From Candidatus Omnitrophota bacterium (GTDB taxonomy: Bacteria > Omnitrophota > Gorgyraeia > Gygaellales > Profunditerraquicolaceae), in the NCBI GenBank assembly GCA_030693145.1, contig JAUYBI010000063.1:1-46997 (forward strand): a DNA stretch of 46,997 bases, read 5' to 3'. Both the position numbers and the translations under genes were made by a program. The notes under the pieces were generated by a model, which searched no databases, had not been told where the DNA came from, and saw only the letters and a list, made by a program, of their open reading frames with translations. Below are positions 1-46,997 of this stretch, piece by piece. Positions within the stretch are counted from its first letter, which is position 1, and every line of letters begins with the position of its first letter.

Positions 1-52
1 GGTCAACGTCGATGCCGATAAAAATATCGTATTCATTGGGGCTGTATACCAT
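1..52 (-). CDS. IS110-family-like transposase, N-terminal fragment (runs off the window)
   Basis: Read on the minus strand from an ATG at 52-50, the sequence gives MVYSPNEYDIFIGIDVD and then leaves the window. A strong ribosome binding site (AAGGAGG on the minus strand, about 57-64) lies upstream. The short segment FIGIDVD fits the start of IS110-family transposases, where the first catalytic aspartate of the DEDD site is in a GID motif. Only 17 codons are visible, so the family call is an inference. An IS at the contig edge is a common reason for an assembly break. The neighbour on the other strand is the broken antirepressor at 184. Confidence 0.5.
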   Translation of the reverse strand, partial: MVYSPNEYDIFIGIDVD

Positions 53-106
53 GTTTTCCTCCTTGTGAAATGGTTAAACTATTTGCCTCTAGTTTATACC
101 ATGTTT
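45..106. repeat. 12-bp direct repeat upstream of the IS110-like gene
   Basis: TATACCATGTTT occurs at 45-56 and again at 95-106, a spacing of exactly 50 bp. The first copy covers the transposase start codon. The stretch 53-156 has no other gene. In IS110-family elements the non-coding sequence beside the transposase start can encode the guide (bridge) RNA and the element end, so this stretch is a candidate for that; no structure was computed. Confidence 0.4.
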
Positions 107-183
107 GGGAAAGCTTGGTACTCTAAACATATTATCTATTGTAGTAGGAGAAAGTAATGAAAACGCGGAAAAAGGAGGGAAGT

Positions 184-754
184 ATGGATACAAAGATAGC
201 GATATTTAAAGGGAAAGGAATACGAAAAACCATTCATAAAGGCGAATGGTGGTTTTCGGTTGTGGATGTGTGTGGGGTATTAACGGATAGTCTTGATGCC
301 GGTGCATATTGGCGAAAACTTAAGGAGAGGTTGAAAGGCGAGGGTAGTGAAGTCGTGACATTTTGTCACGGGTTGAAATTGAAGGCTTCTGACGGAAAAT
401 TGCGTGAAACTGATTGCGCTGTGTAAGATAAAACGGTTAAAACGTGAAAACTTGCGCGATCATATGGATGATTTTGAGCTTATTTTTACTATGCTTGGAG
501 AAAGGGCAACTACCGAAATTCACCGAACCGAAGATTCTCGAGGGGTGCCGAAGCTTAAAGCTGATGCCAAAGCTGGAGGAGATATTGCCGGTAATGCTAG
601 AAAACAGTTGGAAAAAAGAATAAAAAGGCCGATTGTCTCAAGAGATAATTTTTTGGAGCAAACTAAGAAAGCTAAGAAATTATCTAAAGACGTTATGTTA
701 AGTTGTAGGAAAGTCAGAAGAATTAGAGAAATTAACAGGGACATTGCTTGTTGA
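184..754 (+). pseudogene. Bro-N phage-type antirepressor, internally deleted and frameshifted
   Basis: The 5' part (184-426, start chosen because AAGGAGGG sits just upstream at about 172-180) encodes a typical Bro-N domain beginning MDTKIAIFKGKGIRK and containing WWFSVVDVCGVLTDS, ending RETDCA. The 3' part continues in another frame (about 428-754) with LKRENLRDHMDDFELIFTML, which is the C-terminal part of the same antirepressor type. From my knowledge of the family, a central segment of roughly 100 residues between these blocks is missing, and the junction at about 420-440 changes frame. The gene is therefore a deletion pseudogene. Such proteins regulate phage genes or act in genomic islands. 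It is the leftmost item of the accessory island and ends 12 bp before the first palindrome/epimerase-tail repeat. Confidence 0.75.
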
Positions 755-766
755 TAGTAGTAAAAT

Positions 767-917
767 TAGGAGAGACTTTTTTGGTAAGCGATGGGCAGGA
801 TGTGTCTATTTTTCTTGCTTTAGATTCTGGAAAAATAGAAACGTTCCCTGTTCCCATCAGGAATTTGCTTGGGTGGAAGGCTCCGTTTACGCTGGAGGAG
901 GGGGTTAGGGAGACGGT
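767..917 (+). repeat. Island repeat copy 1: A-palindrome plus epimerase 3' tail
   Basis: This 151-bp unit matches 2476-2626 at all but about five positions. It contains codons for GETFLVSDGQDVS, a region typical of sugar-nucleotide epimerases of the SDR family. Then comes a decayed A-palindrome (about 793-848; arms GTCTATTTTTC and GAAAAATAGAAAC), then codons for LGWKAPFTLEEGVRETV, the usual C-terminal block of the same epimerases. The middle of the epimerase C-terminus is missing and the palindrome is in its place. A short open frame (748-936) crosses it but is a relic and not counted as a gene. Confidence 0.8.
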
Positions 918-944
918 TAGGAAAATGAAATTGTAATAAATAAC

Positions 945-973
945 TTGACTTTTATTGATTATTTTGGTAAATT
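945..973 (+). promoter_or_regulatory. Sigma70-like promoter of the AbiE module (leaderless)
   Basis: TTGACT at 945-950 and TAAATT at 968-973 are separated by 17 bp. The AbiEi start codon begins at 980, only 6 nt after the -10 box, so the transcript would start at or next to the ATG. No ribosome binding site is seen, which fits a leaderless mRNA. Confidence 0.65.
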
Positions 974-979
974 AGCAAT

Positions 980-1579
980 ATGGCTAAATTAGTGAATTGG
1001 TACTTATTTGAGAGAAAAGTCAAGGAAAAAGGCCTGATTATATTCTCACCGTTGGATGTAAAGCGAATTTTTGGCGTGAGTAAGGTGGCCGCGACTTTTT
1101 TAGTCCATCGCTACGCAAAAAAGGGATTTATCAAGCGCCTAAAGAGAGGCATCTATACGCTTAATGATGTTTCTGTTCCTGATATTTACCTCGCGAATAA
1201 GCTATATGATCCGTCCTATGTTTCATTGGAGTTCGCACTGTCTTTCCATCGCGTTATCCCAGAAACCGTATATGAAATTACCTCGGTAAGCACGAAGCCA
1301 ACAAGGCAGTTTAACGCTTTGGGGAAAACGTTTTCTTATCGTCGTATAAAGAAGGAAGCTTTTACCGGCTATTCTGTTTATCGTCAAGGTGGTGCCAGCG
1401 AGTTAATTGCCGACCCTGAAAAGGCATTTGTAGATCTGACTTATCTGCGATTGAGAAAGAAGAAACAATTATTGAGCCGTTTTGATAAAGGGAAAATTAA
1501 TCCGGCAAAGGCATTGCGCTACGCGAAGTTATTTAATAATGGAAAACTTATTAGTATTATGAAAACGACACTTAGATGA
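980..1579 (+). CDS. AbiEi-like antitoxin / transcriptional regulator
   Basis: The product has 199 residues. An N-terminal winged-helix-like segment (about 15-60, FSPLDVKRIFGVSKVAATFLV, then KKGFIKRLKRGIYTL) is followed by the C-terminal block seen in AbiEi-type antitoxins (SLEFALSFHRVIPETVYEITSVS; ELIADPEKAFVDLTYL). In this family (type IV toxin-antitoxin) the protein represses its own operon and counters the partner nucleotidyltransferase. It overlaps the next gene by 4 bp (ATGA), the usual antitoxin-toxin layout. The start is the ATG directly after the promoter at 945-973. The module lies between island repeat copies 1 and 2. The call rests on recognised motifs and the partner gene. Confidence 0.8.
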   Translation: MAKLVNWYLFERKVKEKGLIIFSPLDVKRIFGVSKVAATFLVHRYAKKGFIKRLKRGIYTLNDVSVPDIYLANKLYDPSYVSLEFALSFHRVIPETVYEITSVSTKPTRQFNALGKTFSYRRIKKEAFTGYSVYRQGGASELIADPEKAFVDLTYLRLRKKKQLLSRFDKGKINPAKALRYAKLFNNGKLISIMKTTLR

Positions 1580-2340
1580 TAAGCCTTGACGCTATTAGAA
1601 AATTAGCGGCTCAATACCGTACAAGCGAATATCCTAATATAGTCAGGGAATATTTTCAGCATCTTTTCCTTTCGCAATTATACAGGATGGAGAAGTCGGA
1701 CAACCTTCTTTTTAAGGGCGGCACGGCGTTGAGAATCGTCTATGGCAGCCCGCGATTCTCGGAAGATTTGGATTTTTCAATTTTTCACGTAGAGCAATAT
1801 GCCCGAAAGAGATTTATAGAAGATTTATTTGCCGCGGTATTGGCGGAAATTGAAAAGACGGGAATTAAGGTGGACCTTGGAGCGAAACCCGGCACGACAG
1901 CCGAGGGTTATTATGGAGATGCGACATTTCATATTTACGATTACCAACCTATTTCCGTATCCATAAATATTTCCGCGCGCAACGGAGGTGACATTAAAGG
2001 AGAAGTAGACAGCGTCGCCAGCGACTTTGTACCGACCTATAATATTTTCCATCTCTCTCAGGAATTGTTGGTAGATGAAAAGGTATTTGATGCGCTTTTA
2101 CGCCGCGGGAAAGTCCGTGATTTTTACGATTTATATTTCATTATGAGAAAAGGGCTTCTTTCCGCGGAACAGAAAGTGCGATTGAATGAAAAGAAAGATG
2201 AGATTTTAAAAAGCTCAGGAAAAGTAGACTTCTATGGTGAGCTATCCGTATTTTTACCTCAAGATCAGCAGAATATTATACGCGATTTTAAGAATAATTT
2301 AGTCAATGAGCTTAACCGTCAGTTGAGTGGAACAATGTAG
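1576..2340 (+). CDS. AbiEii-like nucleotidyltransferase toxin
   Basis: The product has 254 residues. The nucleotidyltransferase signature is clear: KGGTALR at residues 47-53 and SEDLDFS at 62-68, which supplies the paired acidic residues for metal binding. The later segment LLVDEKVFDALLRRGKVRDFYDLYFI is also typical of the AbiEii/MNT family. Known members transfer nucleotides to tRNA or use NTPs to stop growth, and some abort phage infection. The gene overlaps its antitoxin by 4 bp, so the pair is co-translated. No repeat is inserted inside it and the length is ordinary for the family, so it is probably intact. Substrate cannot be read from the sequence. Confidence 0.85.
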   Translation: MISLDAIRKLAAQYRTSEYPNIVREYFQHLFLSQLYRMEKSDNLLFKGGTALRIVYGSPRFSEDLDFSIFHVEQYARKRFIEDLFAAVLAEIEKTGIKVDLGAKPGTTAEGYYGDATFHIYDYQPISVSINISARNGGDIKGEVDSVASDFVPTYNIFHLSQELLVDEKVFDALLRRGKVRDFYDLYFIMRKGLLSAEQKVRLNEKKDEILKSSGKVDFYGELSVFLPQDQQNIIRDFKNNLVNELNRQLSGTM

Positions 2341-2402
2341 AAAAGCCCAACCAGTAATAATAACTATCAATATTAAATGAATAGATATTCAAGGGGATTA
2401 AT

Positions 2403-2639
2403 AATCGGCGCGGTTTTCTTTATGTTGGGAATTTGGTGGATGCGATTGGTGTTTGCGTTGAACATCCCAAGGCAGTAGGAGAGACTTTTTTGGTAAGCGA
2501 TGGGCAGGATGTGTCTATTTTTCTTGCTTTAGATTCTGGAAAAATAGAAACGTTCCCTGTTCCCATCAGGAATTTGCTTGGGTGGAAGGCGCCGTGGACG
2601 CTGGAAGAGGGGATTAGGGAGACGGTAAATGGCATATAA
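2403..2639 (+). pseudogene. Fragment of a sugar-nucleotide epimerase (SDR) gene, longest copy
   Basis: In one frame from about 2403 the sequence reads NRRGFLYVGNLVDAIG, then VCVEHPKAVGETFLVSDGQ, then the A-palindrome, then LGWKAPWTLEEGIRETV. The block YVGNLVDAI...FLVSDG...LGWKP.FTLEEG.RET is the C-terminal half of a UDP-glucose-epimerase-like SDR enzyme, with the segment between DVS and LGW lost and replaced by the palindrome. It is the longest of four copies and has no start codon context, catalytic domain or cofactor motif. It is treated as a gene remnant. Epimerases of this type often precede a phosphoglycosyl transferase such as the one at 6022, so the remnant may be the old neighbour of that gene. 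Confidence 0.75.
2476..2626 (+). repeat. Island repeat copy 2: A-palindrome plus epimerase 3' tail
   Basis: Same 151-bp unit as 767-917, with about five mismatches, all in the last third. The palindrome arms lie at about 2502-2557. It closes the AbiE module and opens the first ATPase module. Confidence 0.85.
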
Positions 2640-2645
2640 AAAGAC

Positions 2646-2672
2646 TTGACTATTAAACTAAACTGGTATATG
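2646..2672 (+). promoter_or_regulatory. Probable promoter of the first ATPase module
   Basis: TTGACT at 2646-2651 is a good -35 box. The best -10 candidate is TATATG at 2667-2672, preceded by TGG, with a short 15-bp spacer. The spacing is weak, so the -10 box is uncertain. A ribosome binding site GGAGG at 2696-2700 serves the ATG at 2710. Confidence 0.45.
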
Positions 2673-2709
2673 CTCCTAATTAGTAATACTAATATGGAGG
2701 ATATTGCAA

Positions 2710-3873
2710 ATGAAGAATATACTAAGAAAACTAGTTATGCAGCTTCCGCATCACCAATCCGCGTTTTTATGGGGAGCCAGAAAGACAGGTAAGTCCACGT
2801 TTTTGAAAGAAAGATTTCCTAATAGCTTGGTATTTGATTTTTTAAAAACCGATTTGTTTTTTGAAATGTCAAAAAATCCTTCGCTTTTGCGCGAGCGGTT
2901 ACTTGCAAAAGACGAGGCTGCGCTTGTTGAGCCGATAATACTCGATGAAGTGCAAAAAGTTCCGCAAGTGCTCGATGAAGTGCACTGGTTGATAGAAAAT
3001 AAAGGCTTGAGGTTTGTGCTTTGTGGTTCAAGCGCCAGAAAACTAAAAAAAGGCCATGCTAATTTATTGGGAGGCAGGGCATGGCGTTATGAACTTTTTC
3101 CGCTGGTTAGCCAAGAGATTACAAATTTTAATTTGTTGCGCGCTTTAAATCACGGGCTGATACCGTTTCATTATTTGCAAAGTGACCTAGATTGTAAAAA
3201 ATCTTTAGAGGCTTACGTGCAAGATTACTTACGCCAAGAGGTTTTTGCTGAAGGGTTAACGCGTAATATTCCCGCGTTTTCAAGATTTTTTGATGCTTTT
3301 GGCTATTCGCATGGCGAGATAACGAATTATTGTAATATCGCCCGTGAATGTGGTGTTAATTCTAAGACGGTAAAAGAGTATTATCAAATACTTATAGATA
3401 CACTGTTGGCTATAAGAGTAGAGCCTTTTAAGAAAAGACAATCCCGGCAGGTTATAACTAAAGCTTCAAAATATTATATGTTTGATGTTGGTGTCGCCGG
3501 TTACCTGACAAAGAGGCACCTAACTGAACAAAAAGGCGCGGAATTTGGGAAGGCGTTTGAACATTTTCTGCTTATGGAGATGATTGCGTATAGATCTTAT
3601 TCAGGTAAGGATTTTGCGATAAACTTTTGGAGGACAAAATCAGGGCAGGAAGTGGATTTTGTGCTGGGCGCAGGAGAGGTTGCTATAGAGATAAAGGGAA
3701 CTGCTAGGATTGATAGAAAAGATATGAATGGGTTAGATGCTTTTATTCAAGCGTGTTCTCCGAAAAGAAGTATTATAGTTTGTAATGAGAAAGAGAAAAG
3801 GCTGCATGGGAAAATAGAAATTTTACCGTGGGAGATTTTTTTGCAACAATTATGGCCGGGGAAAATATTGTAA
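2710..3873 (+). CDS. AAA ATPase with C-terminal DUF4143 domain (first of three)
   Basis: The product has 387 residues. Walker A is GARKTGKS at residues 22-29, Walker B is IILDE at 76-80 followed by VQKVP, and a sensor-like CGSSARKL lies near 105-112. The C-terminal part (from about 200) matches DUF4143, with the PD-(D/E)XK-like stretch NFWRTKSGQEVDFVL and AIEIKG near the end. This family is very common as single mobile genes in bacteria and archaea; its function is not settled, though ATP-driven roles in defence or toxin-like activity have been proposed. The ATG at 2710 was chosen over TTG at 2704 because GGAGG at 2696-2700 is 9 nt away. It stands alone between repeats, ending 4 bp before copy 3. 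Confidence 0.85.
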   Translation: MKNILRKLVMQLPHHQSAFLWGARKTGKSTFLKERFPNSLVFDFLKTDLFFEMSKNPSLLRERLLAKDEAALVEPIILDEVQKVPQVLDEVHWLIENKGLRFVLCGSSARKLKKGHANLLGGRAWRYELFPLVSQEITNFNLLRALNHGLIPFHYLQSDLDCKKSLEAYVQDYLRQEVFAEGLTRNIPAFSRFFDAFGYSHGEITNYCNIARECGVNSKTVKEYYQILIDTLLAIRVEPFKKRQSRQVITKASKYYMFDVGVAGYLTKRHLTEQKGAEFGKAFEHFLLMEMIAYRSYSGKDFAINFWRTKSGQEVDFVLGAGEVAIEIKGTARIDRKDMNGLDAFIQACSPKRSIIVCNEKEKRLHGKIEILPWEIFLQQLWPGKIL

Positions 3874-3877
3874 AACT

Positions 3878-3966
3878 AGGGGACGCGTCTATTTTTCTTG
3901 CTTTAGATTCTTGAAAAATAGAAACGTCCCCTGTTCCTTTTACGCGGGAAGAGGGGGTTGGGGAGA
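3878..3966 (+). repeat. Island repeat copy 3: A-palindrome plus short epimerase tail
   Basis: The palindrome spans 3878-3932 (arms AGGGGACG and CGTCCCCT at the ends, CTATTTTTC and GAAAAATAG inside). It is followed by TTTTACGC and GGAAGAGGGGGTTGGGGAGA, which is the FTLEEGVRET coding block of the epimerase tail. The sequence between palindrome and tail present in copies 1 and 2 is missing here. The 36 bp after the palindrome are identical to copy 4. Confidence 0.85.
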
Positions 3967-3992
3967 TGAATTTTTAGATGAGCAGAAAATTG

Positions 3993-4021
3993 TTGACTAA
4001 GTAGCTATTTTCGGCGATAAT
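3993..4021 (+). promoter_or_regulatory. Strong sigma70-like promoter of the second ATPase (leaderless)
   Basis: TTGACT at 3993-3998 and GATAAT at 4016-4021 have the ideal 17-bp spacer. The -10 box overlaps the ATG at 4020, so that codon cannot be the start for this promoter. The in-frame ATG at 4029 lies 7 nt past the -10 box, at the expected transcription start. Confidence 0.7.
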
Positions 4022-4028
4022 GGAAACT

Positions 4029-5207
4029 ATGAAATACATCCCAAGGCTTTTGGAAGATAGGATTAGGCATACGGTCGAGCGGGGCAAAAGCGTTTTGCTT
4101 ATGGGCGCGCGTCAGACTGGAAAGACGACATTGGCTAGACAGTTTAAGTCTGATCTGTCGATATCGTTTGTGCAACCTGACGTGCGACAACGCTACGAAA
4201 AGGCGCCGCAATTGCTTAAGGGCGAGGTGGAGGCTCTCGTTCTTGATGTGAAAGGGAAACGCCCACTTGTTATTTTAGATGAGGTCCAGAAAGTTCCTGT
4301 TATTCTTGATGTTGTTCAGGATATGATTGATCGCGGGGTGGCCAATTTTATCCTTACGGGTTCAAGCGCACGCAAGCTTCGTCGGGGAGCACAGGTTAAT
4401 CTTCTCCCGGGCCGGGTGGTGGCGTTTCGAATGGACCCGTTTAGTCTGCGGGAATTTCCCGCGAAGGACCTCGCCGAAAGGTTGTTGTATGGATCTCTCC
4501 CCGGGATCCTCGCGGTTGGAGCGCTTCCTGACAGGGAGACCGATCTCGGAGCGTATGTCACGACGTATCTGGAAGAAGAAATCCGCGCTGAAGCTGTTGT
4601 GCGGAATATCGGGGACTTCGCGCGGTTCCTTGAGCTTGCCGCTTCCGAATCCGGCGGGATCATTAATTTGAGAAAATTATCGCAGGAGATCGGCGTGTCT
4701 CATACGACGATCGGCGCGTACTATCAGATACTGGAGGATTGTCTTATCGCCGAAAGGATCGAGCCGCTGACCCACAGCAAGACTCGAAAGAAGTTGACTA
4801 AATCTGATAAATGCTTATTTTTTGATCTGGGTGTTAGGCGGCTTGCTGCTCATGAAGGAACGAAACTTTCCCGGGATACAATGGGGCTGGTTTTCGAGCA
4901 ATTCATCGGCCTTGAGCTTTTAAGAAGCGCGCATACGAATGGCAAGGGCGTTAAGCTCCGATTTTGGCGCGATCCTGACGGTCCTGAAGTTGATTGGGTT
5001 GTTGATGCTGATGGTGTTTACACGCCTATTGAAGTTAAATGGACGGATAATCCCGCGCCAGCTGACATTCGCCATCTTGAGGTATTTCTTTCCGAATATA
5101 AGACCGCTGGGACGGGATACGTTGTATGCCGAGTTCCGCGCAAGGTCAAACTGAGCGATAGGATATTTGCCATTCCATGGCAGTCTATCGATGAGATCGG
5201 ATCTTAG
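4029..5207 (+). CDS. AAA ATPase with C-terminal DUF4143 domain (second of three)
   Basis: The product has 392 residues. Walker A is GARQTGKT at 26-33, Walker B is VILDE at 81-85 followed by VQKVP, and LTGSSARKLRRG follows. The C-terminal half carries the DUF4143 pattern, ending with LRFWRDPDGPEVDWVV and PIEVKW. It is a distant relative of the gene just upstream, not a recent duplicate: motifs agree but most residues differ. The base composition is visibly richer in G and C at third codon positions than its neighbours, suggesting separate acquisition. The start was moved to the ATG at 4029 because the promoter -10 box covers the ATG at 4020. It sits alone between repeat copies 3 and 4. Confidence 0.85.
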   Translation: MKYIPRLLEDRIRHTVERGKSVLLMGARQTGKTTLARQFKSDLSISFVQPDVRQRYEKAPQLLKGEVEALVLDVKGKRPLVILDEVQKVPVILDVVQDMIDRGVANFILTGSSARKLRRGAQVNLLPGRVVAFRMDPFSLREFPAKDLAERLLYGSLPGILAVGALPDRETDLGAYVTTYLEEEIRAEAVVRNIGDFARFLELAASESGGIINLRKLSQEIGVSHTTIGAYYQILEDCLIAERIEPLTHSKTRKKLTKSDKCLFFDLGVRRLAAHEGTKLSRDTMGLVFEQFIGLELLRSAHTNGKGVKLRFWRDPDGPEVDWVVDADGVYTPIEVKWTDNPAPADIRHLEVFLSEYKTAGTGYVVCRVPRKVKLSDRIFAIPWQSIDEIGS

Positions 5208-5252
5208 TAGATCTGGATTTAATTAAAATGATTGCTGGCGAGATAAAAACTC

Positions 5253-5340
5253 GGGGACGGTTCTGTTTTTCTGGAAAAAGTACCGGGAAAAACAGAACCG
5301 TCCCCTGTTCCTTTTACGCGGGAAGAGGGGGTTGGGGAGA
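5253..5340 (+). repeat. Island repeat copy 4: A-palindrome plus short epimerase tail
   Basis: The palindrome runs 5253-5305, with arms GGGGACGGTTCTGTTTTTC and GGGAAAAACAGAACCGTCCCC that pair almost perfectly; the inner A-to-G/T-to-C change occurs on both arms relative to copy 3. The tail (to 5340) is the same FTLEEGVRET block as in copy 3. The rest of the gap 5208-5406 holds the promoter of the next module. Confidence 0.85.
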
Positions 5341-5357
5341 GTGGGGGAATTTGTGTC

Positions 5358-5386
5358 TTGACACATTTACTGAAATAGTGTATATT
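5358..5386 (+). promoter_or_regulatory. Consensus-like promoter of the RHH/MazF module
   Basis: TTGACA at 5358-5363 and TATATT at 5381-5386 have a 17-bp spacer. AGGGGG at 5393-5398 is the ribosome binding site for the ATG at 5407. Confidence 0.75.
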
Positions 5387-5406
5387 TATATCAGGGGGTG
5401 ATAAAT

Positions 5407-5658
5407 ATGGTGAAAACAGGGATGGCGCGAGATAGATTAAGTATTGATGTACTTCCTCAAGAGCACAGAAGAATAAAAGCCTATGCGGCTCTTCACGGTG
5501 AAACAATTCGGGAATATGTTGTGGAAAGCGTGCGGGAGCGTTTACGTCAAGAAGGCGAAGAAAAAGAATTATCAGCTCTAACTATGGATTTAAAGCAAGA
5601 TCCTATCTTAAGGGAATTATGGGATAACGCAAAGGATGCCGCGTATGATAAAATATAA
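5407..5658 (+). CDS. Ribbon-helix-helix antitoxin
   Basis: The product has 83 residues. The N-terminal part DRLSIDVLPQEHRRIKAYAA, then HGETIREYVVESVRERL, has the strand-helix-helix pattern of a ribbon-helix-helix DNA-binding domain. The C-terminal tail (from about residue 50) is acidic and helical, the usual toxin-binding part. The start at 5407 was chosen because AGGGGG lies 8 nt upstream. The gene overlaps the MazF-like toxin by 14 bp, so the pair forms a type II toxin-antitoxin operon, probably self-repressed by the antitoxin complex at the promoter 5358-5386. Confidence 0.8.
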   Translation: MVKTGMARDRLSIDVLPQEHRRIKAYAALHGETIREYVVESVRERLRQEGEEKELSALTMDLKQDPILRELWDNAKDAAYDKI

Positions 5659-5983
5659 ACGGGGAGATATAGTTCTTGTTGATTTTGGCTTTTCCGAAGG
5701 AACCGGATCCAAGAAAAGGCCTACCCTTATAATAAGCAGTGATAATTATCACAATGATCGACAAGAAGTAATTGTTGCGGCTATCACGGGGAATATAAAA
5801 AGGGCGCTATTTGGTGACACTAAAATAGATAAATGGAAAGAGGCAGGGCTTATCTGCCCGTCTTTGGTTACAGGAATTATGCGAACAATAAAAGGTAGTA
5901 TGATAATTCGTAAATTAGGGACTCTATTGATACAAGATTTCCAAAGGGTACAAAAGAATCTTGAAAAGACGATGGGATTCTAA
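5645..5983 (+). CDS. MazF/PemK-like mRNA interferase toxin
   Basis: The product has 112 residues. It opens with YKRGDIVLVDFGFSEGTGSK followed by KRPTLIIS, the conserved N-terminal fold of the MazF/PemK/Kid family (R-G-D-I-V and K-R-P). It also has the expected T-G-I-M-R segment in the C-terminal half. Family members cut single-stranded mRNA at short motifs. The ATG at 5645 is preferred over ATG 5636 because AAAGG at 5631-5635 is then correctly spaced. It is the last gene of the accessory island: a half palindrome follows at 5996 and the sugar transferase at 6022. Confidence 0.8.
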   Translation: MIKYKRGDIVLVDFGFSEGTGSKKRPTLIISSDNYHNDRQEVIVAAITGNIKRALFGDTKIDKWKEAGLICPSLVTGIMRTIKGSMIIRKLGTLLIQDFQRVQKNLEKTMGF

Positions 5984-5995
5984 CGAGCAAAAAAT

Positions 5996-6015
5996 GGGGC
6001 CGTTTCTATTTTTTC
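5996..6015 (+). repeat. Left half of an A-palindrome
   Basis: GGGGCCGTTTCTATTTTTTC resembles the left arm of the A family. No right arm follows. It ends 7 bp before the sugar transferase start, and the only Shine-Dalgarno-like bases (AAGGA, 6016-6020) are unusually close to the ATG. Confidence 0.6.
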
Positions 6016-6021
6016 AAGGAT

Positions 6022-6651
6022 ATGGTAAAACGAATTTTTGATTTAATTTTAGCTTTGGTTTTAATAGTTCTATTGAGTATTCCGATGTTAGCTATCGCCG
6101 TATTCATTAAGCTAATGCAAAATAGGGGACGGAAAATAGGGGACGCGTCTATTTTTCTTGAGCCTAGCGTTACTAGAAAAATAGAAACGTCCCCTGTTTT
6201 ATTTTGGACGGATCGGGTGGGGGTGAATAACGCCATTTTTAAAATGGCTAAATTCAGGACGATGAAATTAAACACGCCTCAGGTAGCCACACATTTAATG
6301 GAAAATCCTGAAAGATATTTGATTCCCGGAGGAGAGTTTTTACGTAAATACAGCCTTGATGAGTTACCGCAGTTATTTAACGTTTTAAAGGGGGATATGA
6401 GCTTTGTGGGGCCACGGCCGGCATTGTTTAACCAAGATGACCTAATAGCGTTACGCACTAAGAAAAATATCCATACCTTGACTCCAGGAGTTACAGGTTG
6501 GGCACAGGTAAACGGAAGAGATGACTTGGCGATACTGGAAAAGGTTGCTTTTGACGAATATTACCTCAAGCATCGCTCCTTTGTCTTCGATCTTTATATT
6601 ATCCTTTTGACCGCGATAAAGGTGGTGAGAAGGGAAGGCGTTAGGCATTAG
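6022..6651 (+). CDS. Bacterial sugar transferase (monotopic phosphoglycosyl transferase) with an in-frame palindrome insert
   Basis: The product has 209 residues. A hydrophobic N-terminal helix (about 8-32) is followed by the catalytic region: RVGVNN, FKMAKFRTM, YSLDELPQLFNVLKGDMSFV, GPRPAL and TPGVTGWAQVNGRD. These are the standard motifs of enzymes that move a sugar-phosphate to undecaprenyl phosphate and start repeat-unit synthesis at the inner membrane. Between LMQ and PVLFW, where relatives have only a residue or two, there are about 24 extra residues (34-59), encoded by the A-palindrome at 6122-6195. The frame is kept. The stop codon TAG lies inside another palindrome half (6649-6663). 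Whether the protein is active with the insert, which falls between the membrane helix and the catalytic part, is unknown. Confidence 0.85.
   Translation: MVKRIFDLILALVLIVLLSIPMLAIAVFIKLMQNRGRKIGDASIFLEPSVTRKIETSPVLFWTDRVGVNNAIFKMAKFRTMKLNTPQVATHLMENPERYLIPGGEFLRKYSLDELPQLFNVLKGDMSFVGPRPALFNQDDLIALRTKKNIHTLTPGVTGWAQVNGRDDLAILEKVAFDEYYLKHRSFVFDLYIILLTAIKVVRREGVRH
6122..6195 (+). repeat. A-palindrome inserted in frame in the sugar transferase gene
   Basis: The palindrome is 6138-6195, with arms AGGGGACGCGTCTATTTTTC and GAAAAATAGAAACGTCCCCT pairing at 18 of 20 positions. A partial duplicate of its left end (ATAGGGGACGG) lies at 6122-6132. It is read through as coding sequence without a stop or frameshift. 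Confidence 0.85.
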
Positions 6652-6663
6652 AAACGTCCCCTT
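6649..6663 (+). repeat. Right half of an A-palindrome supplying the stop codon
   Basis: TAGAAACGTCCCCTT matches the right arm of the A family. Its first three bases are the stop codon of the sugar transferase gene. Confidence 0.6.
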
Positions 6664-6687
6664 ATTATTAAAAATCGTATCAACTAA

Positions 6688-6715
6688 TTGCTAAAACTAC
6701 AATTTGCTATATAAT
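6688..6715 (+). promoter_or_regulatory. Promoter of the 4,6-dehydratase gene (leaderless)
   Basis: TTGCTA at 6688-6693 and a perfect TATAAT at 6710-6715 have a 16-bp spacer. The ATG at 6724 is 8 nt beyond the -10 box and no ribosome binding site is visible, so a leaderless transcript is likely. This may drive the polysaccharide operon. Confidence 0.65.
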
Positions 6716-6723
6716 ATTAGGCT

Positions 6724-8550
6724 ATGAACCTAAAAGAATTAATCTTTAGATGCCGGCGTTTAATTATTATCGCTCTCCATTTAGCTTTGGTGGTTAGCGC
6801 CTATGTGCTTGCTTTTTATCTGCGTTTTGATTTTAAAATTGATAACAGCTATTGGCAGGTGATTAGTAAAACCCTCCCTATGCTCATCTGCATTAAAATG
6901 GTTATTCTTGGATATTTTGGGCTTTATTCCGGTTTATGGAAGTATGCCAGCATAGACGATATCTGGAGAATTTTCATGGCGCATGTTTTGGCCTTGCTAT
7001 GTTTTATCCCCGTAGTTGCTTTTATCCATACTTTCGCGGGTTTTCCGCGTTCAATTCTTGTTTTGGATTTTATCTTAAGTTTTGGTTTTATAGCGGGCAT
7101 CCGTTTTGTTACCAGGCTATTGCGGGAAAAATTCCGTCCCGAATATAGAACTAAGCGTAAAAAGGCCTTAATTATAGGCGCGGGTGAAGCAGGGGTGATG
7201 GTTTTAAGAGAAAGCCGGTTGAATCCTAAAACTAATATAGAGATAGTGGGTTTTATTGATGATGACCGAAGAAAAAGAAATCTACGTATCCAAGGAATAA
7301 ATATTTTAGGGGCTTGCGGCGATATTCCTTCTATTGTTGAAGAATATGGCGTTGAGGAGATTATTATTGCTATTCCTTCGGCTAAGGGTGAAGAAATAAG
7401 AAGTATTATTTCGCACTGCAAGATTCCTTCTGTTAAGTTCAGGATTGTTCCGGGCCTACAGAAGATAATCAGCGGAGAGCTGGAGGTTAAGCCGCGCGAA
7501 ATAAAACCTGAAGACCTTTTGGGCAGGGAGATAGTTACGATTAACGAAAAAGAGATTAAAGATTATTTATTTGAAAAGGTAGTTTTGGTTACCGGAGCCG
7601 GCGGGTCAATCGGTTCGGCTTTATGCAGGCAAATAGTGAATTTTAACCCAAAAGAGATTTTGCTATTTGATCATAATGAAAACGATGTTTATTATTTAGG
7701 AATTGATTTTTTGACTAAATACCGGCATATCAAATTCAGGACGATAATCGGGGATATAAGAGATATAGGTTTGCTAAAGAGTGTTTTTTCTCTCTATAAG
7801 CCCGAGATTGTTTTTCACGCGGCGGCGCATAAACATGTTCCGCTGATGGAAGAGAATCCCGCGGCGGCAGTTAAAAATAATATTATCGGCAGCAGAAACC
7901 TTATCTACGCGGCCAACCACTACAAAGTTGAGAGGTTTATTTTCATATCTACGGACAAGGCGGTAAACCCGACGAGTGTTATGGGCATGACTAAAAGAAT
8001 TGTGGAGATGATCTTACAGTCTAAAGCTAAAATCAGCAAGACTAAGTATATGGCAGTTAGATTTGGCAATGTTTTAGGCTCAGATGGAAGCGTGATTCCA
8101 TTGTTTAAGAGGCAAATTGAGGAAGGCGGCCCTTTAACCATCACTCACCCGGAAGTTAAAAGGTATTTTATGAGTATTAATGAGGCAAGCCAGCTTGTTT
8201 TGCAGGCAGGGAGTATGGGTAAAGCCGGAGAGATTTTTATTTTAGATATGGGGGAGCAGATAAAGATTTTGGATTTAGCAAAAGAAATGATTATTCTTTA
8301 TGGCTTAAAACCCGATGAGGATATAAAAATTGAATATATTGGATTGCGGCCCGGCGAGAAGCTCTTTGAGGAGACATTGCTGGATACGGAAAAAGATAAG
8401 GCAACTAAGGCGGATAAGATTTATATCGCGGAGCTGGATGCTTTTGACCCGCGGCACTTGAGGAATCGGATAAGGGATTTAGAAAGGGTAGTTAAGGTTA
8501 TGGATAGCGCGACAATCGTTAAAAAACTACAAGAGATTATAAAAATATGA
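6724..8550 (+). CDS. WbpM/CapD/PglF-type nucleoside-diphosphate-sugar 4,6-dehydratase, membrane-anchored
   Basis: The product has 608 residues, the normal length for the long form. Four hydrophobic segments fill the first 140 residues. A first Rossmann-like region follows (LIIGAGEAGVMVLRES), then the catalytic SDR domain with VTGAGGSIGSALCRQI. The active-site region has STDKAVNPTSVMGMTKR, where methionine replaces the usual SDR tyrosine, as is known for PglF and WbpM. Known members convert UDP-GlcNAc to the 4-keto-6-deoxy sugar, the first step to bacillosamine, QuiNAc, FucNAc or related sugars. It overlaps the O-antigen ligase-like gene by 4 bp. The start is set by the adjacent promoter. Confidence 0.9.
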   Translation: MNLKELIFRCRRLIIIALHLALVVSAYVLAFYLRFDFKIDNSYWQVISKTLPMLICIKMVILGYFGLYSGLWKYASIDDIWRIFMAHVLALLCFIPVVAFIHTFAGFPRSILVLDFILSFGFIAGIRFVTRLLREKFRPEYRTKRKKALIIGAGEAGVMVLRESRLNPKTNIEIVGFIDDDRRKRNLRIQGINILGACGDIPSIVEEYGVEEIIIAIPSAKGEEIRSIISHCKIPSVKFRIVPGLQKIISGELEVKPREIKPEDLLGREIVTINEKEIKDYLFEKVVLVTGAGGSIGSALCRQIVNFNPKEILLFDHNENDVYYLGIDFLTKYRHIKFRTIIGDIRDIGLLKSVFSLYKPEIVFHAAAHKHVPLMEENPAAAVKNNIIGSRNLIYAANHYKVERFIFISTDKAVNPTSVMGMTKRIVEMILQSKAKISKTKYMAVRFGNVLGSDGSVIPLFKRQIEEGGPLTITHPEVKRYFMSINEASQLVLQAGSMGKAGEIFILDMGEQIKILDLAKEMIILYGLKPDEDIKIEYIGLRPGEKLFEETLLDTEKDKATKADKIYIAELDAFDPRHLRNRIRDLERVVKVMDSATIVKKLQEIIKI

Positions 8551-9743
8551 AGTTAAGAATATTAAGATTCCTGGATGCGGCAGTTGAGTACGCGATTTAC
8601 GGGGTGATTTTTTTCATTCCCATTTCTATAGCCATGATTGGGATTTTTGCCGGGATGGCAATTGTTTTCTTTTTGGTTAAAAAGATTTTATCCCCGGATT
8701 TTACTAGTATAAAAGCTAATAAAATGCTATTCCTATTTCTTTTGTTCTTTTTTGTCTTTATGGGTTTATCACTGTTTAACAGCGGGCCGTTAGTTGCTAA
8801 AAGCTTAAAAGTGCTGCTTATAAAGTGGGGCCGGTTTCCTTTGCTTCTTTGGGTAATCATTGATACATTCCAGGATACCAGGCGCATTGTTAAGGCAGTG
8901 TGTGTTTTTCTGTTTAGCGCGGCATTGGTGGGGTTTACGGTTTTTACGCAAAAGTTTTTTGGATTTGAATTCTTGAGGGGGAGAGTTTCAGGTGGTTTCT
9001 CGGTACCGAGTATAGGCCCTTTTCAAAATCCAAATGGTTTGGCAGCTTACCTTACTAGTGTTATTCCTATTGTTTTGAGTTTCAGTTTATGGAAATGGAA
9101 GAAGATTGCTATTAAATTGTGCCTTCTTTTGATTACCGCCATGCTTATTATGTCTTCTTTTTGGACTTTTTGTAGAGGCGGGTGGTTAGGGCTTATAGCA
9201 GGTTTAATTTTTGTAATCTTGGTAACTAATTATTGCCATTTGAAAAAAGCATTTTGGGTTCTGTTTTCATTTAGCTATGTTGTTTGTGTGCCGTTAATAG
9301 GCCTAGCTTTATTCTTCTTTCAGAACAGACGGGATAGTTATAGGTTTACTCTTTTCCATGGCGCTTGGGGAATGATTAAAGAGCATCCTTTGCTTGGTAA
9401 GGGAATTGGCACCTTTATGGATTATTGCGCTCTTTACACAAATAACGGGGGAGTTTTTTACGCGCACAATTGTTTTCTCCAAATTTGGTCTGAATCGGGG
9501 ATTTTTTCTTTATTGTGTTTTATTTTGTTTGTGGGGTATGTTTTCTATAGAAGTATTAAGGTGAGCTTAAGAATACCCAGATCCTTAAACTATTTTATTT
9601 TAATAGGCTTAACCGCGGGATTGTCGGGTTTTTTAGTGCACAGTTTTTTTGAGGTGCATTTGTATTCTTTTCAGCTCAGTTTTATTTTTTGGGTTGTGTT
9701 GGGGTTGACGGCTGCCTTGAGTTCTAGCTTGGAGCAGGGATAA
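8547..9743 (+). CDS. O-antigen ligase/polymerase-like membrane protein (first of two)
   Basis: The product has 398 residues with about ten hydrophobic segments. The large central loop and following helix carry the pattern seen in the Wzy_C/WaaL family: RGGWLGLIAG about mid-protein, then LLGKGIGTFMDYC and YAHNCFLQIWSESG. These proteins act in the inner membrane on lipid-linked glycans, either polymerising repeat units or joining them to lipid A core. The sequence cannot separate ligase from polymerase, and a second family member lies at 23256. Translation is coupled to the dehydratase by the ATGA overlap. Confidence 0.8.
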   Translation: MKLRILRFLDAAVEYAIYGVIFFIPISIAMIGIFAGMAIVFFLVKKILSPDFTSIKANKMLFLFLLFFFVFMGLSLFNSGPLVAKSLKVLLIKWGRFPLLLWVIIDTFQDTRRIVKAVCVFLFSAALVGFTVFTQKFFGFEFLRGRVSGGFSVPSIGPFQNPNGLAAYLTSVIPIVLSFSLWKWKKIAIKLCLLLITAMLIMSSFWTFCRGGWLGLIAGLIFVILVTNYCHLKKAFWVLFSFSYVVCVPLIGLALFFFQNRRDSYRFTLFHGAWGMIKEHPLLGKGIGTFMDYCALYTNNGGVFYAHNCFLQIWSESGIFSLLCFILFVGYVFYRSIKVSLRIPRSLNYFILIGLTAGLSGFLVHSFFEVHLYSFQLSFIFWVVLGLTAALSSSLEQG

Positions 9744-9761
9744 TTAGGATAAATAACGAAT

Positions 9762-10685
9762 ATGGCAAAAAATACAAAAGAGCAATTTCCAAGCTATATC
9801 CCGCTATACTACAGAATATTTTGCGCGGCCCGTAAACTTAGGCGTCAAACCTGTGTTCGTATAAATGAGGATAAAGCTAGAAGAAATGGCCCAATAGATG
9901 TTATTCCTGATGGGCCATTTGTGTTATTTGATGGGGGAGTTAAAGCTAATCCGGTTGGCTCTATCAATAAAAGTGCTTATTGGGTTAAGGATGATTTGTC
10001 TTCACCTAAGATAAGAGATGCCGCTGAGAAAATTGAGCCTGTTAAGGATTTGCTTCGGTCGAAGAATTTGCGCTATACTTCATCAGCGGGAATGTTTACC
10101 CCGGGTACATACACGCAAGAATCGGAGAAGCGTAAATTATGGGAGAATTCCTGGGTTGCGGCTCATTCCGGAGTTAAGGCCGGACATAAGGTGTTGGATA
10201 TTGGAGGCGCATCAACTGCCTTTGTGTTTTATTTAGCCAGCCTCGGATGTTCTGTAAAAGTTGTAGATAATGACTGGAGCTGTTGCGGGATGATTTATAA
10301 CACAAAATATGTCGCAAGAAAAATGAATTGGGATATTGAAGCGTTTGATAGGGATGTTTCAAGGCCTATTCCATTTCCCGATAACAGTTTTGATCGTGTT
10401 TTTTCGATATGTATGGTAGAGCATTTAACTTCAGGTGTACGCCGCAGGATGATGCGGGAGGTGGGGCGCGTCTTAAAACCCGGTGGCATTGTGGGCCTTA
10501 CCATTGATTATGACCCAGATAGAAAAGTGCTTATTGCTGATAAGGGCTTAAGATTTGGGTATAGACAAAAACTTTTTGATGAGATAATTAACCCTTCCGG
10601 GCTTTCTCTGTATGGTAACGATGATCTTGTTGATACAGGTACCGGTGAAGATGGATTCGTTGGAGCATTTTTTCTTAAAAAATAA
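9762..10685 (+). CDS. SAM-dependent class I methyltransferase
   Basis: The product has 307 residues. The SAM-binding glycine motif is VLDIGGASTAFVFYLASLG at about residues 145-163, followed by VKVVDND. The segment FPDNSFDRVFSICMVEHL is the acidic motif and post-motif loop, and GRVLKPGGIVGL closes the Rossmann core. The first 130 residues are less typical and include VIPDGPFVLFDGGVKANPVG. The substrate is unknown; by position it probably modifies a sugar or a lipid-linked glycan. The gene lies 18 bp after the ligase-like gene and 25 bp before RfbF, so it is likely in the same transcript. Confidence 0.75.
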   Translation: MAKNTKEQFPSYIPLYYRIFCAARKLRRQTCVRINEDKARRNGPIDVIPDGPFVLFDGGVKANPVGSINKSAYWVKDDLSSPKIRDAAEKIEPVKDLLRSKNLRYTSSAGMFTPGTYTQESEKRKLWENSWVAAHSGVKAGHKVLDIGGASTAFVFYLASLGCSVKVVDNDWSCCGMIYNTKYVARKMNWDIEAFDRDVSRPIPFPDNSFDRVFSICMVEHLTSGVRRRMMREVGRVLKPGGIVGLTIDYDPDRKVLIADKGLRFGYRQKLFDEIINPSGLSLYGNDDLVDTGTGEDGFVGAFFLKK

Positions 10686-10710
10686 AGTAGCCTGTAAGGA
10701 AGGAGATTAT

Positions 10711-11487
10711 ATGAAAGTAGTCATTTTAGCGGGTGGCAGAGGCACAAGAATTAGTGAAGAGACAGAGGTTTTGCCAAAACCGATGGTAGAAATCGGAGGA
10801 AAGCCGGTTATTTGGCATATTATGAAGCTGTATTCTCATTATGGTTTTAATGATTTTATTATTTGCTTGGGATATCGGGGGTATATGATTAAAGAATATT
10901 TCTCGCACTATTTTATGCATATGAGTGATGTGACCATAGATTTATCTAAGAATGAAACAAAGATTCATACCACTGCCTCTGAACCGTGGAAGATTACTTT
11001 GGTGGATACGGGTTTAGAAACAATGACTGGAAGCAGGCTTAAGAGAGTGGAGAAATATGTTGGAAAACAAACCTTTCTTTTAACTTACGGTGATGGGTTA
11101 GCGGATATTAATATGGTAAAACTGACTCAATTTCACAAGAAGAATAAGAAATTAGCAACATTAACTGCTATTCAAAATGCCGGAAGATTTGGCGTGTTAA
11201 ATATTGACTCAAGAAACAATGTTTCAGAATTTTTAGAAAAACCAAAAGCTGAAGGGGGCTGGATAAATGGTGGTTTTTTTGTTCTTGAGCCAGAGGTATT
11301 TAATTATATAGATAATAATGAGAATGTAGTTTGGGAAAAAGAACCACTTGAGAAGCTATCCAAGCAGGGGAAATTATGCGCTTATAAGCATACTGGTTTT
11401 TGGGGATGTATGGATACTTTAAGGGATAAAATAAGTTTTGAGAAAATCTGGCAATCTGGGGTTGCTCCTTGGAAGGTTTGGAAATGA
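10711..11487 (+). CDS. rfbF: Glucose-1-phosphate cytidylyltransferase
   Basis: The product has 258 residues. The nucleotidyl-transfer signature is VVILAGGRGTRISEETEVLP followed by KPMVEIGGKPVIWHIMK, and the later part has TYGDGLADI and FLEKPKAEGGWINGGFFVLE, all diagnostic of RfbF-type enzymes. They make CDP-glucose from CTP and glucose 1-phosphate, the first step to CDP-3,6-dideoxyhexoses. The ATG at 10711 was chosen because AAGGAAGGAG lies just upstream; an open frame extends further upstream but would overlap the methyltransferase gene. It overlaps RfbG by 4 bp. Confidence 0.92.
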   Translation: MKVVILAGGRGTRISEETEVLPKPMVEIGGKPVIWHIMKLYSHYGFNDFIICLGYRGYMIKEYFSHYFMHMSDVTIDLSKNETKIHTTASEPWKITLVDTGLETMTGSRLKRVEKYVGKQTFLLTYGDGLADINMVKLTQFHKKNKKLATLTAIQNAGRFGVLNIDSRNNVSEFLEKPKAEGGWINGGFFVLEPEVFNYIDNNENVVWEKEPLEKLSKQGKLCAYKHTGFWGCMDTLRDKISFEKIWQSGVAPWKVWK

Positions 11488-12476
11488 AGGTAATGGATAA
11501 TAAATTTTGGAAGGATAAGAAAGTACTCATTACTGGTTTTGAGGGTTTTTTAGGTTCTAACCTGGTTAAAGCCTTACTTGAGACAGAAGCAAAAGTTGTT
11601 GGTTTGGATATCAAGACTTTCCGTAAGGAAACGATTCTTTGCCCCCAGGATTACAAGAAAATAGTTGTTTATAAGGGTAGCGTTGCTAATCGCAATCTCG
11701 TTAGGGGCATTTTGCGCAAGCATTCAATTAACGTAATCTTTCATTTAGCCGCGGAAGCGATTGTCAGCCGGAGCCAGGCAAACCCATTAAAAGCGTTTAA
11801 ATCTAATATAGCGGGAACTTGGGAAGTTCTAGAAGCTGCCCGGTTACAGGGTAATGTGCAGGCTATCGTTGTTGCTTCCAGTGACAAGGCATATGGTAGC
11901 CATAAAAAACTGCCTTATCGGGAAGATGCCCCCTTAATTGCAAATCATCCTTATGATGTTTCTAAAAGCTGCGCCGATTTAATAGCAAATACGTATTTTC
12001 ATACGTATGGGTTGTCTGTAGCGATTACACGTTGCGGTAATATCTATGGGCCTGGAGATTTTAATTTTAGCCGCCTTATTCCTGACGCAATAAGGTGTAT
12101 TCTATTTGATAAAACGCTTAAGATACGCAGTGATGGCCAATTTGTCCGCGATTATGTTTATGTCGATGATATTGTGGCTGGGTACATTAAAATAGCTGAA
12201 CTTTTGAGAAAGAATAATCTTTCAGGTGAAGCTTTTAATCTAAGTGACGAAAAGCCAATAACTGTGGTTAAGTTGCTAGGGGGAATTAGTAAAATTAATC
12301 TTTGTGGAAATAAATTAAAGTATAAGATTATGAATACAGCTAAATATGAAATAAAAAAACAGTATCTTTCTGCAGCAAAAGCCAGGCGTGTCCTAGGTTG
12401 GAAGCCTAGATATAGCCTAGAAGATGGTCTTAGAAAAACAAGTAGATGGTATGCGGAATATTTTAATAAACAATGA
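11484..12476 (+). CDS. rfbG: CDP-glucose 4,6-dehydratase
   Basis: The product has 330 residues. The cofactor motif is LITGFEGFLGSNL near the start, with FHLAAEAIVSRSQANPLKAF, then the catalytic SSDKAYG and YDVSKSCADL (YxxxK). RCGNIYGPGDFNFSRLIPD is also typical of this enzyme. It converts CDP-glucose to CDP-4-keto-6-deoxyglucose. The ATG at 11484 overlaps the RfbF stop (ATGA); an ATG nine bases later is an alternative. The C-terminal block ARRVLGWKPRYSLEDGLRKT is intact, unlike the epimerase remnants at the left of the window. Confidence 0.9.
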   Translation: MKVMDNKFWKDKKVLITGFEGFLGSNLVKALLETEAKVVGLDIKTFRKETILCPQDYKKIVVYKGSVANRNLVRGILRKHSINVIFHLAAEAIVSRSQANPLKAFKSNIAGTWEVLEAARLQGNVQAIVVASSDKAYGSHKKLPYREDAPLIANHPYDVSKSCADLIANTYFHTYGLSVAITRCGNIYGPGDFNFSRLIPDAIRCILFDKTLKIRSDGQFVRDYVYVDDIVAGYIKIAELLRKNNLSGEAFNLSDEKPITVVKLLGGISKINLCGNKLKYKIMNTAKYEIKKQYLSAAKARRVLGWKPRYSLEDGLRKTSRWYAEYFNKQ

Positions 12477-13213
12477 AGTTGCATTTTCTAGGAACAAATG
12501 GGTGGTTTGATACACGGTTAGGTAATACGCTTTCGGTTTTGCTGGATACCGCTAAGGCGTATATTGTGTTTGATGCGGGAGGCGGATTTTATAAACTTGA
12601 TAGATATGTAAAAGAAAATAAGCCGGTTATTCTTTTACTCAGCCATTTTCATTTAGACCATATTATAGGCCTGCATGCTTTAAATAAATTTAATTTTATT
12701 CAGGGAATTAATGTTTTTGGCCCAAAAGGAGTAAGCAAGATATTTGAAGTTATTATTAATACTCCTTACTCAATGCCTGTAAAAAAGCTTAAAACAAAAT
12801 TGACGATAAAGGAATTTTCGAATAATTTAAAGTTTCCGGTAGATATTAAATATAGAAAACTTTTGCATTCTAGCGCTTGTTATGGGTATAGGGTGTTTGC
12901 AGAGGGTAAGTCAATAGTTTTTTGTACGGATACCGGGCCTTGTAGGAATCTTGATCTATTAGCTAAAGGAGCGGATGTTTTGATAACTGAGTCATCTTTG
13001 GCTCCGGGTCAGGTAGATAATAGTTGGCCGCATCTTAATCCTCAGCAAGCTGCAGGGATAGCTAAGAATGCAAAGGTTAAGAGATTATTTTTAGTTCATT
13101 TTGACGCCGGTATATATTTAACAAATAAAGATAGGATTTTAGCTCAAAGCGCCGCAAGGAAGATATTTAAGAATACATTAGCGGCTAGAGATGGTTTAGG
13201 GTTGAGTATATAA
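12473..13213 (+). CDS. Metallo-beta-lactamase-fold hydrolase, RNase Z-like
   Basis: The product has 246 residues. The metal site HFHLDH is at residues 58-63, with a later D in FCTDTG, H in WPHLNPQQA and H in LFLVHFD, matching the metal ligands of MBL-fold enzymes. The arrangement resembles RNase Z/ElaC or cyclic phosphodiesterase relatives. It overlaps RfbG by 4 bp and is read with the CDP-sugar genes, an unusual place for such an enzyme. A role in sugar metabolism, for example phosphoester hydrolysis, is possible but not shown. The motif set is complete, so it is probably active. Confidence 0.75.
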   Translation: MKLHFLGTNGWFDTRLGNTLSVLLDTAKAYIVFDAGGGFYKLDRYVKENKPVILLLSHFHLDHIIGLHALNKFNFIQGINVFGPKGVSKIFEVIINTPYSMPVKKLKTKLTIKEFSNNLKFPVDIKYRKLLHSSACYGYRVFAEGKSIVFCTDTGPCRNLDLLAKGADVLITESSLAPGQVDNSWPHLNPQQAAGIAKNAKVKRLFLVHFDAGIYLTNKDRILAQSAARKIFKNTLAARDGLGLSI

Positions 13214-13264
13214 AAAATAAACCTTGTTGATATTCTAAAAAAAAGCAATATTTATAAATTACAG

Positions 13265-14080
13265 ATGATGAATTTCAATGGTCTTATAGAGCATGCGCGG
13301 AGTGTGCGTGTTAACGCTTTAAATATGATTTATAGAAGCAAGGCCAGCCATATAGGGAGTGGATATTCTTGCGTTGAATTACTTGTGTATCTATATTCAG
13401 GTTGGTTAAAAGTTTCTCCAAATTTATTGTTAGATCCAAATCGTGACCGTTTTATTTTGAGCAAGGGGCATGCAGCCGCGGTATATTATGCGATACTTGC
13501 TGAATTCGGATTTATTCCTAAAGAGTGGCTGGATAAATATTGTCAGATTAATTCTCTCTTAGGTGGCCATGTTGATCATAATGTCTCCGGAGTTGAAATT
13601 TCCACAGGTTCTTTGGGGCATGGTTTGCCAATTGCTGTTGGTATGGCTTTAGCCGCTAAACGTAATAATAAGAAATATCGCGTGGTAGCGCTATTGTCAG
13701 ATGGCGAGATGGAATCAGGATCTAATTGGGAGGCTTTAAATATGGCGGGTGCACAGAAATTAGATAACTTAATTGTGATCATTGATCGTAATGGGCTCCA
13801 GGCTATGGGGTCTACCGAACAGATTCTTCCTATGAATAATTTGGATCAGCGTATTAATAGTTTTGGTTGTTTTTGTAAGACAATTGATGGACATAATTTT
13901 AATAAAATTCATGCTTGTTTTAAGCGTATACCGTTCTCTAGTGGTAAGCCTTCAGTGATTATTGCTAAGACTGTTAAAGGTAAAGGTGTGAGTTTTATGG
14001 AAAATAAGCTGGAATGGCATTATCGTTCACCGAACAATGAACAGTTTGAAGCGGCAACGAGGGAGTTGAAGCAGCTATGA
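13265..14080 (+). CDS. Transketolase-like protein, N-terminal (TPP-binding) half
   Basis: The product has 271 residues, the size of a split transketolase N-terminal subunit. Motifs include SKASHIGSGYSCVELLVYLY, SKGHAAAVYYAILAEFG, STGSLGHGLPIAVGMALAAK and the TPP/metal motif SDGEMESGSNWEAL ending in VIIDRN. It overlaps the C-terminal half by 4 bp. The two halves together would move two-carbon ketol units. In a CDP-dideoxysugar cluster this may build a branched sugar rather than serve the pentose pathway. A weak promoter-like pair (TTGATA 13227-13232; TATAAA 13253-13258) precedes it, with the ATG 6 nt beyond. There is no ribosome binding site. Confidence 0.85.
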   Translation: MMNFNGLIEHARSVRVNALNMIYRSKASHIGSGYSCVELLVYLYSGWLKVSPNLLLDPNRDRFILSKGHAAAVYYAILAEFGFIPKEWLDKYCQINSLLGGHVDHNVSGVEISTGSLGHGLPIAVGMALAAKRNNKKYRVVALLSDGEMESGSNWEALNMAGAQKLDNLIVIIDRNGLQAMGSTEQILPMNNLDQRINSFGCFCKTIDGHNFNKIHACFKRIPFSSGKPSVIIAKTVKGKGVSFMENKLEWHYRSPNNEQFEAATRELKQL

Positions 14081-14988
14081 GAACAACTTTCATGAATCGC
14101 CTTATTGAGATAGCCCGTGAGGATGAACGTATCTGTCTAATTGTCGGTGATTTGGGTTTTTCTGTTGTTGAGCCTTTTGCTAATGAGTTTCCAGATAGGT
14201 TTTTAAATGCTGGAGTAGCTGAACAATCAATGATTAGTATTGCTACTGGATGGAGCATAGCAGAGAAAAAAGTTGTGTTCGTCTACAGCCTAGCAAATTT
14301 TCCTACATTACGTTGCCTTGAACAAATTCGTAACGACTGTTGTAATCATAAGGCTGATGTAAAAATTATCTCTCTGGGGAGCGGAATTACATATGGGCAA
14401 TCCGGATATTCCCATTTTGCAGTTGAAGATTTAGCAGTAATGGGAGCTATGCCTAATATGACGATTTTTACACCGGCAGATCCTTATGAAGCCTCAAGGT
14501 GTCTTGATTTAGGCGTAAAGTTTCCGGGTCCGGTTTATTTCCGGTTAGCAAAAAATGGTGAACTAAGACTAAAAGAAGAAAGGTATTCTTTTGATATTGG
14601 TGATTTTATAGAATATAAGAGTGGTAAAGATATATGTATAATTGGCGTGGGTACAATTCTGTCTGAATGTTTGCAAGCCGCTAATTTATTAGCCAATGAT
14701 GTTGCTGCTGAAGTCATTGGTTTGCCTGTATTTAAACCTTTGAATGAAACGAAATTGATAGATTTATTGAGGAAATTTTCTTTTATAGCGACAGTTGAGG
14801 AGCATTCTTCTTATGGCGGGTTAGCCAGTGTTATTGGTGAAATTATATCGCGCAATGGGTTGAATGCCAAACTCTTGAAGTTTGCTTTGCCTGAAGGTTT
14901 TGATAAGATTGGCCCACAAATTGATTTACGCCGTTTGTGTGGTTTAACCTCTGAACAAATTGCCAGTAAGATTCGGGAGCTATTTTAA
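14077..14988 (+). CDS. Transketolase-like protein, C-terminal half
   Basis: The product has 303 residues. It holds the pyrimidine-binding domain with FLNAGVAEQSMISIATG (the glutamate that activates TPP), the segment ITYGQSGYSHFAVEDLAVMG, and a C-terminal transketolase domain (DICIIGVGTILSECLQAA; ATVEEHSSYGGLASVIGEI). It is translationally coupled to the N-terminal half (ATGA). Such split pairs are common in anabolic clusters. The partner sugar acceptor is inferred from its place between RfbG and RfbH, not from the sequence itself. Confidence 0.85.
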   Translation: MRTTFMNRLIEIAREDERICLIVGDLGFSVVEPFANEFPDRFLNAGVAEQSMISIATGWSIAEKKVVFVYSLANFPTLRCLEQIRNDCCNHKADVKIISLGSGITYGQSGYSHFAVEDLAVMGAMPNMTIFTPADPYEASRCLDLGVKFPGPVYFRLAKNGELRLKEERYSFDIGDFIEYKSGKDICIIGVGTILSECLQAANLLANDVAAEVIGLPVFKPLNETKLIDLLRKFSFIATVEEHSSYGGLASVIGEIISRNGLNAKLLKFALPEGFDKIGPQIDLRRLCGLTSEQIASKIRELF

Positions 14989-14989
14989 T

Positions 14990-16042
14990 ATGCATCCTAT
15001 TGTAAATGAAGATTTAGAATATATTACTTCGGTCAAGATTCCTTGGGGAGATTTAGAAGGTAAGAGTATCCTTATTGCCGGAGCCAATGGTTTCTTACCT
15101 GCTTATATGATTGAAACAATTCTGTTTTTAAATGACCATAGATTTAAAAATAAGGCTAAGGTTTTTGCTCTCGCGCGTAATAAGGAGAGGATTTTGGTCA
15201 GATTTTCCGGTTATGGCAGGAGAAAAGACCTTGTTTTTATTATTCAGGACGTGTGCTCTCCGCTTAAAATATCTAAAAGGATGGATTTTATTATCCATGC
15301 TGCCAGCCAGGCAAGTCCTAAGTTTTATGGAGCTGATCCGGTTGGGACTATCTTAGCGAATACTGTGGGCACGGCAAACCTTCTTGCTTTAGCGGTAAAG
15401 CATAAAAGTGAAGGGTTTATGTTTTTTAGCAGCGGAGAGGTATACGGAGAAATGGCACCCGGTCAGGAATCGATTAAAGAGGATGCCTACGGTTTAGTGG
15501 ATCCTGTTCTTATCCGTTCCTGCTATGCTGAAGGTAAACGTGCCGGAGAAAATATGTGTGTTTCTTGGAGCCATCAATATGGGGTGCCGGTTAAGATTGT
15601 TCGTCCTTTTCATACCTATGGCCCGGGGATGCGGCTTGATGATGGAAGGGTGTTTGCTGATTTTGTTTCCGATATTGTAAATGGAAGAGATATCATAATG
15701 AAAAGCGATGGCAGCGCAGTAAGGGCATTTTGTTATTTGGCTGATGCAATTGCGGGTTTCTTCACAGTTCTTTTGAAAGGTAGTACTGCCCAGGCTTATA
15801 ATGTTGGAAATGATGAAGGCAAAATCAGCATAGCTGAACTTGCTAAAGTATTAGTTGATATATTTCCAGATAAACATTTAAAGATTATACGCAAGGAAAA
15901 TGAATATGCCCCAGGGTATATAAAAAGCAAGATACCTATGAATGTACCTGATACCAGTAAGATTCGGCAATTAGGATGGAAGCCGTTTTATTCCGTAAAA
16001 GAAGGTTTTAGCCGGACGGTAAGGAGCTTTAAGAGTGAATAA
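14990..16042 (+). CDS. NAD-dependent sugar-nucleotide epimerase/dehydratase (SDR)
   Basis: The product has 350 residues. The cofactor motif is IAGANGFLPAYMIET, and the active-site region has FFSSGEVYG and YAEGKRAGENMC (YxxxK). HTYGPGMRLDDGRVFADFV and AFCYLADAIAGF resemble UDP-glucuronate decarboxylase and RfbB-type enzymes. In this operon it could reduce or epimerise the CDP-linked keto sugar. The ATG at 14990 follows the transketolase stop by one base, with GGGAGC upstream. The C-terminal block RQLGWKPFYSVKEGFSRTV is complete. Exact reaction unknown. Confidence 0.75.
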   Translation: MHPIVNEDLEYITSVKIPWGDLEGKSILIAGANGFLPAYMIETILFLNDHRFKNKAKVFALARNKERILVRFSGYGRRKDLVFIIQDVCSPLKISKRMDFIIHAASQASPKFYGADPVGTILANTVGTANLLALAVKHKSEGFMFFSSGEVYGEMAPGQESIKEDAYGLVDPVLIRSCYAEGKRAGENMCVSWSHQYGVPVKIVRPFHTYGPGMRLDDGRVFADFVSDIVNGRDIIMKSDGSAVRAFCYLADAIAGFFTVLLKGSTAQAYNVGNDEGKISIAELAKVLVDIFPDKHLKIIRKENEYAPGYIKSKIPMNVPDTSKIRQLGWKPFYSVKEGFSRTVRSFKSE

Positions 16043-16958
16043 ACTGGTAGAAATTGAAGAACAATATAAAGCCGGACGCTTTAGCAAAAAGGCGTATATT
16101 AATCTGATGCATAAATGCCACCTTGTGCTTTGGGAATATTTAGAACTAATTAAGGACAAGAATATTGCATCTATTGAAATTAATCAGAGACAGATTATCT
16201 TAAAAACTAAGGATGGGATTAGGTTAATTTGCGATCCGTTGGATAAACGGCATATTTTAAAAGAGATTCTAAATTTCGGTGACTATGAACCTACCGAATT
16301 GCAGATGATTAAGCGCTTTCTAAAGAAAGATAGTGTTGTACTTGATATTGGAGCAAATATAGGCTGGTATTCGATTAATCTTTCCAAGAGTGTTCCAGGA
16401 GGCAGGATAATTTCCTTTGAGCCTATTCCGAAAACATATGAGTATCTAATTAAGAATATTGCTTTAAATCAATTGCGCAATATTAAGACATATAACATCG
16501 GTTTGTCCAATAAGGCAGGTTGTTTTAATTTTTATTATAATCGAAACTATACAAGTGCAACATCTTTGGTGAATATTATTAAAGATGACAATGTGGCTAT
16601 CGTGAAATGTCGAGTCGAAAAGTTAGACGATTTTTTAAAAAAAGCAAAAATCATGCAGGTTGATTTTATCAAATGTGACGTAGAGGGAGCTGAAAAATTT
16701 GTTATTGAGGGTGGCCAGGAAGTAATTAATAAAAACAAACCTATTATTTTTATAGAATTATTAAGAAAATGGTCAGCGAAATTTAATTACCATCCGAATA
16801 GTATAATTAACATACTTAAGGATATAGGTTATGGATGCTATATAATTAAAAAAACTAAACTTAAGAGAATTAAAAAAATTACTGAGATTACGCAGTATAC
16901 AAATTTTTGTTTCTTGCATAAAATCAAGCACTCTAAATTATTAATTAGGTTAATTTGA
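16035..16958 (+). CDS. FkbM-family methyltransferase
   Basis: The product has 307 residues. The SAM motif VLDIGANIGWYSINLSK lies about residues 98-114, followed by IISFEPIPKTYEYLIKNIAL, and later VDFIKCDVEGAEKFVIEGG, the marked FkbM pattern. These enzymes O-methylate sugars or related groups. The GTG start at 16035 overlaps the preceding gene by 8 bp. The N-terminal 90 residues are a separate, charged segment. The gene is more AT-rich than its neighbours toward its 3' end. It sits between the SDR enzyme and RfbH, so it probably methylates the same dideoxy sugar. Confidence 0.8.
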   Translation: MNKLVEIEEQYKAGRFSKKAYINLMHKCHLVLWEYLELIKDKNIASIEINQRQIILKTKDGIRLICDPLDKRHILKEILNFGDYEPTELQMIKRFLKKDSVVLDIGANIGWYSINLSKSVPGGRIISFEPIPKTYEYLIKNIALNQLRNIKTYNIGLSNKAGCFNFYYNRNYTSATSLVNIIKDDNVAIVKCRVEKLDDFLKKAKIMQVDFIKCDVEGAEKFVIEGGQEVINKNKPIIFIELLRKWSAKFNYHPNSIINILKDIGYGCYIIKKTKLKRIKKITEITQYTNFCFLHKIKHSKLLIRLI

Positions 16959-16963
16959 TAACA

Positions 16964-18271
16964 ATGGAAAGAAAAATAAGAAATAAAATACATACTTATA
17001 TAAAAGATTTATATAGTTTGCGGGTTTCTAAGGAAAAGTTTATCTGCGGGAAAACTCGTATTAATTATGCCGGCAGGGTTTATGACGAAAAAGAAATATT
17101 TAATTTAGTGGATGCCTCTTTAGATTTTTGGTTGACTGCTGGCCGGTATGCCGGGGAGTTTGAAGAAAAAATGGCAAAGTTTTTAGGAGTAAAGAGCTGC
17201 CTTCTAACTAATTCCGGTTCTTCGGCGAATCTGTTAGCAATTTCAGCTTTAACATCGCCTTTGCTAAAAGACAGGCAGTTACAGGCTGGCGATGAAGTTG
17301 TCACAACAGCCTGTGGTTTTCCTACTACGCTTAACCCTATCTTACAGAATAAACTTGTACCGGTATTTATCGATGTAGAGATGGGGACGTATAATATACG
17401 GGCAGAACTGATTGAAAAGGCTATTACCAAGGAAACCAAAGCTATATTTATCTCTCACACTTTAGGTAATCCTGTGGATATCGATTTAATTTTAAGAATA
17501 GCCAAGAAACATAAACTTTGGTTTATTGAAGATAATTGTGATGCTTTAGGCTCAAAATATAAAGGCCAATATACCGGGACATTCGGAGATATTTCTACTT
17601 GTAGCTTTTATCCTCCTCATCATATAACTATGGGGGAGGGAGGGGCAGTGTTAACTGATAATCCGCTTCTAAGAAGGATAATAATGTCTTTTCGCGATTG
17701 GGGGAGAGATTGTTGGTGCGAATCGGGTCATGATAATACTTGTAAAAAAAGATTCAGCCAAAAATTCGGTGATTTGCCATATGGGTATGACCATAAATAT
17801 ATATATTCGCATATAGGTTATAATTTAAGAGTTACTGATATGCAGGCGGCTGTCGGGTGCGCGCAGCTGGAAAAGTTGCCGGGTTTTATCAAGGCGAGAA
17901 AGAAAAACTTTGCTTTTTTCATGAAACATTTTAGAAAATACGATAAATACTTAATTTTACCCGAAGCTGCAGTAGGATCCGGGCCGAGTTGGTTTGGTTT
18001 TCCAATTTTAGTTAAAGAAGGCGCTCCTTTTACCAGGAATGATATCGTCAATTATCTGGAGGCGAATAAAATCGCAACGCGTATGCTTTTTGGAGGTAAT
18101 TTAACTAAACAACCGGCATATAAGAATGCAAAATATAGAATATTCGGAGATTTAAAGAATACAGATTTAGTGATGAATAATCTTTTTTGGATTGGAGTTT
18201 ATCCTGGACTTAATCATTTAATGTTAGGTTATATGAAAGACACTTTTAAAGGATTCTTTAGTAAAATATGA
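16964..18271 (+). CDS. rfbH: CDP-4-dehydro-6-deoxyglucose 3-dehydratase (E1-type)
   Basis: The product has 435 residues from the ATG at 16964 (a TTG at 16955 is also possible; neither has a clear ribosome binding site). It belongs to the DegT/DnrJ/EryC1 fold, but the PLP lysine is replaced by histidine: SFYPPHHITMGEGGAV with His219-His220. That change is diagnostic of RfbH/DdhC/AscC, which removes the C3 hydroxyl using PMP. The cysteine-rich segment CWCESGHDNTCKKRF fits the iron-sulfur cluster of the family. With RfbF and RfbG it defines a 3,6-dideoxyhexose pathway. The reductase partner (RfbI/DdhD type) is not in the window. It overlaps the next gene by 4 bp. Confidence 0.92.
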   Translation: MERKIRNKIHTYIKDLYSLRVSKEKFICGKTRINYAGRVYDEKEIFNLVDASLDFWLTAGRYAGEFEEKMAKFLGVKSCLLTNSGSSANLLAISALTSPLLKDRQLQAGDEVVTTACGFPTTLNPILQNKLVPVFIDVEMGTYNIRAELIEKAITKETKAIFISHTLGNPVDIDLILRIAKKHKLWFIEDNCDALGSKYKGQYTGTFGDISTCSFYPPHHITMGEGGAVLTDNPLLRRIIMSFRDWGRDCWCESGHDNTCKKRFSQKFGDLPYGYDHKYIYSHIGYNLRVTDMQAAVGCAQLEKLPGFIKARKKNFAFFMKHFRKYDKYLILPEAAVGSGPSWFGFPILVKEGAPFTRNDIVNYLEANKIATRMLFGGNLTKQPAYKNAKYRIFGDLKNTDLVMNNLFWIGVYPGLNHLMLGYMKDTFKGFFSKI

Positions 18272-18963
18272 AACTTTCAATCGTTATTTTCTGTTTTAAT
18301 GAAAGAGCCACTATTTTAAAGGCTATTGAACAAGCAAAGCAGATTGATATTGATAAAGAAATAATTGTTATTGATAATTGTTCAACTGATGGCACTAAAG
18401 ATATTTTAGAGGCGCTAGAGAAGAGCGCCGCGCTAAGAACGGTCATCCATAGCAAGAATATGGGGGTTGGGTATTCAGTAAGGGAAGGTATTTCTCTTGC
18501 TGAAGGCGAGTATTTTTATGCTCCTTGTGCAGATTTAGAGTATAAAATGGAAGATGTATATAAAATGATGGAGAAAATTGAGAGTGAAAATTTAGATGCT
18601 GTTTTTGGTTCAAGGCTGCTGGAAAGGAAAGGTACGTCTAAATTTAATCTTATTAAAGAAAGACCATATTGGCTTGGCTCAATTATTGCTACGTTTTTAA
18701 CAAACTTATTTTATGGAAGAAATTTTACTGATGTTATTGCGACTAAATTAATAAAGACAGATATTTTAAAAGGATTAGGTTGTCAGGCTGCTAATCAAGC
18801 TTTTGAGTTTGAGCTGGTTAGTCGTTTATGCAAAAAAAGATACAGAATCGGGGAAGTTCCGGTTTGGTATAAGCCACGGACACATAAAGAAGGTAAAACT
18901 ATCAGGGTTATTGATATGATTCCTGCTGTATTGGCAATTTTGAGAGTAAAGATTTTTGGTTAG
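18268..18963 (+). CDS. GT2 family glycosyltransferase, DPM-like
   Basis: The product has 231 residues. It has the GT-A start LSIVIFCFNERATILKAIEQ, IIVIDNCSTDGTKDIL, and CADLEYKMEDVYKMME in the place of the D-x-D region, then FGSRLLERKGTSKFN. It most resembles dolichol/polyprenol-phosphate mannosyltransferase-type GT2 enzymes, without extra membrane helices apart from a hydrophobic patch near 133-145. It overlaps RfbH by 4 bp. The stop at 18961-18963 lies at the joint with a truncated radical SAM gene, so the last residues may not be original. Confidence 0.75.
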   Translation: MKLSIVIFCFNERATILKAIEQAKQIDIDKEIIVIDNCSTDGTKDILEALEKSAALRTVIHSKNMGVGYSVREGISLAEGEYFYAPCADLEYKMEDVYKMMEKIESENLDAVFGSRLLERKGTSKFNLIKERPYWLGSIIATFLTNLFYGRNFTDVIATKLIKTDILKGLGCQAANQAFEFELVSRLCKKRYRIGEVPVWYKPRTHKEGKTIRVIDMIPAVLAILRVKIFG

Positions 18964-19640
18964 AAAATCCATTGGGAATTGAAAGGACGATTAAATTAGC
19001 GCGGGTGCTAAAAGATAAAAATATAGAATACGCTATTTCCTGCCGCGTCAAACCGGTTAATGATGAGATGATTGCCCGGTTAGTTGAATCCGGATGCAGG
19101 CATATAACTTGGGGGGTAGAGAGTTTATCCGATAAGATACTAAATACAATCGATAAGAAGATTACCAAAGAAGACGTAAAGAACGCTTTTGATCTTTGCG
19201 CCAAATATTCGGATAAGTTGTCGACCGGCGGTTTTTTTTGCGTTGGTGTTCCGGGAGAAACCGAAGAGACGATCAATGAAACCGCGGATTATTTAGACAA
19301 GAATATAAAATCAACCCATGGGCCCGGAGCTTCGATGCTTTATATTCTTCCGGGGACAAAGATTTACGGTGAATTGGCCAAAAATAATGGATTTGACGAA
19401 AGAGTTTGGGTTAAAACTGATTCGGTTTATTATTACACTCGGGAGAACAGCCTGAAAACATTGAATCGGTGGCGGAAGAGAATTAATAACAGCGGAATAA
19501 AGCTGCCGTTTCATTCCAAATACTTTATGGATTACGCTTTAAACGGAAACAAAGAAGATATGAGCCTTATCGGCAGATCGTTACGGAAAACCCGCAAAAA
19601 ACTGGGAAGGTTTATTAATATGCTGCGCAACAGGTATTAA
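18957..19640 (+). pseudogene. Radical SAM protein, 5'-truncated (C-terminal part only)
   Basis: Open in one frame from about 18957 to 19640. It shows ISCRVKPVNDEMIARLVESG, ITWGVESLSDKILNTIDK and TGGFFCVGVPGETEETINET, the distal half of the radical SAM barrel in B12-binding radical SAM proteins. The B12 domain and the CxxxCxxC cluster motif that should precede it are absent. The first possible start is a TTG at 18972 with no ribosome binding site. The fragment begins exactly where the GT2 gene stops, so a deletion probably joined them. It is unlikely to be functional. Confidence 0.7.
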
Positions 19641-19668
19641 TCTTTAATTTATAAGAGAAAGATTGAAT

Positions 19669-20334
19669 ATGCAAACGGCAAAAGATCTTTATAAGTTGCG
19701 TTTTAATGAGAATGAAAAAAAACGTAAGAATGCTTTATGGCAGGTACTTTGCAGGGATTTCTTGCAGGGTTTTATTAATCCTGAATCTAGCGTCCTTGAT
19801 TTAGGGGCTGGGTTCTGTGAGTTTATTAATAATATCAAAGCTAAGAATAAATATGCGGTAGATATAAATCCCCAGCTGAAGAATTACGCCGGAGAAAGCG
19901 TGCAGGTTATAAATGCGCATTGTGCTAATTTGCAAGAAATAAGTACTGAGTCAATAGATGTTGTTTTTTCAAGTGAGTTTTTTGAACATCTAAAGAATAA
20001 GGAAGAACTATTCGCGACGCTTAAAGAAGTGCATAGGATTTTACGTGAAAGAGGTAAATTGATCGTTGTCTGCCCAAATATTCGCTATGTTGGCCATAGG
20101 TATTGGGATTTTATCGATCACGGGTTACCGTTAACCCATTTGGGTATGCGCGAAGCGCTTTTGATGCACCATTATTCAGTAGTTAAGTTAGTGCCCAGAT
20201 TCCTGCCCTATACTACTAAAAGCCGTTTTCCTAAGAGCCAATATCTGCTAAGAATATATTTAAAATTACCAATTTTGTGGAGAATATTTGGAACCCAGAT
20301 GTTTATTGTTGCTGAGAAAAAGAGGGCAGAATAA
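19669..20334 (+). CDS. SAM-dependent methyltransferase
   Basis: The product has 221 residues. VLDLGAGFCEFINNIKAKN is the SAM motif (about residues 44-62), with YAVDINP next, and SIDVVFSSEFFEHLKNKEE and VHRILRERGKLIVVCPN in the later core. The C-terminal part (HLGMREALLMHHYSVVKLVP) is of the type found in methyltransferases of polysaccharide clusters. The ATG at 19669 was chosen over the upstream TTG at 19663. The next gene starts on the last base of the stop codon. Substrate unknown. Confidence 0.75.
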   Translation: MQTAKDLYKLRFNENEKKRKNALWQVLCRDFLQGFINPESSVLDLGAGFCEFINNIKAKNKYAVDINPQLKNYAGESVQVINAHCANLQEISTESIDVVFSSEFFEHLKNKEELFATLKEVHRILRERGKLIVVCPNIRYVGHRYWDFIDHGLPLTHLGMREALLMHHYSVVKLVPRFLPYTTKSRFPKSQYLLRIYLKLPILWRIFGTQMFIVAEKKRAE

Positions 20335-22412
20335 TGGAAACTTTTCTTTTCTTTTTACAGAATATTTCCCCGCTTTTATGTTCTTATATGCTAACACGTA
20401 AGTATTTTTCATTTAAGGGATATGTCGATACGCTACTTGCGTTCCTGATATTATTTTATGCTCAGATTATAGCGACAATCATCGTGCTGGGGACTCTCCA
20501 TATTCTATGCCTACGCAATGTTTTATTATTTAATTTCGCTATGTTTTTCCTGATTTGGTTTATTGCAAGGCCGGCACAAGATTACAATGTCAGAGATGAT
20601 TTGTATAAGTTTATATCATGGTTACGCGCATTTTCCGTAACTGATAAGATTGTAATTTTCTGTTTTTCTCTCATCTGCGGTTTCGCTCTAGTTAAAGTGG
20701 TGGTTAATCTGGTTAATCCGCCGTTTGGTTGGGATGATTTAAATTACCATTTTACTTTTGCGGTAGAATGGTTTAAAAACGGAACACTAGCAACACCAAT
20801 AGTTGTCAGTGATTACCCCGCCCCCAGTTATTATCCTTTAAATGCAAGTTTTATATTCTATTGGTTGTTGTTGCCATTTAAAAATGTTTTTCTTGCCGAT
20901 ATAGGGCAGGTACCATTTTATGGCATTGTTTTTTTATCGATGTATTCTATTGGTAAAAAAATCGGACTTAACCGCAGGTTTTCATTTTACGCGGCTATTT
21001 TATTGCTGCTTACGCCTAATTATTTTAAACAAATGAAGATTGCTTATGTTGATGTTATGGTGACTGCCTTTTTTTTGCTTGGCCTTAATTTTTTGTTTAA
21101 TTTACAGAAGAATTTTAATATTAAGAATATCCTGCTTATCGGGTTATCCACTGGATTATTAATCGGCACTAAAATAATCGCTATTCCGCACGCGTTAATT
21201 ATTGCTTTATATTTTTTATGGTTGTCATACCTGGTGTGCGTTAGAGATAGGCTATATTTCCGGCTTCTTTTGTCAGGTATTATTTTTATTTTAGCTATTC
21301 TTTCTATGGGGGGGTTTAGCTATGTCAGGAATTTTATCATGACTGGGAATCCTCTTTATCCTCTTAATGTAAATATGTGGGGAGTAACGCTTTTTAAAGG
21401 AGTTTTGGGCGGAGAGTTTATTAATAATTCAGAGAACTCATTTGGCTGGGGGAAGTTTCTTTTTAGTGAGGGCGTAGGCGCAGGGTTTATTTTATATGCA
21501 ATACCGGGCTTAATTCTTGCTGGAATCGGTTTAATCAAGAAAAGGCCACAGCATAAACCGTATTTATGGCTTCTATTTACATTGATTCCGTTTTTGTATT
21601 TTGTTTATCGTTTTGGAGTCGGTATCCCAAATACTAGATATCTCTATCCCTGGTTTGCGGTATGTTATATATTGGCAATTTGGGGGATCTCTGTTTTTAT
21701 GATTCCGGAAAAATGGGTTAGGTACGGCCTTATTGTGTGCGCCCTTGCCTCAAGCGGAGAATTCGCAAGGCGTCAAGAATTAATATTCTCGTTTATGTTA
21801 TCAATATTATTATTTGTAATATTCCTTAATGCCTATAAGATCAAACGCTCTTTATTAGTTAAGCCTTTTATGGCATTTTATATAATTTTTATAATAGGAG
21901 CTTCGTTTTTACAATATTTTTATATCGATTACTCTAAAAATGAGCTCAAACGTTACAAATCCTCACGAAAGAGCTCAGGATTCTGGCCGGAAGCTATTGA
22001 CGCATGGATTTGGCTTGATCAGAATACTAATGGCAATAATGTAGCATATGTTGGCAGGCCTGTACCGTTTCCTTTATATGGCACTAAACTTAAGAACAGC
22101 GTGTTTTATGTTCCGGTAAATGAAGGGGGGCCGTATTTACATCTTTATAAAAATGCGTGGTATTCTTGCCAGGGTGGATATGAAAATTTTCATAATGTAC
22201 TCATGGAAGCAAATAATTACCGAGGTAAAGCAGATTACAATACTTGGCTAAAGAATTTAAGGGAGAAAAATACGAACTTCCTTTTTGCCTATTCGTTGCA
22301 TCAAATAAAAGGCATAGATTTTCCTATTGAGGATGATTGGGCTAAAGCGCATCAAGAAATATTTAGTTTGGTATTTGTTAATAAAATAATACATATTTAT
22401 AAAATAAGATGA
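20334..22412 (+). CDS. Large membrane protein, GT-C glycosyltransferase-like
   Basis: The product has 692 residues with at least twelve hydrophobic segments in the first 540 residues and a soluble C-terminal domain. The first periplasmic loop has GWDDLNYHFTFAVEWFKNG, an acidic pair typical of GT-C enzymes that use polyprenol-phosphate sugars. Further motifs are YPLNASFIFYWLLL and SFSYVRN-like GGFSYVRNFIMTGNPLYPLN. The C-terminal part (from about 550) contains NGNNVAYVGRPVPFPLYG and probably lies in the periplasm. It overlaps the next GT2 gene by 4 bp; that DPM-like enzyme could make its lipid-linked sugar donor. The substrate is unknown. Confidence 0.7.
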   Translation: METFLFFLQNISPLLCSYMLTRKYFSFKGYVDTLLAFLILFYAQIIATIIVLGTLHILCLRNVLLFNFAMFFLIWFIARPAQDYNVRDDLYKFISWLRAFSVTDKIVIFCFSLICGFALVKVVVNLVNPPFGWDDLNYHFTFAVEWFKNGTLATPIVVSDYPAPSYYPLNASFIFYWLLLPFKNVFLADIGQVPFYGIVFLSMYSIGKKIGLNRRFSFYAAILLLLTPNYFKQMKIAYVDVMVTAFFLLGLNFLFNLQKNFNIKNILLIGLSTGLLIGTKIIAIPHALIIALYFLWLSYLVCVRDRLYFRLLLSGIIFILAILSMGGFSYVRNFIMTGNPLYPLNVNMWGVTLFKGVLGGEFINNSENSFGWGKFLFSEGVGAGFILYAIPGLILAGIGLIKKRPQHKPYLWLLFTLIPFLYFVYRFGVGIPNTRYLYPWFAVCYILAIWGISVFMIPEKWVRYGLIVCALASSGEFARRQELIFSFMLSILLFVIFLNAYKIKRSLLVKPFMAFYIIFIIGASFLQYFYIDYSKNELKRYKSSRKSSGFWPEAIDAWIWLDQNTNGNNVAYVGRPVPFPLYGTKLKNSVFYVPVNEGGPYLHLYKNAWYSCQGGYENFHNVLMEANNYRGKADYNTWLKNLREKNTNFLFAYSLHQIKGIDFPIEDDWAKAHQEIFSLVFVNKIIHIYKIR

Positions 22413-23140
22413 AACTATCTATTGTAATCCCCGTATATAATGAAGAAGAAAATATCGGCCAAGTAATTGAGCACATAGAAAGCCAGATAAAACTTATATT
22501 TGAATTGATTGTAGTAAATGATTATTCTTCTGACAGGACCGCGGAGATTGTTGCGGGCTTAGCGAATAAATTTAATAATATAGTTTTGGTAGAAAATAAG
22601 TTTACGCCTGGGTTTGCTAACGCGGTTAAAACAGGACTGATGAGCGCGAAAAACGAGGTAGTCGTGCCGGTAATGGGTGATTTGTGCGATGACCTGGGGA
22701 CGATACCGCTCATGTTTGAGAAAATCAAGGAAGGGTTTGATGTTGTTTGCGGAGCGCGTTATATAAAAGGCGGCGCGCGGATGGGCGGTTCAAAAGTAAA
22801 GGGGTTCTTTTCTTTTTTTGTGGGCAGGACAATGTCAATGTTTACCGGGATTCCTACGCAAGATGTTTCTAATGCTTTTAAAATGTACCGTAGGGGAGTG
22901 ATTCAGAGTATAAACATTGAGTCAACAGGTTTTGAGATATCTATGGAGTTGGCGCTTAAGGCCTATTTTAAAGGGTTTAAAGTCGCGGAAGTGCCCACTG
23001 TATGGCGGGAGAGGGAGAAAGGCAAGTCAAGTTTTAAGATGTTTAATCTGACGCCAAATTACTTCCGGTGGTATTTGTGGGCGTTGAAGACGAGATTGCT
23101 TCGCCTCTTTGGGGCTCGCAATGACGGGGTAGAGGGTTAA
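22409..23140 (+). CDS. GT2 glycosyltransferase, DPM-like, with repeat-derived C-terminus
   Basis: The product has 243 residues. LSIVIPVYNEEENIGQVIEH and IVVNDYSSDRTAEIVAG are the GT-A nucleotide-binding part, and PVMGDLCDDLGTIPLMFEKI has the acidic region. FEISMELALKAYFKGFKVAE followed by VPTVWREREKGKSSF is typical of polyprenyl-phosphate glycosyltransferases. The last about 15 residues (TRLLRLFGARNDGVEG) are encoded by a D-family repeat at 23089-23126 and are probably not original. ATGA overlap with the GT-C-like gene supports a shared pathway. Confidence 0.8.
   Translation: MKLSIVIPVYNEEENIGQVIEHIESQIKLIFELIVVNDYSSDRTAEIVAGLANKFNNIVLVENKFTPGFANAVKTGLMSAKNEVVVPVMGDLCDDLGTIPLMFEKIKEGFDVVCGARYIKGGARMGGSKVKGFFSFFVGRTMSMFTGIPTQDVSNAFKMYRRGVIQSINIESTGFEISMELALKAYFKGFKVAEVPTVWREREKGKSSFKMFNLTPNYFRWYLWALKTRLLRLFGARNDGVEG
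23089..23126 (+). repeat. D-family repeat at the end of a GT2 gene
   Basis: GACGAGATTGCTTCG and CTCGCAATGACGG flank a short loop that also pairs partly. The element codes for the last residues of the GT2 protein. Confidence 0.75.
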
Positions 23141-23144
23141 AAAT

Positions 23145-23240
23145 AAAAGGGGACGGTTCTATTTTTCTTTAAGGCATAAAAGTAGGGCAGGTTTAAACCT
23201 GCCCTACTGTAAGAAATAAAAATAGAACCGTCCCCTTTTA
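23145..23240 (+). repeat. Nested palindromes: B element inside an A element
   Basis: The outer A arms are AAAAGGGGACGGTTCTATTT (from 23145) and its partner ending AGAACCGTCCCCTTTT (to 23239). Between them lies a perfect 28-bp B palindrome at 23181-23208 (AGTAGGGCAGG, then TTTAAA, then CCTGCCCTACT). The whole stretch fills the gap between two genes and could act as a terminator or RNA hairpin. The ribosome binding site of the next gene (AAAAGGAGAA, 23241-23250) starts directly after it. Confidence 0.9.
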
Positions 23241-23255
23241 AAAAGGAGAATAATA

Positions 23256-24497
23256 GTGCAAAAGTTTATTAAAATAGTAGGAAAGATTAATTATTGGTCA
23301 ATCATCTTGTTGCCGTTTTCGGTTGCCATCGCGCCGGGAGTTGCTAATACAATTATTGGCTTGATGATTGGCGCTTTTTTGATTGAGAAGATAATAAAGA
23401 AAGAAAAGCTGTGTTCTGTTTCTCTGCCAATCATAATTTTTGGGGTGTTTATGATTATTGGCGCGCTTACTTTTATAAATACAGTCAGCATAGTGAATAG
23501 CCTGAATGGAATGGTTAAATTATTTAAATTCTTTTTCATCTTTCTTGTCTGCAGTGAGAGTATTAAAGACAAGGAACATTTTAAGAAAATTGCAATTTCC
23601 GTGGCATGCGCTATTTCTCTTATTGGGATTGATGCCCTTTGGCAGTTATTTTCGGGAAAGGATTTTATACGCGGAAATAGTATCCAGGAAGCTATAGGCT
23701 TGCCACGGCCGACAGCTTCATTCCCGAACTGCAATGTTATGGGGGCGTATCTTACCGGTTTAACGCCGCTAATTGCTGGGTTGGCATTGTTTTCTTCGCG
23801 ATTAAAGAACAGGATATTTCTAACTTCCGCGGCGCTAATTGGAAGTATTGGTGTTTATCTTTCTTTGTCTCGCGGGGCAGGCCTGGGGCTTTTTGTAAGT
23901 ATACTCTTTTTGAGTTTAGTCAGAAAGAATAAGATTATAACTTCGGGGCTTATTTTATTACTTTTAGTTTATCCTTTTGTTATGCCTAAAAATATTAAAG
24001 AATGGGCTAAAAGCGTTAACTACAATCCGATGATTTTGTTGACTGACGAAGTAAGGATGAGTATTTATCGTAATACCGCGCATATGATTAGTGAGCATCC
24101 GTTTATTGGCGTGGGGATTAATACCTTTTCAAAGAATTATGGTAAATATAAGACAGCAGCCGCTGAAGCCAGAATGAAGACGCCAGACACTATTTACGCG
24201 CATAATAGTTTTCTGCAACTGGGTGGAGAGATGGGGCTGCTTGGCTTGGGAACATTTTTGATCTTTTTGTTCTTTACCCTAAAGTCTATTTGGTTAGCTT
24301 TTAAGAGAAATACAGACCCTTTCTTAAAAGCATTCTGCGTATCTGTTTTTGCGGCAATTATAGCTTATCTAATTAACGGCCTTACCGAAACAAGCCTTTA
24401 TTACGCGCGGGTAGTTATGATTTTTTGGTTTTTGATCGGAACTGGATTAGCATTAAATACGAGATTGCTTCGTCCGCCTTCGACGGACTCGCAATGA
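23256..24497 (+). CDS. O-antigen ligase/polymerase-like membrane protein (second) with repeat-derived C-terminus
   Basis: The product has 413 residues with about ten membrane segments. It shows the same family marks as the gene at 8547: SLSRGAGLGLFVSIL in the middle, EHPFIGVGINTFSKNYG, and YAHNSFLQLGGEMGLLGL. It starts at GTG 23256 with a good AAAAGGAG site. The last eleven or so codons and the stop (TRLLRPPSTDSQ) come from a D-family repeat at 24459-24499, so the native C-terminus was replaced. Two such proteins in one cluster suggest one polymerase and one ligase; the assignment is not possible from sequence. Confidence 0.8.
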   Translation: MQKFIKIVGKINYWSIILLPFSVAIAPGVANTIIGLMIGAFLIEKIIKKEKLCSVSLPIIIFGVFMIIGALTFINTVSIVNSLNGMVKLFKFFFIFLVCSESIKDKEHFKKIAISVACAISLIGIDALWQLFSGKDFIRGNSIQEAIGLPRPTASFPNCNVMGAYLTGLTPLIAGLALFSSRLKNRIFLTSAALIGSIGVYLSLSRGAGLGLFVSILFLSLVRKNKIITSGLILLLLVYPFVMPKNIKEWAKSVNYNPMILLTDEVRMSIYRNTAHMISEHPFIGVGINTFSKNYGKYKTAAAEARMKTPDTIYAHNSFLQLGGEMGLLGLGTFLIFLFFTLKSIWLAFKRNTDPFLKAFCVSVFAAIIAYLINGLTETSLYYARVVMIFWFLIGTGLALNTRLLRPPSTDSQ

Positions 24498-24499
24498 CG
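24459..24499 (+). repeat. D-family repeat at the end of the ligase-like gene
   Basis: ACGAGATTGCTTCGTCCG, then CCTTCGACGGACTCGCAATG. The element contains an inner hairpin (CGTCCG / CGGACT side) and supplies the stop codon of the gene. Confidence 0.8.
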
Positions 24500-24515
24500 G
24501 ATAGGAGAATAAATC

Positions 24516-25064
24516 ATGCTGTCAGTGATAATACCGGTTTATAATGAAGAAAAGACAATTGAGGCAGTAATAAAGAAGGTTAATGACCTGCCTATTGAAA
24601 AAGAAATTATTGTGGTTAATGATTGCTCAAAAGATAATACTGCCGCAATCTTAAGGCCGCTTTCTTTTAATCATCTAAAGGTTATACATCATGGCAGTAA
24701 AAGAGGCAAGGCAGCCGCGGTGCGTACGGGGATTGAGAACGCGACAGGCGAATTTATTCTTATTCAGGATGTGAATTTAGAATACGGGTTAAATGATTAT
24801 TCTAAACTTTTAGAGGCAATTAAGAATTCAGGCGCGGATATGGTATTGGGTTCCCGCTTTGCCAAAATGTGTCTTGGTAATTTTTTCTTAAGCATTTTCT
24901 TTGGTATAAAGTTAAATGACTGGTTTACCCGTTGTCAGCTTGTGCGCAGGGAAAGCCTCTTGAAATTATTGCCGGAGTTGAAAAGCGCTAATATTGCGTT
25001 TGAGATTTTAACTAAAGCGGTAAGGAAAAAAATGCGTATAATCGAAGTGCCTATTTCGCAATGA
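24516..25064 (+). CDS. Short GT2 glycosyltransferase
   Basis: The product has 182 residues. It contains LSVIIPVYNEEKTIEAVIKK, IIVVNDCSKDNTAAIL, KRGKAAAVRTGIENATGEFI and the acidic QDVNLEYGLNDYSKLLEAI, followed by LGSRFAK. This is the GT-A core of DPM-like enzymes, shorter than the two at 18268 and 22409. Its C-terminus (IIEVPISQ) breaks off where relatives normally continue with a conserved Y-x-x-R region, so it may be slightly truncated. It overlaps the deacetylase by 4 bp. Confidence 0.7.
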   Translation: MLSVIIPVYNEEKTIEAVIKKVNDLPIEKEIIVVNDCSKDNTAAILRPLSFNHLKVIHHGSKRGKAAAVRTGIENATGEFILIQDVNLEYGLNDYSKLLEAIKNSGADMVLGSRFAKMCLGNFFLSIFFGIKLNDWFTRCQLVRRESLLKLLPELKSANIAFEILTKAVRKKMRIIEVPISQ

Positions 25065-25846
25065 ATAATATTATGAAAAAAATATCTATATTCTTATCTT
25101 CACTGGTCATTTTTCTGGGAGTTTTTTATTTTTTTTGGATTTCCCCAAAGTATACTACGCCAATTTTGATGTATCACAGTATTAGCTATGAAAAGGGCAC
25201 TTTTTTTGTTACTCCGGAGAATCTGCTTAAGCAGATGGAATATATTAAGAGAAACGGCTATGAGGTGATCACTTTAGATGAATTGGCCAGGAGTATTAAA
25301 GATAAAAGGCGGCTTAAAAGAAATAAGGTTGTTATTACTCTTGATGACGGATACGAAGATAATTTTATATATGCCTATCCGGTTTTTAAGGAGTTTGGTT
25401 TTCCGGCTACGATATTTCTCCCCACGGATTTTATGGGGAGAAAAGGTTTTTTAAATTGGGATGAGGTTAGGATTATGTCTAAAAACAGAATATATTTTGG
25501 CGGGCATACCAAGACTCATTTTTATCTTGGGCTTGCGCAGGATACAGGAGCCGCGCGTGAGGAAATAGCCGGGCCTAAGAAAGCAATTGAGCGGGAAATA
25601 GGCGCCCCGGCGGATTATTTTTGTTACCCTGCCGGCGGTTTTAACGAAATCGTCAAAAAATTAGTTAAAGAGGCAGGTTATAAGGGCGCCTGTACTACGA
25701 ATCGAGGGGCGGATAGGTTTAATCGTGATGTTTATGAACTCAAAAGAGTCAAACCGACTAATTTCGACATGGTTAAACCTTTTTCCTTCCGGTTAAAGCT
25801 TTCAGGGTATTATAATTTATTCAGAAGCAAGAAAGATTCATATTAA
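25061..25846 (+). CDS. Polysaccharide deacetylase (NodB-like), membrane-anchored
   Basis: The product has 261 residues. One N-terminal membrane segment (about 5-26) is followed by ILMYHSIS, then the catalytic VVITLDDGYEDNF (aspartate pair of NodB motif 1), GGHTKTHFYLG (metal histidines of motif 2), and FCYPAGGFNE (motif 3). Such enzymes remove N-acetyl groups from polysaccharide or peptidoglycan sugars in the periplasm. The start at 25061 overlaps the GT2 stop; the ATG at 25073 is an alternative. It is the last gene of the polysaccharide block before the C-repeat island. Confidence 0.85.
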   Translation: MNNIMKKISIFLSSLVIFLGVFYFFWISPKYTTPILMYHSISYEKGTFFVTPENLLKQMEYIKRNGYEVITLDELARSIKDKRRLKRNKVVITLDDGYEDNFIYAYPVFKEFGFPATIFLPTDFMGRKGFLNWDEVRIMSKNRIYFGGHTKTHFYLGLAQDTGAAREEIAGPKKAIEREIGAPADYFCYPAGGFNEIVKKLVKEAGYKGACTTNRGADRFNRDVYELKRVKPTNFDMVKPFSFRLKLSGYYNLFRSKKDSY

Positions 25847-25853
25847 AGAGTAA

Positions 25854-25904
25854 TATAGACAGTGTATCTAACATCTTGGAATGTAAAGAGATATAGAACA
25901 AATA
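25854..25904 (-). repeat. C-family repeat, left flank of the Fic module
   Basis: This 51-bp unit (TATAGACAGTGTATCTAACA at the left, AGATATAGAACAAATA at the right) recurs at 27094-27144 with two mismatches and in the same orientation, exactly 1240 bp away. More distant copies in the other orientation are at 33190, 35641 and 43010. Confidence 0.85.
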
Positions 25905-25928
25905 CTCAAGGTTTAGGCAGGTTTATAC

Positions 25929-25964
25929 TTGTAAATGCGGAGAATATATGCTATATTCTCCGCA
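25929..25964 (+). promoter_or_regulatory. Promoter and perfect inverted-repeat operator of the Fic gene
   Basis: TTGTAA at 25929-25934 and TATATT at 25952-25957 have a 17-bp spacer. A perfect inverted repeat with 13-bp arms (TGCGGAGAATATA at 25936-25948 and its partner at 25952-25964, 3-nt centre) covers the -10 box. A repressor bound here would block the promoter. Because the -10 box covers the ATG at 25948, the start at 25981 is preferred. Confidence 0.6.
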
Positions 25965-25980
25965 TGGAGTACGTAGAATA

Positions 25981-27087
25981 ATGAGATATATCCACCAACT
26001 TGATGTTTGGCCGAAGTTTATATGGGAGCATGAACATATTGCGACCTCACTTGGCGTAGTACGTAATCGCCAAGGCAGATTGATGGGGCGCATGGAGGCG
26101 ATGGGGTTTCCTTTACGGGCAGAGGCTTTGTTACAGACCCTTACGCTTGATGTTTTAAAAAGTAGTGAAATTGAAGGTGAGGTTCTTGATCCTAAACAGG
26201 TGCGCTCATCCATTGCCCGAAGGCTCGGAATGGATATTGGCGGTATTGTTGCTTCCGATCGTCATATCGATGGCGTGGTGGAGATGATGCTGGACGCAAC
26301 GCAGAATTTTGATAAGCCACTTACAAAAGATCGCCTGCTTGGCTGGCACGCGTGCCTGTTTCCTACAGGGCATAGCGGGATGCGTAAAATTGTTGTTGGT
26401 TCCTGGCGCGATAATAGCCGCGGTCCGATGCAGATCGTTTCTGGTGTATTGGGGCGCAAGCGAGTACATTTTGAAGCTCCGGACGCCGCCCGTCTTGATC
26501 TGGAAATGAAGAATTTCCTCGATTGGTTTAACAGTGCCACGGAAATCGACGCGGTGTTAAAGGCGGGAATTGCCCATTTCTGGTTTGTGACTATTCATCC
26601 TTTTGAGGATGGCAATGGCCGCATAGCGCGAGCGATCACGGATATGCAGCTTGCCCGCGCTGACGGAAGCGCGCAGCGTTTTTACAGCATGTCCGTGCAA
26701 ATTCGTAAAGAACGAAATGCTTATTATGAAGTGCTCGAGAAGACGCAGAAGAATACGCACATGGATATCACCGCTTGGCTTGAATGGTTCTTGGCCTGTT
26801 TGGATCGGGCGCTTAGCTTAACGGAAAGCACTTTGGCGGAGGTTTTTAGGAAAGCGCATTTTTGGGAGCTTCACCCGTCCGAATCGTTCAATGAACGGCA
26901 AAGAATAATTATTAACAAATTATTTGATGGATTTGAAGGTGTGCTTACGTCTTCCAAATGGGGAAAAATAGCAAAATGTTCGCAGGATACGGCCCTACGG
27001 GATATTCTCGAACTTGTTGAAAAAAAGATTCTCATCAAAAATTCTGCCGGCGGACGGAGTACAAGTTATTTGTTGAGAAAATTGTAA
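25981..27087 (+). CDS. Fic-family AMP-transferase with N-terminal inhibitory motif
   Basis: The product has 368 residues. The N-terminal region matches the DUF4172 part of Fic proteins and holds the inhibitory motif SSEIEG at residues 61-66. The catalytic Fic motif HPFEDGNGRIAR at 206-217 is complete, including the histidine and both arginine/glycine features. The C-terminal 80 residues look like a winged-helix domain. Such class II proteins transfer AMP (or another nucleotide) to protein targets and keep themselves inactive until relieved. The composition is richer in G and C than the deacetylase next door. The gene is alone between two 51-bp direct repeats. Confidence 0.9.
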   Translation: MRYIHQLDVWPKFIWEHEHIATSLGVVRNRQGRLMGRMEAMGFPLRAEALLQTLTLDVLKSSEIEGEVLDPKQVRSSIARRLGMDIGGIVASDRHIDGVVEMMLDATQNFDKPLTKDRLLGWHACLFPTGHSGMRKIVVGSWRDNSRGPMQIVSGVLGRKRVHFEAPDAARLDLEMKNFLDWFNSATEIDAVLKAGIAHFWFVTIHPFEDGNGRIARAITDMQLARADGSAQRFYSMSVQIRKERNAYYEVLEKTQKNTHMDITAWLEWFLACLDRALSLTESTLAEVFRKAHFWELHPSESFNERQRIIINKLFDGFEGVLTSSKWGKIAKCSQDTALRDILELVEKKILIKNSAGGRSTSYLLRKL

Positions 27088-27093
27088 TAGCAG

Positions 27094-27144
27094 TATAGAC
27101 AGTGTAGCTAACATCTTGGAATATAAAGAGATATAGAACAAATA
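27094..27144 (-). repeat. C-family repeat between the Fic and ATPase modules
   Basis: Second copy of the 51-bp unit, two mismatches from 25854-25904 (G for T near the start, A for G in the middle). The remaining gap to 27346 holds an inverted repeat and a promoter. Confidence 0.85.
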
Positions 27145-27194
27145 TTTTTAGTTAGATTTTGGCCTTTTCTGCGACAGTTAATGAGTGCTAGTTT

Positions 27195-27235
27195 GTTGTT
27201 GAGGATGTAACAGTACATCCAAAGGATAAAACAAC
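27195..27235. repeat. Nested inverted repeat in the gap before the third ATPase
   Basis: GGATGTA (27203-27209) pairs with TACATCC (27214-27220) around a 4-nt loop. GTTGTT (27195-27200) outside it can pair with AACAAC at about 27230-27235. It could be a terminator remnant or a small RNA hairpin. No T-run follows. Confidence 0.4.
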
Positions 27236-27267
27236 GGGATGCTGAACTTTTGTTATTGTAAAAAGAC

Positions 27268-27295
27268 TTGCAATTCTTCGTATTTGATATATACT
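27268..27295 (+). promoter_or_regulatory. Promoter of the third ATPase
   Basis: TTGCAA at 27268-27273 and TATACT at 27290-27295 have a 16-bp spacer. Downstream, GTGAT-TTTT-ATCAC (about 27309-27322) is a small inverted repeat that could be an operator. Confidence 0.55.
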
Positions 27296-27346
27296 TTAGT
27301 TAGATAAGAGTGATTTTTATCACATAAACTAAACCAAAAGGTGTCT

Positions 27347-28675
27347 ATGAGACGATCAATAATAAAGCAATTAATTTTATGGAAGAAGTCGGAACAGAGA
27401 AAGCCGCTTATTTTGAAAGGCGTTCGTCAGGTTGGTAAGACGTGGTTGTTAAAGGAATTTGGTAAAAAATATTACGAAAATACGGCTTATTTTAATTTTG
27501 ATGAGCAGGGAGAATTAAAACAATATTTCGAAACGACCAAAGATGTTCAAAGGCTCCTTCAAAATCTTACTTTGATCAATGGCGCTCCGATTCTTCCGGG
27601 AAAGACGCTTATTATTTTTGATGAGATTCAGGAATGTAACGCGGCGCTCAACGCGTTGAAATATTTTTGCGAAACCACGCCGGAATATCATATTGCCTGC
27701 GCGGGATCGTTATTGGGGATCAAGGTGTCAAAACCGGCGTCGTTTCCCGTTGGAAAAGTTGAGTTTCTAGTGATATATCCGATGACGTTTACAGAGTTTT
27801 TGTTGGCAATGGGAGAAGAAAAGCTTGTCCAATATATTGATAATATTGACGGTTTAGATCCTATCCCGGATATTTTTTTTAATCAGTTATATGAAAAATT
27901 AAAGATGTATTTTATTACCGGAGGTATGCCGGAATCAGTACGCGCCTGGGCGGAAGAGAGGGATGTCGCGCGGGTTCAAAAAGTATTGCGGAATATATTG
28001 GATGCGTATGAACTTGATTTTTCAAAACACGCCCAAATAAAGGATATTGCCAAACTGGGATTGATCTGGTCGTCGATCCCGTCTCAGCTTTCAAGAGAGA
28101 ATAAGAAGTTTATGTATAGGGCGGTTAAAGTTGGGGTAAGAGCAAGAGAGTATGAAGACGCGCTGACCTGGCTTTGTAATGCCGGGCTGGGGTACAAAAT
28201 ATATCGTAACACAAAACCGAGCCTTCCTATCTCAGCGTATGATGACCCGGGCGCGTTTAAACTTTACGCGGTTGATGTCGGGCTTTTGCGCCGGCTGGCA
28301 TTTCTTGACCCGGTGTCGTTTGGTGAAGGTAATAGGTTGTTCTCGGAGTTTAAAGGGGCGCTCTCCGAGAACTATATTTTGCAAAGCCTTGTGACTCAAT
28401 ATGAAGGTTTACCGAGATACTGGTCTAGCGGCGCGACAGCCGAGGTTGATTTTACTATTCAACGCGGTAACGATATTCTTCCGATAGAAGTTAAGTCGGA
28501 TGAAAATGTGCGAGGCAAAAGTTTCACCTTGTACAATCAAAAATATGCCCCATTGATACGGGTGAGGTTTTCACTAAAGAATCTTAAAAAAGATAATAAT
28601 CTTATTAATATCCCGATGTTTTTGGCGGATCATCTTGATAAATTCATTGACCTGGCGGTTAATGAGAAAAAATAA
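27347..28675 (+). CDS. AAA ATPase with C-terminal DUF4143 domain (third)
   Basis: The product has 442 residues, longer than the two at 2710 and 4029. Walker A is KGVRQVGKTWLL near residues 22-33, Walker B is LIIFDEIQEC, and CAGSLLGIKVS is the sensor region. The C-terminal half has the DUF4143 pattern, with YWSSGATAEVDFTIQRGND followed by ILPIEVKS. It belongs to a different branch of the family (GVRQVGKT type). The ATG at 27347 is preferred over GTG 27341 because AAAAGG lies 5 nt upstream. It ends inside a partial C repeat (28673-28690), which also gives the next gene its start. Function unsettled; it is typical mobile accessory cargo. Confidence 0.85.
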   Translation: MRRSIIKQLILWKKSEQRKPLILKGVRQVGKTWLLKEFGKKYYENTAYFNFDEQGELKQYFETTKDVQRLLQNLTLINGAPILPGKTLIIFDEIQECNAALNALKYFCETTPEYHIACAGSLLGIKVSKPASFPVGKVEFLVIYPMTFTEFLLAMGEEKLVQYIDNIDGLDPIPDIFFNQLYEKLKMYFITGGMPESVRAWAEERDVARVQKVLRNILDAYELDFSKHAQIKDIAKLGLIWSSIPSQLSRENKKFMYRAVKVGVRAREYEDALTWLCNAGLGYKIYRNTKPSLPISAYDDPGAFKLYAVDVGLLRRLAFLDPVSFGEGNRLFSEFKGALSENYILQSLVTQYEGLPRYWSSGATAEVDFTIQRGNDILPIEVKSDENVRGKSFTLYNQKYAPLIRVRFSLKNLKKDNNLINIPMFLADHLDKFIDLAVNEKK

Positions 28676-28690
28676 CATAGACTGTCTATG
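28673..28690 (+). repeat. Partial C-family repeat
   Basis: TAACATAGACTGTCTATG matches the right end of the C family (as at 33223-33240). It contains the stop codon of the ATPase and the start codon of the next gene. Confidence 0.65.
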
Positions 28691-29671
28691 AATTTTAAAA
28701 ATATACTTGTAATACGCAGTGACCGGTTTGGAGAGTTTCTGCTGAATATCCCGGCAATGCGCGCGCTGAAAAAATTATATCCACAGGCAAAACTTACCTT
28801 GGCGGTAAATTCCGCGGTTTGCGAGTTAGCAGGCGCGGTTGAATGTGTTGATGCGGTGGTGGTTTGGGATGAAGTTAAGGGAAATTTAAGGAAGCATAAG
28901 TTTGGCCTCGGTGTTGTTTTAAACCCCACTAAAGAAGCGCATTGGGCTGTTTTTTGGGCCGGGATTCCCGCGCGCGTTGGCTATGACAGGAAATGGGGAT
29001 TTTTGCTGACGCATAAATTAAAAGATACTAAACACCAAGGCACGCGGCATGAAGTGGATTGTAATTTGGAGTTGGTGGGGTTGTTGGGGGCGAAGAATGA
29101 CGAGATTGCTTCGGCGCCTGCGGCGCCTGCGGCGCCTCGCAATGACACAGAGTGGCTCATGCTTCCTCGCGATGACAAGTATGAATTTTTAGCGGGGGCG
29201 ATTGCGATTCATCCGTTTACCAGCGACCCGGTTAAACAGTGGCCGGCTGAGAGGTTTGGGGAGTTAGCGCGGAGAATTATGGAATATCGGGGACAGTCCC
29301 CTGCGGGGACAGTCCCCTCTAAGGTGAAGGTTGTGTTTGTGGGGAGAACTGAAGATCGGGGACAGTCCCCTTCGGGGACAGTCCCCTCTAGTGATGGTAT
29401 TATTAATATGATCAATAAAACTTCTTTGGTGGAATTAGCGGCATTATTGAAACGCTGCTCTTTGCTTATTTCCTGCGATAGCGGGCCAATGCATTTGGCC
29501 GCGGCTGTGGAGACGTCGGTAATCGCGTTGTTCAGGAATGATCTGCCGGGCAAAACCGCGCAACGCTGGGGGCCGTGGGGAAATGGCCATTTGGTAATAG
29601 AGAAATCAAATTTAAATGCTATAACCGTGGATGAAGTATTTAATGAGGTAAAGGAGAGATTGAATAGATGA
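28688..29671 (+). CDS. GT9 heptosyltransferase-like glycosyltransferase with three in-frame repeat inserts
   Basis: The product has 327 residues. The GT9 marks are ILVIRSDRFGEFLLNIPAMR at the N-terminus, AIHPFTSDPVKQWPAERFGE in the donor-binding half and SCDSGPMHLAAAV near the end. Three segments do not belong to the fold: residues about 138-154 (D-family repeat, ASAPAAPAAPRND), 201-211 (RGQSPAGTVPS) and 224-234 (RGQSPSGTVPS); the last two are coded by double GGGGACAGTCCCC hairpins. All keep the frame. GT9 enzymes add heptose or related sugars to lipid A core. Without the inserts the core would be shorter than the usual about 340 residues. The start overlaps a partial C repeat; there is no ribosome binding site. 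Confidence 0.8.
   Translation: MNFKNILVIRSDRFGEFLLNIPAMRALKKLYPQAKLTLAVNSAVCELAGAVECVDAVVVWDEVKGNLRKHKFGLGVVLNPTKEAHWAVFWAGIPARVGYDRKWGFLLTHKLKDTKHQGTRHEVDCNLELVGLLGAKNDEIASAPAAPAAPRNDTEWLMLPRDDKYEFLAGAIAIHPFTSDPVKQWPAERFGELARRIMEYRGQSPAGTVPSKVKVVFVGRTEDRGQSPSGTVPSSDGIINMINKTSLVELAALLKRCSLLISCDSGPMHLAAAVETSVIALFRNDLPGKTAQRWGPWGNGHLVIEKSNLNAITVDEVFNEVKERLNR
29098..29147 (+). repeat. D-family repeat inside the GT9 gene, with a three-fold 9-bp expansion
   Basis: GACGAGATTGCTTCG opens and CTCGCAATGACAC closes the unit. Between them GCGCCTGCG is repeated in tandem. A shorter related piece (CTTCCTCGCGATGACAAG) lies at about 29162-29179. Confidence 0.75.
29289..29386 (+). repeat. Two double GGGGACAGTCCCC hairpins inside the GT9 gene
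   Basis: GGGGACAGTCCCC occurs at 29289-29301 and 29305-29317, and again at 29358-29370 and 29374-29386. Each pair forms a hairpin with a 3-nt loop. Such units are a known kind of REP-like sequence; here both are in frame. Confidence 0.9.
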
Positions 29672-31050
29672 ATTATGCTGTAATTCTAGCCGGTGGAGTG
29701 GGAAGCAGGTTTTGGCCGTTTTCGCGCGAGCTTGAGCCAAAGCAGTTTATGAAAATTATTGGAGAGATGAGCCTGCTGCAGGCGACTATCCAGCGGTTAA
29801 AAGGCGTGGTGGATCCGGCGCGCACTTATATTATTACCAATAAAATATATTTTTATGAAGTTAAGGCTCAGATTGCTAAGTTTCGCATTCCGGATAAGAA
29901 TATAATTTTAGAGCCGCTGGGTAAGAATACTGCTCCGGCAGTTGGGCTATGCGCAAAATTAATCAGCCGGCTGGATAAAGAGGCAGTGCTTTTGGTTTTG
30001 CCTTCGGACCATTATATTAAGAATGTGGAAAATTTTAAAAAGACAATTAAAAAGGCAATTGCCTGCGCCAGGAAAGATTTTCTGGTGACGATAGGAATTA
30101 AGCCGAGCGCGCCGTCTACGGGATATGGATATATAAAGGCGGGTTACAGGGAGAACGGGCATTTTGTAGTGGATAAATTTTTGGAGAAACCGGATTTAAA
30201 TAAGGCCAAGAAATATTTTAAAGATAAGCAATTTTTCTGGAACAGCGGGATGTTTATCTGGAAGGCTTCAGTTTTTCTGGAGGAAGTTAAGAAATATTTA
30301 CCCGGATTGTATGCTAATCTGCAATTAATAAATTCCGTAGTTGATATTGCCGGTGTTTGGCCGCGGATTGAAGCTATTTCAGTTGATTACGGGATTATGG
30401 AGCACTCTAAACGTATTGCGCTTATTCCCTCTGACTTTTATTGGACGGATTTAGGCAGTTGGGAGGCTTTATCGGAAATTTTCCCGAAAGATAGAATGGG
30501 TAACATCGCCAGCGGTGATACTTTGAACTTAGATAGCCAAGGCGTTTGTGTATTCTCTAGAGGTAATCGATTAGTTTCAACTATTGGTATTAAAAATACG
30601 GTAATTGCGGATACTCCGGATGCTCTGTTAGTTTGTAATAGGAAGAGAACTCAGGACGTTAAAAAATTGGTTGATTTGATGAAGTCTTTAAATCGTAAAG
30701 AGCATCTAGTGCATTTAAATGAGAGAAGGCCATGGGGATCATTTACGGTTTTACAGCAAGGAGTTGGTTTTAAGATCAAACTTATTGAAATTACGCCGCA
30801 TAAACGTTTAAGTTTACAGCGGCATAAAAGCCGCGCTGAACATTGGGTAGTGGTCTCTGGCGCAGCTAAGGTAGTCAGCGGACAGAAAGTTTGCCGGGTG
30901 CAGAGTAACCAGAGTATTTATATATCAAAAGGCAAAAAACATCGCTTAGAAAATACTACTAATCAGCCTTTAAGAATTGTTGAGGTGCAGACCGGCGCGT
31001 ATCTGGGAGAAGATGATATTGAAAGATTCCAAGATGATTTTAAGCGGTAA
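29668..31050 (+). CDS. manC: Mannose-1-phosphate guanylyltransferase / mannose-6-phosphate isomerase, bifunctional
   Basis: The product has 460 residues, the full size for a type II bifunctional enzyme. The N-terminal half has YAVILAGGVGSRFWPFSREL followed by EPKQF, then LEPLGKNTAPAVG and LPSDHYI, the GDP-mannose pyrophosphorylase signature. FLEKPD and WNSGMFIW follow. The C-terminal cupin (from about residue 350) has RPWGSFTVL and ISKGKKHRLENT, the isomerase part. It makes GDP-mannose for LPS or polysaccharide sugars. It overlaps the GT9 gene by 4 bp. Confidence 0.92.
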   Translation: MNYAVILAGGVGSRFWPFSRELEPKQFMKIIGEMSLLQATIQRLKGVVDPARTYIITNKIYFYEVKAQIAKFRIPDKNIILEPLGKNTAPAVGLCAKLISRLDKEAVLLVLPSDHYIKNVENFKKTIKKAIACARKDFLVTIGIKPSAPSTGYGYIKAGYRENGHFVVDKFLEKPDLNKAKKYFKDKQFFWNSGMFIWKASVFLEEVKKYLPGLYANLQLINSVVDIAGVWPRIEAISVDYGIMEHSKRIALIPSDFYWTDLGSWEALSEIFPKDRMGNIASGDTLNLDSQGVCVFSRGNRLVSTIGIKNTVIADTPDALLVCNRKRTQDVKKLVDLMKSLNRKEHLVHLNERRPWGSFTVLQQGVGFKIKLIEITPHKRLSLQRHKSRAEHWVVVSGAAKVVSGQKVCRVQSNQSIYISKGKKHRLENTTNQPLRIVEVQTGAYLGEDDIERFQDDFKR

Positions 31051-31064
31051 TTATAAATTTATTG

Positions 31065-31115
31065 TTGACATAAGTTAACCAACGGTTTATATTATTATAT
31101 AAATTGTTGGTTAAC
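31065..31115 (+). promoter_or_regulatory. Consensus promoter with inverted-repeat operator of a toxin-antitoxin-like pair
   Basis: TTGACA (31065-31070) and TATATT (31088-31093) have a 17-bp spacer. Perfect inverted repeats GTTAACCAAC (31074-31083) and GTTGGTTAAC (31106-31115) lie in the spacer and after the -10 box. This is what an autoregulated operon would show. AGGAG at 31116-31120 serves the ATG at 31128. Confidence 0.75.
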
Positions 31116-31127
31116 AGGAGCGACTAT

Positions 31128-31448
31128 ATGAAAGGTTTAATTAAAGGGGTGTTGGCAGAGGAATTGGGTAATTCTTTGCGTATGAAGAAAAGATTTACAG
31201 AGGAACTTGATAAACTTCCTAAGGGGTGCCTTGCTCGTAAAAAAATTAAAGGGCACTATTATTTTTATTTAGTTCAAAGGCGTAAGGATAAGTTTCTATA
31301 CAATTATAAGGGCAAGCTTTCATCTGATGAAGTTAAAACATATAAGTCTTTGCAGCTTAAGCGTGCCAATTACCGTAAGTCTTTGAGTAAGCTAAATAAA
31401 CAGGTTAAATTTTTACGGAGTACTTTACGTGGAAAACAGCCAGTATAA
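31128..31448 (+). CDS. Small basic protein, putative antitoxin/regulator partner of the nucleotidyltransferase
   Basis: The product has 106 residues and is rich in lysine. It carries LPKGCLARKKIKGHYYFYLV, a pattern (G-x-L-x-x-K-K-x-x-G-x-x-Y-x-Y-L) that I have seen in small genes placed next to nucleotidyltransferases, then a helical C-terminal half. No certain domain is recognised. The ATG at 31128 is 7 nt after AGGAG, and a regulated promoter lies directly upstream. It overlaps the nucleotidyltransferase gene by 20 bp. Its role as antitoxin is inferred from layout only. Confidence 0.55.
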   Translation: MKGLIKGVLAEELGNSLRMKKRFTEELDKLPKGCLARKKIKGHYYFYLVQRRKDKFLYNYKGKLSSDEVKTYKSLQLKRANYRKSLSKLNKQVKFLRSTLRGKQPV

Positions 31449-32115
31449 ACTGTTTATTGAAGTTTTAAAAAGAATCAATAAGGTTGGTGTGTTAAAAAAT
31501 ATTGTCCTTATCGGCAGTTGGTGCATCCCCCTTTACAAGGAGTATTTCTTAGGAACCAGTTACGTTACTTCTATAACGACTAGAGATGTAGATTTATTAG
31601 TTCCTTTGCCTTTAAATATTAAAGTTAAAGTAGATATAGAAAATTTACTGAAAGATCTGGGTTTTGTTTTAGGTTTTAGCGGGCCACAAGGTTACATGAA
31701 ATTGGAGCACCCTGATCTTAGTTTAGAGTTTTTAGTGCCTGAAAGGGGTGCTGGATTAAATAAACCATTTAAACTGCCGCAACTTGGTTTAAACGCGCAA
31801 AGCCTCAGGTATCTTAATCTTCTGACTACAAAGATTATAAACGTAGAAGTTAATGGTTTTAAAATAAATTTACCGCACCCTGCTGTTTTTGCTCTTCACA
31901 AATTAGTTATATCAAAAGAAAGAAAAAATAAAGATAAAGGAGAAAAAGACCAAGAAGCAGCAATTAGAATAATAAGGGCACTGCTTGATAAAGGCGAAGC
32001 TGATAAGTTGAAGTTTTTCTTCATGAGTTTTACTCCTAAGCTGCGCAAGGTGATTATAAATATATTGAGAAATATGGGTGAAATAGATTTAATAGATGTT
32101 TTTGAGCGGAGTTAG
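31429..32115 (+). CDS. Nucleotidyltransferase-like protein, putative toxin
   Basis: The product has 228 residues. IVLIGSWCIPLYKEYFLGTS, then TTRDVDLLVPLP, gives the GS...DxD signature of the nucleotidyltransferase fold. LEFLVPERG supplies the third acidic region, and the C-terminal half is helical (HPAVFALHKLVISKERK). It differs from the AbiEii protein at 1576 and is nearer to the NTP_transf_8 type. The GTG start at 31429 overlaps the upstream small gene by 20 bp, the usual antitoxin-toxin coupling. The pair sits between manC and a heptosyltransferase, unrelated to both, so it is probably inserted cargo. Activity and target are unknown. Confidence 0.65.
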   Translation: MENSQYKLFIEVLKRINKVGVLKNIVLIGSWCIPLYKEYFLGTSYVTSITTRDVDLLVPLPLNIKVKVDIENLLKDLGFVLGFSGPQGYMKLEHPDLSLEFLVPERGAGLNKPFKLPQLGLNAQSLRYLNLLTTKIINVEVNGFKINLPHPAVFALHKLVISKERKNKDKGEKDQEAAIRIIRALLDKGEADKLKFFFMSFTPKLRKVIINILRNMGEIDLIDVFERS

Positions 32116-32118
32116 TTT

Positions 32119-33189
32119 ATGAATAAAATTCTGATGATTAATCCGTTTGGGATTGGGGATGTTTTGTTTACCACGCCGGTAATCAAGGCGATTAAGGGGT
32201 GTTATCCGGATAGTTTTATCGGCTACTGGTCGAATTTACGGGTTAAGCCGATCCTGGAAACCAACCCTCAGATAAATAAGGTTTTTGCTCTTTCGCGTGG
32301 AGATATTAAGAAAATTTATCAGGAGTCGTTCTTTAGGGGCATCTGGAGCGCGATGATATTAATCTGGGAGATAAAAAAAGAGCGTTTTGATATTTGCCTT
32401 GATTTTTCTTTAGATCACCGTTATAGTCTATTTACAAAAATAATCGGGATAGGCAGGCGCATCGGATTTAATTATAAGGGCAGGGGGAGATTCCTCAGCA
32501 ACCGCGTGGAGATAGATGGTTATGAGCATCGGCACGTGGTGGAGTATTATTTAGAGCTGCTTAAATTTTTAGATATTCCGGTTGGTGAAAAAAATTTATT
32601 TTTGGTTGTTTCTTCTAGCAGCGAAATGAAGGCAAAAAATGTGCTGGCGGCATCCGGAATCGAAGAGAAGGATTTGGTAATTGGTATTGCGCCCGGTGCT
32701 GGCGGCAGCTGGGGTAAAGACGCGCCTTACAAGCACTGGCCGGCATTAAAATTTGCCCAAGTAGCGGATAAGCTGATTAATGAGTTTAAGGCCAAGGTGG
32801 TGATTTTGGGGGATGCGTCAGAACGCAAGATCGCCGAGGTGATGGTGTATGCGATGCGCAATAAGCCGATAGATTTGACGGGTAAGACGGGATTGGAGAT
32901 TTTACCGGGGATAATTATGAATTGTAATTTATTGATTACTAATGACGGCGGGCCGATGCATATGGCCGTGGCTTTGGGGGTGAGGTCAGTTTCAATATTT
33001 GGCCCGGTGAGCGAGGCGGTGTATGGGCCGTATCCTGAGAATAACAACCATGTAGTTTTGAAATGGGATATGGCTTGCCGGCCGTGTTATAAGAATTTCA
33101 GGCTTGCGGCGTGTGATCAGGATAGGGAATGTTTGAAACAGGTGAGTGTCGAGGCGGTGTTTGCTGCAGCGGTGAGATTATTAAATTAA
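32119..33189 (+). CDS. GT9 heptosyltransferase
   Basis: The product has 356 residues. MINPFGIGDVLFTTPVIKAI is the GT9 N-terminal motif, IGRRIGFNYKGRGRFLSNRV lies mid-protein, IGIAPGAGGSWGKDAPYKHW is the start of the donor-binding domain, and LLITNDGGPMHMAVALG with SIFGP is the nucleotide-binding end. Cysteines in CRPCYKNFRLAACDQDRECL near the C-terminus are common in this family. It has no repeat inserts, in contrast to the relative at 28688. It starts 3 bp after the nucleotidyltransferase stop. Confidence 0.88.
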   Translation: MNKILMINPFGIGDVLFTTPVIKAIKGCYPDSFIGYWSNLRVKPILETNPQINKVFALSRGDIKKIYQESFFRGIWSAMILIWEIKKERFDICLDFSLDHRYSLFTKIIGIGRRIGFNYKGRGRFLSNRVEIDGYEHRHVVEYYLELLKFLDIPVGEKNLFLVVSSSSEMKAKNVLAASGIEEKDLVIGIAPGAGGSWGKDAPYKHWPALKFAQVADKLINEFKAKVVILGDASERKIAEVMVYAMRNKPIDLTGKTGLEILPGIIMNCNLLITNDGGPMHMAVALGVRSVSIFGPVSEAVYGPYPENNNHVVLKWDMACRPCYKNFRLAACDQDRECLKQVSVEAVFAAAVRLLN

Positions 33190-33240
33190 ATAATTGTTTT
33201 GTATCTCAAAGAGATTGAGATAGTTACATAGACTGTCTAC
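33190..33240 (+). repeat. C-family repeat directly before the aminotransferase start
   Basis: Fills the whole gap between the two genes. It ends with TAGACTGTCTAC at 33229-33240, and the next ATG is at 33243. No ribosome binding site is seen. Confidence 0.8.
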
Positions 33241-33242
33241 TT

Positions 33243-34361
33243 ATGAAAATAGCTGCGTTGGATCTTAAGAAACAAATTGCGCCGATCCGCCGGGAATTGG
33301 ATGCGGCGATAAAAGAAGTGATTGATAATACGAGTTTTATATTGGGAGCCGGGGTGGATAAATTTGAGCGGCAGGTGGTTGCATATTCCGGGGCAAAATA
33401 TGCCATTGGGGTTTCCAACGGTACGGACGCGATAAGTTTGGCTTTGTTGGCGTTGGGAATTAAAGCCGGGGATGGGGTAATTTGCCCGGCGTTTACTTAT
33501 TATGCCACTGCCGGAGCAATAGCGGCTATGGGAGCGCGGCCGGTTTTTGCGGATATAGGCCGGGATACTTATAATATTTCTTTAGAAGGCGTGGAAAAGA
33601 TTTTATCCCGGAAAAATAAATTCAAAATTAAAGCGATTATTCCGGTGCATCTTTATGGGATGTGCGCGGATATGGATGGGATTTTAAAACTGGCGCGTAA
33701 GTATAAAATTAAAGTTGTTGAGGATACAGCGCAGGCATTTGGCGCTGAGTATCGGGGGAAAAAAGCCGGGACGCTGGGAGATTGCGGCACGGTAAGTTTT
33801 TATCCGGGTAAAAATATCGGCGCCTTTGGCGATGCCGGATTAATTTTAACGAATAATAAAGGATTGGCGGAAAAGCTAAAGATTTTACGTAATCAGGGGA
33901 ATAAAAATAAATATTATCATTTGGTTTTAGGCCGCAATAACCGCATGGATTCGATTCAGGCAGTGGTTCTGGATGTTAAGTTAAAATATCTGGATGAATG
34001 GAATAAGAAGAGGCAGGAGGTCGCGCAGTATTATAATAAAAATCTCGCGGGGTTGGGAATAAAGACGCCGTTTGTGCCTAGCTATACCACGCATATTTAT
34101 CATCAGTATACTTTAAGGGCGCCAGTTTCCAATAAGGGGTTTGTGGAGTATTTGCAGTCCCATGGTATTGATTCGCGGGTGTTCTATCCGGTGCCGCTGC
34201 ATCTTCAAAAATGTTTTAAATATTTAGGGTATAAAATAGGAGATTTTCCAGAAGCAGAGAAGGCGGCAAGGCAAACATTTACTTTACCGATTTATCCTGA
34301 ATTGAGTCTGGAGGAAAAAGATTATATTATTCAATCTGTGAGGGATTATATCCATGGCTAA
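33243..34361 (+). CDS. DegT/DnrJ/EryC1/StrS-family sugar aminotransferase
   Basis: The product has 372 residues. VGVSNGTDAISLALLALGIK-type sequence (IGVSNGTDAISLAL), VICPAFTYYATAGAI, VEDTAQAFGAEY and SFYPGKNIGAFGDAGLI are present, the last holding the PLP-binding lysine. FYPVPLHLQKCF near the end is also typical. It aminates a keto group of a nucleotide sugar using glutamate. Unlike the RfbH protein at 16964, it keeps the lysine, so it is a true aminotransferase. It starts 3 bp after a C repeat and overlaps the following GT2 gene by 8 bp. Confidence 0.88.
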   Translation: MKIAALDLKKQIAPIRRELDAAIKEVIDNTSFILGAGVDKFERQVVAYSGAKYAIGVSNGTDAISLALLALGIKAGDGVICPAFTYYATAGAIAAMGARPVFADIGRDTYNISLEGVEKILSRKNKFKIKAIIPVHLYGMCADMDGILKLARKYKIKVVEDTAQAFGAEYRGKKAGTLGDCGTVSFYPGKNIGAFGDAGLILTNNKGLAEKLKILRNQGNKNKYYHLVLGRNNRMDSIQAVVLDVKLKYLDEWNKKRQEVAQYYNKNLAGLGIKTPFVPSYTTHIYHQYTLRAPVSNKGFVEYLQSHGIDSRVFYPVPLHLQKCFKYLGYKIGDFPEAEKAARQTFTLPIYPELSLEEKDYIIQSVRDYIHG

Positions 34362-35103
34362 GTTATCGGTGATGATTTTAACAAAAAATGAAGAAGCTTG
34401 TATTGCAGAGTGCCTGGAGTCAGTGAAATGGGCGGATGAAATTATTGTGGTCGACGATGAAAGTACAGATAAGACAGTTGAAATTGTTAAAAAATATAAT
34501 GCCAGGGTTTTTTATCGAAAAATGGATGTTGAGGGGAAACACCGAAATTGGGGATATGCACAGGCAAGGAATCGGTGGGTTTTAAGTTTAGATGCAGACG
34601 AGATGGTTATGCCTGAGTTAAAAATTGCCATTGAAAAGGCCATTGAGTCAGATAAGTTTGTGGCTTATGACATTCCTTTACGTAATTATATCAGCAATTA
34701 TTGGGTAAAATATGGCGGTTGGTATCCGGCGTCAAAGGTGCGTTTGTTTAAAAAAGATAAATTTAAATATGAAGAGGCAGTAGTGCATCCACGGGCTTTT
34801 ATTGACGGAGCTTGTGGACATTTGCATGCTGATATTATTCATAAAGGATATCCTGATTTAGAACATTTCTTAAATAGCGTTAATCGCCAGTCAACCTTGG
34901 AAGCGCAAAAATGGATTACTACCGGGCGCAAGATGACGCTATTGTGGGCAACCTGGAGAGCGGTGGATAGATTTTTTAGGAGATATTTTGGGAAAAAGGG
35001 GCGCAAGGATGGCATGTACGGATTTATTATTGCTTTCTTTGATACGCTGTATCAGATATTAAGTTACGCTAAATTCAGAGAAATGCAAAATAAGAATAGA
35101 TAA
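34354..35103 (+). CDS. GT2 glycosyltransferase, WaaE/KdtX-like
   Basis: The product has 249 residues. LSVMILTKNEEACIAECLES, ADEIIVVDDESTDKTVEIV, NWGYAQARNRWVLSLDADEM (the D-x-D) and GWYPASKVRLFKKDKFKYEE are the pattern of the WaaE/KdtX branch of GT2, which adds a beta-linked glucose to inner-core heptose. This fits its neighbours: heptosyltransferases and GmhB. It overlaps the aminotransferase gene by 8 bp and is one base from GmhB. Residues WRAVDRFFRRYFGKKG near the C-terminus may bind the membrane. Confidence 0.82.
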   Translation: MAKLSVMILTKNEEACIAECLESVKWADEIIVVDDESTDKTVEIVKKYNARVFYRKMDVEGKHRNWGYAQARNRWVLSLDADEMVMPELKIAIEKAIESDKFVAYDIPLRNYISNYWVKYGGWYPASKVRLFKKDKFKYEEAVVHPRAFIDGACGHLHADIIHKGYPDLEHFLNSVNRQSTLEAQKWITTGRKMTLLWATWRAVDRFFRRYFGKKGRKDGMYGFIIAFFDTLYQILSYAKFREMQNKNR

Positions 35104-35104
35104 T

Positions 35105-35641
35105 ATGAAAGTAGTATTTTTAGATAGAGATGGCGTTATTAATAAATATCCCGGCGATAGGCGATATGTAACGTCACTGAAGAAGTTTAGATTTCTTCCG
35201 CGCGCAAAGGAAGCAATTGCTTTGCTGAGTGGGGCGGGTTTTAAGGTATTTGTAGTATCGAATCAGGCTGGGGTGGGCAAGGGTATATATAGCCAAAAGA
35301 CACTGGACGCGATAACTGTTAAGATGCTTATGGATATTAATGAGGCGGGGGGCAGGATTGATCAGGTTTATTATTGCACGCATCGTAAAGAAGCAGGTTG
35401 TTTATGCCGCAAGCCCAAACCGGGTTTGCTTAAGCAAGCCGCGCGGGAATTTAAAGTTAACCTGAAAAAGGCATATTTTGTGGGTGATACTATCCGCGAT
35501 GTGCTCACCGCGCAGGCCGTAGGCGCTAAATCCATTCTTATTCTTTCCGGCAAAGAGAAATTGTCTAATCAGAAAAACTGGGAAGCAAAACCGGATTTTG
35601 TGTTTAAGGGCCTGCTGGAAGCAGCGAAATTTTTAATTTAA
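35105..35641 (+). CDS. gmhB: D-glycero-D-manno-heptose 1,7-bisphosphate 7-phosphatase
   Basis: The product has 178 residues. FLDRDGVIN near the start gives the HAD nucleophile Asp7 and Asp9, VVSNQAGVGKG is HAD motif 2, and YFVGDTIRDVLTAQAVGA is the last acidic motif. The zinc site is Cys91, His93, Cys99 and Cys101 (CTHRKEAGCLC), which marks GmhB. The enzyme removes the 7-phosphate in ADP-heptose synthesis, so the cell makes heptose-containing LPS. The stop codon touches the C repeat at 35641. Confidence 0.9.
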   Translation: MKVVFLDRDGVINKYPGDRRYVTSLKKFRFLPRAKEAIALLSGAGFKVFVVSNQAGVGKGIYSQKTLDAITVKMLMDINEAGGRIDQVYYCTHRKEAGCLCRKPKPGLLKQAAREFKVNLKKAYFVGDTIRDVLTAQAVGAKSILILSGKEKLSNQKNWEAKPDFVFKGLLEAAKFLI

Positions 35642-35692
35642 ATATTTGTTTTGTATCTTAAAGAGTTTGAGATAGTTACATAGACTGTCTAC
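35641..35692 (+). repeat. C-family repeat before the MGDG-synthase-like gene
   Basis: About 52 bp, closest to 33190-33240, ending TAGACTGTCTAC. The ATG of the next gene follows 4 bp later and no ribosome binding site is visible. Confidence 0.8.
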
Positions 35693-35696
35693 TGAT

Positions 35697-36791
35697 ATGA
35701 GAGTATTAATTACTTATGTTTCGGCTGGGGCGGGGCATCGCCGGGTGGCTGAGGCAGTACATAGTTATCTAAAAGATAATCGCCAGGATTTAAGCCTGGA
35801 ATTGGTTGATCTATTGCCTTTTGCCAATCCTTTTTTTCGTTTTTGTTATAATAACGGCTATCCGTTTTTAGTGCATTATGTTTCCTGGCTCTGGGGGTTC
35901 TTTTTTTGGATGACCGAATTTAAATTAACCCGCTGGTTTAGCCGTGAACTTGCCCGGATGGTGAATTATTTTAGCTGTCGAAAATTTATCCGCTATCTTG
36001 AGGATGAAAATTTCGATTTTATCATCTCCACGCATTTTCTCAATTCAGAATTGGCCTCTAATTTAAAATTAAAAAATAAGATCAAGTCGAAATTAGTTAC
36101 GGTGATCACGGATTTCGGGGTGCATCCGTTTTGGATAGCTAAAGGAACGGATATTTATATTGCTGCTTCGAAAGCGGCCAAGGATAAGTTGTTAACGATG
36201 GGGGTAAAAGAATCAAAGATCAAAGACTCCGGTATTCCCTTTGGCTCTAATTTTATGAGAAATCAGAATAGAGCCGCCCTGGCATCTAAACTGGGTATCA
36301 AGGCGGATATGTTTACTGTGCTACTGATGACCGGTTCATTCGGGCTTGGCCCTTTAGAGGAGATTGCCCGGGATGTTTCTACGGTTGCCCAGGTGCTGGT
36401 AGTTTGCGCCAATAACCGGGCTTTGTTTAGCCGCCTGCAGAAGGAAAACTTAAATAACGTCAAGGTTTTTGGTTTTATCCATAATGCCGAAGAACTTATG
36501 GCAGTTTCCGATATCATTATTACTAAGCCCGGAGGTTCCAGTATCGCGGAATTAATTAATATGGAGCTGTTTCCTATTTTTATCTCGGCTATACCCGGAC
36601 AGGAGAAGGAAAACATCCGGATTTTAGCCACCTGTTGCGCTATAGGTTATGCGCCTGAAAACATTAAGCAAATTAACCAACTGATTGTGGACTTAAAGAA
36701 CAATCCTGAAAAGCTTCAGGGCTTAAAAAATAATATCATGGCTGCGGCTAAGCCATTTGCCTGCCGGGAGTTGGCCAGTGTTATATGCTAA
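35697..36791 (+). CDS. MGDG-synthase/MurG-like glycosyltransferase (GT28 type)
   Basis: The product has 364 residues. LITYVSAGAGHRRVAEAVHS is the N-terminal MGDG_synth motif (AGAGH). In the C-terminal half, VLLMTGSFGLGPLEEIARDV and ITKPGGSSIAELINMELFPI form the GT28 nucleotide-sugar site, with a small acidic loop before it. Relatives add glucose or galactose to diacylglycerol at the inner membrane, or GlcNAc to lipid carriers. A hydrophobic segment near 62-75 may attach it to the membrane. It overlaps priA by 14 bp. Confidence 0.82.
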   Translation: MRVLITYVSAGAGHRRVAEAVHSYLKDNRQDLSLELVDLLPFANPFFRFCYNNGYPFLVHYVSWLWGFFFWMTEFKLTRWFSRELARMVNYFSCRKFIRYLEDENFDFIISTHFLNSELASNLKLKNKIKSKLVTVITDFGVHPFWIAKGTDIYIAASKAAKDKLLTMGVKESKIKDSGIPFGSNFMRNQNRAALASKLGIKADMFTVLLMTGSFGLGPLEEIARDVSTVAQVLVVCANNRALFSRLQKENLNNVKVFGFIHNAEELMAVSDIIITKPGGSSIAELINMELFPIFISAIPGQEKENIRILATCCAIGYAPENIKQINQLIVDLKNNPEKLQGLKNNIMAAAKPFACRELASVIC

Positions 36792-38589
36792 TGTCGTATT
36801 CGGCCTGCCCATTGACGGCCCGTTTGATTACATTGTTCCGGTGGGACTGGAAGGAAAGATTAGTATTGGAGCAAGAGCCTGGGTAAATTTCCGCAACAAA
36901 AAAGAAGTTGCCTACGTAGTCGGATTAAATAATAAAACTAAAATCAAAAAATTAAAAGAGATTGTTTCGGTTATTGACTTCTTTCCGGTCCTGAATGGCG
37001 CCATGCTACAGTTGACTAAAGAGCTGTCGGAATATTATTGTTGTTCTTGGGGAGAAGCCATCGATGCCGCTCTTCCGGATGAAACCAGGAAAGGTAAAAT
37101 AAATGATAGAAAAATAGAAACGGTCCCATTTATTCCTATTCTTCTGGAAAAAGAAAAAGAGAACCGTCCACTTTTTGTTCAGGGGCAGGATAGAATACCG
37201 GTTTACCTGAGGGAAATTAAGAAAGTTTTGGCCGCTGAAAAGTCGGTAATTATTCTGTGTAGTAATATCCCGGCAGTGGAAAGGTTAAAAGAGATAATTC
37301 AGAATAGTTTGGGGAAAGAAGTTTTTATCGCCTTCCGCAAGCAGCCTAAGGAGCTGGAGGTTTGGGAAAAAATCAGGCAAGCAGGTTATTGCGTTGTGGT
37401 TGGTACGCGTTCCAGTGTTTTTTCTCCGGTGAATAATCTAGGGGTGATTATTATTGATCAGCCGGAGGATTCTGTCTATAAGCAGGAGCAGTCGCCGCAT
37501 TATCACGCCTGCCAGGTGGGATTGATGCGCGCTGAGATTTGCGGGGCGAAAGTCATTTTGGGCAGTCATTGTTTATCTTTGGAGAGTTTTTATCTGCTGC
37601 AAAAAGGTGAACTGGATCTTGAAATTATTCCCCCAAAACTCACCTACCCGCAAGTTAAAGTCATTGACGTGCGCCGGTTGGCTTACGCGGAAAGAAAAAA
37701 CAAGCCTATGTTTTCAAAGTTTTTGCTGGATGCGATACAACTGGCCCTGGTTGAAAAAGGTAAAGTCTTATTGGTAGTTAATCGCAAAGGTTTTGCTACT
37801 ACGGTTGCCTGCCATGATTGCGGCTCAGCTTTGAAATGCCCGCGCTGTAATATTAATCTGGTGCTGCATTTTGAGCTGGATAAATTAAAATGCCATCATT
37901 GCAATTTTGAAATGCCGGTGCCGAAAATCTGCCCGGATTGTAATGCCGGCTATATTAAATATTTTGGGTTAGGCACGGAAAAGGTAGAGAGTGAATTGGC
38001 CAGGATTTTCCCGCAGGCACGCCTGGGCCAGGATATAGTGGTGGCGACCAGCGCGATAATTAATCATCAAGAGTTGAATTTTGATTTAATCGGGGTGATG
38101 GTAATTGATAATTCGCTCAACCGGGTGGATTTTCGGGCAGCGGAGAAGACATTTGCTTTGCTGGCAGGCTTAGTGAGTTTGACTGCTAAAAAAATGATTA
38201 TTCAGAGCGCTAATGTTAATCACCATTGTTTTCAGGCGTTGATTAAGAATGACCCTCAGATTTTTCTAAAAGAGGAGCTCAGGCAGCGCAAGCAACTGAA
38301 TTTCGCTCCTTTTAAACATATGATCTTACTTAAGATCAGGGGAGTGGATCTGGAGAAAGTTAAAAAAGCGGCGCAAGATTTATTTCAAAGATTAAATAAA
38401 ATTAAAACCGCCAGCCTTAAGCTGCTCTCTCTTAATCCCGGGCAACCGGCGCAATTGCGCGGGAATTTTTATTACCAGATATTAATGCGCTCCCCGAGCG
38501 TAGAGAAAGCCAGCCATTTTTTAAAATTACACTTAAAAGAAACCCATCTTTCAGGTATAATAGTGACAGTAGATGTGGACCCGGTATAG
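36778..38589 (+). CDS. priA: Primosomal protein PriA, helicase motifs decayed
   Basis: The product has 603 residues, against about 730 for normal PriA. The start is GTG 36778 with GGGAG at 36766-36770. The N-terminal DNA-binding part (YANVVFGLPIDGPFDYIVPV) and all four zinc-binding CxxC pairs (CHDCGSALKCPRC, CHHCNFEMPVPKICPDC) are kept. The motor is not: the expected GVTGSGKTEVYL reads VQGQDRIPVYL, DEEH reads DQPE, the motif III GSATP reads GSHCL, a stretch of about 30 residues is missing before the motif V region (VATSAII), and VAGRAGR reads LVSLTAK. It should therefore not hydrolyse ATP. About 20 residues before the old Walker A (111-132) match a degenerate A-palindrome. Confidence 0.85.
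   Translation: MLYANVVFGLPIDGPFDYIVPVGLEGKISIGARAWVNFRNKKEVAYVVGLNNKTKIKKLKEIVSVIDFFPVLNGAMLQLTKELSEYYCCSWGEAIDAALPDETRKGKINDRKIETVPFIPILLEKEKENRPLFVQGQDRIPVYLREIKKVLAAEKSVIILCSNIPAVERLKEIIQNSLGKEVFIAFRKQPKELEVWEKIRQAGYCVVVGTRSSVFSPVNNLGVIIIDQPEDSVYKQEQSPHYHACQVGLMRAEICGAKVILGSHCLSLESFYLLQKGELDLEIIPPKLTYPQVKVIDVRRLAYAERKNKPMFSKFLLDAIQLALVEKGKVLLVVNRKGFATTVACHDCGSALKCPRCNINLVLHFELDKLKCHHCNFEMPVPKICPDCNAGYIKYFGLGTEKVESELARIFPQARLGQDIVVATSAIINHQELNFDLIGVMVIDNSLNRVDFRAAEKTFALLAGLVSLTAKKMIIQSANVNHHCFQALIKNDPQIFLKEELRQRKQLNFAPFKHMILLKIRGVDLEKVKKAAQDLFQRLNKIKTASLKLLSLNPGQPAQLRGNFYYQILMRSPSVEKASHFLKLHLKETHLSGIIVTVDVDPV
37108..37172 (+). repeat. Degenerate A-palindrome in frame inside priA
   Basis: GAAAAATAGAAACGGTCCCA at its left and GAGAACCGTCCACTTTT at its right resemble A-family arms. 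The order of the arms is imperfect, so this is a decayed or rearranged copy. It lies immediately before the old Walker A position. Confidence 0.5.
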
Positions 38590-38600
38590 TTATTAATAGG

Positions 38601-38626
38601 GTAGGGTGGGTTTAAACCCACCCTAC
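38601..38626. repeat. B-family palindrome between priA and fmt
   Basis: Perfect 26-bp palindrome, GTAGGGTGGG, TTTAAA, CCCACCCTAC. It could work as a terminator on either strand, though no long T-run follows. Confidence 0.9.
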
Positions 38627-38646
38627 TAAATAGGGGTTAGGAAGAG

Positions 38647-39594
38647 ATGAGGATAATATTCTTTGGCAGCGCGCATTTTGCGGTTCCTGCATTAGAAGCT
38701 TTGATAAAAAGCAGGCATGAGCTGGTTTGTGTGGTTACCCAGCCGGATAAACAAAAAGGCAGGCACCTGCAGGTTACCGGCACGGATGTTAAAAGCACGG
38801 CTGTTTTGGCGAAACTTAAAATATTCCAGCCGGAAAATATCAAATCCAAAGAAAGCGTAAAATTTTTAAAAGGCCTGGATGCGGATCTTTTTGTGATTGT
38901 GGCATATGGCCAGATATTTTCCCAGGAAGTTTTAGATATTCCGAAGATTATGCCGATTAATATCCATGCTTCGCTTCTGCCGCGTTACCGGGGGGCGGCT
39001 CCGATTAACTGGGCGATAATTAACGCCGAGAAGAAGGCCGGGGTGAGTATTATGTATGTGAGCCTTAAAATGGACTCCGGCCCGGTTATTCTGCAAAAGG
39101 AAACAAAAATTGAAGAGAAGGATACCGCGGTAAGCCTTGAGGAGAAGCTGCGTTATGCGGGGGCGGAGCTGTTAATAGACGCGCTGAAGATAATTGATAG
39201 CAGGAATTATCGTTTATTAGAACAGGATGAAGATAAGGTAATTATCGCGCCAAAACTGAAAAAAGAAGACGGCTTAATCGACTGGGCTGTTCCTGCCGTG
39301 AATATACATAATCAGGTAAGAGGGGTCCTGCCCTGGCCAGGGGCATTTACGGGTTATCGCGGTAAAATACTTAAAATATTCTGGACGGAGGTTTTGCCGT
39401 TATTCTCAGTTCACAAGCCTGTGCCCGGGGAAGTGGTGAGGGCGGACAAGCATGGTATTGTGGTGGCTTGCGCCAGGGGTTTCTTAGAAATTAAAGAGCT
39501 GCAGCTGGAAGCGGGAAAGCGTATGTCCGCGCAGAATTTTATCATCGGACACAAGTTGATTGCCGGGGAAGTTTTAGGGAAGAGAATACAGTAG
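38647..39594 (+). CDS. fmt: Methionyl-tRNA formyltransferase
   Basis: The product has 315 residues, normal for Fmt. IIFFGSAHFAVPALEALIKS starts the formyl-transfer domain, the folate-binding and catalytic part reads INIHASLLPRYRGAAPINWA with the later M-D-S-G-P loop, and the C-terminal tRNA-binding domain starts around residue 205. It formylates initiator Met-tRNA. AGGAAGAG lies directly before the ATG. Its stop codon TAG lies inside a B-family palindrome (39588-39619). The order priA-fmt is common in bacteria. Confidence 0.93.
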   Translation: MRIIFFGSAHFAVPALEALIKSRHELVCVVTQPDKQKGRHLQVTGTDVKSTAVLAKLKIFQPENIKSKESVKFLKGLDADLFVIVAYGQIFSQEVLDIPKIMPINIHASLLPRYRGAAPINWAIINAEKKAGVSIMYVSLKMDSGPVILQKETKIEEKDTAVSLEEKLRYAGAELLIDALKIIDSRNYRLLEQDEDKVIIAPKLKKEDGLIDWAVPAVNIHNQVRGVLPWPGAFTGYRGKILKIFWTEVLPLFSVHKPVPGEVVRADKHGIVVACARGFLEIKELQLEAGKRMSAQNFIIGHKLIAGEVLGKRIQ

Positions 39595-39704
39595 GGGAGG
39601 TTTAAACCTCCCCTACTGTTGAGAGTAGGGTTTATTAACAATAGTAGGGTGGGTTTAAACCCACCCTACGGAAAGTCGGCAGGGTTCTTTAAACCTCCCC
39701 TACT
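39588..39704. repeat. Cluster of B-family palindromes after fmt
   Basis: A perfect 32-bp palindrome at 39588-39619 (GGAG variant), a 26-bp one at 39644-39669 (GTGG variant), and a half element at about 39681-39704 (GGAG side) follow each other. The fmt stop codon is in the first. A lone AGTAGGGTTTATTAAC piece at 39624-39639 is another remnant. Confidence 0.9.
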
Positions 39705-39710
39705 GAAAAC

Positions 39711-39770
39711 CCTACTGAACTCTACTGAACTCTACTGAACTTTACTGAACTCTACTGAACTCTACTGAAA
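39711..39770 (+). repeat. Tandem 10-bp repeat before galT
   Basis: Six units of the type TCTACTGAAC follow each other without gaps, with single-base changes in three of them. The repeated word contains CTACTG, the outer end of the B palindrome, so the array probably grew from a B element. It ends 5 bp before the -35 box of the galT promoter. Confidence 0.9.
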
Positions 39771-39775
39771 ATTTG

Positions 39776-39803
39776 TTGCAACTTTTAGGAGTTCTGTTAT
39801 AAT
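39776..39803 (+). promoter_or_regulatory. Promoter of the galT pair (leaderless)
   Basis: TTGCAA at 39776-39781 and perfect TATAAT at 39798-39803 with a 16-bp spacer. The ATG is at 39812, 8 nt beyond the -10 box, without a ribosome binding site. Confidence 0.7.
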
Positions 39804-39811
39804 TATTGCTT

Positions 39812-40837
39812 ATGCCAGAATTAAGGAAGGACCCAATTATAGGCCGGTGGGTAATTATCGCCACCGAACGCGCGCGGCGGCCCGATCAGTTTGCCGGCCA
39901 GCTTAAAGATCAGGAAGATCAGTCAGCCTGTCCATTTTGTGAAGGCAGAGAAGGAAAGACTCCGCCTGAAATTTATGCTATCCGGCCGCGTAATTCTACG
40001 CGTAATGGCCCGGGTTGGGATCTGCGCGTTATTCCCAGTATTTCTCCTTTTTTAAGAGTGGAAGGTGACCTGGACCGCCGCGGAAACGGCGTTTATGATG
40101 TGATGAATGGCGTAGGGGCGCATGAAGTTGTGGTAGAGACAAATCAGCATATTGCTAATATGGCGGATTTAAGCGAAGAGCAGATTACCCGGGTGCTTAA
40201 TTGTTATTCCGATAGAATAATGGATTTGGAAAAAGATACGCGTTTAAAGTATGTTTTGGTATTTAAAAATTATGGCAAAGGCTCGGGCAGTACAGGAATC
40301 CGGCACGCGCGGAGCCAGTTAATTGCCACTCCGGTTAATCCTAAACGGGTCAAAGAGGAATTGGCCGGCGCGCGGCTTTATTATGAATATCATGAACGTT
40401 GCGTGTTTTGTGATTTAATTAAACAGGAGTTGGCGGAAAAAGAGCGCGTGATTTTAGATTTTGATGGTTTTGTTGCGGTTAGCCCGTTTGCCGCGCGTTT
40501 TCCTTTTGAGACCTGGATTTTACCGAAGAAGCATTGCAGTGATTATACTTGTATGGATGCGGAATCCAGGGGAAATCTGGCCCGCGTGCTTAAAACGGTG
40601 CTTTTAAAGTTAAAGATCGGATTGAATGACCCGGATTATAATTATGTTATTCATACCGCGCCTTTTCGCCGGGAGAAGGTGGGCTACTGGAAGACGATTG
40701 ATCAGGATTATCATTGGCATATCGAGATTATGCCCCGCTTAACTAAGGTGGCGGGTTTTGAATGGGGGACGGGTTTTTATATTTGTCCGCTGCCGCCTGA
40801 AGATACCGCTAAATTTTTAAGAGAGGTAAAAATTTAA
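39812..40837 (+). CDS. GalT-like protein lacking the nucleophilic histidine
   Basis: The product has 341 residues. The overall GalT fold is clear: KDPIIGRWVIIATERARRPD, the zinc pair Cys40 and Cys43 in CPFCEGREGKTPPE, GAHEVVVET, and HWHIEIMPRLTKVAGFEWGT at the end. The active-site HPHxQ, however, reads HARSQ (165-169), so Arg167 takes the place of the histidine that forms the uridylyl intermediate. It should not be a normal galactose-1-phosphate uridylyltransferase. It is followed directly by an intact paralogue (overlap of one base), suggesting a partner or regulatory subunit, or a new function. Confidence 0.8.
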   Translation: MPELRKDPIIGRWVIIATERARRPDQFAGQLKDQEDQSACPFCEGREGKTPPEIYAIRPRNSTRNGPGWDLRVIPSISPFLRVEGDLDRRGNGVYDVMNGVGAHEVVVETNQHIANMADLSEEQITRVLNCYSDRIMDLEKDTRLKYVLVFKNYGKGSGSTGIRHARSQLIATPVNPKRVKEELAGARLYYEYHERCVFCDLIKQELAEKERVILDFDGFVAVSPFAARFPFETWILPKKHCSDYTCMDAESRGNLARVLKTVLLKLKIGLNDPDYNYVIHTAPFRREKVGYWKTIDQDYHWHIEIMPRLTKVAGFEWGTGFYICPLPPEDTAKFLREVKI

Positions 40838-41832
40838 TGGGTGAATTAAGAAGAGATCCGGTGGTTGGCCGCTGGGTGATTGTGGATACGGATCATCCGA
40901 AGAAACCGGAAGATTTTAAATATGAGCAGTATATTCCCGGCGGAGACCTCTGCCCGTTTTGCTACGGTAATGAATTTATGACTCCGCCGGAGATAAGTTG
41001 TTTGCGCGATCCCAGTACGGTGGCGAATACTCCGGGCTGGCAGGTGCGGGTAGTAGCGAATAAATTTCCCGCCTTGCAGATTGAAGGCGAGCTTGAGCGC
41101 CGGGGATTAGGTATTTATGATATGTCTAACGGGATCGGGGCGCATGAAGTTTTAATTGAGAGCCCGTATCATCATAAAGATATCCCGGATCTCTTGGAGC
41201 AGGAAATCGAAAGTTACCTAAAGATGTGTTGTACGCGCGCAGTGGATTTAAGCAGAGACAGCCGTTTTAAATATATTATGGTTTTTCGTAATTATGGCGC
41301 TGCCGCCGGGGCTTCTCTGGAGCATCCGCATACGCAATTGATCGCTCTTCCGATGGTGCCCAAAAACGCGCTGGAAGAGATTCACGGGGCGCGGGATTAT
41401 TATAATTATCGCGAGCGTTGTATTTATTGCGATATTATCCGTCAGGAGCTCCGGGATAAAGAGAGGGTAATTTTAGAAAATAAGTATTTTATTTCGTTTT
41501 GCCCCTTTGTTTCCCGGTTTCCGTTTGAGGTTATGATTATGCCTAAACAACATAGCGGTTGTTTCTGCCATATGTCCGCGGAAGAGGTGGCGGCGCTGGC
41601 GCAGATTTTAAAGGACACTTTAACGAAATTAAAAAAAGTATTTATAAATTTGTCGTATAATTATATATTTCATTCCGGGCCGATTAATGGCGATGCCGGC
41701 GTAGAATATTATCATTGGCATATCGAGATTATGCCCAAGTTAACGCAGGTTGCAGGTTTTGAGTGGGGAACAGGTTTTTACCTCGATCAGACCCCGCCGG
41801 AATTAGCCGCGCAGTATTTAAAAGCTGTATAG
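40837..41832 (+). CDS. galT: Galactose-1-phosphate uridylyltransferase
   Basis: The product has 331 residues. It has RDPVVGRWVIVDTDHPKKPE, the zinc cysteines Cys39 and Cys42 in CPFCYGNEFMTPPE, GAHEVLIES, the catalytic HPHTQ at 163-167 (nucleophile His165), and HWHIEIMPKLTQVAGFEWGT. It exchanges UMP between UDP-glucose and galactose 1-phosphate, or acts on a related sugar phosphate. Its start shares one base with the stop of the paralogue upstream. The two proteins are alike over their full length, so the pair is an old tandem duplication. Relatives of this kind may also act on ADP-sugars. Confidence 0.85.
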   Translation: MGELRRDPVVGRWVIVDTDHPKKPEDFKYEQYIPGGDLCPFCYGNEFMTPPEISCLRDPSTVANTPGWQVRVVANKFPALQIEGELERRGLGIYDMSNGIGAHEVLIESPYHHKDIPDLLEQEIESYLKMCCTRAVDLSRDSRFKYIMVFRNYGAAAGASLEHPHTQLIALPMVPKNALEEIHGARDYYNYRERCIYCDIIRQELRDKERVILENKYFISFCPFVSRFPFEVMIMPKQHSGCFCHMSAEEVAALAQILKDTLTKLKKVFINLSYNYIFHSGPINGDAGVEYYHWHIEIMPKLTQVAGFEWGTGFYLDQTPPELAAQYLKAV

Positions 41833-41849
41833 AGAGTAGTCAACTGCTT

Positions 41850-41877
41850 AGTAGGTGACGTTTAAACGTCACCTACT
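41850..41877. repeat. B-family palindrome before gapA (TGAC variant)
   Basis: Perfect 28-bp palindrome: AGTAGG, TGAC, GTTTAAAC, GTCA, CCTACT. The inner four bases differ from all other copies, on both arms. Confidence 0.92.
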
Positions 41878-41895
41878 GATAGAGGTAAGCAAAGT

Positions 41896-41925
41896 TTGTT
41901 ACGTTGTTTAAAATTAAGATAAAAT
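41896..41925 (+). promoter_or_regulatory. Probable gapA promoter
   Basis: TTGTTA (41896-41901) and TAAAAT (41920-41925) with an 18-bp spacer. The start codon at 41956 has a strong AGGAGGA site (41944-41950), so this gene has a normal leader. Confidence 0.5.
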
Positions 41926-41955
41926 AGAAAAATATTAAACAATAGGAGGAATCAA

Positions 41956-43008
41956 ATGGCTGTTAAAGTTGGAATTAATGGTTTTGGCAGGATTGGCCGC
42001 TTAGTGGCCCGGGCGATTTTAGAAAAAAATAGTAAAGATATCGAGTTGGTGGCGATTAATGATTTGACGGATGCCAAAAGCAACGCTTATCTTTTTAAAT
42101 ATGATTCTGTGCACGGGCGTTTTAACGGCGAGGTAAAAGCAACTGCCGACGATGTTATCTCTGTAAACGGTAAAGCGATTAAAGTTTTAAGTAAGATGGA
42201 TCCGGCGGAGTTACCCTGGAAAGATTTAGGGGTAGAGATTGTGGTGGAGTCTACCGGATTATTTACCATTAAGCATGACGGAGTAAATAAGAAGGGCAAG
42301 ACAGTGCGGGGCGCGGAGAATCATATCACCAAGGGCGGTGCCAAAAAAGTTATTATTTCTGCCCCGGCTGAAGGGGAAGATATAACCATTGTTTTGGGAG
42401 TGAACGAATCAAAATATGACCCTAAAAATCATCACGTAATTTCTAACGCCTCTTGTACCACTAACTGCCTTGCGCCGGTGGCCAAGGTTATGCAGGATAA
42501 TTGGGGGATACTGAAGGGTTTAATGACGACCATCCATTCCTATACTAATGACCAGAAGTTGCAGGACATGGTGCATTCGGATTTACGCCGCGCCCGGGCA
42601 GCCGCAGTTTCGATGATTCCTACCTCTACCGGAGCGGCTAAGGCCATTTCGTTAGTTATCCCGGAATTAAAAGGTAAGCTGGACGGTTTCGCGATTCGCG
42701 TTCCTACGCCGAATGTTTCCGTGGTAGATTTAACCGTGATGTTGGCTAAAAAAACTAATGTAGAAGAGTTGAATGCTGCTTTTAAGGCAGCCAGCGAAGG
42801 CGCAATGAAGGGGATACTCGGATATACTGAGGATCCGGTAGTTTCCATTGATTTCAACCACTGCGCGTTAAGCTCGGTAGTGGATGCTAAAATTACCAAG
42901 ATTATTCAGGATGATTTTGTGAAAGTGCTGGCCTGGTATGACAATGAGTGGGGTTATTCCAACCGGGTTGTGGATCTGTGCGAGTATATTATTAAGCAGG
43001 GATTATAA
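41956..43008 (+). CDS. gapA: Glyceraldehyde-3-phosphate dehydrogenase
   Basis: The product has 350 residues, slightly longer than the usual about 335. [17 protein letters not shown] is the NAD site, [17 protein letters not shown] holds the catalytic Cys167, and [15 protein letters not shown] closes the protein. Extra residues lie around 107-120 ([15 protein letters not shown]), before the conserved [15 protein letters not shown]. It oxidises glyceraldehyde 3-phosphate in glycolysis. It starts the gapA-pgk-tpiA-secG block. Confidence 0.95.
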
Positions 43009-43009
43009 A

Positions 43010-43105
43010 ATATTTGTTTTGTATCCTAATGAGTTTGATATAGTTACATACACTGTCTACAAGGGTGTAGTGTCATTGCGGGGAGTGTAGCGACGAAGCA
43101 ATCAA
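43010..43105 (+). repeat. C-family repeat followed by a reversed D-family repeat
   Basis: The C copy spans about 43010-43062 (two changes in the ending, TACACTGTCTAC). The D copy, in the opposite orientation (GTCATTGCGGGGAG ... GACGAAGCAATC), spans 43072-43105. Together they fill the gap between gapA and pgk, up to 4 bp before the pgk ATG. Confidence 0.8.
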
Positions 43106-43109
43106 AAAA

Positions 43110-44291
43110 ATGGGAAAATTAACTTTAAAAGATATCGATTTGAAAGATAAAACAGTGCTGGTGCGCGCGGATTTTAATGTGCCGCTTGATGCCAGCCTTA
43201 ATATTACCGATGATATACGCATTCAGGCGACACTGCCCACTATTAAATATATTTTAGAGCATGGCGCTAAAAAATTGGTAATCATGAGCCATTTGGGCAG
43301 GCCGGATGGAAAACCGGTTGCTAAATACAGCCTTAAGCCGGCAGCCGCGCGTTTAAAAGAGCTGTTAGGCCAGGATGTTTTGTTCCTTAATGACTGCGTA
43401 GGCGATAATATCAAGCAGAATATCGATAAATCCAAAGAAAAGGTAATTTTGCTGGAGAATTTGCGGTATCATGCCGAAGAAGAGGCGAATGATGCGAATT
43501 TTGCCAAAAGGTTAGCCGGTTTGGCGGATATTTTTGTCAATGATGCTTTTGGCACGGCGCATCGCGCGCATGCTTCCACTGAAGGGGTTACGCATTTCTT
43601 AAAATCTGCCGCCGGATTTCTTTTAGAGAAAGAGATTAAGTATTTAGGCGGCGCAGTGAGTAACCCCCAAAAACCGTTTATGGTTATTTTAGGCGGAGCC
43701 AAGGTGTCGGATAAGATCGGGGTTATTGAGAACCTGCTTCCTAAATGCGACGCGATTATCGTCGGCGGCGGTATGGCTTATACTTTCTTGAAGGCGCAAG
43801 GCAGGCAGATTGGTAATTCCAAGCTGGAGAAAGAAAAGCTAGATCTAGCTAAATCGATTTTAGAACAGGCTAAAAAATTAAATAAAGCGATTCTTCTGCC
43901 GATTGACCACGTGGTGGTGGAGAATATTGATCCGGCGGCAAAAACCGAAATAGTTGGTGAAAGTATACCGGAGGGTAAAATCGCCGTGGATATCGGTCCT
44001 TTGACTATTAAATTATTCGAAGAGAAATTAAAATCCGCAAAGACAATTGTTTGGAATGGCCCCTTAGGAATATTTGAGATGGATGCATTTAGTAAAGGAA
44101 CACAAGAAGTAGCTAAATTTATTGCTGCCTTAAAAACTACTTCCATTATCGGCGGAGGGGATACGGCGGCGGCGATGGCTAAATTTAATTTAGAAAATAA
44201 GATGTCGCATATTTCAACTGGAGGAGGGGCAAGCCTGGAGTTTTTGGAGGGTAAAATTTTACCCGGCATCGCCGCGCTTACGGACAAATGA
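43110..44291 (+). CDS. pgk: Phosphoglycerate kinase
   Basis: The product has 393 residues. VLVRADFNVPLDASLNITDD (substrate site), VIMSHLGRPDGK, VILLENLRYHAEEE, VNDAFGTAHRAHAST and IIGGGDTAAAMAKF (nucleotide site) are all intact. It makes ATP from 1,3-bisphosphoglycerate. The ATG follows directly after a D repeat and has no ribosome binding site at the usual distance. The gene overlaps tpiA by 4 bp. Confidence 0.95.
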   Translation: MGKLTLKDIDLKDKTVLVRADFNVPLDASLNITDDIRIQATLPTIKYILEHGAKKLVIMSHLGRPDGKPVAKYSLKPAAARLKELLGQDVLFLNDCVGDNIKQNIDKSKEKVILLENLRYHAEEEANDANFAKRLAGLADIFVNDAFGTAHRAHASTEGVTHFLKSAAGFLLEKEIKYLGGAVSNPQKPFMVILGGAKVSDKIGVIENLLPKCDAIIVGGGMAYTFLKAQGRQIGNSKLEKEKLDLAKSILEQAKKLNKAILLPIDHVVVENIDPAAKTEIVGESIPEGKIAVDIGPLTIKLFEEKLKSAKTIVWNGPLGIFEMDAFSKGTQEVAKFIAALKTTSIIGGGDTAAAMAKFNLENKMSHISTGGGASLEFLEGKILPGIAALTDK

Positions 44292-45055
44292 GAAGACTAA
44301 TTATTGCTGGAAATTGGAAGATGTATAAGACTCTTAAAGACGGCCAGGAGTTGGCGGTTGCTTTAAAAAGAGAGCTTTACAAAATAGAGAATGTGGATAT
44401 TGTAATTTGCCCGGCTTATACGTTGCTTGCTTATTTGGCGGATGACCTGGAAGAAAGTAATATTGCTTTAGGCGCTCAGGATATTTATTGGCAGGAAGAG
44501 GGTGCTTTTACCGGAGAGGTTTCCGCGGCGATGCTTAAGGACGCGGGCTGTCAATATGTTATTGTCGGGCACTCTGAACGCAGGCAGTTTTTCGGGGATA
44601 CTAATGAGACGGTAAATAAAAAAATTAAAGCCTGTTTAAAGCATGGCCTGACTCCGATTATTTGCGTGGGGGAGAATTTGCAGGAAAGAGAATCAGGTAA
44701 TACTTTTAAAGTGGTCCAGAATCATATTCAAGGCAGCCTGGCGGAGATTAGCGCTTTAGATATAATCAAAACGGTAATTGCTTATGAGCCGGTTTGGGCT
44801 ATTGGCACGGGTAAGACCGCAACCAGCGATCAAGCGCAGGAAGTGCATAAATATATCCGGGATTTATTGAGAAAGATGTATGGTGAAGAAGCGGCTCAGA
44901 GTATTAGAATTCAGTATGGCGGGAGTGTAAAGCCGGATAATATCAGGGAATTAATCGCTAAGCCGGATGTGGACGGGGCTTTAGTGGGTGGGGCAAGCTT
45001 AAAGGCGGATAGTTTTAGTGCAATCGTAACGGGAGCTAGTGAGGTCGTAAAATGA
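44288..45055 (+). CDS. tpiA: Triosephosphate isomerase
   Basis: The product has 255 residues. IIAGNWKMYKT (lysine of the active site), IVGHSERRQFFGDTNE (histidine), VIAYEPVWAIGTGKTAT (catalytic glutamate and mobile loop) and IQYGGSVKPDNI (phosphate site) are complete. It interconverts DHAP and glyceraldehyde 3-phosphate. It is coupled to pgk and secG by 4-bp overlaps. Confidence 0.95.
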   Translation: MRRLIIAGNWKMYKTLKDGQELAVALKRELYKIENVDIVICPAYTLLAYLADDLEESNIALGAQDIYWQEEGAFTGEVSAAMLKDAGCQYVIVGHSERRQFFGDTNETVNKKIKACLKHGLTPIICVGENLQERESGNTFKVVQNHIQGSLAEISALDIIKTVIAYEPVWAIGTGKTATSDQAQEVHKYIRDLLRKMYGEEAAQSIRIQYGGSVKPDNIRELIAKPDVDGALVGGASLKADSFSAIVTGASEVVK

Positions 45056-45456
45056 TGACATTTTTGATTATAATTCATGTAACTGCTTGTGTAGTCTTAA
45101 TCGGTTTAGTTTTAATTCAGCGCGGAAGAGGCGCCGGGTTAGTCGAAAGTTTTGCCGGGGTAGAGTCGATGTTTGGAACCAAGACCAGTGCTTTTCTTAC
45201 GCGTATAACCACGGTTATGTCGATTGTTTTTTTCTTGACTTGTTTAGCTTTGGCGGTTTTATCGGTTAAGCAGAGCAAGTCATTAATGCGCGATATACGT
45301 GTTGTAAAGCCAAAGACTGATGTGGTTGCGGCTGAAGCAGTGAAAACGGAAATACCAAAGACTGAAAATGTTAAGGTTGAGTCAGTAAACTCTGGTGCGC
45401 CTGTAGTAGTGGCAGCAGTAGAAACAGCTAAACCGGATGCAGCGAAAGCCCAATAA
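45052..45456 (+). CDS. secG: Preprotein translocase subunit SecG, with C-terminal extension
   Basis: The product has 134 residues. Two membrane segments (about 2-20 and 50-72) enclose the conserved loop LIQRGRGAGLVESFAG and MFGTKTSAFLTRIT, the SecG signature. Typical SecG has 70-110 residues; here the last 50 are a low-complexity tail rich in Val, Ala, Lys and Glu (VAAEAVKTEIPKTENVKVES) that is not needed for the fold. It belongs to the SecYEG channel in the inner membrane. The tpiA-secG order is common. Confidence 0.9.
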   Translation: MMTFLIIIHVTACVVLIGLVLIQRGRGAGLVESFAGVESMFGTKTSAFLTRITTVMSIVFFLTCLALAVLSVKQSKSLMRDIRVVKPKTDVVAAEAVKTEIPKTENVKVESVNSGAPVVVAAVETAKPDAAKAQ

Positions 45457-45480
45457 ACAATTTTTAATTAATTAAATTAA

Positions 45481-45550
45481 ACCCGGTTTAAACAGTAGGG
45501 TGGGTTTAAACCCACCCTACTGTTAATAAGGGGAGGTTTAAACCTCCCCT
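45481..45550. repeat. Two B-family palindromes between secG and the MFS gene
   Basis: A half piece GGTTTAAAC (45485-45493), a perfect 32-bp palindrome at 45492-45523 (GTGG variant), and a 22-bp core at 45529-45550 (GGAG variant) followed by CTACTTTATTTTT. The last could act as a rho-independent terminator for the gapA-secG operon. Confidence 0.85.
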
Positions 45551-45564
45551 ACTTTATTTTTGAT

Positions 45565-46710
45565 ATGAAAGATAAAAAACTATTTTGGATATTTGCTCTA
45601 AGCAGTGCGGTTTATTTTACGCAAGGCATAGAAGGCCTGCCCGCCCAAGGGTTATTTTATTATTTTAAAGAGACCCTGAATTTTTCTCCCGAGAAAATCA
45701 TGCTTATCGGCAGCCTGACCACCTTTGCCTGGCTGGTTAAGCCGTTGATCGGTTATCTGATTGATAATGCCTTCAGTAAACGCGCCTGGATATTTATTTC
45801 TTTGGCGCTGGATATAGTTTTTGTTTTATTTTTAGGTTTAATCCAGATGCCGCTTTTTATCCTGGTGGCATTACTGATCATTACTTCCGGCAATGCCGCT
45901 TTTCGGGATGTGGCGGTTGACGGCATCATGTGCGTGGAAGGCAAAAAATACCAGGCGACAGGGAAAATCCAGAGCATTCAGTGGGTTTCCATTTTAATCG
46001 CCGGGTTATTTACCGGAATCGGCGGAGGTTTTATCGCCGAGAAATGGGGTTATCAGGCAGGTTTCTTGTGCCTCATTCCAATTTATCTGCTCGTGGGCTT
46101 ACCGGCGTATTTTTACCAAGAAGAGAAAACAGAGAAAAAATATTCCAGCCTATTTGCGGATTTAAAAAGGCTTTTTAGCGATAAGAAAATATTAGTTATC
46201 GGTTTATTTATATTTTTGTATAAATATGCGCCGTCTTTTGGCACCCCTTTGTTTTTTATCCAGCGGGATAGTTTTAAATGGGGGAAGATGTGGATTGGAA
46301 CATTAGGCACGCTGAGTACGGTATTTGGGGTTATCGGGGCGTTACTTTATTATAAATTTAGCCAAAAGATAAATATTAAGCAGTGGCTCTATTACTCGGT
46401 AGTTTTAGGTGGATTAACTACTTTGAGTTACCTGTATTATACTCCGGTAACCGCGGTAGCCTATGATGTGGTTTATAGTTTCTTGGGGATGTTTATATTT
46501 TTGATGGTCATGGATTTTATGGCGCGCCACTCGGTTAAGGGGCTGGAGGCAACTTCATTTGCGCTTTTATGCAGTATAAATAATTTGGCCGGAGTAAGCA
46601 GTAATTTATCCGGCGCCTTTTTGCTTCCGCTTATCGGCTTAAAATGGCTGATCGTTTTATCCGCATTAACCAGCTTTCTTTGCCTGTTCCTCATTAATAA
46701 GATTGAATAA
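45565..46710 (+). CDS. MFS transporter
   Basis: The product has 381 residues with 11-12 hydrophobic segments. The first helices read FWIFALSSAVYFTQGIEGLP, the loop after the second helix has LTTFAWLVKPLIGYLIDNAF, and ITSGNAAFRDVAVDGIMC lies in the fourth segment (D-x-x-x-D). The pattern is near the AmpG/BT1-like branch of the major facilitator superfamily. The substrate cannot be told; peptidoglycan fragments or pterin-like compounds are known for those branches. The start follows a B palindrome by about 14 bp, without a strong ribosome binding site. Confidence 0.75.
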   Translation: MKDKKLFWIFALSSAVYFTQGIEGLPAQGLFYYFKETLNFSPEKIMLIGSLTTFAWLVKPLIGYLIDNAFSKRAWIFISLALDIVFVLFLGLIQMPLFILVALLIITSGNAAFRDVAVDGIMCVEGKKYQATGKIQSIQWVSILIAGLFTGIGGGFIAEKWGYQAGFLCLIPIYLLVGLPAYFYQEEKTEKKYSSLFADLKRLFSDKKILVIGLFIFLYKYAPSFGTPLFFIQRDSFKWGKMWIGTLGTLSTVFGVIGALLYYKFSQKINIKQWLYYSVVLGGLTTLSYLYYTPVTAVAYDVVYSFLGMFIFLMVMDFMARHSVKGLEATSFALLCSINNLAGVSSNLSGAFLLPLIGLKWLIVLSALTSFLCLFLINKIE

Positions 46711-46730
46711 ATTAAATAGGAAAGAATAAA

Positions 46731-46815
46731 GGGGACGGTTCTATTTTTCTATAGTAGGGTGGGTTTAAACCCTATTTTTCAATAGTAGGGTGGGTTTAAA
46801 CCCACCCCACTATTG
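46731..46815 (+). repeat. A half element plus two B-family elements
   Basis: GGGGACGGTTCTATTTTTCT (46731-46750) is an A left arm. A cut-off B element (GTAGGGTGGGTTTAAACCC) at 46754-46772 interrupts it, CTATTTTTC (46773-46781) repeats part of the A arm, and a nearly complete B element follows at about 46784-46815 with one mismatch. Confidence 0.85.
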
Positions 46816-46870
46816 TTAATCAGTAAGGTTTGTTACACTGTTAAATAATTTTTTCTATGTTACCGATTTT

Positions 46871-46907
46871 TTAAAAGTGCACTATTTATAAATTAAAAGT
46901 GCACTAT
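46871..46907. repeat. 15-bp direct repeat at the end of a transposase gene
   Basis: TTAAAAGTGCACTAT at 46871-46885 and 46893-46907, 22 bp apart. The second copy includes the stop codon of the minus-strand transposase. These may be transposase binding sites at the element end. The stretch 46816-46870 holds no gene that I can see. Confidence 0.6.
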
Positions 46908-46997
46908 CTTTAGTAGTTCTGTTTTAACCTTTTGGATGTCCAAAAGCCTGTCTTTATGCCAGAATCTTACTTCTGATAATCCGCCAGTGGTATAAGG
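46893..46997 (-). CDS. Integrase-core transposase, C-terminal fragment (runs off the window)
   Basis: On the minus strand 34 codons are open up to a TAA at 46895-46893, reading GGLSEVRFWHKDRLLDIQKV and ending LLKIVHF. A segment like LSEVRFWHKDRL near the C-terminus is the small beta-barrel end of integrase-core (DDE) transposases of the Mu/IS21/IS481 type. The family is inferred from these few residues. Together with the IS110-like piece at the left it means both ends of the window are insertion sequences. Confidence 0.5.
   Translation of the reverse strand, partial: PYTTGGLSEVRFWHKDRLLDIQKVKTELLKIVHF

Follow-up and report, generated by a model that had tools for sequence, protein, structure and literature searches.

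The window analysed here, a stretch of 46,997 nucleotides of DNA from an uncultured Candidatus Omnitrophota bacterium, carries on its forward strand a sugar-transferase gene (6022..6651) whose 209-residue product falls in the Bac_transf family (PF02397, E 1e-53). The traits that mark this product as a PglC-like monotopic phosphoglycosyl transferase are (i) the Bac_transf domain, (ii) a re-entrant helix, and (iii) the DELPQ and GPRP motifs. Its AlphaFold model (mean pLDDT 88, pTM 0.82) matches the fold of PglC structures 8g1n/8e37 at E ~1e-15 (Foldseek, predicted model; E 3e-15 for 8g1n).

Within this gene lies an imperfect palindrome of 56 bp, GGGGACGCGTCTATTTTTCTTGAGCCTAGCGTTACTAGAAAAATAGAAACGTCCCC, at 6139-6194, which lengthens to ~68 bp if AAAATA (6133-6138) and TGTTTT (6195-6200) are included. 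Its arms are GGGGACGCGTCTATTTTT and AAAAATAGAAACGTCCCC; palindromic features are given here without strand. A partial repeat of the element end, AAAATAGGGGACGG, stands to its left (6119..6132) and is found in a second species, G009, as well. The sequence-only reading had described a 58-bp palindrome with a partial left duplicate at 6122-6195, encoding about 24 residues in frame without a stop or frame change. That description stands, with measured values of 56 bp and 25 codons (net +22) and with ORF 6022-6651 open across the palindrome.

The symmetry of the element exceeds what the gene's composition yields: of its 28 symmetric positions 20 pair, whereas 200 shuffled versions of the gene gave 14.7 on average and 18 at most. 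The strand also folds far better than shuffled sequence (z = -5.3 as DNA, -5.8 as RNA) into a stem of ~18 bp with one 2x2 internal loop and a terminal loop of 16-20 nt or more. The element ends follow the pattern AAACTA/AAAATA-GGGG...CCCC-T(A/G)GTTT or TATTTT. No known RNA family was found among the matches to the hairpin, the single hit being a sub-threshold chance match. An integron attC reading, judged by eye, was dropped because the RYYYAAC/GTTRRRY boxes are absent.

The insert borders, 6118..6192 on the forward strand, were set by aligning the gene to congeners that have an empty site (G002, G006, G014, G015, G016, and G023), to the shorter insert in G009, and to homologues in other phyla. 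Codons 33-57, 25 in all, replace TCT AAG GGG. In the six empty-site congeners the protein has 187-189 residues and reads KLMSKGPAIFWTDRVG or a close variant (KLMSKGPAIFW or close variants), while the window protein reads KLM-QNRGRKIGDASIFLEPSVTRKIETS-PVLFWTDRVG; relatives free of the palindrome thus lack the added residues. A search of related genomes for the same insert finds it in G009, together with the same left repeat, in a form that is 36 bp shorter and still in frame (198 residues). Two separate assemblies carry the insertion, so an assembly artefact is very unlikely. The insert bases shared by the window genome (G000) and G009 number 45 and show one difference, compared with 18% difference in the gene. 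This likeness might suggest horizontal exchange of the insert between the two, but a tree grouping both genes is not rejected (p-AU 0.2), and the shared insert may reflect either descent or short-tract exchange. Neither the inserted peptide nor the insert length is conserved between the two species. In the AlphaFold model, the insert forms a low-confidence loop between the re-entrant helix and the first strand, and the rest of the PglC-like fold is confident.

It is hardly probable that the insert serves, as a hairpin in the mRNA, to slow translation past the membrane helix, with the peptide as a by-product. A strong RNA hairpin is predicted in both species (-35.5 and -19.7 kcal/mol, z ~-5.8), and a 13-bp stem still forms in G009 despite the loss of the left arm and loop. 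However, such folding is common to any palindrome, and six congeners manage without one.

Judged from substitution rates, the sugar-transferase gene is under purifying selection. With the insert removed, dN/dS is 0.05-0.14 (~0.1) for pairs that include the window genome or G009, and uninterrupted pairs are alike. All family-invariant residues, including DELPQ and GPRP, are kept in a 40-sequence alignment. Both insert-bearing proteins lack two near-invariant residues of the SxGP turn, Ser33 and Gly57, and because of this loss enzyme activity could be altered. A gene that is dead or dying, with the insert as merely one lesion, would account for the loss of these two residues and would suit a region with many gene remnants upstream. 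Yet the frame is maintained in two species at two lengths, the invariant motifs are intact, the genome holds no second paralogue of the same type at E 1e-3, and the low dN/dS speaks against a pseudogene; decay of the gene is accordingly a most improbable account. The 209-residue protein probably still works, and the added peptide may be close to neutral ballast.

The palindrome belongs to a dispersed hairpin family. In the 1.8-Mb genome, half-sites of the hairpin arm occur 128 times forward and 119 times in reverse (247), against 2 and 1 for a reversed control pattern; the abundance is far beyond chance genome-wide and corresponds to roughly a hundred hairpins. Two forms of the element exist, a symmetric one with GGGGACGGTTCTATTTTT on both arms and an asymmetric one (GGGGACGCG... 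and ...AAACGTCCCC), the latter being the form of the in-gene copy. The usual size is 53-58 bp. Loops vary, at least 10 of them hold a nested second palindrome around GGTTTAAACC, and tandem half elements are frequent. The survey of 367 kb lists 71 paired hits, a few of them nested readings of a single place; the majority lie between genes or at gene ends. Half-site counts range from 0 to 195 among 26 congeners, and the distribution of the motif is patchy across the phylum. The family is thus a short palindrome in many dispersed, mainly intergenic copies, as is typical of REP/TIR-type repeats.

The window holds further members of the family. An asymmetric copy lies at 3879..3931 and a symmetric one at 5253..5305, diverged copies occur within epimerase remnants at 796..848 and 2505..2557, and a copy at 23149..23235 has a second palindrome of the GGTTTAAACC type nested in its loop. 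A half copy, GGGGCCGTTTCTATTTTT, sits just upstream of the gene (5996..6013). At the 3′ end, a remnant right arm, AGAAACGTCCCC (6650..6661), supplies with its first two bases the end of the TAG stop codon; this is all that the window retains where G006 has a complete palindrome. The spacer after the sugar-transferase stop holds the GGGGAC palindrome in G006, G009, and G014 and a different repeat (GATTGCTTCGTCG...CTCGCAATGAC) in G002 and G023 (L120, L126), and is therefore a landing place for several repeat families.

The first 6000 nucleotides of the window form a toxin-antitoxin/defence cassette array. Similar arrays occur at L061-L065 (contigs C53, C56, C58, C64, and C41), L121, and L124, within exopolysaccharide loci, and their cassettes include AbiEi/AbiEii, DUF4143 ATPases, MazF/PemK, RhuM, YhcG/DUF1016, Bro-N, and AlbA_2. 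Between successive cassettes lie recurring fragments from the 3′ part of a sugar-nucleotide epimerase gene; these vary in their start points and end mostly near the epimerase stop. On C53 and C58, the separators consist of the palindrome and a second repeat near an EPS-associated MarR gene, and an IS110-family transposase gene (L062:90-1151) marks the edge of one array. The palindrome was considered as the recombination site of these arrays and rejected. From junction to junction, the epimerase flanks are no less similar than the palindrome (95% vs 94%), and some junctions are palindrome-free, so recombination within the epimerase remnants suffices.

Other repeats occur in and beyond the window. 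The second repeat, of 44 nt (GTTTTGTA(A/T)C...ATTACGTACACTGTCTA), has 17 exact-pattern places vs 0 in the control and marks gene boundaries in the polysaccharide cluster and in the cassette arrays. It lies at 33196-33239, 35648-35691, and 43016-43059 of the window, with related copies near 25846, 27086, and 28666, and on contigs C53, C56, C58, and C73. A third family, built around GGTTTAAACC (AGTAGGGTGGGTTTAAACCCACCCTACT) and often nested in GGGGAC-family loops, is represented at 23184-23211, 38603-38630, 39593-39673, 41853-41880, 45497-45556, and 46787-46814. A short tandem array of the 10-bp unit AACTCTACTG adjoins copies of this palindrome (39698-39777), and a 40-bp unit with GGGGACAGTCCCC palindromes occurs twice at 29282-29390, within ORF 28688-29671.

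A candidate mobiliser of the GGGGAC hairpins is found in congeners. In G009 (C40) and G020 (C1), a Y1 (RAYT-type) transposase gene is flanked left and right by complete palindrome copies, and in G006 (C119) a Y1 gene has the palindrome, as a GGGACC variant, on one side, where the contig ends. The RAYT reading frame of G009 terminates inside its own downstream palindrome. An intact RAYT of the flanked subfamily is present in 4 genomes (G020, G009, G006, and G001), all with at least 33 half-sites; of the 23 others, 5 reach 20 or more (Fisher p 0.007, with shared ancestry ignored). Membership of the subfamily was assigned by pairwise identity (88, 60, 61, and 50%; next 43%) rather than by a tree. 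The RAYT copy of G004 has an internal stop, and that genome has 1 half-site; the RAYT gene of G001 adjoins another palindrome, GGGGACAGTCCCC. Together, the bracketing and the association with half-sites point to a RAYT-associated element, and by analogy with known systems this RAYT subfamily may move, or may once have moved, the hairpins. Counting against the RAYT reading, no RAYT of the flanked subfamily was found in the window genome, which is 94% complete. The genome's own Y1 genes were rejected as mobilisers, since none of the four is bracketed by the palindrome. One RAYT-type gene of this genome (L112:1181-1932, on C60) has 25-bp terminal inverted repeats ending in AGGGGACAGCTACC, and their GGGGAC end resembles the palindrome family.

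The account that probably holds for the sugar-transferase gene is that a RAYT-associated, REP-like element landed in it in frame and was tolerated. A REP-like hairpin common in the genus would have entered the gene and been kept because it added a whole number of codons where the protein tolerates them, in the loop that joins the membrane helix to the catalytic part. Its movement would have been driven by a RAYT, as in the single-strand transposition of REP/RAYT and IS200/IS605 systems. The immediate source may have been a copy just 3′ of the same gene, as present in G006. In G006 the gene's stop is followed at once by a palindrome that matches the in-gene copy except at 1 of 56 nt, although dS between the two sugar-transferase genes is 0.75; within the window genome the next best match reaches 87%. 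Given this resemblance, transposition or template switching most likely links the in-gene copy to its neighbour. Three comparisons of filled and empty sites revealed no clean target-site duplication or fixed target, with flanks that have diverged.

The second of these routes, in which the palindrome was copied in from its neighbour by replication template switching or short-tract recombination starting at a microhomology, appears rather unlikely, though several features suit it. The donor-like copy in G006 lies 0.5 kb off with 55/56 identity, half copies flank the gene on both sides, and the element end CTAGGGGACG is similar to the host codons TCTAAGGGGCCGG. In addition, the left end of the element is duplicated, tandem half elements are often seen in the family, and no clean target-site duplication was seen. 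On the other hand, a second filled site, in an RND adaptor gene, has no such microhomology, and the genome-wide spread and the RAYT association require a transposition step, at least elsewhere.

Landing in frame is not confined to the sugar-transferase gene. A census of intragenic copies, covering the stretches around palindromes (~20% of the genome), yields three further in-frame copies, two of which have relatives with an empty site. One copy (C29:27458), lying where an RND adaptor lipoprotein gene encodes its signal peptide, is common to G006, is doubled by a nested palindrome and still in frame in G014, and has empty counterparts in G023, G026, G021, G022, and G003. The other copies lie in the adjoining TolC-like gene (C29:26109) and in a PLD-family protein gene (C29:18245), the latter copy being absent from the G008 homologue. 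Should translation begin at a later start codon, the two copies in signal-peptide regions could belong in part to the 5′ leader.

The sequence-only reading had raised the prospect of a general way of adding new peptide segments. In-frame entry of a repeat into a coding gene is borne out, with three more copies of the kind, yet as a general way the proposal is weak. Copies are mostly intergenic or at gene ends, the encoded peptide is not conserved, and the palindromes have no excess of open frames (2.42 of 6 per palindrome vs 2.32 of 6 in dinucleotide shuffles, with a shuffle range of 1.96-2.71). This lack of excess was the ground for rejecting a function of the hairpin as peptide donor. The fuller version of that idea, in which hairpins are selected for in-frame readability and the residues give the enzyme a useful new property, might draw on the four in-frame intragenic copies in the surveyed part, 3 of 4 in envelope or polysaccharide genes, and on retention of the insertion in two species. 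It is nevertheless very improbable, given that the reading frame of the element differs from gene to gene, that the peptide is halved in G009, and that the insert replaces near-invariant residues. Little more probable is a continuing supply of RAYT-driven in-frame insertions, nested ones included, that diversifies the surface machinery (sugar transferase, RND adaptor, TolC-like protein) rather than being merely tolerated. Tolerance after landing and selection against out-of-frame copies explain the data.

Rickettsia is an established case of genes with in-frame palindromes (PMC10969869), and intragenic in-frame palindromes outside Rickettsia have been published for the GTAG and CGTC REPs of several bacteria (PMC3733652), where REP arrays around EPS genes are also described in Thauera. 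The Omnitrophota element most resembles the RAYT-associated REPs and TIR repeats (REPtrons and TIRYTs; Di Nocera et al. 2013, PMC3733652). These too are short palindromes interspersed mainly between genes and close to gene 3′ ends, with a patchy distribution among relatives; they form tandem and nested groups, adjoin Y1/RAYT genes, and sometimes lie in frame within genes. The Omnitrophota element departs from them in its longer stem and loop and in the location of the flanked RAYT, which is present in congeners and not in the window's own genome. GTAG REPs have an unpaired GTAG tetranucleotide at one end and a stem of 5-13 bp (PMC3733652 Table 1); no GTAG tag stands at the ends of the Omnitrophota element, and this identity was rejected. 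CGTC REPs, which lack an associated transposase, have a stem of 8-9 bp, a loop of 4-5 nt, and an unpaired CGTC end (PMC3733652). Intragenic copies of these are known and the letters CGTC occur in the Omnitrophota arm, but there they are paired, and identity with CGTC REPs was rejected on stem and loop sizes. MITEs are also small non-coding elements with terminal inverted repeats and many copies, whereas the present element is at or below their lower size limit and is almost wholly palindromic; at the three filled and empty sites compared, whose flanks have diverged, no clean target-site duplication was seen.

Like the Rickettsia palindromic elements (RPEs), the Omnitrophota hairpin is a palindrome of tens of bases that inserts in frame and leaves unrelated protein genes open. 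Unlike the RPEs of ~150 bp with a conserved encoded peptide (PMC10969869), it has 53-58 bp as a rule, is read in several frames without open-frame excess or a conserved peptide, and has another sequence, another phylum, and a candidate RAYT partner. The supposition of a different family in a host that is not Rickettsia-like is therefore correct as far as the RPEs described in PMC10969869 are concerned. A full-text literature search, its results judged by title and abstract, returned nothing that looks to concern such elements in Omnitrophota. The hairpin family and its host look new, and the phenomenon of in-frame palindromes is already known.

What the locus offers is a natural allelic series (empty, full, and shortened) of a mobile hairpin in a gene for what is probably a working enzyme, in a phylum far from Rickettsia. 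The series comes with a candidate mobilising enzyme whose gene is bracketed by the same hairpin. It makes two matters testable: whether a RAYT can act on a long hairpin that lacks the GTAG tag, and how a 22-residue insert at the membrane-catalytic junction affects a PglC-type enzyme.
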